DNA from: Paramarasmius palmivorus
Lineage: Eukaryota; Basidiomycota; Agaricomycetes; Agaricales; Marasmiaceae
Length of the DNA: 64,000 bases
NCBI GenBank assembly: GCA_037176845.1
Contig: JAYKXP010000021.1
Span: 124,001-188,000 of the forward strand
Direction: 5' to 3'
The notes under the pieces are model-generated. The model saw nothing but the letters and a program-made list of their open reading frames with translations. It was not told the DNA's origin and did not search any database. Below, in pieces: positions 1 to 64,000 of this stretch. Made by a program: the position numbers and the translations under genes. The number at the start of each line of letters is the position of its first letter. The first letter of the stretch is position 1.

Positions 1-1286
1 CCCACTCACCGATCACCAGCAACCAGCCCTTCCCCCCAACGCCAACAGAAGACATCTCCAAGTGTTCCTGCTCGTCACTTTGCGATTGCCAAAGGCATTT
101 ATAATCGATCCGAAGCACAGCGTTTAGCAGCCTACCGCGCTACTGAAAAGCAAAAGCAGAACTCGCCATCACGCCGAAAACAAGCAAAGTCACGTACGAT
201 AGACCTAGGCTCAGCAATGGACGACTTCGTGAATGCTCGGACTCGAGGATATTGTCGAAGGAATATTCTGAACACTGCATTTAACACAGGAAGACAAGAA
301 TGTGAGTTATCATAGTGTTCAACGTAGTGCAAAACTAAATACCTCTTGTCAGCAACCTCTAATCATAGAGACTGTGATTCATCAAAGCCACAAGGCTGCG
401 CTCGATGTTCGCCGCAGGTGATGGATGTCTGTTGTGACGTGTGTAACCCAGCAGCCTTCCGACACGTCAACGATGCCACTGTCTCTGCTCCGCCTCGTGC
501 ACCACGTAAATCCTCGGCCAAACCTCATGTTGCTTCACACCAGCAAGAGTGTTTTCGAAAGGAACTTCGGGAGTGGGTATGTAAGACGGCAGAGGCAGCC
601 GCCGGGAAGGAGGTAATCAGTGAGTTCGGCGTTTGCATTTTCATGGCGGACGTCATTTTCGAACGAATCATCGATATTTTCCATCTCGGAAAGCTCACCT
701 CAAGTGATTCTTTCGATAGAGAGGTTCAATGGCGTGCAGATTTCAAGGCCAGATACGGGGCGAACATTGTTGGCATTGCCAGCAAGTACGCCGCTTCCTT
801 TCCCACACCGACACTTCCTTCACTCCCGTCATCAACCAATTCAACGGCAAGTCACGCATCGAAGGAGCCAGTGACAGCGCCGGGAGCGTCGTCATCGAGA
901 ACACCTCGCCAGGAAAGATGTAGCGCCTGCCAGGGTCTCGGACATAGAAGTACGTCTTCACTATAATCTTCAAAACCTATAGGCTATAACTCACTTTTCT
1001 GTTAGAGAATAACAAGCTAAAATGTCCTCGTCATCCAGAAAACCCCGCCAACGTGCTTAGTGCTATGACCCCGAGGACTCCTAACCCATCTACCAGCACG
1101 CCGATTGCAATTCCACGAGCCGCCGCGTCACCTACACCACCCCCGCACTCTGTAAATCATCGATTCATTCCATACACGGCTCCTGCACAGTATCGATCTA
1201 GTCCCCTTGCTACTCCCCGTTCCAGTAATAACCAGAATATTCCACCAGCAAATCCTATCCCTCATTCTAATTCTCATAATACATAA
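1..1286 (+). CDS. RecQ-like DNA helicase, C-terminal part (5' end outside window)
   Basis: Three exons read through in one frame: 1-301, 353-949 and 1006-1286, with GT-AG introns between. The part present has a Cys-rich zinc-binding segment that starts GYCRRN and ends in CCDVC, the pattern of the RecQ zinc-binding subdomain. An alpha-helical stretch follows, then a CxxC/H zinc-knuckle-like motif (CSACQGLGHR ... CPRH) split by the second intron, and a Pro/Ser-rich low-complexity tail. The helicase motor (Walker A, DEAH) would lie upstream of base 1 and is not seen, so the call rests on the zinc module. RecQ-type helicases of this kind are multicopy in agaricomycetes and are often subtelomeric (family knowledge). 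The TTAGGG-bearing element just downstream fits that setting. It could instead be an isolated fragment. Confidence 0.6.
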
Positions 1287-1503
1287 CTAATGAATTCATC
1301 GTACATATTACACTCATTTGCGTATAGCTACACTGTATATAACTCTTAGTACAAAGATAATCTGTTCGTCCAACCTCTGGTTCAGCTCACATTCCCCAAG
1401 AGGTAAGTAGAATCTCCGAATGGCAAGAGATAAAGATTTAGCGAGGGTGGTTCGACCGGGTTTGCGTCGTCTCGGGAAGGGCGGTCCGATCACCTTGTGC
1501 CAG

Positions 1504-1573
1504 CCGTCCTATGAAGTATCAGTCGAAATAGCTCGTGTCCTGATTGGCTGCTGATGATACTTCATTAGGACGG
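1504..1573. repeat. Imperfect inverted repeat (hairpin)
   Basis: The arm starting CCGTCCTATGAAGTATCAG recurs in reverse complement (ending ATACTTCATTAGGACGG) after a short spacer, giving a ~20-bp imperfect stem. It lies in the otherwise gene-free stretch 1287-1733 between the helicase and the larger inverted-repeat element. The function is unknown. It may be a relic of a small transposon or a transcription-end structure. Confidence 0.5.
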
Positions 1574-1733
1574 GTGGGAAGGAGCCTGTTGGTGATGGAT
1601 GATTAGGAACAAAGTAGTAGACCCGTTTAGGACGTAATATAATTTATTCAAGTGCCGAGCGGTTATTCGGTCCGGACCACGGAGTACGCTAGGTAAGTAC
1701 ATTGCTGATTGGGGTACGAAGACTGGGCAACAC

Positions 1734-1798
1734 AGGATGTACCCCTCTAGCTAGACTGCCTTGTAAATCAACCCGGCCGTCTAGCTAGACTTGGCGGG
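1734..1798 (+). repeat. Left terminal inverted repeat
   Basis: It begins AGGATGT and ends TTGGCGGG. It pairs with 2343-2407 in reverse complement with only two mismatches, just after the first seven bases. Confidence 0.8.
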
Positions 1799-1888
1799 TG
1801 GTTGTGAGCCCTTGCTGTCTAGCTAGACAGCCTTACGGCATATATCCCCGTGATCACGGAAGCACTTGGGTGCCTGATAAACAAAAAA

Positions 1889-1978
1889 GGTAACAAGGTA
1901 GAATTGAACCTGCAACGTTACGGACAATTATTAATTAAAAGAACGGGCAAGCGTACTAACGACTAGGCCACTGATCCA
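1889..1978 (-). pseudogene. tRNA-like relic (degraded)
   Basis: On the minus strand, TGGCCTAGTCGTTAG resembles an A box/D arm and GGTTCAATTCT resembles a B box/T arm, with a T-run downstream. The T stem has mismatches and no clean acceptor or anticodon stem can be drawn. I read it as a tRNA pseudogene or a tRNA-derived SINE-like fragment, not a working tRNA. It sits inside the 674-bp element. Confidence 0.35.
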
Positions 1979-2041
1979 TGCTTAAACTGGGTTCAAGCCC
2001 CACTCAGAGGGAAGTGCGCAGCGAAGCGGAGCACTTCTCCT

Positions 2042-2168
2042 TGGTTAGGGGTTAGGTGTTAGGGGGGGGCGCGGGGGGGTGAAACCCCCCGCAAAAAGGG
2101 TTAGGGGCTGGGGATATATTTAAGGGGGGGGTGCGGGGGGGGAACGCCCCCGCGGTTAGGGTTAGGGG
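2042..2168 (+). repeat. Telomere-like G-rich tract (interstitial TTAGGG)
   Basis: Several TTAGGG-type units occur here, the cleanest being TTAGGGTTAGGGG at 2155-2167. They alternate with runs of seven or more G and GC-rich stretches. TTAGGG is the usual telomere repeat of basidiomycetes (established). The tract is too degenerate and too internal to be a chromosome end. Confidence 0.55.
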
Positions 2169-2342
2169 ATAAAACATCGGTTTCTGAGAACAGCTGAAGT
2201 GACGCAGTGGTCTTGATTGTAAGTCTTCTAAGTTCCTTGTATTACATAACCTCTCTAGTTCCTCGTTCAATCCTTTCTGCTTCCGTATATTTTAATCCCT
2301 TACTATATTGCCCGTCTAGCTAGACCGCAAGCTCAACGTATG

Positions 2343-2407
2343 CCCGCCAAGTCTAGCTAGACGGCCGGGTTGATTTACAAGGCAGTCTAGCTAGAGGCTT
2401 ACATCCT
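2343..2407 (-). repeat. Right terminal inverted repeat
   Basis: Reverse-complement partner of 1734-1798, ending ACATCCT. It defines the right edge of the 674-bp element. Confidence 0.8.
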
Positions 2408-2448
2408 CTCCTCGACTGGGTTCACCAAACTAAACTAACAGATCAACT

Positions 2449-3464
2449 TTACACCTGTGCCTGACCTGCATAGCCCGTGTGCTGAGGAGTAGGAACCGGA
2501 GAATACTGTTGCTGAGGCTGAGCATACATCATAGGTCCGCTTCCTTGCGTTGGAGCAGGCGAATACATCTGCTGCTGCTGGGTAGGTTGTTGGGGAACAC
2601 CAGTATACTGAGGTTGTACACCGGGTGCCATCATCATTGACTCCTTGTTTTGCGGAGCGGTAGCATTGTGCTCGAAGTATTTAGCTTCCGCTGCTGAGAC
2701 CATCCAAACGTCGTTACCGCGAGATTTACCAATGATACAGAGGACAATCATCGTAGTGATGTATCCAAAGACTGGGAAAAGTGAGCGCCTGAGCTTGTCG
2801 TGAGGAAATACGAACTTACAGAAGATCCAGATCACAAATGACATTCCCTCGACAGCCGATAATTCCTGACAGAAGGTCTTTTGCGTTGCTAACAGAAACA
2901 GAAAGAAATGAGTATGACAATGATAAGACATCAAGATTCCCATACCTGATCCTCGGAAACCACAGCCAGCGGAACCATACCATATCGCAGCCCATTGCGT
3001 TAATAGGATAGATTCGGCCAACCAAAGAACAGTGAGGAAGCCTTTGGGAAGATAATTAATCGTTGAAATAGTGAAACTTCGTCATGTAACCCACCAAGGA
3101 CGGGCAATTCAACAACGTTCATCGTCAACCAAGTATTGCGACGGAGAACCCCCATCACCAAACTGTCAGAAAAGTTGTAAGTTTTAACGTCCATAGATCG
3201 ATGCAGGTGACGCTGGTCTTACAATACTGGCAGGGTCAAAAGGTTGAAAACCCCACAAGCAACAGCAAGGCCCTCGAAATCATAGGTAACACGATCGAAC
3301 GTGTTAGATATACTGATCATATGCCCGCTAATGGCGATCACAATGAAGCCAAACAACAGTCCGAGGCCTATTCCGAAGAGATCGATAAACACAGGAATTG
3401 CTTAGGCTTGGTAAAACTCACCGAAGATGGCGAGCCGAGCAATGGAAATCCAGGACAAAGCCAT
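2449..3464 (-). CDS. MARVEL-domain-like four-TM membrane protein
   Basis: The minus-strand protein starts MALSWISIARLAIFG at 3464 and runs over about six exons with ~50-nt introns to the stop at 2449. Four hydrophobic segments are seen. The first follows the start, the second contains GLLFGFIVIAISG, the third lies near FLTVLWLAESILLTQWAA, and the last is YITTMIVLCIIG. The cytosolic tail is rich in Gln, Pro and Tyr (repeated QPQQQYSP-like stretches). This layout, with a conserved SFVIWI...LCIIG segment in the last helix pair, is typical of fungal MARVEL-like proteins, which act in membrane apposition and trafficking at the plasma membrane. Substrate or partner cannot be told from sequence. The Gln/Pro-rich tail may be an interaction module. 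Confidence 0.65.
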
Positions 3465-4970
3465 GTCTTGACTTGATGGGTGTTGAGGAAAAGGTTGGTG
3501 TTGGGGACGGATAAACCATTCCAGTGGACGTTGCTCTTTAAATCTGTGACAGTGGGTCAAGTAACCCTGCGCTCAAGGGGCTACTTTGTTTTCGCGGCGC
3601 GTCCTGTCAAGCGACTGTCATCAAGAAGCTGTCTGTCAGGAAGAAGCGGCCCTTCAAGATAGACGTGAATGAAATTCTGGTTGGTAAGGAACGAAGTACT
3701 CACCGCGAAGCATCGCTCGCCGCTCGATCATTTTGTCCTCCAAATACCCGACTATCTCTCGGGTCGTCCAAGAAATATGGCTGTAGAACCCAGCTTGAGT
3801 ACCTAGTAAGTATCGAAATCGAGAACCGATCCGCCAAGAGAATCCAGGGTCTATTGCGCGGAAAACATGCGATAATCAATGACTAACACGTACATACTCC
3901 GTGTTTCGCAGGGCCTCTGACCGCTAAACTGTCAATCAGAGCACGGGTCGCGTAAAAAATCCTGAAGTGGAGTGAAAGGTGCTAGAATAATGAAAGACAG
4001 CTGAGAGGAGATGTACGGGAAGTTGCGGCATGAGTTGAACGTTCCAGATTCCAATGAATGTTCGACATACACGAGTATAGCCTCACTTCAGCGCCCGAGA
4101 ACAACTGACAGCTCATAAAGCGCTGGTCCACAACGTGTGCCTGGGGAGTTGCTTGAGCATAACAAAACATTACTCAGGCTCAATGTAACTGGGTGTGTGG
4201 GAATCATTTACTTTTTTCATTATTTACAGTGGTGCCTGGGCACAGCCACATCGACGGTTGTTTACGAACTGCCACCTCTTTAGATCTCCACGCTGAGTAC
4301 CATTCTTATAACTTCAGGATATCATTCGAATAATCAGCTATCGAAGCTATATCATTGTAGGAGATCAGTCGGACTCAGTGAGTTTTACTATTGGATCCTG
4401 TTCTACGAAAGATCGTTCTCATTGCCTTTTTGCTGTGATCCCACCGTTGCAAATCAGTTGCTAGTTGCGAGACCATCTGCAATCTTTCGAAGCTTGCATA
4501 CATTGGGTCAACACGCAGTTCAGGGATGCCACGCCATAGCTCCAGTCGCTTCTGTTATCCTGATCGCAGCGCAGATGTGATACATCCAGAAAGCCCACTT
4601 CAGTGTCACCTCAGGCCAAAATCTCGTCGTTAACATCGCCAAATAGTATACCCAAATGTATTCTAACGGAACGCCAGTTCCAGTATGGCTTATAGATTGG
4701 CGCTTCATTCATCCGTACAGGTACTATTGGTACCGGTCGATACACGAGATGGTGGCGCTACTGGTTCATGGCAACAAAACCATTCTATAACCTTAAGGAT
4801 TTCTTTGATCTGTGTAATCACTGAGAACCCTATATTCGAAGCGGTACGCTAACCTGATTTCGCCACAGCTCTCTTGTTATAAACTTCAAAACGATCCTTA
4901 GTCTCCACCATATATCTTCCTTTCATCTTCAGTACCGCTGGCGGGGTCGGTTTTTTTTCCAGGATATACT
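3465..4970. other. Gene-free stretch between divergent genes
   Basis: Only short unsupported ORFs are seen. One minus-strand ORF (4520-4708) encodes a hydrophobic peptide but has no recognisable family and no convincing splice partners. The stretch probably contains the promoters of the MARVEL-like gene (leftward) and the 7-TM gene (rightward). Confidence 0.4.
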
Positions 4971-6633
4971 ATGGCCGCAGTACAGGAAGCTCGTACTCCT
5001 GAGCAAGCTGCCCAGATTCTGGAGCTCTTGCTCAGCGTACCATTGGCAATATTCTCGGTGAGTGTCTTGCCGTTGAGAGCTTCAAATATTGAATGTGCTG
5101 GTCAAGATCGTTGCGTTCACCTATGGCATGTACCCGGTCTCGTGGGGATATTCTGAAACAGCACTGATTGAGCAGTCTAGGGTTCTACGTACTGCTTTAC
5201 ATCGCATCGCTATACGTTCTCAGCATCAACCGACGGGAGAAGCGATACACAGCCTTCCATATCGTTTCATCGACTGTGTTATTCCTTCTTGTCACCGGCC
5301 TTGTCATTTGTCGACTTGTCAGTGAAGGTGTTGGACTAGTCGGGCTTTTGATGTACATTCTATCGCCTATGTTCGACCCATCTACAAACTTGGACTTATC
5401 GAGGCAATTTCAGTATGTGTTTAATCAATTGGGGATTGATAGATTATTAACAACAGCGACTTTGATTAGAGAGGCCGGGTTTTGGATGTTCACTCTGACC
5501 AAGTGAGTGCTATTAACCCGTGGAAAAAGTTAGAATTGACATTTGTTACGAAGCACTATGGCTGAAATTATTCTTGTACGTTTGTGTTATTCCTGCAATG
5601 CTAAAGGATTAACGACCTTCCGCGCGTTTAGATCCATCGTACCTGGATAGTTTGGGGCCACATCAAAAAGATTATAATCATTCCTGTACTTCTCATGACC
5701 GCGAATCTTGGTGCGCTTGGTGATCATTCTGGAGCTGAGGTATTGACAAAGGATACAATAGCATTGGGGATCATAGGACACCTGCTCACAAAGCTCCGGG
5801 TGACTCAAACAACGGAGGATGACTTGAAAGTATCGGCAAGTATCCTGTTCTCAGGAGTGTTCATGGGTGTCAACATTTTGACCAACGTGTTGTTGACTGG
5901 ACTTATTGGTATGGTACATTTTCTCTGATCACATCTTGTGTCAAGTAATAAATTGCCTTACTAGCGGGTCGTATTTGGTACATCAGCCGCATGAACCGCA
6001 TTATCGGCGGAGAATCAAGGAAGCGATATTCTGCTTTGATCGCGATCATGTACGTACTGCCACTCACGCTATGTTCTCGTTCTAATTCTACTTGTTCATC
6101 AATGAATTCTAGACTCGAATCAGGAGCTCTCTATCCTCTCTTTCTGATTGCGAACATTATCCTCTCTTTTGGTCAATTTCCCGCGAAAGATCGCCTAAAT
6201 GTTGCCCATGCAGAAGGAATTGTATCGGACCTTTTAGGTATCATTGCAGTGAGATCTCTACCTAGACATCGACTTGACTCCTGCTGAACACACGTCTCCA
6301 TTATAGGCCATTGCCCCCACACTGATAATTGTTCGTGCAGGGCTAGGAGTTAGCATCGAACAAGTAAATACTTCCTCTTCCTCTTCGCAGCCATACGTAC
6401 CAGTCTCTACCTTTCGTGCCGCCAATAGCGAAAACAGAGCACCGCCGACTACCCTCAGTCTGCATGCGAGGTCATCCAGCTATCCTTCAGTTTGGTCAAG
6501 AGACTCCTGGAGAGGTGCAGAAGGATCGCAAGGCGGTCAAGTTGACTACCTGGGTGTTCCAATTGGAAACGAGAAGTTCGACGACAGCGTCTTTAGTTAC
6601 CATTATAGAAGGAGCATCGGCGTAGCCCGATAG
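4971..6633 (+). CDS. Seven-TM membrane protein, agaricomycete-expanded family
   Basis: Multi-exon gene. Exon 1 is 4971-5057, a 23-nt microexon follows at 5107-5129, and exon 3 starts at 5176. Later exons carry the markers of a membrane-protein family I associate with agaricomycetes: IHRTWIVWG before a TM, AGRIWYISR after the fourth or fifth TM, LESGALYPLFLI in the next, and IAPTLIIVRAGLG in the last helix. A Ser-rich cytosolic tail ends at TAG 6631-6633. All junctions I checked keep the frame, so the gene looks intact. Family members have a GPCR-like topology, but no ligand or activity is known to me. The start is the first ATG that gives this frame. Confidence 0.7.
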
Positions 6634-7027
6634 AGATTGTATTTATAAGTTTGATGTATTAACTGACCCCTATCATGACACACGCACAACGGGATTGTCC
6701 CAGCAAGTTCAAAGAAATTCTGTGAACGTCAAATGTATACGTGAAAATGGCGAGTTAGAGCTACATACATGATGCATCATTCAAGCCACAGTGTTCATTG
6801 AGTACCGCGTAGAGTTGGGTAGCGTTCGCAAACATGGAAGTGAAGAGAACTAAGGGATCTCCATTTAGCATGATCGGACGCCAGCTTTGCATGTCGAGGA
6901 AAACCTTACATGTGTAGCTAAAATAACGAGCGTCGGTCTCAGTCTGTACAAGTAAAGAAGAGCGCGTATCAGTAAACATTGATCGTGATTCATCAGACTC
7001 GGAGGGTATGGTTCTAACGAGTATGAT

Positions 7028-7348
7028 TTAAGCCAGAATACGATCTAGCAAGGTCAGATGTCGTGCCATGACGAAGATCCCAATGATAGCACAGGTTGCT
7101 TTACTCGGCTTAAATGAAATATTCGGAATGGCATTCGGGTTACTAAAAACAAAGATAGTTTAGTTTCGTCTTGTGAGCAACTTGTGAGTTGCAACCTTGT
7201 GAAGAACCGTGATATAACCGGCAATTGTGCTTGCGTGAAGATGAAAACATATAACGAGAGAGACATACCGCAGCGTTTGGAAAATACTGACATGCCCTGG
7301 ATCTGCTCTGAGCAATGAGTGGTGCAAGAACAAGGTTGAGAAGGCCAT
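7028..7348 (-). CDS. Small hypothetical protein (doubtful)
   Basis: Minus-strand ATG at 7348 opens MAFSTLFLHHSLLR. A GTATGT...TTTAG intron then joins a second exon ending RHLTLLDRILA at TAA 7028-7030. The product is ~65 residues with one hydrophobic stretch (TCAIIGIFVMA). No family is recognised. It may be part of a larger damaged gene, since another short minus ORF (6761-6979) lies downstream. Confidence 0.22.
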
Positions 7349-9012
7349 AAACTTCTGGTCCGCGGGACGGTTTATGTCACGTGGATATCGGGGACCTGGT
7401 CTCTCGGAGGAGTCCCTAGCGCTTCGTGATGCCTCTTTACCACTTCTTCTTGACTTCTTCGCTAGTACTTCGAGCTCCTTTGGTTTGTACCCTCAAAGAT
7501 CCCTGAGATTTGGTCAGGAGATGCTGTAGAGCCAACATAATGGTAATGGGAACTCCACACATGGTCTATGGTGTGTAACATGTTTTACTCGCTCGCGGCG
7601 ATGACTCATTGCGAAGTGCAGCAAGCAGCATCGATCTACTAGGATGGTGCACAAGCCATCGATAACATCTTGTATTCTCATTCGTTTGAAGATGTCATAT
7701 GGAACACTGAAACGGTTCACGATTTTATGAGCGTGAGGCTGGAAGTGGGACGACTTTTCTTCGAGAAGATCTGTGCAGGTGCTTTTATATATCCTCCGGA
7801 GTTCTTCATTTTCTTACCTCTCACTCTCTATCCATAGACTTTTCCATCTCCTCAGCAAGATCCATCCGAAGTGCCTACGAAACCGAAGATATTCATATGT
7901 ATGCGCCCCACCACGTCATTGCGAGCCACCCAGCATCGTATGATTAGAGTATATATCAATCACGGACACGGAGTTTCCTTTTCTTTCGAACAATGAAAGA
8001 GCTGGTCAACAGCAGTCACCTGTAGGACTAGTCCGGGATTGGCAGTGCTGACGCTTGGTGCGTCGGCGGTACCGACCCCCGACGGCCTCGTGAGTCAATG
8101 ATGAATGCAGTATATAAAGGTCAGGGATCCGCCCATGTTGCTTTACCTCCCGCTCACCATTACACCGTCTGTCTTTCAGCAGTGTCTACTACCAATTAAA
8201 GTTGTTCTCGGGCACGTTCCGCTTTGCATGATCATACTGCGTTATGATATTCGGCAAGTACCGCTGCAAAGATCTCTGCCGAAGAAGACAGAAAGACGCT
8301 GGGGAACTCGTTCAACCTTGTGCCTTTGGACAATGCGTTTGATCCCCGTTGATCTTCTCGACCTTCAAATACGAGGCTTCCATTCTCCCGAGGCGTCCGA
8401 AAATCTCTTGAACACGCGGCGGAGACTGGATGCTGTGGGAACGGGCGTCTGTTGAAATTCTCAGCCATACACCAAGCTATTTTTGCCATTGCCTTATCAG
8501 CCCTCCCGAGGGCATCTTTCCCCTCGACACCGCTTGTTCCTCCGTATCACTATCAGCTGATGATTGTCGGGAACAAAGAAGATTGCGGCATGTGTTGTTC
8601 TATGGGCGCCAGGCGCTAAAAAAATGCGGGTACCTGCCTTATTCGGGTGTCTTGGAGCTCCCGCCGCGTCGGCGGTGGGGCGGGATTTCTATTTTGGAAA
8701 CAAGAAGCGTCGGGATAGTGTCAACTGATCGCGTTCACATGGTCGCCAACGCGCTCGGGGTCCCTCGGGTTTCATGTTTAGCGCCCAGATATGCACCCCA
8801 AATCCGTTTTCATTCCTCGCAAAAACGCCAACCTTCGACGTTCGGGACGCCATATATCGCATTCTGATGGGTTGCAAACGTCCAAGGCTGACGGGAGAAA
8901 GCTGTAGATAAAGGTGTTGAAGATGTTTCGTGAGGTAGCGACGCCCATCTGCCTCATGTCAAGGATGCGGTGCGGTGTCTGATGGTGGGCGTCTGTCGGA
9001 GTTTGGAACGCG
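7349..9012. other. Long intergenic stretch upstream of the bZIP gene
   Basis: No supported gene. It is GC-richer near 8640-8680, with a CCGCCG...CGGCGG inverted repeat. A perfect Gcn4-type site TGAGTCA lies at 8091-8097. ORFs at 8105-8455 and 8430-8867 have arginine-rich, domain-free translations and look like chance reading frames. Confidence 0.4.
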
Positions 9013-9045
9013 ATTTATAAGGAGCGCGGCGCGGGAGCGAGTCAT
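9013..9045 (+). promoter_or_regulatory. TATA-like box and near-consensus Gcn4 site before the bZIP gene
   Basis: TTTATAAGG lies near 9013-9021. GAGTCAT at 9039-9045 is, on the other strand, ATGACTCg, one base off the general-control element ATGACTCA. About 140 bases of pyrimidine-rich leader with no ATG separate this from the start codon at 9185. Autoregulation is an inference. Confidence 0.35.
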
Positions 9046-9184
9046 TCCCATTCTTACCCGCCCACATCATCAACCTCGACACCAAGCTGCCTACTCCTTG
9101 TTGTGAGTCCTTTGTTACGCTTTCGCTCTGTCTTTGTTTTGTGTTGTGTGCCTACCGTTACTACGTGTAGTGTTTTCTGTCAAA

Positions 9185-10708
9185 ATGACAACTGTTCTTT
9201 CACCACCAACACAAAGCGAGACCCCGGCGATGTCCCAAGCAAGCACAGTCCGCACTTGGGATTCGACAACGTCGACTGCGGGGGATAACCTTACATATCA
9301 GAACGCAACAGCGACGCTAACATCAGACCACAACATTAGGCCCACCTTGTCTCATTTGTCCCCGCACCAACCGTTAACCATACTACCCTCAACTGCTCAG
9401 ACCCAAGGGAGCCCTTTCATCGGTAATGGACAATATGAATCACGGCATGCAGCGTCAATAGGAAATTCGCTATCACTCCAGCAGATGGCTAGTCATTTCT
9501 CTATCCCTTCACGATTACCAGCTCCGCCTGGTACAGGTTCTACTTCCCGGCCTTCGCAACCCGTTATTCGGATGACACCACCCCAACCACCGCAGCCCGC
9601 AGTGACTGCCAACGACGGCCCCGACTTTTCATCCTTTTTGAGCAACTACCTCAAAATGCTTGCAAAACCTGCTTCGGAGCCTACGCACGAGTCACCCAAT
9701 GTCGGAACCGCGGAATTGGAAGGCACGGGCGCTACTGATGAGGCGTCAATCAATTGGGCGGAGTTTCTGTGTACGATTTCCTTTAAATACCCCCATCTTT
9801 CCCATCTAACCTTCCTTTCTTTAGCACCTGCGTACTCTGACAGTAACGCAGAATTTGGAGGCGATGTTTCATTAGACACGTATTTGACCTCTCCGCTCAT
9901 TGACGAATACGACGAGTTTACATCCCCGTTGATGGACACACCACTCCTCGATTTCACGTCTCCTAACATGGATACATCGCCGATGCTGTCTGACCTCAAC
10001 ACCCCTGTCATTCAAGACCAGGATGCGTCCTGGGACCAGCCACTCATTGTGGACGCTAGCGTGGATATGTACAAGCAACAGACGCTACAAGTCCCAACTC
10101 CCAGCTCCACAAAGGCCACAGCATCACAGCTTGACTACGATGGTTTGCTAAAGATGTCGCCCGGTAACACCCCAGCGATTCAGTCTTTCGGCGACCAGTT
10201 CCCTAGCCCGGCGATGACAATGGATCACTCATTCTCACCATCAGTCGCAACGACGTCTCTTCCGCGTCCTCATCGCGATGTGCCTACTGGAACACGGCGC
10301 AACATCACTCCGCAGTCACTTATTCCCGAAGACGCTCCTACGCAGTCTCGTCGCTACGTAACCCCTTCCGCTACATCACGCAAGGAGGTCCCTTCGACAT
10401 TTTCCCGTAAGCGTTCACGCCCAGCTGACGACGAAGGTGACGAGCTGGATGAACCGCTTCCGCCCAATGCGACTGAGCGCGAGATGATCGAATACAAGAG
10501 GCGGCAGAATACGTTGGCAGCGAGAAAGAGCAGAAGAAGAAAGTTGGAGCATATGCAAAATTTGGAGGACTCGGTGACAAGGTTGACGAGAGAGGTCGAA
10601 CAGTGGAAGACGAGGACAGAGTTTTTAGAGGGGCTGTGTATCAACCACGGATTGTTGGGTGCTGGAGGCGTAGGGTTAAACGGGGCGGTGTATCCTCAAG
10701 GGGTATAG
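9185..10708 (+). CDS. bZIP transcription factor, Gcn4/CPC1-like
   Basis: The ATG at 9185 (context CAAAATGAC) gives about 489 residues once a 54-nt intron (GTACGA 9771 to TTAG 9824) is removed. The intron length is a multiple of three and it has no stop, so the unspliced frame also stays open. The N-terminal two thirds are Ser/Thr/Pro-rich, with acidic-hydrophobic patches (DFTSPNMDTSP, LIDEYDEFTSPLMD) that resemble activation regions. The last ~75 residues form the bZIP: basic region KRRQNTLAARKSRRRK, then a heptad-repeat coiled coil. The NTLAARKSR signature and C-terminal position match fungal Gcn4/CPC1, regulators of amino-acid starvation responses. Identity as the true orthologue is inferred. 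Unlike yeast GCN4, no upstream ATG is seen between the TATA-like box and the start. Confidence 0.75.
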   Translation: MTTVLSPPTQSETPAMSQASTVRTWDSTTSTAGDNLTYQNATATLTSDHNIRPTLSHLSPHQPLTILPSTAQTQGSPFIGNGQYESRHAASIGNSLSLQQMASHFSIPSRLPAPPGTGSTSRPSQPVIRMTPPQPPQPAVTANDGPDFSSFLSNYLKMLAKPASEPTHESPNVGTAELEGTGATDEASINWAEFLCTISFKYPHLSHLTFLSLAPAYSDSNAEFGGDVSLDTYLTSPLIDEYDEFTSPLMDTPLLDFTSPNMDTSPMLSDLNTPVIQDQDASWDQPLIVDASVDMYKQQTLQVPTPSSTKATASQLDYDGLLKMSPGNTPAIQSFGDQFPSPAMTMDHSFSPSVATTSLPRPHRDVPTGTRRNITPQSLIPEDAPTQSRRYVTPSATSRKEVPSTFSRKRSRPADDEGDELDEPLPPNATEREMIEYKRRQNTLAARKSRRRKLEHMQNLEDSVTRLTREVEQWKTRTEFLEGLCINHGLLGAGGVGLNGAVYPQGV

Positions 10709-10987
10709 ATGTAAAGTGATCCTTTCTTGACGCTGATTTCTTTTACCTTTTTCGATCTATGCATGCTTTTATTATACCCTCTCCACTCGAACATCACATC
10801 CCACGTCCAAGATTGTCCAAGATATACTATATGATCTAAGATACTATACTACATACATACTTATGCTTGTCCAACTGCTGTCGAACGATTCTGTATTGCA
10901 ATCTGCATTGCCTTGTACCAACAAATAAATTTTCTGATCAGACGGTACTGATGCGTGACAAGTGATGGTATCCTCGACAGCTTCGTT

Positions 10988-11089
10988 GGGCGCTTAACTC
11001 AGTGGTAGAGTGCTCGCTTCGCAAGGTGGATGTCAGCGAATATTACTGAATGATGCGAGAAGTCGTGGGTTCAAATCCCACAGTGTCCA
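10988..11089 (+). tRNA. tRNA-Ala (anticodon CGC), intron-containing
   Basis: A full cloverleaf can be drawn: acceptor GGGCGCT with AGTGTCC, D stem ACTC/GAGT, anticodon stem CTCGC/GCGAG with loop TTCGCAA, and T arm GTGGG-TTCAAAT-CCCAC. A ~30-nt intron follows position 37. A T-run (11095-11102) is the likely Pol III terminator. Confidence 0.92.
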
Positions 11090-11145
11090 ATGCCGCTTTT
11101 TTTGGAAGAGCAGGGTGGTCAACGGTCATTACTTCAATACTTAAG

Positions 11146-12037
11146 TCACGCACTACTATATATAGGCGCTGACAAGTATTGTACTAATCCATTAAAACTG
11201 CATATAAGTATTACATCCGAGTCCCCGACGACCATGCCATCTGATGATCTTCCTACTGAAACATCCCTCCCGGGATAGATTACAGCTGTATGAGTCCGTG
11301 GATTTGAGTGGAATTGTACCACAAAAGGATGATACTCACATTCAAATGTTCCAGGCAAAAGTTGGGACCAGCTTGCGGTAACCATGTTCGACATGTCGGA
11401 CAAAATCTTGGTTGGGATGTAGTAGTCCTGCGTCCTAATTCCCGTACAACAAGATTTGCATCAGCACGGCGAACTTCGAAGATCTCGTTCCAGGCGTTTT
11501 GATCGGTTCCCGGGCTCGGGATCATGACGACCCGACTCGAGACAATGAGCTTCTGGCGCAGAGTGACGGCTAGAATCATGGTCTCGAGAATGAACAAGGG
11601 GTCAATCGATACCACGGACTGATCGGCGTATACACGACGGTCAAGTTCGATAGACCCCAGGACGATGTTACCTGTAACGAACACGGTTGATTTCACGACT
11701 TGAACAAACATCGCAAAAGCTCACCAGTGTGAATAGCCCATACCAGCGGTTCCCAGTGTTCAGCGCGCCCCGGAAGTAAGGATATCGTCACGGGATAATT
11801 GTGATTGACTTGGTGCATTCGGGTGTCGTCAACCACCTGCACCCAGTGAAATACTTCGGATAGATTGCTGAACGGAAAGTCGCCAGGGAGAGGTGGGTTG
11901 GGATGCGGTGGTGGGAGTGTAGCCACCAGATGGCGGTATGTTTTCAAGGCATCGACGAAGCCTTGGAGCCAGTCCTTGATGAGAGCGACGAGAGAGGCAA
12001 GAACAGAAGGTGCGATACTTTGTGACGGGTTGGACAT
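11146..12037 (-). CDS. Hypothetical protein
   Basis: Minus-strand start MSNPSQSIAPSVLASLVALI at 12037, with at least three introns. One is a clear GTGAGC...TTACAG; another has an unusual GTTCGC donor that restores the frame before DYYIPTKILSDM; the last is GTGAGT...CATACAG. The protein ends at 11146 with a short hydrophobic-polar tail. There is a Pro-rich stretch (LPPPHPNPPLPGDFP) near residue 45, and no catalytic motif or membrane segment is obvious. I do not recognise the family. The 3' end converges on tRNA-Ala with only ~55 bases between them. The GTTCGC donor is the weakest part of the model. Confidence 0.5.
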
Positions 12038-12816
12038 GGTGGTCTTTTTTTGAGGCTTCAGGATTTTAAAGGACTAGTATTACACTGGACGCTACTCGCC
12101 TCAAGATATGTATCAACTTTTGCATCAAACCGGTCCTACAACAGCCACCGAACGCCCCTATATTTGAAATTCGTCCAAAAGATGGCGCATTCAACAATTT
12201 AACGAACCATTTTGGGTGACAGTGGGACATGGAGAAAGTTGACCGGAATCACAGGTGGAACCAGAGGCCCATAAATCCAGCTATTAGGTCAACGATTTGG
12301 ATCAAAGCTACCCGAACGGGGTCAAAGCGGGAATTCTTCCGGGGAAGCGTCTTTAAAGATGACCCATGCCCGAGGACTTGATAGACGAGACTCGCGACGA
12401 ATCCTGGCTGATCTTTTGATATATCCGCCCAATCACGACTAGTAGACTCAAGAATGCGCATGAATGGAGCAGAGAAAACGTGCAGACCATGAGGACCGCA
12501 CTTCCAAGACTGTTGCAATGTTTAGGAGAACTTTCCTAGAACAGTTGGAAACATGAGAATCAAAACTATCAATGATTATGACTCGCCTTTACTGTTACTG
12601 GCGCTGATGGCCGAGTATACAAACTACTAGGGGTCGGCGTAAGCCATTCTTATCGCCTATCACGATCCTATAGCTCCATGATGGGTTTCTAGAGGTTTTA
12701 GAGTCTTCTTAAGATCTAGATGTCGACGGCATTAGGTCAGAGAGATTGTTCTCGAAGGCCCGATGTCCTACTTCGTCGCGAAGCTGCAGCGCAAGACCGC
12801 AACCAAGTCTTTCAAC
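12038..12816. other. Intergenic stretch
   Basis: Contains the presumed promoter of the hypothetical gene to the left. One minus ORF (12249-12518, 89 codons) has no recognisable domain or clear splice context and is not accepted as a gene. Confidence 0.4.
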
Positions 12817-12903
12817 GCCCGCGTTGTCTAATGGTTATGACGTCAGACTTCTAACTTGAGTGTAGGCATCTGGAGGTTGCGGGTTCGAGTCCCGCCGTGG
12901 GTT
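12817..12903 (+). tRNA. tRNA-Arg (anticodon TCT), intron-containing
   Basis: Acceptor GCCCGCG pairs with CGTGGGT (two G-T pairs). The D arm is GTC...GAC, and anticodon stem TCAGA/TCTGG encloses loop CTTCTAA. The T arm is GCGGG-TTCGAGT-CCCGC. A ~14-nt intron sits after the anticodon. The gene reads AGA codons. Confidence 0.92.
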
Positions 12904-13502
12904 TCGTGCGTCCTTCGCAGCCATACATTTTTGGCGTTGGGAATTAAAGTGACCCTAGCTAGTAAGGCTAGGCACTTTCAATTAGATTTCGTGTTAATGC
13001 AGTCCGACGACGCTTACCGTACACATGGAACATCTCACTGCAAGAAAATGGTGAATAGGAAGTTGGAACATCGTTGTTCGGGAAAGTTGTTGGACGAGTC
13101 ACGAGGCTGTGCATTCAAGCATCACGTGCTGTATTACAGTACTCCGGTTCCGATACCTGCTTCTTGGCGACCGTCATCTTTACCTTTCAAACTCGTTCCG
13201 ATTCGCGGCCTTTCGAGGAGCCGGCTAATAAGGATTGCCCAGGATCTCAGACAAGCTCGAAAATACACCTTCGATCCAACATCCTCAGGCTCCAGTTGAG
13301 AATTCTCAAAACCTTGCAACTATGTAGAGCGAGTTCGAAAGGCTGACAGACACCGTGATTGGGTCTTATTCCGTTGGCGGCATTGAATGCCTAGCTCTCA
13401 GCAGGATTGCCCCATGACCAGCTGCTCTGCCCTGCTTAACGGCTTATGATCCGGGAAAACCTCGGGTAAACTCCCCTTACAAAAACGCACTCAAGCAACG
13501 AA

Positions 13503-15674
13503 ATGCCTTCCTCCCCTTTCCTCAACCCTATATATTGTGAACCTATGGCTCAAAGCTTTAATAACCTCTTAGACCCGGACAGAAAGTGGTACAACAACAG
13601 ACGGTGCGTCTGCCCATTTATCTCTAGATATATACACTATCTAAAGCACCCTTTAGCTTGCTCGTCCTCAACACGTGGCTGGCTCTACTGTAAGTGTGCT
13701 GTAGCTTTAAGAGATCTACCGGGACTGATATAAAATAGATGGATCACAGCTTCCACGGAAGGATATGAAGGTAGCATGATAAATGGTCTACAATCACTCT
13801 CACAATGGCAGCATAATTTTGGCTACCCTTCGCCTTCAATGTTGGGATTTTTAACTGCTATGCGGGTAAATATGTTTGAATGTAATATCCACTTTCCCGT
13901 TCGCTCCAATGGTCACCGACGGCTTGGGACGTCGTCGAGGTATCTTCCTGGGTTCTGTAGTAATGCTTGTCGGGGCTATTCTTCAGGGTGCGGCGAACGG
14001 CGCTGGGATGTTTCTCGTCGCAAGGTATACAAAACACACCCTTTCGTGAGCCTTCTGCTAACGATAACAATGTAGGTTTCTACTGGGCTTTGGTGGTGCC
14101 TTCGCCGGTGTGTCTTCCTCCTCTATACAAAGGATAGAAATGCCAATGATTCTGCAGCTAACTCTGCACCACTCCTCGTGTCAGAAATTGCATACCCTTC
14201 TCAACGAGCGGCGCTCACGTCTATGTATAACTCGCTTTGGTATCTTGGAGCCATCATGTTAGTATAATCTCTCGCCCACTTTTTTGTCAATCTTACTGTA
14301 CTTCCTTAGCGCAGCATGGACAACATTCGCCACCTTTCAAATCCCCAATACATGGTCATGGCGGATTCCGTCTTTTCTGTAAGGGTTGCCTTCCGTATTC
14401 CAAGCCTCTTTGATTCTTTTTGCCCCTGAAAGCCCTCGATGGCTGGTCAGCCAGAAAAGAGACAAGGAAGCTCTGGAAACTTTGGCGTACTATCATGCAG
14501 ATGGTAACGAGTGAGTGTTTTTTTTTTTCCACTGTGAGCCTCACGCAAATCTCCTTCTGCGATGACAGAGATGATCCATTAGTAAGATATGAGTTTGAGG
14601 AGATCAAAGCGGCGATGAAATTGGAAAGAACGGGTAAGTCACTCCCTTGAAATTACCTATCGTCTCCTAACTACATCTAGTAGCTAAACGCGTTGGGTAC
14701 CTCCGTTTCTTCACGAAGCCCAGCAATCGCAAGCGAATCTATCTCATCATTGCCATTGGGATTTTCTCCGAGTGGTCTGGCAACGGCTTGCCCTCTTATT
14801 TCTTGAATCGGATCCTGAACCGCATTGGTATTACGAAGGACTTCGATCAGGTAGGCCCTCTCTCTCGTCAAACCATTCCTGTTGCTCAGCGCTTCCAACA
14901 GCTCCTGATAAATGGTTTTCTGTCCATCTGGAACCTGTTTTGGTCGATCCTTGCGTCACTGTGTGTGGAAAAAGCGGGTCGAAGATTCCTTTTCCTCTCT
15001 TCTTCCTGTGGTATGCTTCTCTTCTGGACGGCGCAGACAATTTGCTTCGCCAGAGGAACAAAAACGTCCGGATATGCCTTGCTTGTATTCATGTTTTTGT
15101 TCTTTGCCGCATTTGAGTGAGGAGTCCAAGTCGTATTCTTCTGTACCAAACTCTGACATGCTTCCTACAGTCTAGCCTTCACACCTCTAGTAATATCATA
15201 TCCTGTGGAGATCCTTCCCTTTGAGATTCGAGCAAAGGGAATGAATATTCATAGTCTCGTCGTGGCGATGGCGATGATGTTGAATCAAGCTATAAATCCA
15301 GTTGCGCTGGGTATGTCGTTGGTGTCGTCCGTCTTCATATCACTGCTTATTACCTATCAATTAGAGCTACTCAAGTGGAGGTATTATGTGCGTATATCCC
15401 TCACCTTAACCCGCTAAGCGTGCTGATCCTTTGACAGATTTTCTACTGTTTCGTACTTGCGTTCGAGGTTGTGTATCTCTATCGAAGTACGTCAAATTTA
15501 CTCCAGCTTCAGCTTGGATAATCCAATAACTTCTGGCACACAGACGTTGTTGAAACTAAGGGTCTCACGTTAGAGGAGACCGCTGCATTATTTGAGGAAG
15601 GTCAAGTTGGAATATTTGCTGAGAATATACCTCAAGAATCGGACAGTCTATTGGGTGGAAGCTCCAGAGCGTAA
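13503..15674 (+). pseudogene. MFS sugar transporter (lactose-permease-like), broken
   Basis: About a dozen short exons spell an MFS sugar-porter protein: TEGYEGSMINGLQ in TM1, DGLGRRRG after TM2, GAANG and ARFLLGFGGAFA in TM4, PESPRWL after TM6, SEWSGNGLPSYFLNRIL, VEKAGRR, and EIRAKGM, ending VETKGLTLEETAALF plus tail. Two lesions are visible. Between 13866 and 13897 the reading frame changes and no AG acceptor is available, so the TM2 region cannot be joined. At 14380-14382 a TAA stands where family members have the Gln of the QGLPS motif. All other junctions still splice in frame, so inactivation appears recent. The stop alone could be hidden by an intron-like GTAAGG...AAG, but that would remove the conserved PESPRW-side segment. 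Confidence 0.75.
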
Positions 15675-16034
15675 AATTCATGGTTTCGAGATTCTTCCTG
15701 ACGAAAGCTTATCTTACACCGCCAACCTACATAAATATCAGAGGATTCAAGTAAAACGATGCTGTATTTACCTTATCAAATGATAACCAAATCAGGTCAT
15801 TTCTGATGCCAGCTGGCCATTTCCCGCGTGAAACCTCAATCCGCCCACGGTGCCTGTGTCCATTTTCATCTCACCACCGCAACGGCGGCCCAATCTCCAA
15901 TGCGACATCTTTTTGATATTGACAATGCCATTGGACAATGAGCCTGATTTTCACTTGCCGTGGTGCGAAAGTTTCAGCCTGTAAGTCTCAAAGTCAACAA
16001 TCTCTTCAACGATAACTTGGGGTGACCGTTCAGC

Positions 16035-19000
16035 ATGGAGCCTGAGGATGATGGTGCGCAAACAGTCTCGCAGAGAATTCCTTTTGATTTTTACAATATT
16101 TGGGCACAGATATGATCATTGACCCCAACCGTTCCACCCATGTCTCGTGTCGTTCATGCAATTTTCAGCGGACAGGCAATGAGGTTGTTTGGCAGACACA
16201 CGGAAACTGGAAGAGACATCTCAAGACACCTAGCCATCTTACAGCAGTGAAATTTCGAAGAGATACTGAGTTAGCAGCTCGTCAATTGGCTACCAGCTAC
16301 AGGAACCTTTACGAAAATAGCCGGACAATCCAGCTTCCAGTACCCCACGCTCCTCAACCCACTCAAGTTCCCCAACTATCACGGCCACCTAACGAAGACT
16401 ATGCTGATTCGATGGGCGTGTTTTTGGATGATTTTGTAATGACAGAAGAGGAGATGGGTGTGTTGTACCCCGCACTTCCCAGCTCCGAAGAAGCTGCTGC
16501 CGCCGACCAGAATAAAGTTGATGAAGAACTGGAGCTTCTTCGTCAGCGCATCTGGGATACGCTGGAGGATGAGTTGGACATAGAAACTGATGCTGATCAT
16601 ATACGAGAACTCACTGAAGAGTTGCGTGAGTCCGGTGAGCAGCTTCAGTGTTATCAACTTATACACATGCACTAATGCTTTACTTAGGCGTGTTTCCGCG
16701 TACCGATGAGAACCTTCATCGTCAAATCCACGGAGTCAACGCAAGTAGTGATTATTTCCCCTATCCCAATAAAACTGTAAGCCTGTATCACCATGGGTAA
16801 ACTTCCGCTCATCATCTTTTCAGATGTGTTATCTTGATCTCATCGACAACCTACCCCGGCTGCGCTTTTCGGGGGCGCAATTTAAGGTCATATTATGGGT
16901 GATGAAACTATTGGGAGCTCAAGATATACCATCGTACAACGAGTTTCGACGCATGCAAGATTCACTTCGTGACGCCATCCCAGTCCGTAACGAGCAGACT
17001 ATTTCAGACCTGGGCAATGTTTTCTCAACTGTTGACATTCGAGACCTGACGGCATGTGTAAGCCATTATTCATTCTATGTATATTATCCTTTCTAATGTG
17101 GTCTTGAGTTTAGGATTTCTCAAACCCACTTATAGCACCGCACCTTAATCTTTATGTAACCGACGTCGAGAAGGGCCCAATTTCTGAGATGTGGCACATC
17201 CTAACAGGCCGCTGGATGGAGCTTCCGCAAGATTTACATCCACCTTCAGTACTCGCAAACAATAGGCGACACTACATTCATGAGCTAGCCGAGCTCGACG
17301 ATGGAAGATGGATTATCCCGCAAATGTGGATCCTTCAAGGTGGTGTTCTCCACGCAGACAGTTGGCTCGTGAAGCCTATCTTTTCTGCGTGCCGAAAGCA
17401 GGTGCTCGTTTCGGTCACGGAAACATGGGTCCGCATACCCATTGACCAACTCCGTTACAGTCATGAAGACCTAGCAGCAACATACTCTTCCATTCGGTTT
17501 GATCGTTAGTGTTCTTTTTGCGCTTTTAGTTCTATTTTGGTATGCTGACCTACGAGTCCAGAGGAATCTCAACAATTTGCGGCCAAGATTCCAAATTGTA
17601 ACCGAGAGATTGATGGTGGTGAAGATCTGTTCACCATTTGGTACGGGCTCTGGTCTGATGATGTCTCTGGTGCGAGATCGAAGCAATACCAGAAGCACAT
17701 GAATGTTAGTGGCGAAAATACATGTTTACCTGGCCGGCTTCTCCAGCAAGAGTTCTTTGTTCGATTCCTCAGTACCTCACCTCACGCCGGTTCCCTCGAA
17801 CAATTTAAGGTAATCTTGAATCAGATTAAGTGAGTCTTCCTTTGGCCCTGCGGAGTTCATGTTTCTTATGGTGCTGAATATAGGTCTACACAAACGAATC
17901 CAGTTCGCACATTCAATGCCGTGACAAAACGTCCCTGCTGCTTTCGGATATTTGTATCTGATCTACCAGGTGACAATCCACAACAATCCGATGAAGCGTC
18001 ACACATCAGTCATCAAGGAAACTGCAAATGTCGACTGTGCCGACCCGGTGCTACTGGCGTGTTCGCTGCATCAACAGGCTATCTGAATTTCTTCTCTGTG
18101 AGTGATACGAGAAGGCTACACGCTGTAGCCATGTCATTGATCAATGAGTAGGCAGGAACCCCACATAATGTTCACAACATACGGAACTGCGTCTTGGAAC
18201 AACTCCGGTTGGCATCTGAAGGTGTCAAGGAGCGCGTCGACGAGATACAGACTGCTACTGGTGTGAAGGATAAGATCGCTCTTCACTGGATTTCTATTCT
18301 TCTCGCCAAAGCCAAAGAAGCACAGAGCGCCAACCCGGGTCGATGTCACAAGGCTATCTCTCATGACCTTCTGGAATGGCTGAAAACACAGACTGATCAG
18401 CCATATAATCCTTTGCTAGATGTTCCTTGTGAGTTAAAGTGCATCATGCTCGCAGCTATTTCTAATCTGAACGAGCAGTTCTTGATCCGTCACAGGATAC
18501 TCTCATAGAGATCCTTCACACAATCCTCCTTGGTGTCAACAAATATGGCTGGCACAATCTACATGCCAATTGGTCAAAAGATCAACAACAAGTCTTTGGG
18601 ATGCGGCTCGCTGCAGTGGACATCAACGGTTTAAATGTGCCGCCAATCCGTGCCGAGTATCTCATGCAGTATCGAAACAACTTGATTGGAAAACATTTCA
18701 AGTCGTTAATGCAAGTTTCAGCGTTTTTGGTTTACGGGATTGCTGATGAGCTGCAATTCCGTCTGATTCGCGCACTTGGTGCCCTCGGTGCAGTGCTTTG
18801 GATGCCGGAGATAGATAACATGGATGAATACCTGGTGAGTTCTACTTCGACGCCTCTTAGATCCCACTCACGGATGCAAAACAGGAAGACTTGACTATTC
18901 TCATTCAGAATGTTCTTGATGCATTTTCCGACATTGACCCAGGCCGGATCCTGAAGAAGATCAAGATTCACATTCTGGTTCACCTTCCAGAACAGATACG

Positions 19001-20158
19001 CCGTCGTGGTCCTGCAGTTCGGTTCTCCACGGAGATTTTCGAATGTTATAATGCAGTTTTCCGGCTTTGCTCTGTGCTGAGTAATCACCAAGCAGCAAGT
19101 CGGGACATCTCCGCCAAAATGGTTAGCCTCGAGCGGGTCAAACATATCATAAGTGGAGGTTACTGGATGAAGGATGGGGAATGGGTTCATGCTGGGTGTG
19201 AGGTACGGGCGATTTTGGCAACAAACCCCTTTGTTCAGAAACACCTTGGCTGGACACCACCTGCAGAATGGGTTGCTGGTTCAGTCAAGCCTGTCACTGT
19301 CAAGAACCGTGCAATTAGAACTGCCGTCGACATAGGGTTCCACAACATGGATAATCTGACAAATCTCTCTGTTCCTGTGTCATCTAAATGGGTAGCCGGC
19401 AGCCAGGTCATGGCTATGAGTGGTGACGAGTGTGTAGTGGGCTCTTGGGCAATTTTCCGATACAGAGTATGTCTGTTCCATGTTGCTAATGCCAAAGATT
19501 GACCTTTCCCAGGTACCTGAGGGCGACCCGCTCACAGAACAATCATTTATCGGCCGAATTCATCAGATATTTTTGCCCGACTACGCACTTAATTCCATAT
19601 CAGCGGGGCTTGTTGTTGTTCAGAGATTTCATGTTACTGAGGAACTACACTTCAAGCTACAGATGCCTGTTCTGGTGTCGAGAACAACTCCGGTCAAGCA
19701 TATCATACTTGATTCGACTGTGAGATCTCCAGGTTGTTTTACAATGTAACCGAAATTTACGTGATCCACAGGCCATTCAATTTGCTCTCAATGTTCAGCA
19801 TGATTGCGAAGCAGCAGGCTGTGCAGCAGATGGAACTGCACTGCGCCGTCAGGAGCGAATCCAGTCCAGTGCAACACGGACGATTTGGGTTCACCGTAAT
19901 CATGACAGATACATTGTCAATTTACATGCTTTGCATAATGCGAGGCTTATTCAAAAGTATCTTCCCCGTCACTTAACAACACCCCGACCCCTTTACACGG
20001 ACCGCATTCGACGTCTTACAAAGATGGGCCAGGAATTGGAAGAATCGGCACAGAAGCAGAAGGAGGATACAAACGCTAAGCGTAAAGAGACATTGGCACG
20101 CAATAAGGCACTGAAGGAGGCAGCAGCAGAGAGAGCTAGAACTGTATTTGAAGCTTAA
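16035..20158 (+). CDS. Plavaka-type (CACTA superfamily) transposase
   Basis: Starts MEPEDDDMIIDPN, with a C2H2-like zinc finger close to the N-terminus (CRSCNFQ ... H...H near residues 17-45). Conserved blocks follow that I associate with basidiomycete Plavaka transposases: YFPYPNKTMCYLDLIDNLPR, GPISEMWH, HYIHELAELDDGRWIIP, WSDDVSGARSKQYQKH, LLQQEFFVRFLSTSPHAG, CKCRLC, TGVKDK, IEILHTILLGVNKYGW, LLVHLPEQ-like, and TEIFECYNAVFRLCSVLSNHQAASRDI. The C-terminus is a charged coiled coil ending RARTVFEA. All introns are short GT-AG introns and every junction I tested kept the frame, for about 1,100 residues. The ORF therefore looks intact and could be active. The catalytic acidic residues (RNase-H fold) cannot be pinned without an alignment. 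Confidence 0.82.
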
Positions 20159-20178
20159 ACATGCTATACAGAACAAAT

Positions 20179-21016
20179 TTACTTGGAGTATTTATCAAGG
20201 AGATCAGCGAGATTAGCAGCCGTTCCTTGTACCAGTGCTGCTCCGAGATTACGGCGCATCCGCGCACTGTCAGCAAGATGTCGCTTGAGTGAACTGTTCT
20301 CCTTCTCCAGGCGTTGCAGCTTCTCGTTTTCTGCATCTCTTTCCTTCCTTGAATCATTGTCCACTGCCAGCGTCACCTCTCGCCTCTCAACCTCCTTCCT
20401 CTGTTGACTGAGATCCACTGCAGTCTTCTTCATCTCGTTATAAATCTTTTCAAGATGATGTCCATATTCCGTGGCTTCAGCGATAATAGAATCACGCTCC
20501 TTTCTTGTTTTGTCGAGCTCGTTCCGAAGTTTCTTGTTTTCAGCAAGCAAACCTTCGTGTTCTGAAAATGTCAAGGTCGTCAGAACATAGCCGAGAGCAT
20601 GAACGATTATCATACCAGTACCAGAAAATGTGAGTTGTGGATGCTCCTCTTTTACGAGAGCAAATTTGGCAGGTGGTTCAGGTTCAGGTTCAGTCCCTGG
20701 ATGATCACCAAGCGAAATGCTCTTGAGTCCAACAAATGCTGAGTAAGAGTCCCAGAATTGTTGTGAGCTCTGACCGTCATCCAGAAATCCTAGGTCAATG
20801 AGGCTGGAGAAAGAGGCTGAGCATTGGAAAAGGCATGAGGATAGAGACGTACTCGCGAGATGTTTGCGATATCTGTGGGCGGGATTGAGAGGCCCGCAGG
20901 GGCTGGGTTCTGGTCTTTTTGACACTCTCAGCACTGTCAACATCACCTTCATATGAGCGCTTTGCTTTGTAGTGAATTTGAGATGGCTCATAATCATCTG
21001 AATCTGAGGACGACAT
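20179..21016 (-). CDS. Coiled-coil protein encoded beside the transposase
   Basis: Start MSSSDSDDYEP at 21016, three exons, stop at 20179. The N-terminal third is basic and Ser-rich. It is followed by an EPEPEPP stretch, then a ~125-residue coiled coil rich in Glu, Lys, Arg and Leu (heptad-like run from GLLAENKKLRNEL to LEKENSSLKRHL), ending NLADLLDKYSK. No enzyme motif. The stop lies 20 bases from the transposase stop, so the two are tail-to-tail. It shares a ~108-bp divergent promoter with the next gene. A DNA- or protein-binding accessory role for the transposon is a guess from context. Confidence 0.6.
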
Positions 21017-21124
21017 GGACGCGCAGAGAAAGGTGACAAAAGATGTGACACATGTTGTGTGACAGACTAAAATTTTGCATCGCAAACGACTTGCGACTGT
21101 CCAAGCACTGATACCTGTACAAGA

Positions 21125-22576
21125 ATGACCTCGACTCCACCAGCCTATATTCTTCAGCTTCGTGCTCGAAACATAGCTACGGCACCCCTTCCTCCAGCAA
21201 CACCATCTCCCACACCAAGATTGGGTTCCAATGACAGTCCACTTGAAGGAGATTCCGGCATCGACGGGAACCCACCAGAAGGCCAAAACAGTGACGGAAA
21301 TAATCAGGATCTGTCCAACATGGGAACAGGTCTGCAAACCGGACCTAGCTGGTCTTCGATGAATGATTTTGGCGACAGTTTCATGAGCGGGTTGCAGCTG
21401 CTGGTCAGGTTTACACCGGAGATGGCCCGAGAGTTGAAGAAGTTGAAAGGCCTCTCTGCAGAGTCAGATTTAGACTACGAAGCTTATGCAAAGGTGAGTA
21501 CGTCTTACCATGATTCTATCCCAAAGCGGACAGTAATTGCGGACAGGCAACCACAGTGGAAGAACAACATGCACGAAATACCCTTCACGTGCTTGAAGTG
21601 CGGGATCTTCTCCGTCGCTTGGTGAACGACTCCAATGAGCAATACCGGGTGCCTCCAGCTGTGTTGAAGACCTCCAAAGAATGGGCTAGCGCAACACTGT
21701 TGTCACCATCAGTGTACTGTTATAAGGGGAAGAAAATTGCGGAAACAGTCTTTGTATGTACTTACCGTGTCACAGCAAAGTTGATTGATTAATTCCTCTT
21801 GCAGAACACGATGCGAGCCATGGGTGTTTCAGACCTTCCAAGCGCCCAGGATACCGGACGTTGTGACATGGTTCTCGAGATTATCAGGACCCAGATCACG
21901 CAAGGTCGTTATAATCTAAAAGAAAAGGTTCGTTATGGACATACATTTGGAAAGAGCAACCCAGAACACTCACCATGAAACCCCAGATTGCGCTTTCACT
22001 GTACAATAAGGATGGTTCAGAAAAAAAGAACCGTTGGGATATCGGTACCCTGGTCAAGAAGTGTATTGGTGAATCCCGAGCACCAGCCATTGTTGGAACT
22101 TACATACGGTTTGCTTGGCTGGTAAGTGTTATGTTTTTGACCTGCGTCACATCTGTTTTTATTGAGTCAAGTATCTCAGCGATCAATTTGGTTGGAACTT
22201 CACCTCAGTGCAGGGCAGGAGCAGCCAAACAATGAGCAGTCTGCAACTCCGGTAAATGAACAAGATGAGCAAAATGATGATGCACGCCCTTCAAAGCGTC
22301 CACGGACAGAAGCCACAACTGACTTCTGGGATGTCGTTGATGTGCGGTTGGAGTCAATGCGACAGCATTTGACGGCACCTGGCGAGTTGCAAGCGTGAGT
22401 GGAACGTGTCTGAACTTGAATACTACCACTCACTATGTCCATAAAGAACCTTCAAGAACATCTACGACAACGATGTTGTCCTGTACGGAAACCCCAAAGG
22501 CTCAGTAAAAAAGGTGCAAGAACTCGAGTCCTGGCTAGGAAAATTACATGAGCAAACTGCTGGGAATATGAGCTAG
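21125..22576 (+). CDS. Hypothetical protein, possible transposon accessory gene
   Basis: Starts MTSTPPAYILQLRARNIA, with six or so exons ending HEQTAGNMS at TAG 22574-22576. The N-terminus is Pro/Ser/Gly-rich. A central helical region follows (HVLEVRDLLRRLVNDSNEQY), then NTMRAMGVSDLPSAQDTGRC and LEIIRTQITQGRYNLKEK, a conserved-looking block, a nuclear-localisation-like PSKRPRTE, and a C-terminal DFWDVVD segment. I recall similar hypothetical proteins in agaricomycetes but know no function. One intron uses a GTTCGT donor. Its tight divergent pairing with the coiled-coil gene and the nearby transposase suggests a mobile-element gene. Confidence 0.55.
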
Positions 22577-23604
22577 AATAATATACCTATGAGCTCCAGT
22601 CTGTTTAGAAGTGGAGAATGTAGATAGCCAATAAATTGTTGAAAGCCTTGTGCGGGGAAGAAATTTGGTTCCGTGGAAGAATCAAGATTCGATGACGAGT
22701 CAAGGTCGACAGATTTGGAAACTCTGATCATGTGATGTTGACTTTGCTCTCTCTCTCTTTTCCTCTTTTCTGCTTCGCCCACAGACGACGTTGCATAGAT
22801 TTGATTGCATGCGTAGTATAATGTGTATGGCTCACAGGTGCGTGGTATACTACTTGAGTATAATCCTATCTCATCTTTTTTCTTCTGTCTCTGTCATGAC
22901 TCGTTTCGCACTTGTTGGTTCCTTACTCCGAAAACCCAATGGACACGACACACAAACGCCAAACTCTGGGGCCCTCTACACTTGCTTAGACTGTGACTGC
23001 GTACTCTTAATAGCTCCTATGTGCTCCTCTGTGCTCATTCTGTGCTGGTTACCTCTCGGGATCTGTGACGACTGCTGGTTCTAATCTGCCTTAGATGTAA
23101 TGGCTTCTATGGACATAGTATTCGGAAGATTGCATGTATAGACCTTGAATCTAGAACACCAGTTTGAACATCACGTGCAAGGAATCGAATTTCGCGGGTC
23201 GGCGTAACCAATTTTACTTTCTCTTCTTCTCATAGTCACATTTCAAAAGTTCAAGCCTGGATGTCGAAGACTCTGGCAGATGGTTAATGGATTAGGCTGG
23301 GGGCGTTTTGTGAGTTTACTCGACTCTAGACCTGAAGTTTCATTCTGAAATACTACCACTAGAAGGCGGAATACTGAGACGAGAAATTCGTCACCTTTAG
23401 CCCCCGTGGAAATGCAGGCCAATATGAAGACCCTTTTACAAGCAGAAGACTTGGAATTTTATTTATCAGAAACATGAAAATCATGTGCGGTTCGCCAATC
23501 CTTCCTTTCTACTGCCCCGCGCTCACCTTGCGGCCTTTTCAGCCGAATGCTCAGACTCTGCTTCATCTCCATTACATTGGTTAGCCTCGCACTTTGTCTA
23601 TCTG
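22577..23604. other. Intergenic stretch right of the transposon genes
   Basis: AT-richer and poor in ORFs; nothing recognised. The right end of the transposon should lie here. A CCACTAG at ~23354 resembles a CACTA terminus, but no partner copy was found on the left side. Confidence 0.35.
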
Positions 23605-25546
23605 TCATCTGGAGATGATGGCTTCCTCGAACAATTCATCATCGACGATTCGAGCTCCTTCACCACTACAGGCTTCGATACACCAGCTGACGACACCCAT
23701 TCTCTCAAAGCCAACGAAAGAGACCAATTCTGTTGAAGGACGATCACTGAACGAGCAGGTGCGTCTATTTGTGCTTGCTGCTCGTACTATTCTAATAAAA
23801 TTACCTAGTTCATGCTCGGCAGCTCATGGCTATTTCGAGGGCTAAGACTAGTCCAACATCACCGCTACTTCCTTCCTGAATCAACCTGGGATGCAGACTC
23901 CGGTTCCAGTCCGCTTCTCTACTCTCATAGGCTCTCGCGGAAGTATCGATGCTACCAGAGATGTCCGTGGCTGCATCGCGGTTCTACACGGAGGAAGGGC
24001 TCTATGGTAAGCTTGTACTTGACATAGTACGACCTTCTATAACCGTTGCATCAGACATCGTCGCCATTGAACTTCCGGATCTTATACGCCTTAACCGACG
24101 ACGAGATAACATAAGCATGGCGTTCCCCGTTCATTTCGTCGTATGAATGGGCTCGGTGTCCATACCTTCCGCTTCGTTACTCGGGATGGCGAATCCAAGC
24201 TCGTCAAATTCCACTTCGAGCCAGCAAGTGCCAGCGACTTATTTGGCCTACCCGGAGTACTGCCGCCAGGATCTGTACGACTCTATCGAAGCCGGATACT
24301 ACCCAGAATGGGAACTTGGAGTTCAAATAATCGATGAAGAGGATGCGCTAAAGTACGGGTTCGACTTACTCGATCCGACAAAACTGCTCCCAGAAACACT
24401 CGTTCCGGTTACGTCCTTCGGAAAGTTCGTGTTGAATCGGAATGTTAGAAACTACTTTGCAGAGATGGAGCAGGTCATGGTAAGACTCACATACGCTAAT
24501 AGATGCACCCCAAACTCATCATGTCTCTTCGCAAGTTCAACTCAGCTCATATAGTCCTAGGCATTAATCTCTCAGATGACCATTTGCTCTGAGGACGGCT
24601 CCTCCCCTGGATACCCAGCTGAACCCGAACATGGGTTCACCGAATTTTGGTTCGATCCCCATTATCCATACTCGTAATGGAGTCCATAACAACGCTCGAG
24701 ATTGCCGGTCAACTGTTTATCTACTCCAATGTATACCCATACACCCCCAACACTCTGAATAACGGTTTCCTGAAACCTATTGGAATCATTTCCTTCACAT
24801 CTCGCCGGATAGTTGACGCGAGATACGTGAGGGAAGTTTCTCCGGCTTTCTTCAGCCATTAGAGCCACATCTCTTTTGGAATTTCATCGTTCCGCGCGAG
24901 CAACAGATGATCGTCAATGCTCTACGTTCCGAGCTAGTGCATGTTCGGTCACGTCAACCTTCATAGCGAAGCTCAACAAGCTCGACAATGGGCTCTCTAA
25001 ACGTGTTGCTTCAGCTATTAATGTCGAGGTTCCGGGACCTGATGCACCCAGTACTACCGCGATAACACTACCACCAATCTCTCCGTTTTCAACACCATGC
25101 TCAAGACCAGTGCTGGTCTCAGAGTCAGTATCCTCGCTACCACCGTCAATAATTCTACGGCTTCTGTTCAACGAGCTGTATCCATAGCTCAGGTGCTCAA
25201 TGCCAAGGGTGTTTTCGGGGCCGTTATCGCCGAAACGCTCACAGACGGCGTTGATGCGACCTATATCGCGTCTGATGCCACTGGTGTCTTTGTGTGTGAT
25301 CACACGGACAAGCTATATGATGCGGCGCAGACATCTTTCACTTCCCTGTACCTGTCACAACGTCTAATGACGATTGTCAGAGTCAGGTATACCTGCGGGA
25401 AACCAATAGGTGCGGTGGGCTGGGGTAGACAAGTGTTGGATCAAGCTTTCTCAGGAGGATGTGGTGTTGGAAAGAGGGGGGTATATATCGCGGAAGATGT
25501 TAGGAATCTTGTAGATGTGTTTGAGGAAAGTCAGCGACTTGACTGA
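23605..25546 (+). pseudogene. Large-subunit catalase, decayed
   Basis: Ordered but frame-scattered pieces of a heme catalase occur: AAHGYFEG (heme-pocket His region), PGMQTPVPVRFSTLIGSRGS and TRDVRG, SRFYTEEGLYG, a short [14 protein letters not shown] block, [57 protein letters not shown], and REQQMIVNALRSELVHV. The C-terminal flavodoxin/GAT-like domain of large catalases follows (GLRVSILATTVNNS ... GKPIGAVGWG ... RGVYIAEDV). In-frame stops come straight after the first block (TAA 23843-23845, TAG 23849-23851). At least three further frame changes are visible, and the stretch between FYTEEG and the MNGLGVHTF block is shortened. Catalase would decompose H2O2; this copy cannot. Start and exon limits are approximate. 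Confidence 0.85.
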
Positions 25547-25574
25547 CAAAATAGGAGCCTTCAAAACATCGCAG

Positions 25575-25677
25575 TGCTCCCTGCAAGGCTCGAACTTGCG
25601 ACCTCAGGATTTCAATCTATAAGACTGTCATAGACGAGCTATGAGACCTGCGCTCTAGCCAACTGAGCCAAGGAAGC
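25575..25677 (-). tRNA. tRNA-Met (anticodon CAT, elongator-like), intron-containing
   Basis: On the minus strand acceptor GCTTCCT pairs with AGGGAGC. The D stem is GCTC/GAGC, the anticodon loop CTCATA..., the variable loop AGGTC, and the T arm GCAAG-TTCGAGC-CTTGC. A ~29-nt intron follows the anticodon. One anticodon-stem pair is T-T, and the AGGTC variable loop fits elongator Met. Confidence 0.88.
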
Positions 25678-26983
25678 GATATCAGCTTCGCTGAAGTAAG
25701 CAACACATCCGTCTTCATCTCACGCCTTCGGTCATACTCGACAAATTCACCAGCACATCGTAGCTTGACCTTAGCTCCAACTTGAAGTATACAGAGCGCT
25801 TGATGAAAGTGCAATGTACCCGCCGACCGTTAAAATAGGGACAAAGGTTCCCTGGTGCCACATGCTAAGAACGACAGCAATGAACTCGAGGTCTTGCCCG
25901 TAATTTTCTTCTGCGTAGGTTCGGGGAAGGGGTGGGCATCGAACGAGACCTTCAGATCTCTCTTGAACGAATGCTGAACGTAGCTGTGATGGCAAGAAAG
26001 TTATTGGTCGAAGTATTCATATCCGGAGCTTCATGGTCGGATAGTGAATGTGATGCTTCGGATGTCGTTGACAATGCCACTTGAAGCAGAAGAAACGGCA
26101 CAGGCACACCTGCGTCATGCTTGAGCATCATAAAATGTCAAGGAGAGGTAATCAGCAAGAATCCTGGATTAGAAAGCCAGAGAGAAGGCAGATTATAATT
26201 TATTGGTGACTTTTGATTACTTTGCTCACCTCGTCGATGGTAGTACTCGTCCCATATTGTCTTTAACTCTCTTTCTCCGCTCTTCAATGAGTTCCTACTC
26301 GGTTCGCGAAGGTTGAAATTCTACCGCCTCATCCTTGGGAATCATGGCCACAGTCGTGCCATTAGCTGAAGGTACGATCTTGCCTTGAGACCAACTAGTG
26401 AACTCGTGGTCAATATCTTGCGTGTAGCGCGTTGCGTTAGAGAATCTGAATGTATTGGAGGTAGAGACATGGCTGCGGTAGCGGAGGACCAGGGAACATA
26501 CGCAGAAAAAGCTGGTGATGGTTGAGAAGAAAGGCGCGGCTAAATTGACTGCCGTGGTACCAGCCAAAGGCCTCGAGCTCAGCACCTTCATCGACTGACT
26601 CCTTGCACAGCAATTGGTATCATACCCTTGATGGATATGCCCGTCCGAATTCTACTCATACATAGGTGCCTGGTACTGATATCGTATCATGATGGTTTCG
26701 ATGACACTGCCCATCCTCCCGTTCACAACCCGCGAGTTAACCCTTGCAATCAGTGATGTTCGCTGCTGTCTACACATTACGTTGAAAGGATACAGACCGC
26801 GCACATTCTGAAACACGCGCCTACGTACTTCGCTGCAATACATAAGAAACATGAGATGCAGTCACAATTCCCCAGCGATTGTATCGTCTCCACACATTCT
26901 TTCTACTCTCCTTCCTTCTTCCTTTTCACCTCCCAAGGCAGAGCCTTGCGAAGCATCGTTCCATTACCACACCACATCACACT
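25678..26983. other. Intergenic stretch with one doubtful ORF
   Basis: The only ORF of note is on the minus strand at 26295-26591 (98 codons, start MKVLSSRPLAGTTAV, one hydrophobic stretch). It has no recognised family, and the possible intron inside it does not keep frame. The right part is the promoter of the secreted-protein gene. Confidence 0.35.
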
Positions 26984-27813
26984 ATGAAAGCCAAACTTTC
27001 CCTCATCCTCGCAGCTCTCCTCTCCGGTCACGGTACGTCCTTCCTCGTAGTCCATCAGCACTCGGCCTAATCACCTCTCCAGTTGGGAGAGCCTCGTTCA
27101 TCCCCCGAGCAGCTCCAGGTACCCAATTCGTAACTGGCCCTTGTACTAGTGATATTGAATGCGAAACCGCCTGCTGTGGATTCAAAACTGGCAGGTGTGC
27201 CGGCCGTATTATCGCACAGACGCGTGATGGCGGTTGCGGATTCGGAGATGCCCAACCAAACGATGGGACTCAAATAAAGGGGGCGAATCCAGAGCTTCCT
27301 CCGGTTCAAGCGAGTACTATCCTCCCGTCAGTCGAAGCAATTACATCCCTTGCTCCGACAGCAACAGCAACACCAGTGCCGAATGTGAAGCCTCCGGGAT
27401 CCGTTTTCGTGACTGGGGATTGTATTGCGGATAGCGAATGCGAGACTGGATGTTGTGGATTTAATACGGGAAAGTGTGCCGGCCGTATTCTCGCACAGAC
27501 GCATGACGGCGGTTGCGGATTCGGAGATGCCCAACCAAACGATGGAACTCAAACAAAGGGGGCAAATCCAGAGGTTCCCCCGGTTCAAGCAAGTACTATC
27601 CTTTCGCCAATCGAAGCAGCTACATCCATTGCTCCGACAGCGACAGCGACACCGGTGTCGAATCTGAAGCCTCCGGGATCCGTTTTTGTGACTGGGGATT
27701 GTATTGCGGATAGCGAATGCGAGACTGGATGCTGTGGTTTCAATTCGGGCAAATGTGCGGGACGTATCGTGGCACAGACGCGTGATGGAGGGTGTGGATT
27801 TGGTACACGATGA
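26984..27813 (+). CDS. Secreted protein with three tandem BAS2-like six-Cys domains
   Basis: Exon 1 is 26984-27032 and exon 2 is 27083-27813, giving 259 residues. A signal peptide (MKAKLSLILAALLSG) is followed by three copies of a ~45-residue module with six Cys (pattern C-x5-C-x3-CC-x6-C-x11-C). Each has the core CCGF, a CAGR(I/V) segment and (T)RDGGCGFG. The modules match the biotrophy-associated secreted protein 2 (BAS2) type of small Cys-rich fungal protein. Modules 1 and 2 end GDAQPNDGTQ; module 3 stops at GFGTR. The linkers are Thr/Pro/Ala-rich (SIAPTATATPV) and likely O-glycosylated. BAS2-like proteins usually hold one module of about 100 residues, so the triplication is unusual. Role unknown; BAS2 itself was found as a protein secreted during plant infection. 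Confidence 0.78.
27115..27810 (+). repeat. Tandem ~279-bp coding repeat (three units, last partial)
   Basis: The sequence CCTCCGGGATCCGTTTT recurs at 27391 and 27670, exactly 279 bases (93 codons) apart, and the DNA between is almost identical. The first unit is more diverged. This is internal duplication of domain plus linker in the secreted-protein gene. Confidence 0.8.
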
Positions 27814-29750
27814 TGTGGTAAGGAGGTACCTCCGTGTAAACGGTGTAGGTAGCTTAGAGGAGAATGGAGAGCAATGTTTGACATGGCACGAGAAGCGACA
27901 ATTGCGGCGCGCGGGTGCGAAGGTATCCTGAAGTGCTGAGGTACACGCTCATTTGAGTTGTTGTGCACTCGTACCAGAGAATGGGCCTTCGCAAGCAGTG
28001 CACCCAATAGCAAAGTTTGTGCGGCAGAAAACCTGAAAGCACGTCAGTACATTGGATATAGGCCCAGAAGCAAACGACCAACCTGTAGGCTGAGCTTCAT
28101 ATTACACCACAACTCTATCCAACAAGATTCTCTTTGTCACTATGAGTAGCATGTTGAGGTAAACCACGGAAGAAGCTGTGATGTGAGACGAACCTAGTAC
28201 CAGGGATAACCGAACCATGGAAGTTACGTGAATCAGCTACTAATTACGCGATTGCGTACAGCCCAGGCGAATGACTGGTGACCTCTGGAGAACATCTATG
28301 AGTTTAGCGGTAATGCTGACAGCTGCAAAACAAAACACTCACAATGCTGCAAAGGGATGAACGGGACGGCATCAGCTCTTCAAGAGTGAGCTCTCCAGAA
28401 ATGCTCGCTAGAAGCGGAAATGTAGAAACCGCTTCTTGCGCAGGGTTTGATGATGAGAGAGGTGTAAGGCTAGCCATACGACAAGAGAGTCGAGCCTATG
28501 GAAAACTACGTTAGCCTAACACTAACACTAATACACGAAAAAACAGAAACATACCTACAGCTTGCACCCAAATGTCACCCAACCCTCTTATCTGTAGCAA
28601 GGCAAAAGAGTACCAATCAGGACAGTTGCAGTCGGGAGATGTAGCAAACGCTTACCAGACCACCCAAAACAGCGCTGATGCCAGACCTCTGGTGTTCGCT
28701 TCATGTTTCGTCCCAATGTCTGCAAAAGATCAATACAAATATCAACCAAAACGCTAAACCGATACAGACACGCGCGTATCGACCCATAATAGACTGGCTG
28801 GCTTGTGCTCGGAGCTTTGGCGGTGGAGAATGCTGTTCTATGGGGACCTCACTTCGAGATGGTGGAAAACTTTCGGCTGGCATGTTTCTACGCGTATAGA
28901 ATCTGTAAGGATCTGAGGCTGTAGGCCAGGCGTCAGAAGGGCTACAGAGAATAACAAGAAACCACTCACCAAAGTGCTAGCTGTACACTCCTCTCACACT
29001 CTGTCCTCCCAAACTTTCTTTGCCTGTAATGGATACGCCTGTAACCACTGTGTCCCGTCTCTGTTACGACTCGTGTTCGCCTCTTCGGATCCACTTGAAA
29101 TGATCTTCGGGGTGTGAATGCACGCGGAGCTTGGTCTGTCTGTTCGCGGTGCACTAACATATTGCAGAGTCGACGTAGAAGTCCTGAATAGGGACGTATG
29201 GCTGATTAGCAAAGCAATGAAGGAGGTTCCGAGCGAGGAGTTGCAGCTCTCACGTTCTTTGACATTTTTCTGCGCATGGTGTTTCTCTTCTCTCGGCATC
29301 TTCTCTTTAACCAACATCTTTAATGGCCTATAGAGGTGACATCTTGCCTCATGAAGCCTCCTGGAAAGATTCCGAAGGTTGCCTGTGCCCAGCTAACGGA
29401 ATGGGAATGTCGATGAGTAAAGGGCTCCGAAACGATAACATGGGGCATACCTAGGTCTCTAAACCTCTCTGTCCAATCAATAGGATCGATAAAAAATACT
29501 TCATGTTGCAAAACAGGGAAAGGGATGACAATTTTGTTCGAGTGTAGTCCAAGTGCAGTGGGTTGAAGACAAGAGGCGAAGCGCCGGAAGATTTGGGAAT
29601 TACCGCAACCTAGGTTCCGCTTTTGACGATTATCATTCTCATTTCTCCGTCTCTGAATGCTACTACTATTTTCTCTATTCGCCGTGAAATACGTATAAAT
29701 CCTCGTATCGACTATACATGATGACGTAGTTTATCGAGATATTGCAAGAA
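27814..29750. other. Stretch with unresolved minus-strand gene remnants
   Basis: Minus-strand splice-like signals and short open stretches occur (for example MASLTPLSSSNPAQEAVSTF starting near 28478, and a hydrophobic LAFWLIFVLIFC near 28710-28745), but no continuous protein or family could be built. It may hold a decayed membrane-protein gene. Nothing else is seen. Confidence 0.3.
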
Positions 29751-32700
29751 TCACTTCTCCAAACGCAGACAGTAGTCTGGATTACCCGCCGGGTTCTATA
29801 GAGAAAATCAGTTTCGGTTTCGTCTCCCCGAATATCACAGACTTACCAAAGCCCATTTGGGGAACGGCCGCTCAGTTCCACTGGCACCTCCTACAGCGAA
29901 GGTCCAGATGAAAATCATGATAGAGGTACCGCCGTCCAAGGCAGCACTCATCAAAAAGCTTGAAAACATAGGGCGTCAGAACTAATGTACTACCCGAAAG
30001 ATAACTTGCTCTTACTTGTATTTCCTGAACCAGGTCGCTCGGTACCTTGGGAACAATTAATTAGCTTGATGCCTTCGGATAAACGGAAGAGCTGCTCACT
30101 TTCTGAGATAGTACTGCGAGAAGACGGCCAGCAGGAAGGTAGTGAAGACACTAGAGTTGATACCAACAGAGAGGTAACCAAGCTCGGCGACAAGGATGGG
30201 CGTGAAGACACGGTCGAAGCCAAAGTTGGGCCACTTCCTGTGTAAGAGCCAGAACGGCAGTGGGAAACCGAGACCAGCGATAAGCATGTAGGGCACGAAC
30301 TGTTGTGCAAGTTAAACGATGAATGAGAACCAGATGTAACACAGAATGACGTACAGCGTATGGGGTTCCAGGAGCGTAGAGAGGCTTGCCGAGAGCACCC
30401 CATGCAATAGCCGCACTGTTGTACGATTGCACCTGCTGACCAGACCAAACGTTTGAACTTCAAGAGCGGGTCAGTCTTGACTGCAACATAGTTGCGAATT
30501 ATATTCCACCCACCCTTGAACTTGGAGCAGGATTTCTCGCTGTCCGTCGATGACACTCTGTGGATGACCCCCTTTAGCACTCGGTTGACGGTAATCTACG
30601 AGCTGCTTACCCTCATTATCAAGAAGTTCAAGAGACCGCCGATTACAGTACCGATCATTTGGACGTTGAAGGTGACCATTGGAGGAATCTTGGTGTATTG
30701 ACCCTATCCACGTATGATTCAGCGAATGCCCCAATACCGCAGCGTTACGACAACGTACCATCTTGAGATCAGTCATCAAAGCAAGAGCCTGAACGACGGG
30801 ATTGTAGCCGTAAACTGTGAAGTACATGTTTGCAACAGGCTTTCCGGGAATCAACGCTCCTCCAAGCATCTGAATCATGTTCTCGATACTAGGTGCGTAT
30901 CCGACAGTAGCGCTGAGCTATACGAGACATAAGGTTCAGTCCATCCAACAAGAGGACACACATACCGTTCCGATGACAGGGACAAAGATCCAAGCAAAGA
31001 TGAGGGCGATGATGAAGGCCCACCATGGTAAACCAGAATGAGCACCGTAAGCGCAGCCGATACCGAGACCAGCACAGGCTACGAGGATACCGAGGTACCA
31101 CCAGTTCGGGACTTCCTTGTAGACCTTCATCTTGCGGTAGTGTGGGTCATCGCAATCCTTAGTCTGATCATAAAACGTCAGCGAGGTATATTTCCGAAGA
31201 AAGAATGCTTCATACCCTGCTGTCCCGAATAATGTTCCAGACTCTAGGTCCGTGCCAAACAATGACTGACGGCAATACAGTCAATAATGAGACCGAGATA
31301 AAGGCGTCGACTTACAGTGGGTAACAGAAGCTATGGCCGAAAAGTCAGTAATCATTTAAGGAGGCCAATAACTGTGCCATACCTCCGATATACATAGTAC
31401 GACTGATTTTGTACAAGAGCTGAGAAGCAGCGTACCAAGGAAGACCCTAATAAGCCGGAGAATGAGCATTCAGTATACACAAATTCAGTCAAGCGTACCT
31501 CCTGCGCAAGCTTTTCCTCATTCAAAGTAAAGTCGTCGTTCAGGATCCTCAGCTGATCATACTTGGTTCCTATACTCACAAATCAGACATAGTTATAATC
31601 CAAACCAGGACCATAACTTACCGTTCTGATAGAACAACAGTTGACTGAGGAAGGGGAAGTTCTGGGCATGCCAAGTGTTGGTGGCGTATGCAGCACAGAA
31701 TGCAATACTATGCGGAGCATGAGCATTGAGTTCACGTTAAAAGACCAGGGTTCCCACTCACATGCAAACGGCACATCCAGCGTAGAGTGACAGCTGCGTT
31801 GACAGCGGAGTGAATAGAGCGCCCAATGTGCCTCCACCAGATCCGACATAAGCCCAGTCGAAACACAAGGAGAACATCCCCAAGCCTTCGTTTCCAGCGG
31901 CACCACCTATTTAGGTCACAAGTGAGCAAGGGTGTTATGAAATGGAGCGAACGAGACTAACCAAAGATACGGGTGAACCATGCGCTCTTCTGGTTGGCTA
32001 GACAGAAGATACTGACACCGGTGAGAGTTCTAGAATCGGAAGTGAGTACCGTTATCGTCTCGGTGAAGAAATAAGACACACGGGGCGATATATTCAGGGA
32101 ACCATTCCCAGATAAAGATGCCGATAAAAGTGAACCAGAAGAACTTGAGACGTTTCTTCTGCATGACCATGGCCTTTCCACGATGAAGAGCATCGAAAAG
32201 TTGAACAGTCGGCATAAGCTGTGGATAAAATGCGAATGTTGGATACACCAAAAAAACTCGCATGATACCTATTAGGCAGAGTCAACCGTGATTCAAAGCG
32301 ACGAAGGAGTTAGGCTTACCGGCGAGACCATATCCGATAAGCTGAGATGCGATGAGCCTGTGCAAAACACGACGTTATTTCACGGGAATTACACGAGAAA
32401 AGGCACCCCATACGTGAAAATACCGATAGCAGCGTTAGGCTTGACATGGTAGTACAGATCCTGAGCTGCGAAAATACTGATAGCCTTGGCTGAATGCGAT
32501 GCAGTAGAAGACATGATGGTGATAGCGACGTGCTCCTTCATATCTAGAGAAGGTTTAGCAAGGATCTCTGCATCATGTACAAGGAAACTTACTGAATGGG
32601 TTGCCGTTCATAAACCTCCAGAATGCAGTATCGGCAGTCTTGACGCGAGCAGAAGGAGAAGGACCTGGGATGACGGTTTCCATACCCTATCATCGCTCTG

Positions 32701-33398
32701 AGTAACCACTGGTAAATGGGCCATAATAAGCGATTTACCTTGCCCAAAATGAAGGACACGATCTGTTGTAGGCGGGGTTAGCGCTGGCATCGGCTAACGA
32801 GAAAAAATTGGACTTGCCTGTAAAAACAGTGTGCTGACGTAGATCTAGATGGTGAACGGGGTTAACGACCGCTGTCAACAGTGAGTCCGATATCGCCACG
32901 AACCGTTTGGGGACGGAAATACTGTCCAAGATGACAAGACATTAGTATAATGAGATCGTCGTGACGACAGTCAAGACTCACAAAGATTTGCCCAAGTACA
33001 GCACCGAAACAAGATAGCCCAAGACTCAAGAACCACATCCGGAAAGTGTAAATCGGCATAGTGGGATCATCTTCAAGAGAAATGAGACGAAGAGCGTAAT
33101 CCTGGTCGGTCTCTGAAAATACATAGTCAGTACGAACTCGAACGGAGAGTAGCGATGAATACGTACCGATAGGCCTCTCCTTCCCATCTTCACCAAGGTC
33201 AATGAGACGCGGGCCTTCAGCATAAACCTCGCCAATATCCTCGGCGCTGTCAACGATCGGGCGTTTTTGCGCAACACCTTTCTCGTCCACAAAAGAGCCT
33301 TGGATACTGCTCGAATCCCTCTTGGCATCGAGTTTCTCGTCCGAGGATGAGTGCTCGCTCTGCTTGTGAGCAAGAGTCGGAACCGCCGCTGTATCCAT
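29751..33398 (-). CDS. OPT-family oligopeptide transporter (copy 1)
   Basis: Start MDTAAVPTLAHKQ at 33398, ~15 exons with ~50-nt introns, stop at 29751. The hydrophilic N-terminus has RLIDLGEDGKERPIG and SLEDDPTMP ahead of the first TM. OPT landmarks follow: MWFLSLGLSCFGAVLGQIF, FNIKEHVAITIMSS, YPTFAFYPQLMPTVQLFDALH, IWEWFPEYIAP, NQKSAWFTRIFGG, GPRVWNIIRD, PVIGTLSATVGYAP, PGKPVANMYF, MLIAGLGFPLPFWLLH, and a C-terminal ALDGGTSIMIFIWTFAVGGASG. About 12-14 TM segments. It imports small peptides (or peptide-like chelates) with protons across the plasma membrane. All junctions checked are in frame. It is the closer paralogue of the gene at 50402-54286, with the same exon plan and orientation. Confidence 0.9.
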
Positions 33399-34399
33399 GG
33401 GTTCGGAAGATGGGGAGACCAGGTCCTCGAGAAGCCATCCCTCACACGATATCCAAATCTTTTATTGCAGGTGTTGCATATGGTGGATATCTGCCAAGAA
33501 GAAGAGGCACCAAAGATAAGCGAAAGCGGACGGTTGAAAAATTTGTCTTGGTCGTCATATGCCCTTGATTGACCTGAGAGAACAGGAACTTGGCAGATTT
33601 CAAACAGATCTCCCAATTGAGATAGAGAGATTTGGTCGGGGGGATATGTAAATGGAATGATACGAACCTGTTCAGGTCAGTTCAGGTCCCAGGTGGTGGT
33701 GCGAAGCAAGCAAGCTCGCGGTCACGTTACCATTCAAACTCCGAAGCCCAAACCGTTCTGACAGCGGCAAGCAAGTTGTCAAGTGTAAACGTTCTTGGTC
33801 CTTGAGCTCCACATAAGATTCTTTCCCCTCGTGCTCGACGCTCGATTCCGCATTATAGCGGCGCTGCAAGGAGTATGGCGTCTAGAACCCTTATCTTACC
33901 AGTTCCGGATATCGACGGCTAGCTTGGTCTTGGCAACGTGGCGTTACTGTTTTCACTGTTCCAAAGGGTCGATTCAACAGGGCTCAAATCGCTCAATGCC
34001 TCCCTGAACGGAAAGAAAGCCATTCAGTATCAGTTTACGCAGTGAGGGTGAATAACGGACCTGGCCTAGTCCCGACAAGTTTCCAGCTAGTCCCATCGGC
34101 ACTGATAGATAGGGAAAGCCGTTACACCGTCACCTCAGAGGTAGTTGCTCCATGCCATCTGCCTGCTTATCGGTGCCAGAACTTGACAGCTTTACAACTC
34201 CAAAGTTCGTCACGAAATGCATGCGAAAGATGACACGATTCCAGGAACCCCGATGCCCGATTACGCGAGCTTTGCACCCTGGTGTAAAAACTGCTTCTTC
34301 TCCCCGAGTACCGAGAATTGCGCCGAAATAGCGATAGATTTGCAGTGATGGAAACGGCTACTGCATGATGAATAACTGCCAACTTCGAGGGAAAAAAGC
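33399..34399. other. Intergenic, upstream of OPT copy 1
   Basis: No gene recognised. Probable promoter of the leftward OPT gene; the ORFs here are antisense or chance frames. Confidence 0.4.
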
Positions 34400-34515
34400 T
34401 GGCTCAACCCAGGGTCGAACTGGGGACCGTCTGTGCTTAGTCAGCATTTCGAGTTCGATCCTGTGGAGGAACTGAGGCTGTAAGACAGAAATCATAACCA
34501 CTAGACCATTGAACC
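34400..34515 (-). tRNA. tRNA-Val (anticodon TAC), long-intron
   Basis: On the minus strand acceptor GGTTCAA pairs with TTGAGCC. The D arm is GTC...GAT, anticodon stem TCTGT/ACAGA has loop CTTACA..., and the T arm is CCCAG-TTCGACC-CTGGG. The intron is about 43 nt, the longest of the four tRNA introns here. A T-run (AAAAAAG on the plus strand, 34392-34398) follows as terminator. Confidence 0.88.
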
Positions 34516-37500
34516 GATGACGAGGTTGCAGCTGACAGAGATGTGTCCACATGAAGGGTCGAGGATGAGTGAGCGAGCTGCGGACAGTGGCAGGACAGTG
34601 CCGATGAGTATGTCGTATGAAGGAGATGGTAGTCAACGAAGGGAGGGTGTGTACGTCATGAGTGGCGTCCGAGGCAAACGATGCGAGCCGAGGAGGTAGA
34701 TGGGCGTCTGCGAAAGGAAGATTTCGAAGATTGTGTGTGGTAGCGAATGATGGCTGTAGCATCAAGAAGAGGAGGATCTGGATCTTTCCTGTGCGTGGCG
34801 TTCGCCAAGCTTGTAGATGGAGAGGTCATCCTGGACAGTATGAATGAGTGGATAGATGGGTTCTATGAAGGGATGGACGAGTGGTTGTATATGATCGACC
34901 ATGAGCGAATGGGTGGATGAATGCAAAACCGGTTGTTGCAGGAAGAGTCGAGATTTGAATGTACATGTGGAGAGTGTATTTGTGAGCAAGGAACGTTTAA
35001 AAATGGGACAAAAGTACTCACTGAGCCATACTTGTTTTAGATGGTTCTAGGAAACCTGCTTAGACACCGGGCATCTGGTGAAAGGCAAGCTGGTCGTCGT
35101 CAAGAGCGGCTTTCAAGCTCATTTGTGCGATGGAAGGGAAGAGCCCAAGCCCTGTGTCGAATTGGGTGCAGGAAAGGAGGTTGCTGCAGAGGTTTCCTGG
35201 AGATGACACTGTGGCGGAGCGTTTGCTCAACGCCTGGGCAGGTTGTTGGGAAGGAAAGGGAAGTGAAGATGATGATGCAGACACCGGTGGTGATTTGAGA
35301 GATGGTGACCACCCACCAGCAAGAGTGGCCTCGGCCTGGTCGATTGTGAAAGGATGGGTGAAGCTACAACCTCGCTGGTTGATACACTGAAAGAAATCAG
35401 AAAAAGCCCATGTTATGAACAAATGGACACGCACCATAAGGGCTTATCATCTTGCACATCAACGAACCAGCCGAATTTCGAGCCTGTGTTCGTGGATGGC
35501 GAACATTAGGGTAGATCGCCATTGCAGAGAAGTTGCAGAGAAGAGCAGATGGGGAAGGGAAGAAAGGATGAGCTGTCGACCTGTCTGGTTTATATACCCC
35601 CCAATCGCGTTTTTCACATGATTCTTCGCATTGGGCGACATTTGGGGCTGAATCGGATGAGAATAGCTTCGACGTCGCTGCGGTCTAGTGGATGGAGGTG
35701 GTCTGTGCGCTGGAATTGCCGTCAGGTGACCTGGGCGGCAATGTTCCCTACGGCCTGCGTCGGCCCGTTGCCGTCCGTACCTTTCAGCCCGGCGCCTAAA
35801 TAACATCCCTCGACGTCAACCGCGACCACCATCTAGCAATCTCTAGCATCGAGTTCCAGACAAAGCTCGTGGCCACTCTAAGGCTGCGAGAGACTTTTTC
35901 ACTGTCGCAACAAGCTTAGAACTTACATATTGACTTTCACCAGATCATGACAAGTAAGCGTTACTTACATCTGAATTCTGGTTCCGAAGAGGTGTAGTAG
36001 TATCCATGGCGATACTGATGGGGTGCGTTTCCTAATTCTCGTTTTCAACCGTTGAACTAATCGTCCCATATTTTAGTGCGCTATACAGTCCTTCAAGTTC
36101 CGAAGGTAACAGGCGGGATTGGGTACGAACTAGACCCGCGAAAGGTCATATCGTGTATCTTTCCTCGAGAAACGGGCAAGTAGTAGAGGCTGCTGTGTAT
36201 GGTTTTGGCTTTATTGTCACTGCGGCCTAATACCGGAGGGTATCAGAGGTCAACTCAGTTACTAAAACGAAGTCTTCTGGGTTTTAAGAAAAAAGGTCGC
36301 CCGTAGGAGCGGAGGTGTTGCTACCTTGGGGTTTATTGGTTTTTCTAGCAGTGCACGAATACAGACTGAATACGGACAGGTTGGTTCTATGTATATGTAC
36401 CTTCTGGGAAAGTTGAGGAGATACCTTGGTGATAAACGATGTGCCAGGGGAAGGGGACTACAACGGTTTGTTCTAGATTATACTGCATCTACGCTGAATG
36501 TAGGTACGCCGCGAATTGTCATTGAATATCTTGGGAAGTCGAAGACAAGATAATGGCTCTTGGCTGGTTTGTGCACTATCCTCACACGCAAGGGACGCAT
36601 AGACCGTCAGACTTGCAAATGATACACTTGGGCCCGGGCTTGGGAGTGTCAACTCGAAGCTAAAGTAGTTTCATGATAAGAATCTCCGCCTGTGGTTCTT
36701 GGATATTGCTCACCTCCGCAACGTTTTCACTTCTCGCGAAAGACTTTCCTAGAGAGGATATTGATATGCTATGAAGTTGATAAGCGAACAGTTAGACAGG
36801 CTTCAAGCTGGTGACGCACTCGTTCGTGGATGCATGAGGAAGTCCTAGACTCGACTGCACAATGGCGACAAGAAGCAAGGTTTTGCTAATGGTATCAAGA
36901 CGGGGCATAGCTAGCAATTGGCTTCATGAATCACTCATTTAAAGGGCGTAAGAGTCGTGGATTGGACAATAATACTTCAGTGCACTCCCAAAATACAATG
37001 TTATTGTGCGGGTGACAATCGTTTCATCGAGCAGATGAAACTGCGCACAGAGTCCTGACACGATTAGGGTCTAAACACAGCCGAATTGAGGGAGAAGGCA
37101 AAGGAAAAGACGGGAAGAATGGCCATGATGAGCAGCGAACCATTCAGTCAAAGATCAAATGCCTTTAACATCGAGTTTTTCGCACAGCCCCAACATTTGT
37201 CCACAATGGCTTGAAACGACGGAAAGGCATCATAATAGTTTCGAGATTTCACTCTGATGCTCAAGCTGACCGCAGCCGCTGTCTAGTGAGCCATTGAATT
37301 ACCTCGGGAGAGACAAAGAGCCCAGATTGCTCAAAACACGACGTAAATATACAAGGAGTGATCCCAAGGTGATGGTCGTTAGAGACATGAACCGCCTTTT
37401 GAAAGGGTCTTTATGACGATGGCACTCGGCCTTGAGGTTTCACGGGTGTTAATTCGTCAAGTTACTTAGGATGCATAAAACGCAACTCTTGGTACAATTC

Positions 37501-37524
37501 CTTCTTGGCCTGATACGATAAAGT
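34516..37524. other. 3-kb stretch without an assignable gene
   Basis: A minus-strand transcription unit is possible between about 35522 and 34762: a TATA box, a CT-rich leader, and a segment reading KFGWFVDVQDDKPLW before a GTGCGT...TTTCAG intron. Frames do not connect to a plausible start, so no CDS is called. From 35830 to 37440 I see nothing, apart from a short plus ORF at 36326-36553 with no features. Confidence 0.35.
35523..35596 (-). promoter_or_regulatory. Core promoter: TATA box and CT-rich leader
   Basis: On the minus strand TATATAAA (plus 35589-35596) is followed by ~45 bases of almost pure pyrimidine and then ATG at 35522. That layout is typical of strongly expressed fungal genes. 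The gene it would drive could not be resolved. Confidence 0.4.
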
Positions 37525-38310
37525 TCACTGTTCCCCTCGTTTGATCCAAATGTTCTTGTTGTCGAAAGCGTCGGCATCGACATCAGCCTAATAAGGAGTG
37601 TCAAACAGGAAGATTGATCTGAATAAAGGGTACATACCTCGCGTTTGATCCAGATATTCTTGTTGTCGAAAGCGTCAGCATCCACATCAGCCTGATGATG
37701 AGTGTCAGAGGAAAAGATTGATTTTCTGAATATATGGTATAGACTACCTCGCGCTTGATCCAGATGTTCTTGTTGTCGAAAGCATCTGTGTCGACGTCAG
37801 CCTGGTAAAAAAGTATCAGTACGAAGCTTTGATATCCTGAATAGATGGTGCATACCTCGCGCTTGATCCAAATGTTCTTATTATCGAAAGCATCGGTGTC
37901 GACATCAGCCTGAATAACGTCAATGATACGGTCGATGTTTCATTCAACTGGTTGGTACCTCGCGTTTTATCCAGATGTTTTTGTTGTCGAATGCGTCGAC
38001 GTCCTGTAGAACAAGTTTAGATCGCAATTAGGTCAATGAAGCGTCAAGCACCCTCACTTCGCGCTTAATCCAGATCTTCTTGTCATCGTACGCATCAACA
38101 TCAACCTCGAGTACAAGCTCAGCGAGTATCGACAGTTTGCAGACGACCGGAGCTCACCTCACGTTTGATCCAAATGTTCTTGTTGTCAAAAGCATCAGTA
38201 TCGACGATGGCCTAAAAACAGTCAGTGAGTCGTCCTTCATTTCGTGCGCGTGTGCATACCTCGCGTTTGATCCAGATCTTGCTGTTGTCCCAGTTGTCAA
38301 CCTCAGCGGG
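37525..38310 (-). repeat. Eightfold exon repeat, one peptide unit per exon
   Basis: The block encoding FDNKNIWIKRE recurs at each exon. Introns between units are 48-57 nt. The last three introns on the coding strand share a TATTCAG-containing 5' part, so exon and intron were copied together. Unit 3 (16 codons) and unit 4 (15 codons) lack one Asp-x pair or more. Confidence 0.85.
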
Positions 38311-38373
38311 GGTGGGAGCTGCAGCGCAAGCCGCTACGAAAACAAGGACGGATACAAAGACAGACGAACGCAT
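37525..38373 (-). CDS. Kex2-processed repeat peptide precursor (candidate dikaritin/ustiloxin-type RiPP precursor)
   Basis: Start at 38373, stop at 37525, eight exons: 38260-38373, 38158-38211, 38058-38105, 37959-38003, 37856-37909, 37748-37801, 37638-37691, 37525-37587. A signal peptide (MRSSVFVSVLVFVAACAAA) precedes eight repeats, each ending in Lys-Arg, a Kex2 site. The consensus unit is EADVDADAFDNKNIWIKR. The invariant core is aromatic-Asp-x-x-x-Ile-Trp-Ile, with Phe in six units, Trp in the first and Tyr in the third. Every internal exon encodes exactly one unit and both splice sites are phase 0, splitting after the Glu codon that follows KR. The protein is ~160 residues, ends KRGEQ and has no CaaX box, so it is not a basidiomycete pheromone. 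Such precursors beside a UstYa gene are the hallmark of dikaritin RiPPs (ustiloxin, epichloecyclin). The final cyclised product is inferred, not shown. Confidence 0.82.
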
Positions 38374-38422
38374 CGTTGGTTGAGAAGACAGCTGTTAATG
38401 AGGTTCTAGGTCTGGTTTTCCG

Positions 38423-38429
38423 TTATATA
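38423..38429 (-). promoter_or_regulatory. TATA box of the repeat-peptide gene
   Basis: TATATAA on the minus strand, ~50 bases before the ATG at 38373, inside the 551-bp region shared with the divergent UstYa-like gene. Spacing fits a short leader. Co-regulation of the two genes is inferred. Confidence 0.45.
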
Positions 38430-38924
38430 CCTTCTTCAAGAACCTGCTCCGCCTAATTCGGGGGCCTAAGATCCTGATAATACGTTCAGATTGTTGCGCT
38501 AGATTGTGGCCACATTGCGTGCAATCCAGTTACGATGGGGCCAGAGTGCCCTATCTTGGCTTTAGAGATCACCAAAATGAAGATGAATATCATAGCACTC
38601 ACATGGTCCTAACAAGGGCCATCGAACGATACATGCAAAAGTAGCGCATCAAGCCAATTGCCAAGGAGATATCCCGACAAAGCTGTGATGATGCGGAGTG
38701 ATATCTGGAAATTTGTGTTCACCAAGAACAAGCTCCGTGGTCATAGTTGCGCTATCTTGCAAAGTCCGTTAGAATCTTTCAGGAACTGGCGGCTGCGCAC
38801 ATGCTCACGTACCTCATTGATTGATATCTCAAAACCGAGCGAGTTCGCGGAAACAACAAACCGCTAATTCCTTCGTCATATCCATCAATTATCTACTCCT
38901 CGTCAGCTACCACCTTCTCTTCCT

Positions 38925-39923
38925 ATGGCTCGCAAGCTCCCTGACTCGGATGGTTATGCCCCGCTGCTTCAAGATGAGACCGACATTGAGCTAAAGCCTG
39001 CAAAGTCTGTTCAGCAGAGTCGAAACTCCGGCTGCCGTATCAAGAACGCGATCATCGTTGTCCAGTCTATTGTTATTCTCGTGCTAATCCTGGTGACGAT
39101 GAGCAGTTACTCGTGGAGGAAGAGCGGCCCCTTGTTGTACTGTAAGTCGACATTTCCTGAAAAGAATCTCCGCACTCACGAGACCATAGCACCAGTCAAC
39201 CATCTTCTCGAGGAGAGGGTCGTCAAATTCCACAGTGCTATCGGCAATGATACCACGATATATATGGGGGAGCCATCTCCTGAGGTCGACGAGGCATGGG
39301 ATGAGCTGTATGGATGTAAGTCTCTAAGCAAAGTCAATACCGCACGGGATCACTTACCAGTTCTATCGGCAGTCGGCGTGAACAAAATTTCGAAGCATGA
39401 GGCCGACCAACTACCGCTCAAGACCGTTCGCATTCCAAACGACCCGAGTCACTACATTGTAGAGCTAGACGTGTTTCATCAGCTGCATTGCCTGGTGAGT
39501 AGATTCTCAGAACTCACGACTCCTTAGCGACCTGATCCTTTGCGTAGAACATCATTCGCAAAGCCCTTCATCGAGACTATTATCAACAACTGCATGTCCA
39601 TAATGGACATACGATGGAGAGTAAGCAAGATGAAGATGAGCACATTGCTCATTGTATCGACCATCTGAGACAGAGTATCATGTGTGCTTCAGGTATGTGA
39701 CTTTGGCTCTAGTCCTTGCGTGGCCGACGCCGAATCTGCGACCACAGATGTTAGCACTATCGTATGGCAATGGATCCCAGAGAGAAATCGAACCATGGGG
39801 CGTTCGGGTGTGCCTCATACGTGCAGGGATTTTGAAAAAATTAGCGAGTGGGCGGGTAGACCAGAGAACCAAATTCGGTTTGCGGATTTCGACTTTGATG
39901 TAAAGCCTCCCGAAGACGATTGA
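38925..39923 (+). CDS. UstYa-family (DUF3328) oxidative cyclase-like protein
   Basis: Exons 38925-39494, 39548-39692 and 39748-39923 give 296 residues. There is a cytosolic N-terminus, one TM segment (about residues 42-60, AIIVVQSIVILVLILV...), then a lumenal domain. Both family signatures are present: HQLHC at about 185-189 and the second HC pair in AHCIDHLRQSIMC at about 225. The C-terminus ends FDFDVKPPEDD. UstYa/UstYb proteins are needed for side-chain macrocyclisation of ustiloxin-type peptides in the secretory pathway, and the paired His/Cys motifs are thought to form the active site. Its promoter faces the Kex2-repeat precursor 551 bp away, which strongly suggests that peptide is the substrate. 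UstYa-like proteins also occur in non-RiPP clusters, so the pairing is the key evidence. Confidence 0.88.
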
Positions 39924-41287
39924 GAATAGATGTAGCTTGCTTTGTTTAGACCACTTTATGTATAAAGAGGCTCTAGAAAGATATCGCTGGAGGTATTGCA
40001 GAAGAAAAGGTGGTGGTCGGTGAGAAGCAATGCCGGTGCAGCTTTCGGCGCGCGCGCGCAAACCTTTTTCTTCCACCACCATCAGGACCACCGAAATTCG
40101 TCCTCCTGGCCTCTCAGATACGACCTCTCCGCAATCTCGAAAGCCTGCATTCCTCAAAGGTGAGCTCCCGGGCTCCGTCATGCTGTCAGAAACTTTCTAA
40201 TCCGCGTTACAAAAACTGGCCAGCGCAAATCGAGAAAAGGGAATCCAAGACGAGGCTTTCGAAAACATACTATTGAATAGGGGTATAATTGGGACAGAAC
40301 ACGTTGAAACAAGGCGATGTAAAAATTTGTGGGTAGCGAGGTGAGTAACGTCGTTTACAGTGACCCAGTGTTCACAGACTGACTCGTCTATTGGACAGCT
40401 CAGGATAGTAGTTCCATTTTCCCTTTGCTGGACACCCCAAGACATCCATTCCAACGTCTCGACATATTATGACTGCGGAGTTAACATGGTCGGTCCAGGT
40501 GCATCTGACACCCAGTCATCCAGTCAGCGCCATGCTCAGAACGATCTTAGGCTCGGATATCCTATTGCGGGGCGCATATTATTCCCAAATACCCTCGAAA
40601 ATGTCTTTGAATCATCGAGAACAGCTCCCTCGCTGCTTCGATGCTGACACTATTCTCTGACCCTTCAATGACAACGTACTATTCGCCAGGTTACTACGTC
40701 GTCTCTCAAAGCGAAGGTGGATCAGGTCATCTGGAACCCCGCGGACGGACATATCCTCATCGAAGTCTACTCTTGTTCTTCTGCGTCCAGTTGGGCAGCT
40801 TCTGCCGCAATACTGTCATTGTGTATTGTGAGTTTTTTTCTCTATGCGGCTAGGCAATTTGCTCAAGGACACCTTTCGTAGATCCGCTCCAGGTACCCTG
40901 CATGTTTCGAACGAAGATTACTTTCGAAACTTGGAGACCCTCGTACTAAGCTTGGGGAACAGGACGTCGGTGGGGATGAACTGGAAATTTGAGAGGCGAG
41001 CCGAATAAGGAAACGAGTGAGTGTGTTTCTCCGTGGGCTACATCTCATGGGCTTACAATTCCACAGCACCATATGGTATTCTTGGCTGTGCTACGATTTT
41101 AGGATCACCCTACAGTACTTCCTGTCACCAAAGAGAATAAACTGTCTTCCGATAATCTCTTGATGGATCCACTCGCTTTCCGTCGGAGCACCACAAAGCT
41201 GTTGAGCACCTTTTCTGACGCTGGTGCTCGCAGTGGTGCACTTCCTGCCGCGTGTTTGGTCTAACGCCGCATCGCGTATGTTTATAA
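39924..41287. other. Stretch with possible decayed coding sequence
   Basis: Around 40671-40830 one frame reads KVDQVIWNPADGHILIEV, resembling a secreted Ser/Thr-rich protein motif, but stops and frame changes surround it. A CG-repeat (GCGCGCGCGC) lies near 40050. No gene is called. Confidence 0.3.
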
Positions 41288-41676
41288 ATGATAGAAGTTG
41301 CAAAGAACCTGGTCGTGGATAGGAAGATCTATGAAGTCATGGTAAGTCGCGAGCGGTAGTACTGGATACTGTCAACTTACGCTTATGCTCCTAGGTGAAG
41401 GCTGCAACCATTATCGCAATCGTCGTCGTATCGCTTGTCGGCCTTGTGCTCGTCGCGCTGCTCTATCGATATCGAAGGGCACCTCCAGATGCACGTGACT
41501 CTGAGTCACTCCTACCTCCTTCATCCCCTGTTCCTTCACCTACTCCCTCGTACGCTATGTATAGGGTGCCAAATACGTCCTCCGAATCTGTAGGGGACAG
41601 AGAATTGCTGTTGATGCCTCCACCGCCGGCATACGAAACACCAACACATTCTCTACCTACGCTCAAGTACAACTAG
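41288..41676 (+). CDS. Small single-pass membrane protein with PY motif
   Basis: Exon 1 is 41288-41341, intron 41342-41394 (GTAAGT...TAG), exon 2 41395-41676; about 111 residues. A TM helix (ATIIAIVVVSLVGLVLVALLY) is followed by a basic stop-transfer RYRR and a Ser/Pro-rich tail with PPPPAYE, a PPxY motif of the kind bound by Rsp5/Nedd4 WW domains. An in-frame TAA stands just before the ATG. It may be the end of a larger damaged gene rather than a complete one. Confidence 0.4.
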
Positions 41677-42815
41677 ACTGGTGACATTTGGTTGATACTG
41701 CCAATTGTATTTCATGTGTCTTATCGTTAGCAGAGGCCTTGCCTCATCGGACATGCCTATGTAAATCTATGGAGGACGGGGCGGGACCCTACATATACAT
41801 TCGCCTATCATTTCGGACCGATGGAGTGACATTCGATGGACGGGACACTCTTTTAGGGAACGTACAAGTACCACGTAGAGTACAACCGAAACATAGCATT
41901 GGATGTAGCGGAGTTATCATATAGTCTTCAAATTAAACCCCAGCATATATCATTCTGGTTGAAGCCTTCGAGAGTTCGTGTAGATTAGATCGATCTTATC
42001 TCCCAAGTTTAGCAAATCATTCACAGACCGGGTTCAAACGTCTCCCCTTAACCCTTCGTTTCCTCATCTTCCTCACCAACGCAGAGCAATTCTCTACTCT
42101 TCTTGAGCATCATGGTGCAACCGACTGGGGCTTCAAGCTTCAGGCTTCAAGTTTGACCTCTTTTGTCTGTTTTGTCCCGGGGCTTTTTGCTAGGGACGAG
42201 CGAGATGTTATGGATGGGTACCCTGGAGTGAAGAATCCCGGCGATTTGGTGCGTTTAAACTCGAACTTTGAGATGCCCGTGGTTGATAACACGGCTTTAC
42301 AGGTGTATCATTGCGCAGCATTTCGTACTTGAGGGCGTCAAAATCTGGGTTTTTGGGGCACCCATTCAGTAGCCTACCGAACAACTGAATACTGGGAATT
42401 CAATGCATGCCGCTCTAGAACTCACTGAGCGGCTAGATATGCCTTCATTTTGGCTTTCCATCTGGTCACCAGGTTCCTAACACGTTGCCTACTCGTCCAC
42501 GAAGGCAGTGCGAGCTGCTACGTGGAGAGGGCTGATGCAGTCATTCAACGACGTGATGGTACCGAAAACAGTCAACTGCCGTTGTATAGACGCTGGGAGA
42601 AGGTATTTTGATCGTCATTGCCATATCGCCTACCATAATTGACACTGTTCCAGAGGTCACGATATCCATGTACACCACCGCAATACAGCATTTGACTCAT
42701 ATGGACTCGTGCGCGCTGATGATCTTCTTCTGGCACGAACGATCTCTGCGGCTCTATAAAATCACCCCTGGGATAGTCGAGGCATTACCGCATCCTTTCT
42801 TCCACTCTTATCATA
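41677..42815. other. Intergenic, upstream of the AAA+ gene
   Basis: Short ORFs only (for example 42608-42916, which overlaps the true start in another frame). Nothing else is recognised. Confidence 0.4.
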
Positions 42816-45518
42816 ATGCATCGTCGCTTTTCATCCCTCGTTTCTTACAAGGGAAAGGCCCCGTCAGTCCCTGGACCTTCTTGGAACTCATACCCTACCG
42901 AGGCGAATATCGATAAGGAAGATCGTGATTCGGATGCATCTACTCTCGGGCGAGAGGAGGCACCAGCTGCGCCTTCTCTGAAGATCAAGAGGGTAGATCA
43001 TTACTATAGCAAGTGGTATAAGGAGTGGAGGTACCGAGTAAGCTTCCCCTTCCAACGGTTCTAAAGGGTCGGATGATGACTGTTGCATTGTCCAGAACAG
43101 TAGCTCAAAAGTCACCGCGGAGTCCATTCCGATCCTCAGTCGAGGCGCGAACGATCCGTGGAAGGATTTTAGTTTCATGTGAGTTATGGATCAGCGATTC
43201 TGATAATAGGGATTCTGATGCAGGTGTTTTTGCGACAGTTTTGTACGACGACTTGCCCAAGTTGAAGGGAAGGAACCAACCTTCAAGATCGTTATTAAGA
43301 GCGAGTACGTCTTGAAGGCGTGCAAAGATGTTATTGGTTCTTGGCCTGGCATCTCGTGGAATTCTGACCCTCTCGAAGTAAGCACTCTCTTCAGTGACGG
43401 TCATCCGCAGTGACTGACTCCGTGTCTTTCAGCTTGATCCAGAAATCTTCATGACTTTCCTCGATGAATTCACGGAATACCGTGACAAACTCGAAGCCAC
43501 TGTCAAGAGGACTGCCGTACAGAACCATGTCCTTTCTTCCGTCAACCTCCTGCTCTCGTTCCTGCATACCGACTACCAAGCCACGATCCGACTCATTAAC
43601 CAGCACAAGGCTCACCGTGAAACGACTTTCGACCACCTCTACGCCTTATTGGTACCCCGTTCCATTTTGGTTGCTCGTTGTGCCATCACGGGCCAGCCAC
43701 GTATGTTTAAATTGATGTCCTGGACACGAGCCATAGTGGACAATATCTCGAGCTACCAACTCATGTGTGAATCGGTTGACTTGGTGGACAACCAAACATC
43801 CGGTACCGTTGGCATCGGACGAGTTCAGGCGATGATTCTCATCAAATCTTTTCGAGGAACGATTCCCATTGAGGAGCTTGACGTATACCCGTTGAGGTAT
43901 CATGCTGAGCCCGAGAAGTTGAAGGATAGTGTCGTGAAAAGAGGAAAGAAATGGGTCGACTTGGTTGGTATACACCACAAGGAGTTTGACGGGATTGCGG
44001 CGTTCAAAAAAGATAACTGTGGGATTCTGAGACATACAGTGAAAGGGAGAATCATGGTTGACCGAGGTAAGCATCTCTAAGACTCGAAGATGCACTGTTC
44101 GAAGCTGATATCTGCTGTTCGGCAGTCAGCTTCAAGCGTTTCAACGCAAACTACCGGTTCCCTATCCCTGCCATGCAGCAGATCTCTGCCGATTCATCCG
44201 GCCCGCCTCTGCCTTTCCCTGTAGATGAGTGGGGCAACTTCCTACCCCCACCTCCAACGCCAATGCCACCGGGCATGTTAAGCCCAAATCTATATGGAAA
44301 TGGTATACTTTCCAGCTGCTTGTCGTCGTATTTATACTGATTTATCGTATTTGTTGTTGTAGGTGCCCTTGTGCAGAATCAAAACCCAGCCGATCCCAAC
44401 GGGCGTGCTGCGAAGCCAGAGTTCTCGGATGAAGAACTGCTCCTGACCTCAACAACTGTGTACGGCTTTAGCCTTTCCGACAAGCTATGGCGTGCGTCCT
44501 CATCTTCGTTGTTCAATTGTTCATCTACATCTCACCCCTATCTAATGCAGTGGAATTCGATGTTGAGAAGATCTCGGACGTCCAGTGGAACAGCGAAGCT
44601 TTCGCCAACCTCGTACTTCCAGATGGCAGGAAGCAACTGCTACAATCCCTTGTGGAAGCTCATCACATGGAACTTGGCTTTGACGATTTCATCAAGGGCA
44701 AAGGTCACGGCCTAGTCGTTAACCTCTTCGGGCCTCCCGGTGTTGGTATGTATTGTACGTTGCCTTGGTGCAATATTTCCTGACGGAAAACTCTAGGCAA
44801 AACATTCTCGGCCGAGGCTACAAGTGAACACGTCAAAAGACCCTTGTATCTCGTCGGAGCTGGCGATTTAGGCACAGAATCAGCTGCTCTCGATGCTGCG
44901 TTGGAGCGTGTGTTCGAGGTTGCGACGACATGGAAGGCTATTGTGCTAATTGACGAGGTATGTGTCATACAGTTAGCATGACGACAGACAGTGATACTCA
45001 ACCTTTATTCTACAGGCCGACGTCTTTTTGCAGCAACGCTCTCTACATGATTTGCGCCGAAATGCTATGGTTGCTGTTTTGTGAGCACTGATTCGATTTG
45101 ATTGGTCTTTTACCCGCTCTGATGTCGCTATCCCTTTCGTAGCCTTCGACATGTCGAGTATTATCGTGGAATTCTCTTCCTCACAACTAATCGGGTCAAG
45201 GCGTTCGACGAGGCGTTCCTCTCTCGAATCCATGTCGCTCTGCACTTCAGTGACCTACCTATTACTTCCAAAGTACAAATCTGGGAGGCATTCATCAAGA
45301 AACTTGGAGCTCTGGATGATATCACACCGGAGCAGATCCGGGTGTTGGCAGAGCGCAATATCAATGGGAGACAGATCAAAAACGCATCCAGGACGGCCCA
45401 GTCGCTCGCGATTGGAAAGGGAGAGAAGCTGTCGTTTAGGCACTTTAGCGAAACTTTGGATGCAATGGAAGAATTCACAAAGGAGTTTCAGAATGTGAAG
45501 ACGTCGACGTCAGAGTAA
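42816..45518 (+). CDS. AAA+ ATPase with DUF7025-type N-terminal region
   Basis: Start MHRRFSSLVSYKGKAP at 42816, about ten exons, stop TAA 45516-45518; roughly 740 residues. The N-terminal half (FKIVIKSEYVLKACKDVIG, then DLVDNQTSGTVGIGRVQAM and EELDVYPLRYH) matches what I know as the DUF7025 region found before AAA+ modules in agaricomycetes. A Pro-rich linker (LPPPPTPMPPG) leads to the AAA+ core. There the Walker A is GPPGVGKT, the Walker B is AIVLIDEAD, the sensor-1 region is FLTTNR, and the arginine-finger side is AFLSRIH. A small helical lid and an acidic tail follow. ATP-driven remodelling is the family activity; the target is unknown. Junctions checked are in frame. Confidence 0.82.
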
Positions 45519-47168
45519 TATTCCACACACCAGCTTAGACCCAATGTATCATTGCTGAACCTTTAGGTTTGGCTCTTTTGTGTAACTCGATATCTGGCCA
45601 AAATCCTAACATGTACAAATATGCTTATGTAAACATGACACGTCACCTCGTCCATCCAATACATACTGCTGCTCGTGCTTTTTTCAATTGAAATGCCCCT
45701 CGATCTCTCATGCCACCATTTCGTTCGATTTGCTCGCAATGTTACTCTTACCGTCACTATCGGCCCATGACTACAGCGTGATGAGGTGTGGCAAGGTCAT
45801 GACAGACCTGGAACAAATGTGTGTATCGACGCTTCTATTCTCTTAGCCACTGATCATTAATTCTGGTGAAGTGCATTGATACGCATCGTGTCATTCGAGG
45901 GATATAAAAAAATACTCGAATATAACTTGAATATCACCAGGGCCTCTCTATTCCTAGTCTCGTCTCTCGATGTGTGGCTCTTTCAACAAGGTCCTCTCGC
46001 CAACACACCCGCTGTGATGGTAACACCAAGTATTTTTACTCGCTCTGAACTGTCACAAGGGAGTAGCCAGAATAAAAGAACGCGGAAGCCATAATTCAAA
46101 CTACTTGTGCAAGATTTTGAGGATGCTTCGGTTTTCATAACGGTGATGGGGGACAGCGTCGTCTATTGTCCTCTGCCTTGACGCTTTAAACAAAGCATTA
46201 CCAAGGCCAAAGACGGTAATGCTCAACCTTCCTCATGTACCCCATTTACTAACATCGTTGCGACAGACGATTTTGGATTGTGTGGTAAAGTGACGAACAA
46301 CCCTAACACGGCAACCTTCATATATACGAGTACTTTATCATCAAGACTGTACGTGCTTTATTCCCGTATGAAGTTATCTCAAGCTGACCATCTTTATCTT
46401 ACAGTGCCGATGTACGACGGTCGTCAGGATCCATCGGCCGGCTACGAAGGCTTTCGACCCACCGAATCCTTGTGGTCGAAATTATCATCCATGCTGCGTT
46501 ATGAAGGGAAGATACCGACTGGTTCAATTCCTGGATTCGCCGTTTCCGGGCCGCGAAACCCTCCACATCGCACAGCATACTTTTACCTTTTGTTTGCTAT
46601 CGTTCTAGCAGAGCACGACGGTCGAACATGTAGCACCAACTTGTGTTCAAACATAGACTAGATGCTGCTTGATATACTCAATTGTACAACGAAAAGTAAT
46701 CAATATCATCACCGTTCATTGCTAATGTCCCCTTACAAACCTAAAGGTTCAGCACCCGCCTCGCAGAGGCCTTACCCACGTCATGTAGTTCGACAATAAG
46801 AACGTGATATTATAGACTAGTTCAAAAGATCTTTGAGTCCAAATAGCCGAGCTGTCTGGAGGTTAGGCTGCATGAAGAGTACATCCTTCGTTTAGTGAAC
46901 AACAAGAAACGCACCGCCAATCGCAAGGGTTGGATTACCCTGGAATTGCCTGAGAGCGCAAGATCATGCTGGCATGCGAGCCAATGTTGACGCTCCATCC
47001 ATGCTTTGAGGCAGGGGAGCCAACAGGAGTGGTCTGGCAAGGCCACAGTCGCAAGCATAATGCATGATTAGTGGGGTTGGGTTGTATTCCCTGTTTTGTT
47101 TTACATAAGAGCATGTAGACCCCAGAGCCATTTTATTGTACGCTACACTATCATACATTCATGTATAA
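45519..47168. other. Intergenic stretch with one doubtful ORF
   Basis: Plus ORF 46278-46661 (SAGYEGFRPTESLWSKL...) is open for 127 codons, but no domain or splice partner was found. Tail-to-tail region between the AAA+ and arylsulfotransferase-like genes. Confidence 0.35.
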
Positions 47169-49278
47169 TTAATGAGCCATCCACTGCAGCACCCAAATAA
47201 GGACAACGAAGACTCCAGGGGCACTGGTATGGGACGACAACATCAATGCACCAGACACAAAGACACTTCTCCCCAAAGGCTGATTGTTCCTATCAATGGC
47301 CCTCATCGCAAAATGGGAGTACCCATTATTCTTCGTTGATATCGTAATCGTGGTTTCAAATCCAGTTTTAGTTCGGTTGTAAAGGGAGACAGCTCCTGAT
47401 CCACTTCCGTCAGAGGCTCCCAAAAGCTCCCATTTATTGATTTCGGTGGCTCCGTTCCACGATGCGTGAACGCTGAGGAGAGCAGATGCACCCGTCACCA
47501 GTTGAATCGACGGCGTCGTGCTAGGATATCCCGTCCAGTTGTACCGCAATGTCCTATCTGCAGCACTGTCAGCGTAAACCTAGGTACATAGAGTGGCACC
47601 TACACCCTGAGACTTCGGTGTCTGTACCAAATTGTGCAGTCCAAAGCAAATCTCCTGTTGAAGTGTACTCTGCGAACCAAGGAATCGAGCCCCACCTGTT
47701 TCAAAGGTACCCATTTCAATTTTGGCATGAGAAGTCTCTTATCATACAAAACACATAGACGTACCCAACCAAGACGTCTCCATTTGGCTGTAGCTGCACA
47801 CTGCCCTGACTTTCAGAAACCGCGGGACTGAAGGGCACGTAATCTTGTGCTAAAGTCGCTGACATGGTCGAGAAGTTCAAGTCAATAAGCAACCCTCGTG
47901 CACTCTCCTCGTTGTAGAGGGCATACATTCCTCCATTGTCAAACAAGCTAGAATCATGACCTCGTTGGCGACAAAACCCAAACTCGTTAAAAGGAGGGAC
48001 TGACCTGAGCCTTCCAGCCGAGTCATTTAATGAAATCCATCGAGCATCATGCTGAAAACTGAATTCGGTTCCTGTTCCCATCGTAAACGAGGTGTTGCGG
48101 CCTCCAAGTCTCCATATGATGTTCCCGTTTGAGCCATCCAGGTAGTAAAGAGCACTACAATGCCGCGAGGATATCAAAAAGTTTCCGAAGTCGTCTTTCT
48201 CGATCGAGTTGATGTGCTATGAAGTGGGCGATAAGCACTTATACTAGAATTGACTAGACGGGGAGATAAAGACGCACAAAATAGTCCCAAGCGTTGCTCG
48301 TATCTGTACCATAATTGGCAACCGGATAATAACAGTCACTGGGGTCAACGTGGTCGAGAGATTTCCAGGTGAATAAAGCCTTTCCTGGGCGAACGCAACA
48401 GGTTAGTATATCCATCGTGGAGGATCAATAGGAACTAACCACTGCTTATATTGAGCTCCTGCATAACAGAGTCTCTAATCCATCCTGATGATGGCCCTCC
48501 ATGACGGCTGAGATCTAATGACTTGGTTTCATACGCGGGAAGTAGTGCCGTATTGTTGGTGGTGATACCCGTCTGATCGTGTCAGGGGTTAGCATTATGA
48601 TAGTGCACTGGAAAATTTGCTCACTTCATGGAAATCGGCTAATGTGTGCCCAAGCTCACCTTCGAGATCGGTTGTGCTGATGATGCAGTAGGTCAGTTTC
48701 ATCCTCTAGGCATGAGAAGAAAAGAACGCGTACTAGTTGGCAACCACCTCGTAGTGCTGATTCAGCAAAACATGGTATCCAATACCAATACCCTCTCCAG
48801 TCCAGTCGCCCTGCCACATCGATATGTGAGGTTCACCCATGTACGTTACGACCTGGAACGCCATTGCTTCGCCATGTTCATTCCCATTCCAAACCATAGT
48901 CCCATCTTGGTCATAGATGACTGCACCGTACTGAGTGATTCCCGTTCCTAGTTCCAAAATTAAGTACACAAACAAAGGTACGCCGGAAAGATAATGTACC
49001 TCGCGGAGCCGTGAACAAGTACCCTGGTGTTACTCTCCGAGTGCGGTTTCGTGGGATAACAAAGTTCCATGCTGCACTGAATAGAACGTGAGAAGAGGAA
49101 GAGTGCGGAGGCAGAATATGACATACGGAGTGTAATCGCTAGAAAAATAACTCTGAAAGGGCGCAATACCTAAAACACCTGCCGTGTACTCGTTGCTTTC
49201 GAACAGAACAGAATCTGCTGCTACCAGACGGCTGAGGGACGCTAGCGCGAGAGACCACGTCCATATGAAGTTTGCCAT
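47169..49278 (-). CDS. Arylsulfotransferase (ASST)-like secreted protein
   Basis: Start MANFIWTWSLALASLSRLVAA (signal peptide) at 49278, several exons, stop at 47169. Beta-propeller-type motifs of the ASST-like family are seen: GTGITQYGAVIYDQDGTMVW, PHISMWQGDW, then YLDGSNGNIIWRLGG and FSFQHDARWIS, the conserved W-R-L-G-G ... Q-H-D-A-R core. A C-terminal hydrophobic stretch (GVFVVLIWVLQW) suggests a membrane or GPI anchor. Bacterial relatives move sulfate between phenols. The fungal proteins are numerous and mostly uncharacterised, so the reaction is inferred by family only. Confidence 0.75.
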
Positions 49279-50401
49279 GATGCTCGAGACAGCAGAGTAT
49301 GACTGTCAGATGTCTGCTATTACCAAGCGTGGTATGGGAGAGAACAAAACCCGTCAGTCAGAGCCCTGATATACTTGCAAGAAAAGTTTAAGTATTACCG
49401 AACAGATAGCTTCATCAGTGTAAACCATCATGCCGAAAATATATTCGCTCCAACATTCCCTTGCTGCGGACGGCAATCAGTTGTGTATCAGTGCCAGTGT
49501 TCTCCGATACGTAGGACGTTCAGGTACTTATATTTACGCCCATGACGATGAATCGGAGTAGCAGTGCGAACGACCGAACATCGCGTACTGTCCTGTGGTA
49601 AAAATATAGGTGGATTCGTTTACAAATGAGATCGTTGAGGCCTCACCGAGCCTATCGGGAATTTGAGGGTTTTGGCGCGTTCAGTCTCGGCATGGCAAGG
49701 AAATATATGTTCCAGGTTTCAGATCTGAGGTTGGCATCAACATTTTTGCATTGATAAGATGGAGAGGTATCGGTACCTGTTACATTCAAGACTGTCTCTG
49801 AACTGCAGCTAGCTCTGTAGTATCTGTGTCGTTCAAGTTGGTTTGTTCTCGTTGTGACTCTGAAAGCCTAAGAACCATTGGTGTTAATTATAGCATAATT
49901 TCTGGCGGTCGAACACAAGCTTCGTGTGGGATATACAACCTTGATAAGTATCAATAGATCCGATATTGCTGTACACGTACCACCTCTAGACGAAGGAAAT
50001 GTCCAAGTCCTGTCATATTGATTCCATATGTCTTTCCGAGCTTTACTAAATCAACACTCGCATCGGATCCTACGAGACGTGTGATTAAGCGGACGTTGCG
50101 GTCTTTCTGGGAGACTGATAGTTATTGAGTACGAGAGATGCTGGTTTATGAGAAAGAAAGCGTGGTCGAAAGGGAAAATTCGACCATTGACTCGTTGATG
50201 GTAGTGGTCAACAGGCAACGCGAGCACGAGCACATTTTCACACGCAGTCTCATTTGCCGCAAGCCGACTCACTCACAAAGACTTAGTTCGTTCAACGTTC
50301 AACTATGCAATTGTCGCCCTAAAATACACCCTATCCCAACGAGGAAACATTACAGGAAGTGGAATCGTAGATCGTAATTACTCTGTATCGACCATCAATC
50401 A
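49279..50401. other. Intergenic stretch
   Basis: No gene recognised. Presumably the promoter of the ASST-like gene and the 3' region of OPT copy 2. Confidence 0.4.
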
Positions 50402-53400
50402 TCAATCCTCCAGGCGCAAGCAATAGTCAGGGTTGCCTTTCGGGTTCTGATAATGACAATGAGTGTCCCTTACACCCTCGAAGGAGGAATAGAACTTACC
50501 AACGCCCAGTGTGGGAATGGTCGCTCCACGCCGCTCGCACCTCCGACAGCGAATGTCCAGATGAATATCATGATCTATTATTCGAAATCGGTCACTACTG
50601 CAGATGGTTCCTCTCGGAGTGGAGACACTTACCGAAGTTCCACCATCTAGAGCAGCGCTCATCAAAAAGCTATAACCGCTGTCAGAATATGCATCAGAAC
50701 GACTAGTACCACTTAGGCTCACTTGTATTTACGGAACCAAGTAGCGCGGTATCTGAACGTCATATATGAACGTTTGAGTGGATTATCAAAGATAAGACAC
50801 TCACTTTCGCAAGTAGTATTGAGAGAAGACAGCCAACATGAATGTGGAGAAGATACTCGAGTTGATACCAACGGCGAGGTATCCAAGCTCGGCTGTAAGA
50901 CGACGATTATGAGTTTCCAATGTCGTAGTCGGAGCAGCATACGCACCAACTAGAATCGGAGTGAAGACAAGATTGAATCCAACTTTGGGAAACTTCTTGT
51001 GAAGTAACCAGAATGGTATGGGGAAACCGAGACCAGCGAGTAACATGTATGGCACAAACTACAAAGCGAAGATCAGCGAAACATCTTCCGTTCGGGGCGA
51101 GTTCACATACGCCATATCGCGTTCCCGTTGCATACAGCGGTTTACCCAGCGCACCCCACGCAACCGCCGCGCTGTTGAAGGATTGAACTTGCTGGCCAGA
51201 CCAGACATTCTATCACGTGACAGGATAAGCCACCTTCAACTAATGGAATTGTTGAGCACTCACCGATCCTTGAACTGCTTTGAGAATCTCTCTGTGCGTT
51301 GGAACAATGCTGGCCATGATTACGTAGTTTAAGATACCTTCAAATAGAAAAGGTGAGGAGCCTCTAGGTGAATGACATCGAGAAACGCACCTCCAACGAT
51401 TGTTCCAACCATTTGCATCGTAAAAGTGACTCGCGGTGGTAACTTGGTGTATTGACCCTACAGCAATCTCGTCAGCGTAAGACATATGGAAGTGTGGACT
51501 GCGCCCACAATCTTCAAGTCCTGCATCAGCTTGTATGATTGTATGACAGGGTTGTATCCGTAGGCAGAGAAGTACATATTGGCGACAGGCTTTCCCGGGA
51601 CAACTGCACCACCAACCATCTAAGAACTTTATTTCAACGTTACGATGCATTTTAGACCGAGATCGTCGTACCTGAATCATAACTTCAACACTGGGTGCGT
51701 ATCCGACGGTAGCATTCAGCTAGGGCATTGTTTACCATCGTTTATTCAGCGAATCAACAGGAGATACTCACTGTACCAATGACAGGTACAAAGATCCAGG
51801 CGAAAATTAGGGCCACAATCAACGCCCATGCAGGCAGGCCGGAAGAGGCGGCGTATGAAGTTCCGATTCCAATACCAGCGCAGACGACAAAAAGACCAAG
51901 ATAGATCCAATGGTTGACTTCTTTATAGATCTAAAACAAGGCCGTCAAAACTGAGCTGGTCACGGAAAGAGTCAGGATGTATACCTTCATCTTCAAGAAG
52001 TGGGGGTCAGTGCATTCCTAGATATCACACAGTTTAAGCATATCCTGTCGGTAGAAGGGGGTATATCTTACAGAGCGGTCCCTGAGGATAGACCACATTG
52101 TAGGTCCATGCCAGATTAGGAAGTGCTATAAAACCAGTCAGCCGTCGTGAACTCGTTTCCGGTGGTGAAACCCACGGTAATGGCAGCTAGGCATACTCAG
52201 TCAGCATTAGCGGAGTTGTTTCTGGCCACGGCACTCACCTCCAATATACATCGTTCGACTAATCTTGAAAAGTAGCTGCGAAGCAGCATACCAGGGGAGG
52301 CCCTGCATCCAATGGAATCAGATAGTAGCTAATGCCAAGGCTAGACCAAACGTACCACTTTCTCCAGCTTCTCATAATCGAGTTCAAGCTTGTCATTCAA
52401 GATCGCGAGCTGGTCGTATTCAGTACCTAATAGAAAGCCGCATCAGGATACGTAAAGTAAAGCGTTTCTCAAGGTGCTTACCATTCTCGAAGAACAGCAA
52501 TTGAGTCAAGAAGGGGAAGTTCTGAGCGTTCCAGGTGTTCGCAGCATAGGTAGCGCAGAATGCAATCCTACACGTAAATGAGATCAGTAACCACACATTC
52601 AAACCTCCAGAGGTCTACTTACATACAGACCGCGCATCCGGCGTACAAAGAAAGCTGCGTCGAAAGAGGAGTGAACAAAGCTCCCAAGGAGCCGCCACCC
52701 GAACCAACGTAGGCCCAGTCCAGACATATCTGATGATGAGCTCGAGTGAGCGCTTCTCGCGAGAAGTTCTGTCTACTTACGGAGAAGGTGCCTAGGCCTT
52801 CATTACCAGCGGCACCACCGAATACCCTAGTGAACCATGCACTCTTTTGGTTTGCTAAACAGAAGATGCTGATACCGGTGAGAGTTCTAGTATCCGTCTT
52901 GAGTGAAGGTCTCGCTTCCTGGGGTCCTATTTGTCCACTTACGGTGCAATATATTCCTAAATCCGCAGTATGAGACCCCATGATACCCAAAATGACATGA
53001 CATGACTTACGGGGAACCACTCCCAGATGAAGATGGCAATGAACACGATCCAGAAGAATCTTAGACGCTTCTTTTGTCCGATAGCTTCGTGACCTCTATG
53101 GAGAGCATCAAAAAGCTGCACAGTGGGTATGACTTGCGGATAGACGGCGAAGGTAGGGTAGACGAGCCATTTGCGTAGGATACCTAGACGCAAGTGGGGT
53201 AAAAGATCAATCCAATCAATTGCTGCAGGGAGACACTCACCGGCCATACCATAACCGATTAGTTGTGTGGCAATCAAGCTGTAAAAGCCATCAAGGTTAG
53301 GATCATTAGCGGAGTACTCTGCATATGGAGGACGCAACATTACTTACGTGAAGATACCAACGCCAGCATTCGGTCGCACATTATAGTACAAGTCTTGAGC

Positions 53401-54286
53401 TGCGAAGACACTAATCGCTTTAGCTGACAGCGACGCCGTGGAAGCCATGATCGTGATTGCGACATGCTCCTTGAGGTCTACGAAAAATTTCAGAGGATTG
53501 TCAACTATGGCGCAAGAGATAAACCCACTGAAGGGACCAGGATTGAAGAACCGCCAAAACTTGGTATCCGGTGTCCGAAACCTGGCAGACGAGCTTGGAC
53601 CAGGTAAAACTTCCTCTAATGCCTAATATCTGTGTTAAGCAGGTGGAAACGAATAGGCCCAAATGACCAAAGCCTACCCTTCCAAGAATCCATGAAATGA
53701 TCTATCAAGTCTCATCAGCATGTGGACATTCCTGTCAGAAATGGGACCAACCTGAATGAATAGAACGCTGACGTCGATCTGTAGCACGTGTCAGGAGGCG
53801 GAAAACGTTAGTTCGGGAATTTTGCGTACCGTTTGTGGGCGGAAGTACTAGCGATCTGACGTGAGCGAGGACATGAGTGTGAAAGAGATAAGACCCACGA
53901 AGATTTGCCCCAGGACAGCACCGAAACATGACAGGCCAAGACCCAAGAACCATAACCTGAAAGTGAAGATCGGTAGTGTGGGGTCATCTTCGAGAGAGAC
54001 CAGACGAGTTGCGTAGTCAGCGTCGGACACTAACATAACGGTGAGCTCATGGTCTAGAGAGCGAGTAGTCGAACATACCAATAGGTCTCTCCTTGCCATC
54101 TTCTCCAAGGTCGATAAGACGCACATCAGCGTAGACTTCCTCGACTTCCTCGCCCAGACCCAAGGCACCAGTTGGAGGGACTTTTTCATCACTGAAAGAG
54201 TCTGAGTGTCTTGGCTCCTTGGCAGCATCCTTTTCATCATACACCGGAGGCTTGGCCTCGCTTTGAAGCGTCGGTAGTGTCGCCAT
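50402..54286 (-). CDS. OPT-family oligopeptide transporter (copy 2)
   Basis: Start MATLPTLQSEAKPPVYDEKD at 54286, many short exons, stop at 50402. The order of conserved segments is the same as in copy 1: RLIDLGEDGKERPIG, SLEDDPTLP, GLGLSCFGAVLGQIFV, YPTFAVYPQVIPTVQLFDALH, NQKSAWFTRVFGG, AYVGSGGGSLGALFTPLSTQ, PVIGTLNATVGYAP, PGKPVANMYFSAYGYNP, and GASGVERPFPHWALNPKGNPDYCLRLED at the end. The predicted role is proton-coupled peptide uptake. The exon plan matches copy 1, but introns and the N-terminal ~60 residues differ. The frame was intact at every junction checked. Confidence 0.9.
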
Positions 54287-56617
54287 AGCGTATTCAGAAA
54301 ATACGTTGGGCACGAAGCGAAAAGTCGGTCGAGCGACACAGCTAGAGGCCAACGAGACGGGCTTCAAAGAAGCTCAGAAGAGCTGGTATGCCTTTTAAGT
54401 GGTAAACATAATTGAATCGCCCCAATTCGTCCGTGTGGAGACGAGATCCCGGGATAACGTCTAGCCACATGTTCCTCGCTGATAAGGATTGAGGGGTTTT
54501 TCGTTTCCATTCCCGTCGAAGATAAGCAGCGAAATGCAAATTCTAAGGCTTTTCCTATCGTTACCAGTGAATTTCAACATCAAACATCAATTTTGAATCG
54601 TCGAAAAGTCGAACACAGGACGTACGAGGTGCATTGGCTGAGGTGTGAACCGGCTGGATCCCATGAATTGCGCCATTGACCATGAATGATAGATCAACAG
54701 AACTTTGGCTTGGCGCGTGTGACCACTCCTCACTCTCCTATTCCATGAGACCATCATACGAACTCATACGAATCCCTCGGTCTAGCATCAGGTACGGATA
54801 CCGATCCAGGGCGGTTGTTGATCTAGCCTTTCCCAATACAGTTGGCGGTTCGGCCAAAGAATTTTGCCAATGCGTTAATTCCACCGAAAGTTTTCACGAG
54901 CCGCGAAGTAAAAACCTGTCCTCTATGGGCAAAGATGTAGTGACACAGATGAGATTGGAGCTGCTGAAACTCAACTCGAACATCGTGGAAGAGAGGAAGA
55001 AAGACGTTTTGATTACGCAAACTCTTTAGCCGTCACTGTGTGAATTCTTCCGCATTTTCCCCGCGCGGCATCTCTCGAATCCCAGCGAGTCTGACTCTGA
55101 AGCTGGAGAAACTCTGCTTTGACCTCTTGTCTTTGCTTAGCATTCTCGGTCAAGAAAAGGTACGACGAGGCCAAAATGTCTATTTGAGTTTCTTGGAATC
55201 TTCTTTGACAAGAACCTACTTACGGCGTCACTACACGACCATTTCTCCGACCTTCCGATTTGCTTATCAGCAGCGATGGTTCCCTGCTGAAATCGTAAAT
55301 TGTTAGAACACTTGTTGCCCTTTGTTGCCCTATCTTTTCGGCGGGATTGCTGTTCAAATGGTCTAAATTCCTCCCTTGATGACCGCCAGAGACAATTACT
55401 AGTACGACCAGGTGCGACCCTACAACTAGACCGCATGCATCGACTCATCAAATCGTTTAAACACCGCTGTGCCTTGTCGAAATGGAGCACAATGAGCGCA
55501 CATGGGATCATAACAGCCTCTCTGTCCGTAGTCGATAACATCAAGACCATTGAGAATGGCGTAATGGCATCTCTTCAGCAAGGAACAAACCCATGAATCT
55601 TTGAATTCCTGTGTATTTTTAGATGGACCTAGAAGCTTCAATGAATTGCTTGAAATGCTCACCAAAGACTCCCGACGGTACCCTTTGTTGGTACCCTTCT
55701 GTCCGAGATTTTGTAGGACAACTGCGGGAGGAATCTATTTATTGGGACCCTATCACGCCAGTATTGAGGATTCGGGAATCACTATGGCTAGCAACGCCAT
55801 CGCCAAGACAGCTTATACCAGGCTACCACCATGAAAATGAATCTGAGTGGTCAGCCTGCCTTGGACCACGCGCAAGATCTTGCATTATGATGAGTCCCGC
55901 AGCGGCATAGCAACTCATGAGCTGCTTGAGCATATGGCAATTCAACGCCCATCGCCGGAAGATACGGGGATACCAAAGCAAGTGCTCACCCATTGATTTC
56001 TGTACCCGCAAACGATGTCTTTTCAAATCCTCCCGAGACAACCTGGAAATAGCCATAGCAGGAATATACATTTGCTCTGACTCCCGACCACTGAACAAAA
56101 TGGACAGAACCTAGACAAAGAACGAGATCAATTGGCGGGAACCGTATCTTCTCAAAGTTGGCGCCAGGTGGCCGCCGTTTCCGACAAAGAGCCTGAGACC
56201 GTATCTGAACGGAATGAAAAACGGGGATACTTTCTGAATAGTGATGAAAGGAGAGTTTGACATGATTAATGGCGTCGTTTTTTTACTTCTGAGACGTCGA
56301 CACCACCATGATCCAAGTTTATATAAGCCCAAGTCGGAGCGTCGAAGTGACTCGAAGAGTTACGGCTGAATAGGTGCCACTGGCAGGATTGCGGGTATAC
56401 GCGAACCAAACGCGAACACGAAAGTTGATCATTCGTGAACAATCGTTTGCTGCAGCTTTACCTACAGAATAGGCCAGACACTGTAGGGGACGTAAGTAAT
56501 TTACCGCGCGGTCGTGATGGAGGTAAGTAGGGAGAGATACGTCACCGGTAATAAGAACCTCCATCAAACTGTAACGCCGCGTGACCTGTGACACCTCGTG
56601 CCTTCTCTTCTCCCGCC
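54287..56617. other. 2.3-kb stretch without an assignable gene
   Basis: ORFs of 60-137 codons occur on both strands (54676-55029, 55137-55550, 55623-55910, 55823-56098), but none shows a domain, signal peptide or splice structure that I trust. A TATATAAGC-type box lies near 56325. Confidence 0.35.
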
Positions 56618-57470
56618 ATGTCATTGTCAGTGCCAACGTCAATGCTACGCTCATTCTACAGGACAGTCAGCGTCTCGAAGTCTTCCGGAGTGATTGCAGG
56701 GAGAGCAGGACTAGCTCTCTCAAGAACAGCGTCATCGACAAGGGTCTTTCCCAGTGTGTACCATTCCAATTTCTCCTGATATAGCACCTCTCAACAATTC
56801 AAGGTCTTTCTCAGATTCCCCATCTTCGGCTTTTGAATGAAACAACAAGAACATTCACAACTTCCCCTCGTCGAACTACAGAACCAGACCCGGTCACACC
56901 TGCGTTCGTTTTCCCGGCAGACGAACTGTTGAAAGCCCTAGAATTGACAGCGAAAACCACCCTTCCGCCGATTCCTCCGAGTGAAGATAAAGAGGCGTTC
57001 TGGCGAGCGTACCTTCTTTCGAACCAGATAATACTGTATCTGGGAGCTCGACCTCCGGCTGAGGCTGAGGCCTTTTCTTCTGTGCGTCGCTACCCAGCCC
57101 CTCGTACTTGGGGTAAAGGTGGAGAATTGACTTCATCGCTGACGTATCGTCCTATTTGCAGGTATTACAAGCTGGTACAGTAGCACCAGATTCGCCGGTC
57201 GCTCGTGGACGTGCTTCGCTGGAGAAGGTCAGCAAAATGATAATCGAAGCTATGTCGTATCTCCCGCAAGATTCGAAACTCCGAGCAGAGCATCCAGATG
57301 TTATTGAAGTGTATGAACGCTTTGCGTTTACGGTTGAAAGTTATGGGAACAGGGAAAGGAAGGAGGAAGAATTTGATTTGGATGCGTGGTCTAGGTTTTA
57401 CGTCGGTTTGAGAACGGAGGTGGTTCAGTTTGCGGTAATGATTGGGAAGGTTGTTGAGAAGTGGGAGTGA
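56618..57470 (+). CDS. Hypothetical protein, probably mitochondrial
   Basis: Start MSLSVPTSMLRSFYRTVS at 56618. Two introns (GTGTGT...TTCAAG and GTGCGT...TTGCAG) join three exons, stop at 57470; ~215 residues. The first ~70 residues are Arg/Ser/Leu-rich with no acidic residue until NETTR, then RTFTTSPRR, a typical mitochondrial presequence with a processing-site-like end. The body (FVFPADELLKALELTAKT ... VEKWE) is helical and soluble, with no motif I recognise. Confidence 0.5.
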
Positions 57471-59056
57471 AATATTACACGTTGTACAATCTAACACATG
57501 TACGATCTTGCTTTCGATATAGATCTGTTTCTCGTACTTCTCCTTGCCACGAACATGCCCAGGTTTGTACGAATCTTGAAGCTTTCATGGAACATGCAAA
57601 TTTTGATAGATGAACCACACGAAGCCTGATACATTGGCGAAGTGGTGACTAAGGTGGTCAGGCTAGACCGTAAGAGATTCAAAGAAGGATCTCAATCTCA
57701 TTAAAGGCGTTCTTGTGCCCTGGAAGAACCCATTTTCAAGTAAACGCGAAGATCCAGTAACCAGGGACCACCCAATGATGAAGAATTCGAAGCACCGAGG
57801 TCGTGATGGCGACTTTAAACGTTTATTGGTAGATGTAACGAAGATCCCTATTCTCGAGGACATCTCTGGGTGCGCAGTTTCGTGCTACTACAGTAACAGC
57901 AACAGTGCATCCAGTCTGATCCAATGAAAGCGTTTCAGACCTGTGGCCTGATGAATATGACGCGCGATGCTCACTATAGTCAAGGATGTTGGGACATGAA
58001 ACCACTTCAATCGAGGCGCATCTGTAGAGTCTAACACTGGCAACCTGAAGCGTTTATCATTCTCGATAGCTATAGCTTCTCGAGAACAATTTCGAGATGA
58101 CTCACGTTTGAGACCTTCTGGTTACGCCAGGAGGCATCAAGATGGGCCCTCAGCCTTCTATTCGTCATTTTCCGCACCCTCATGCACCGCAGTGGAACCA
58201 TGAGGCCACTTAGACTATCAACTGGTCCTTGACTTTTGGACCCTTCGAAACGGCTGGAGCGTAATTCGCGCACTTCTCCTGCACGGCTTGTTTCCTTGCC
58301 AAGCAATATCATTTTAATACAGCTATATGGGCTGGAAGGGTAGAAGTTGCACACCTTCGATGGTTCTGCGTCAGTAAGGGATTGATGACCAGGTTTCGAG
58401 CACAGAAACCCCGTACTCGTCGCATTTTGCTCGATGCAATTGGTCGAGACTCTCGTCGTTTACGCTTCTGAGAAAGACGCCTTCCTTGTCAGTGAGGGTG
58501 TTTTTCAAGCAAGCTCTAGGGGATACAATGATATACGGACCGGTTCCACTGACGCCTGTGGCGATTGAGTGAGAGAAAAGATCGTTCGGCATCTCCCGAC
58601 TGGCCGACAAAGAAAATTTTCGGTAAAATTTTCCCACATACTGTTATCACCAGACCCCCCGAAGGCGTGTCCGACGGGCGAGGACGGCCTCAAGAGGTAT
58701 TCAGAGGATCCGAAACCGGTGCCCAGCAACGTCGCCGACGTACACGAAGTAAGGAAAAAACCATACTTTCTGTCATTGGATAACTGAACGGTCTGGTTAC
58801 AGGTCGAATGAGAAGCAAAAAGTATACGAAGCTCTTACAGCGAATCTTGAGCTTCTGGCGGTTCTCAAAGGAAGCACTCGAAATTCCTGGGTTCCGGACA
58901 CATGTTGACCGCCGTGCCGCCATGTTTTTACCCCACACGAACAAATTGTCATCATGAACGATCATGATATAAAAATCCGTTTGGAAAAGGAGTGCCGCGC
59001 CTAATACCCCCCGCGGATCTTGTACCCCTCCCTTGACTCCTACTACCACCACCATC
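57471..59056. other. Intergenic stretch upstream of the P450
   Basis: Only unsupported short ORFs, for example 57715-57927 (+) and 58070-58637 (-). No gene is called. Confidence 0.35.
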
Positions 59057-61068
59057 ATGATATTAGAATTCCTCTCCAATCCCAAGAATGTTGCTCTTCT
59101 GGCCTTCGGAATCACTTTGGTTGCAGTGATACGCTCGTGGATCAAGAAACCTGGATTACCCCTTCCTCCTGGACCCCCAGCTGATTCGATATTTGGAAAC
59201 CACTTTGAAGCTGCCTTGTACGTTCTCCCTAAGTTCTCAATATCCTTTCACATATAACTTTTGGTTTCCAGTGCTTACCGAAGATTCGAGAAATGGACAC
59301 AAGAATACGGACCTGTTTTCACGTTGCGCCAAGGCTGGAACTACATTGTTGTCATCGGCCGGTTCCAAGCAGCGGTGGACATTATGGAGAAGGAGGGAGC
59401 ATCATTGGTCGATCGGCCAACATCCATAGCAGCCGGGGAAACGTTGTCTGGAGGAATGCGGGTCCTATTGACACCTGCTGGAGAACGATTCAAAAAGCTC
59501 CGTCGGTGGGTAATATGTTTTGTCGTATCACAACCAAACATCAAGCTCTAACCTTTTATCCGTCTCCTGTAGTGCCCTACATGCTCACCTTCAGCCGAAA
59601 AGCGTCTCTTCCTATTCGCCTGTCCTCATGAAGACCGCCCGCCAGCACATGCTTGACATTGTCGAAAACCCTAACAGACATCAGGACCACGCGAAGCGGT
59701 GAGTACACAGAGTCCCGCTCTCACTCCGCGCAATCATAACCCGTCATTCTCCCAGATACGCAGCTTCGGTCGTCATGGCGCTCGCATACGGAAAGATACC
59801 CAAATCGTATGAAGATCCCGAAGTACAAGCAGTTAATCGATGCCTTACCCTTCTCGGTCTCACCATGCGACCTGGCGCTTGGAAGGTGGACGTCTTTCCA
59901 TTCCTGAAGTACGTGTACTCAGCCTCGATCATCACCGTTGTATGACCTCACCTCAATCTCTACTTAGATACATCCCCGGCTATTTGAATGAACTGAAGGC
60001 TGGACATGCCGAAGAACTCGGACTATTCAAGGGACAATTGCAAGAAGTTCGGGAAAAGATGGTATGTCGCCTCTTGATTCTCCACTCTAGTCTTCTAAAG
60101 CTCCCAGCAGGCTCGCGGCGAAGAGGTGCCAAGTTCGTTTGGAAAATACCTTATCGAAAAGCAAGCCGAACTTGGTTTAGACGACAACGAAACTGCGTAT
60201 CTGGCAGGAAGTATGTTCGGTGCGGGAAGCGACACAACAGCTTCGGCGATTAGTGTCGCGTTGATGGCTGCTACTGTGTACCCTGAGACGCAAAAGAGGG
60301 TCCAAGAAGAATTGGATACTGTTATTGGGAGAGATAGACGTATGTTTATTCTTTCTCGTATAGACGTCTTGCTTACATCCCTGGTTGTGTAGCCCCTACC
60401 TTTGCAGACCAAGAGATGTTACCTCAGACCATGGGTTTCGTTCTGGAGAGCTTCCGATGGCGCCCTGTTACATCCGGCGGATTCCCTCACAAAGCAACCA
60501 AAGATATCATTTGGGTAGGTGTTTCCTCGGTCTGTCATGCCATGACTAGCTTACTCACATGAACTAAGGGTGACTACTGTATACCAAAGGGTGCTACTGT
60601 CATCGGGAATGTTTGGTAAGCTACATGTTGTCCTTTCAATCAATTAAGGCTAGCCCTAATTGTCTTTCTTTCAAGGTCTGTCGGCCGTGACCCAGCGTAC
60701 TTTCCCGACCCGGAAACGTTCAACCCTCAAAGATGGTTAACTTCTGAAGGCAAAATTCGTGACGATATCAAGTCCTATCCATTTGGCTTTGGTAGACGAG
60801 TGTGCCCTGGTCAGCACATGGCTACTGCGTACGTCGCTCTCGCATGTCCTATCTCTTTTACTAATCGAAATGTAGGTCGACGTTTATCAACACGGCACTG
60901 ACGCTCTGGGCGTTTAAGACTTCGGAAGATCCTAAAAACCCCATTGACACACTGGCGTTCACGGAATCCGCTAATGCCCATCCGATGCCATTCAAGGTAG
61001 TGTTCGAGCCTAGACTTCCTGGAGGCTTGGATGGCGTGAAGGACGCCTTTGACACGTATGGGATGTGA
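59057..61068 (+). CDS. Cytochrome P450 monooxygenase
   Basis: Start MILEFLSNPKNVALLAFG at 59057, ten or so exons, TGA at 61066-61068. The N-terminal membrane anchor is followed by the Pro hinge LPLPPGPP. The I-helix reads GAGSDTTAS, the K-helix ExxR is ESFRWRP, the PERF-type motif is FNPQRW, and the heme loop is FGFGRRVCPGQ with the Cys thiolate. All invariant P450 parts are present and in frame. It is an ER-bound oxidase needing a P450 reductase. The substrate is unknown; the convergent prenyltransferase 243 bases away suggests an aromatic or indole-type natural product. The CYP family is not assigned. Confidence 0.9.
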
Positions 61069-61310
61069 TTTGCTAGAGCTGCTTTGGACAAAGAAACGAC
61101 AATTTAACGGCAAGGTATCATTCTTTATGCGTGTACATTCACAATTTTGGTCATCACTGGCAACATCTAAAGTGTAGTATTTTGTATCATAAAACGTAAT
61201 CCAGGAGTCGTTTCGCACTGCCGCCATCGCGAGGAGAGTTAAAACCTTTCAAGGCAATTTTGATATCTCTACTGAGCCACATTACTGCAGTTGTACATGC
61301 AATCTAATCG

Positions 61311-63299
61311 CTAACCAATGAAGATCTTGTAGAATCCCTTCACTAACTCGTCCCACGTATAGCCAGGTTCGCCCTTACTGACCAAGTTCTTGCCTTCCAC
61401 TAACCCCACTCCTCGCTCTGGCGCGTACACCTCTGTGGTGATGTAACCTGTGATCTGCCAGCCTTTGGGTTTCATTCCGAACGTGACACCGGTCTGTGCA
61501 CCAGAGCGGGAAGCGAGCGAGCGGTGAGGGCTGCAAGAGCAGGAGCCGTAAATAAGAAAGCGGACACTGACGATAACGGGTGTAATCTTACCAGGTGCGC
61601 TGCACAGATTCTGTGTACCAGCCATCCTTCCCTGCCACGCCTGGCTTCCCAACATCAGCAAAGAATGCCTCTACTGATTTCGTTGTCTCATAGTCGTTGA
61701 TGCCGTAGTTTGACATGTCGAAGTAAGCCTGCAAAAACGCAACTATCGTCAATTGCCAATAACAAGTCATGAAAGAAGAAAGCGTACCTTTGCTGCAGGG
61801 TACTTCTCACCAACGATCAGCTCGTAATACAACGACAAACCACCAACACCTCCATCCTTTGGGACCATCTTGTCGTCGTCTCCATTCTGTGGGAACAGTC
61901 GTTTATATAACTTGCGCACGTTGACTATCGCATCTTCCACTCCTGGTCCTTTTATTCTTCCACCGAGCGTCAAGTCTCGAATAGTGTCGTTTAGGGAGTG
62001 TTCAACCGTTGGCCAGATGTACAGCTGCCGCAGATATTTAGCCCTGAAAACCCAAAGGAAGCTCGATGAGAGAAACGGACTTTTAAGCGATTGTTTTCTG
62101 TCTTTGTAACGTCGCAGGCGATAGCCAAGAACCTCAGTCCACTTTTATCGACACCTTCATCTGCGAGGTACTCGGTCAATAGGTCGAATGGCTCCTTCAA
62201 TGATGGATGGAGAAGAGGTAGCAATGTCTCCACGGGATGCAGTGTCTTCGGGTTTGCTATGATTGTCTGGGCTTTTGGTGGTGGATCATCCGGGGTTTCT
62301 GGCTTTCTCGGTGCGACGTAATACGATTTCAGCTGTATAAGTCCAGAAGGCTCAAGGTCGAATGCTACGTAGAAGAGTCTGAGTCTGTTCAATGCTTAAC
62401 CCCAAAGCAGGACGTACCAACAGCGTAGTGGCACTCTCCAACAACCCATTCCGAGCTTGGAATATTAGGGAATAGCCACTTCTCTATAATATCCTTCCAG
62501 TCCTTTGTGCCTTCGTCATTCTCGACCAATCCCATTGATCCCCATCCCCATAACCAGTCAATGACCGCACCGCCAGCTAAACGTAACCCTGATTCTGGAT
62601 GGAATGGGTCGATGGCGAAGCGAACGTGTCGGTTTCCGGTCTCGTCTGGGGTTGTCTTGTGTGGGATGACCCAGGATATCTCGGTATTTGATCCATCTCG
62701 AACCCACATGGTTCTTGTGGGCTTAGTACGCCCCAGAGAGGCCACGCCGTTGAGACCACCGAGACGTGCCCACCAGAACTGGAAGGATTCTAAGCGCCAG
62801 AACAATAGGTGGATGAGTTGGTTTGACATACCACCAGATGACTCGTCTGAACTTTGATAGGGTATTTCGCACTTTCTAGCAACGAGGCGAGTCCTCTTGC
62901 AGATCGATGCCAATAAAAGATGGATTGGTCAGATAGTTTAGGTAAAATCTGTAGTGAGCTAGATGTCAACTCATTATACCGAAGAGAAGATATTCCTTAC
63001 ATACCTGAGTCAATGCATCGAACACTTCAAAACCTGCTCCATTGGGGTGTTCCCACTCTATTGGTTTCTCTAGTTGGTATCCTGTTCCTACTAGCCGCCT
63101 TGCAACATCATAAACAACATCATGCAATGGTTGTTCCGCATATTCGTCGTCACTCAAAAGCGGCGATGGCGATTCTATCTGCGCTGAAAGTCAAAGAAGA
63201 TTAGCATTGTGAAATTCCAAGCAACAATCAGAACGTACCGAAATACAACGGATTTTTGAATAACGCTTGATGGTCGAAGAAATGCGTAATCTCCGGCAT
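61311..63299 (-). CDS. DMATS-type aromatic prenyltransferase
   Basis: Start MPEITHFFDHQALFKNPLYF at 63299, seven or so exons, TAG at 61311-61313. The fold markers of the dimethylallyltryptophan-synthase family are recognisable: YWHRSARGLASLLE near the start, RFAIDPFHPESG, IQLKSYYVAPRK (the K-x-Y-x-x-P beta-strand motif), YPAAKAYFDMSNYGINDYET (the second K-x-Y strand), and a C-terminal TGVTFGMKPKGWQITGYITTEVY. Enzymes of this family transfer a prenyl group from DMAPP or a longer diphosphate to an aromatic ring, often Trp or Tyr, inside a soluble beta/alpha barrel. The family call rests on these partial motifs. Residues that would set the substrate cannot be named without an alignment. No break was seen. 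Confidence 0.72.
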
Positions 63300-64000
63300 T
63301 GCGCCTTTAGATTCGGGGCTTGGGGAAAGAAGGCAAGATGGGACGAGGGCTGACGAGGGCTTTTAATAGCTGTCATTATCGCGGTAGATATAATCGGGAT
63401 TCGGGAAGGCGGGAAGTTCTGGATTTAGGGTTTCATCCGCAATTCGGTGATGTACCTGTTGATAGCGTTGGCAGGAATCTCGAGATGATACATATCGCCG
63501 AATAGTGTTGATAGATGCTCGGGTGGACATTGTTGAGCTTGGACAGGAAAAAAGGTCTGAGTCGTGACCCTAAAGAACATGCCAATCAGTGGTGTGCAAT
63601 AACGCAGCAGAGGGCGCAAGAGGTGCTCACCAGGCACCTGCGCTAAACTGTACTTACCACCAGTCGGTGATACGCTGATGAAGAGAATTCTCGATAAGTA
63701 ACCAGAATGAATGATGAATGTTTTGGTGCCGAATACGATGCCTAACACTGACAAGGAGGCACCTGAAGGCACATGGTATCGGACCCTGGTGACCACCCGG
63801 GTCTATCAGGGTCCCTTCCGCGAATAGATGCAACCGCATCCCCTCTAATCCTCCTTTGGTAGGTAGTCGACGTACATATAGTACAATGAAGTAGTGCATG
63901 TTTGATCATGACGAGGGTAAGAGGCCCCATTGGTCGTCAGACCGCCCATAAACGATGAAACCATTTCACTGAGCATCATGATGCGTCGGACAGGAATAAA
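63300..64000. other. Window edge, no assignable gene
   Basis: Minus-strand ORFs at 63425-63796 and 63654-63930 may be exons of a gene continuing past the window, but no family is recognised. Confidence 0.3.

What the first reader, a model, noticed from the sequence alone, without database searches (positions are those of the whole stretch)
37525..39923. Two-gene dikaritin-like RiPP locus: Kex2-repeat precursor divergent from a UstYa gene
The precursor has a signal peptide and eight units, each ending in Lys-Arg. Its neighbour, 551 bp away and divergent, carries both His/Cys motifs of the UstYa (DUF3328) family. That pairing defines ustiloxin-, phomopsin- and epichloecyclin-type pathways, which are best known from ascomycetes. 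The core here (aromatic-Asp-x-x-x-Ile-Trp-Ile) matches none of the cores I know. A new cyclic peptide family in a basidiomycete is a reasonable expectation.
Basis: partly seen in the sequence, partly recalled or inferred. Interest (0 to 1): 0.95.

Follow-up and report, generated by a model that had tools for sequence, protein, structure and literature searches.

The report
Mushroom peptide genes, one core per exon
A mushroom genome carries a gene for a secreted peptide built from eight near-identical short units, each on its own small exon, beside a gene for a probable peptide-modifying oxidase, and the same genome holds several more such gene pairs with different peptides, which points to a little-explored family of modified peptides in mushrooms.

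Summary
On the minus strand, 37525-38373 encodes a 161-aa secreted precursor with eight units ending in Lys-Arg; 551 bp away and divergent, 38925-39923 encodes a 261-aa UstYa-family protein with both HxxHC motifs. The fungus is Paramarasmius palmivorus. Among units, synonymous sites are near saturation (pS 0.74), replacement sites are not (pN 0.088).

The locus is not alone: 6 of 17 stretches fetched around other UstYa genes of this genome carry a divergent precursor with repeated short exons; two of the six look like one duplicated locus. Cores differ, but a Trp stands in 61 of 61 units checked at five loci.

Best reading: Kex2-released peptides oxidised, perhaps cross-linked at Trp, by the adjacent UstYa. 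Expression, cleavage and cyclisation are untested. UstYa-linked KEPs in Basidiomycota are on record (103 of 1680), one Trp-bearing type included (PMC7329392), so this is a new variant of a known kind. I found no description of this core or of the one-core-per-exon design in the passages I could read.

The parts
37525..38373 (-). Precursor gene, 8 exons, 161 aa: leader plus 8 Kex2-type units
38260..38373 (-). Exon 1: leader and first, divergent unit (APTPAEVDNWDNSKIWIKRE)
38158..38211 (-). Exon 2: unit AIVDTDAFDNKNIWIKRE
38058..38105 (-). Exon 3: unit VDVDAYDDKKIWIKRE; acceptor ends in GAG, start of exon uncertain
37959..38003 (-). Exon 4: unit DVDAFDNKNIWIKRE
37856..37909 (-). Exon 5: unit ADVDTDAFDNKNIWIKRE
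37748..37801 (-). Exon 6: unit ADVDTDAFDNKNIWIKRE
37638..37691 (-). Exon 7: unit ADVDADAFDNKNIWIKRE
37525..37587 (-). Exon 8: unit ADVDADAFDNKNIWIKR, then GEQ and stop
38374..38924 (.). 551-bp region between the two divergent genes, presumed shared promoter
   Evidence: promoter role is inference
38925..39923 (+). UstYa-family (PF11807) gene, 261 aa, exons 38925-39141, 39190-39315, 39373-39494, 39548-39692, 39748-39923
29892..32275 (-). OPT oligopeptide transporter gene (extent of profile hits); possible, unproven partner
50627..53475 (-). Second OPT transporter gene (extent of profile hits); possible, unproven partner

Best explanation
A biosynthetic locus for a modified secreted peptide. The precursor enters the secretory pathway by its leader; Kex2 cuts after each Lys-Arg and a carboxypeptidase trims the basic residues; a Ste13-like dipeptidase may remove the Glu-Ala that starts five of the seven released fragments. 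The UstYa protein, presumed to be a membrane-anchored dicopper oxidase, oxidises each core, most likely making a cross-link that involves the constant Trp and another side chain of the segment aromatic-Asp-x-x-x-Ile-Trp-Ile. Shown here: gene structures, repeats, leader, constraint on the cores, adjacency, and recurrence of the architecture at other loci of the genome. Inferred: transcription, cleavage, the pairing of enzyme and substrate, the oxidation, and the place of any cross-link. Each core sits on an exon whose length is a multiple of three, between phase-0 introns, so cores can be gained, lost or skipped without breaking the frame.
For: Gene models. Constraint on cores at three loci: window pS 0.74/pN 0.088, C1 0.82/0.014, C26 0.91/0.037. 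Chains of three or more repeated units in 6 of 17 stretches of 8.3-9.9 kb around other UstYa genes, and at only one place in the 64-kb window. With UstYa places sorted after the fact by motif (LDVFHxLHCL seen at 9 places, C56 added on its score, against seven loci without it), repeats are at 7 of 10 against 0 of 7, window included (Fisher p 0.006). On the coding strand, judged by leaders, gene models and at three loci pN/pS, the repeat genes run away from the UstYa gene at all seven places. Whole-genome pattern V-D-x-[D/N/A/T]-N-x-x-W: 38 of 52 hits are in three clusters, at C1, C26 and C84, from which the pattern was made; the other 14 are single, with 11 hits for the reversed control, so no cluster was seen away from a UstYa gene. 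P0121, a metagenome protein with a leader, has six D-x-x-N-x-x-W units.
Against: No transcript, peptide or mass was seen. At the first aromatic position 6 of 8 units have Phe, 1 Tyr and 1 Trp, so a Tyr ether as in ustiloxin or asperipin-2a cannot be made in most units. Trp is not enriched in UstYa-linked KEPs at large: 20.5% with a DUF3328 neighbour against 24.5% without (PMC7329392). 11 of the 17 other stretches show no repeat chain, among them three with the LDVFHxLHCL type or C56. No tyrosinase, methyltransferase or peptidase domain was found in 27-55 kb, by a scan that reads exon by exon and can miss split domains. The window's own core does not fit the D-x-x-N-x-x-W pattern of the other loci exactly. 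The C26 precursor has mostly lost dibasic sites. UstYa-family enzymes are also credited with hydroxylation and chlorination (PMC12048977, passages).
Confidence: 0.7

Rival explanations
1. A linear secreted signalling or pheromone-like KEP: Kex2 and Ste13 release unmodified peptides, and the UstYa neighbour acts on something else.
For: Five of the seven fragments that follow a KR start with Glu-Ala, a Ste13-type site. KEP peptides detected in four Agaricomycetes were linear or minimally modified (PMC9769878, abstract, section 3 and the first third of section 4). Of 76 KEPs like the putative basidiomycete pheromones, 17 had a DUF3328 neighbour (PMC7329392, passages), so that neighbour does not exclude this reading.
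Against: Same architecture at other UstYa places of this genome. Nearly all alpha-pheromone KEPs lack a DUF3328 neighbour (PMC7329392).
Confidence: 0.17
2. UstYa modifies the core without closing a ring, for instance by hydroxylation, dehydrogenation or halogenation of Trp, Phe or Ile.
For: DUF3328 enzymes are credited with hydroxylation and chlorination (PMC12048977, passages); titles in a reference list name dehydroamino-acid formation by UstYa proteins in phomopsins and a copper-dependent halogenase (PMC12186524, passages).
Against: Two conserved parts in the core, aromatic-Asp and Ile-Trp-Ile, would suit a ring, but this is only suggestive.
Confidence: 0.25
3. Structural peptides of the Rep1 type, forming fibrils on hyphae.
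For: Secreted Kex2-cut repeats occur in Rep1 of Ustilago maydis (PMC9769878 section 3).
Against: Cores of 13-16 residues against 37 in Rep1 (PMC6339444, passages); UstYa gene adjacent.
Confidence: 0.04
4. A chance or decaying repeat with a spurious reading frame.
For: The precursor is not among the proteins scored.
Against: pN far below pS in the coding frame only; regular phase-0 splice sites.
Confidence: 0.02

Closest known systems
Dikaritins (ustiloxin, phomopsin, asperipin-2a, victorin)
   Same: Leader, repeated cores with dibasic Kex2 sites, nearby DUF3328/UstYa gene; asperipin-2a likewise uses a single UstYa-type gene, in a cluster of four genes (PMC6514808, passages).
   Different: Basidiomycete; core with a constant Trp and mostly Phe instead of the Tyr-centred cores; each core on its own exon; no tyrosinase found nearby; product unknown.
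Epichloecyclins (GigA)
   Same: Secreted multi-core precursor cut at KR (PMC6514808, passages).
   Different: Cross-link between Tyr and Ile (PMC9233826, passages); ascomycete. The exon structure of gigA was not in the texts I could read.
Basidiomycete KEPs (Le Marquer 2019, Umemura 2020, Vogt 2022)
   Same: Secreted Kex2 repeat proteins; 103 of 1680 basidiomycete KEPs have a DUF3328 gene within 15 genes; type P-3 (Fonsecaea, Cladophialophora, Galerina, Psilocybe, Coprinellus) has W with P in its repeats and a DUF3328 neighbour in 4 of 7 KEPs (PMC7329392, passages).
   Different: No passage that I saw describes this core or one core per exon. Their logos and supplementary tables were not readable, so identity with one of their types cannot be ruled out.
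Plant burpitides (BURP-domain copper cyclases)
   Same: Copper-dependent oxidative cross-linking of aromatic side chains (PMC12186524, passages).
   Different: A different enzyme family in that paper's own list; the likeness is of mechanism only.

Membership tests
Dikaritin-type fungal RiPP | DUF3328/UstYa protein, the class-defining enzyme (as cited in PMC12048977) | tested here: met
   PF11807 hits over the curated cut-off; annotated relatives
Dikaritin-type fungal RiPP | Two HxxHC motifs in the UstYa protein | tested here: met
   Residues 150-154 and 187-191; conserved in all or nearly all of 21 aligned proteins
Dikaritin-type fungal RiPP | Precursor with N-terminal leader and repeated cores | tested here: met
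   Eight units and a hydrophobic leader; no signal-peptide predictor was run
Dikaritin-type fungal RiPP | Dibasic Kex2 sites between cores | tested here: met
   KR in 8 of 8 units; cleavage itself not tested
Dikaritin-type fungal RiPP | Tyrosinase, methyltransferase, several DUF3328 proteins, transporter or peptidase (the older, wider definition quoted) | tested here: not met
   One UstYa gene; no tyrosinase, methyltransferase or peptidase found in 27-55 kb by an exon-wise Pfam scan; OPT transporters present. Working clusters that lack some of these are known
Dikaritin-type fungal RiPP | UstYa-dependent oxidative modification of the released core | not testable with these tools
   Needs LC-MS and gene removal
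KEX2-processed repeat protein (KEP) | Secreted, repeated units flanked by Kex2 sites | tested here: met
   (by sequence)
Ascomycete alpha-pheromone precursor | Ste13 dipeptides, pheromone core, no DUF3328 neighbour | tested here: not met
   Glu-Ala on 5 of 7 fragments, but a UstYa gene is adjacent and the core has no resemblance that I could see to the motifs quoted
Borosin / MSDIN (amatoxin) RiPP | Methyltransferase-fused precursor, or cytoplasmic precursor cut by a prolyl oligopeptidase | tested here: not met
   161-aa precursor is a leader plus Kex2 repeats only; definitions from passages

The most novel reading that the evidence does not exclude
The window belongs to a class of mushroom RiPPs whose UstYa-made ring closes on Trp rather than Tyr, encoded by cassette genes with one core per symmetric exon, expanded in a single genome into at least six loci with different cores, and overlooked because such small exons escape automatic annotation.
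Probability: 0.3. Interest if true: 0.82.

Novelty: new variant of a known kind. Interest (0 to 1): 0.6.

Why it matters
In the review passages that I saw, dikaritins are listed as ascomycete products (PMC9233826, PMC12048977). A basidiomycete precursor-enzyme pair ready for testing would carry that chemistry into mushrooms. A Trp in place of Tyr would mean a different cross-link for a copper enzyme family whose scope is still being worked out. The one-core-per-exon design offers a reason why such genes are missed: surveys start from predicted proteins, and this precursor had no match among the proteins scored. It also poses a testable evolutionary question: how symmetric exons multiply and drift at silent sites while their peptide is held constant.

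Tried and rejected
Chance repeat: rejected by pN/pS and shifted frames. Copies of this core elsewhere in the genome: the protein search and the K-N-I-W-I-K-R pattern hit only this locus. A looser pattern, F-D-[D/N-type]-K then 3-6 bases then Trp, gave 61 hits against 21 for its reversed control; the six in the window are the only hits closer than 1 kb to each other, and one single hit is the C99 unit of L026. Database relatives: 6681 candidates, none at E <= 10, for the precursor; a profile of five precursors gave one hit, P0121, with only the 8000 best candidates scored. Both searches admit proteins of 0.55-1.75 times the query length only, so longer relatives would be missed. Single pattern hit at C36:6020: no repeat, taken as chance; the like hit at C154 was not read. 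Solved structures: no sequence relative of the UstYa protein. One search on epichloecyclins returned unrelated papers. The first scans for Kex2 chains found, besides the window, the C99 locus and a weak chain in L023; DNA repeats and 12-mer chains showed the others, whose cleavage residues differ.

Cautions. The whole-genome core pattern was made from three of the loci that it then found; only the absence of other clusters is informative. The two UstYa types were sorted after I had seen which have precursors, and the 14-kb radius of the OPT test was chosen after seeing positions; both probabilities are guides only. A draft of this report gave Trp in 60 of 60 units from searches that partly required Trp; I recounted with patterns that do not.

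Full report
WHAT IS THERE. The minus-strand gene at 37525-38373 has eight exons. The spliced frame, checked against the window, gives 161 aa: a hydrophobic leader ending in AAP, eight units that all end in Lys-Arg, and a three-residue tail. Seven of seven introns are GT-AG, in phase 0 and 48-56 nt long; one acceptor is GAG rather than YAG, so exon 3 may start elsewhere. A simple gene finder that knew nothing of the repeats recovered seven of the eight exons as I read them and placed the start of exon 3 differently. The six internal exons are all multiples of three bases. On the plus strand at 38925-39923 lies a five-exon UstYa gene; its protein is identical to VNI00_006755 of Paramarasmius palmivorus, on a contig of the same length as the window's.

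IT IS UNDER CONSTRAINT. Between the eight units 74% of synonymous sites but 8.8% of replacement sites differ; one base out of frame the contrast is reversed, two bases out it is weak. The same holds at two more loci, C1 (14 units, pS 0.82, pN 0.014) and C26 (16 units, pS 0.91, pN 0.037), though there the units were picked by patterns that fix most residues, which lowers pN. In the window, introns are 57% alike on average (49% when shuffled), internal exons 76%. The units look like old duplicates whose peptide is conserved.

IT IS ONE OF A FAMILY. The genome gave 36 exon-level UstYa hits, which I merged into 17 loci, the window's included. I fetched 17 stretches of 8.3-9.9 kb around the other 16 loci, one of them in two parts, and scanned all of them for chains of repeated units: six have one (C31, C85, C1, C84, C26 and the second C99 place), eleven do not. 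C31 and C85 look like one duplicated locus: same UstYa scores and same units. The units are VDDANIGWKDEPV (C1), V-D-x-x-N-x-x-W-[TSHV]-I (C84), GVDLDNKQWGL (C26), VDVD..N.NQDWW-KR and variants (C99) and IFAETAWED and variants (C31, C85). In my gene models the introns are in phase 0 in 13 of 14 cases at C1, 14 of 15 at C84 and 8 of 8 at C26; at C99 in 5 of 7, in a model that is less certain. These genes run away from the neighbouring UstYa gene. With units found by parts other than Trp, Trp follows at the same offset in 14 of 14 (C1), 16 of 16 (C26), 18 of 18 (C84; a nineteenth match overlaps one of these) and stands in 5 of 5 at C99; with the window's 8 of 8 that makes 61 of 61. At C31 and C85 it stands in 5 of 5 and 6 of 6. 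Not counted among the six: the first C99 place (L026) has a leader and a unit FDNKTWFKR, the nearest thing to the window's core; its near-copy at C199 (L028) looks broken; C56 (L029) has a leader-like start only. For these three and C31 I looked for leaders on the divergent strand alone.

LINKAGE. The pattern V-D-x-[D/N/A/T]-N-x-x-W gave 52 hits in the genome: 10 at C1, 16 at C26 and 12 at C84, the loci from which I made it, and 14 single ones elsewhere, against 11 for the reversed pattern. The window's own core does not fit the pattern exactly (it has D-N-K-N-I-W), so its kinship with the others rests on gene architecture, leader, Trp and neighbour. Outside this genome, a metagenome protein (P0121) has a leader and six D-x-x-N-x-x-W units; its surroundings were not available.

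NEIGHBOURS. Exon-wise Pfam scans of 27-55 kb found, besides UstYa, two OPT oligopeptide transporters (about 29.9-32.3 and 50.6-53.5 kb), a DUF7025 domain (about 43.6 kb) and an arylsulfotransferase domain (about 47.8-48.2 kb). Of 14 OPT places that I tallied, four lie within 14 kb of a UstYa gene (two here, and C31 and C85, likely one locus), against 0.10 expected. The radius was chosen afterwards; I take it as a lead.

HOW IT PROBABLY WORKS. From the known logic of dikaritins (PMC9769878 section 3; PMC6514808 passages): leader, Kex2 cutting after Lys-Arg, trimming, oxidation by UstYa. UstYa enzymes are described as dicopper oxidases that make, for example, the Tyr-O to Phe-C-beta ether of asperipin-2a (PMC12186524, passages). 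Here 6 of 8 units have Phe, 1 Tyr and 1 Trp at the first aromatic position, while Ile-Trp-Ile never changes. Trp is therefore the likeliest redox-active residue and the nearby aromatic residue or Asp its partner. That step is inference; no expression, cleavage or modification was shown.

WHAT IS KNOWN. KEPs with a DUF3328 neighbour are on record in Basidiomycota: 103 of 1680, against 1647 of 5372 in Ascomycota (PMC7329392, passages). One such type, P-3, shared by Galerina, Psilocybe, Coprinellus and two ascomycete genera, bears W with P in its repeats, with a DUF3328 neighbour in 4 of 7; its sequence was not readable here. W is not commoner in KEPs with that neighbour (20.5%) than without (24.5%). 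The name dikaritins came with 27 phomopsin-like precursors from Dikarya (PMC7329392 citing Ding et al.). Reviews list dikaritin products as ascomycete (PMC9233826, PMC12048977, passages). In ten searches of an open-access library, from listings and the passages I opened, I saw no characterised basidiomycete UstYa product, not this core, and no one-core-per-exon precursor. Supplementary tables could not be opened.

VERDICT.

Noticed in passing
window 27157-27800: Tandem repeat of 279 bp, 2.3 copies, 86% matches; no gene identified.
   Followed up: no
window 29892-32275 and 50627-53475: Two OPT oligopeptide transporter genes lie on either side of the locus, both on the minus strand; another lies about 7 kb from the UstYa gene at C31 and at C85.
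   Followed up: partly
L026 2300-3900 and L028 about 6000-8000: Two similar UstYa places (C99 and C199); the first has a leader and an FDNKTWFKR unit, the second copy of that stretch looks broken by indels.
   Followed up: partly
L025 7010-8433: Precursor with 16 VD-x-DN-x-x-W units, two per exon in most exons, with hardly any dibasic site: another protease or monobasic cutting would be needed.
   Followed up: no
L030-L037: Seven UstYa loci without the LDVFHxLHCL motif, most with another first HxxHC motif and with two or more hits each, show no repeat precursor in the stretch read; role unknown.
   Followed up: no
window 47760-48219: Arylsulfotransferase (PF14269) domain on the minus strand, about 8 kb from the UstYa gene.
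   Followed up: no
L023, L024, L025: Three precursor loci show two UstYa genes each, by separate hits and motifs, where the window shows one.
   Followed up: no
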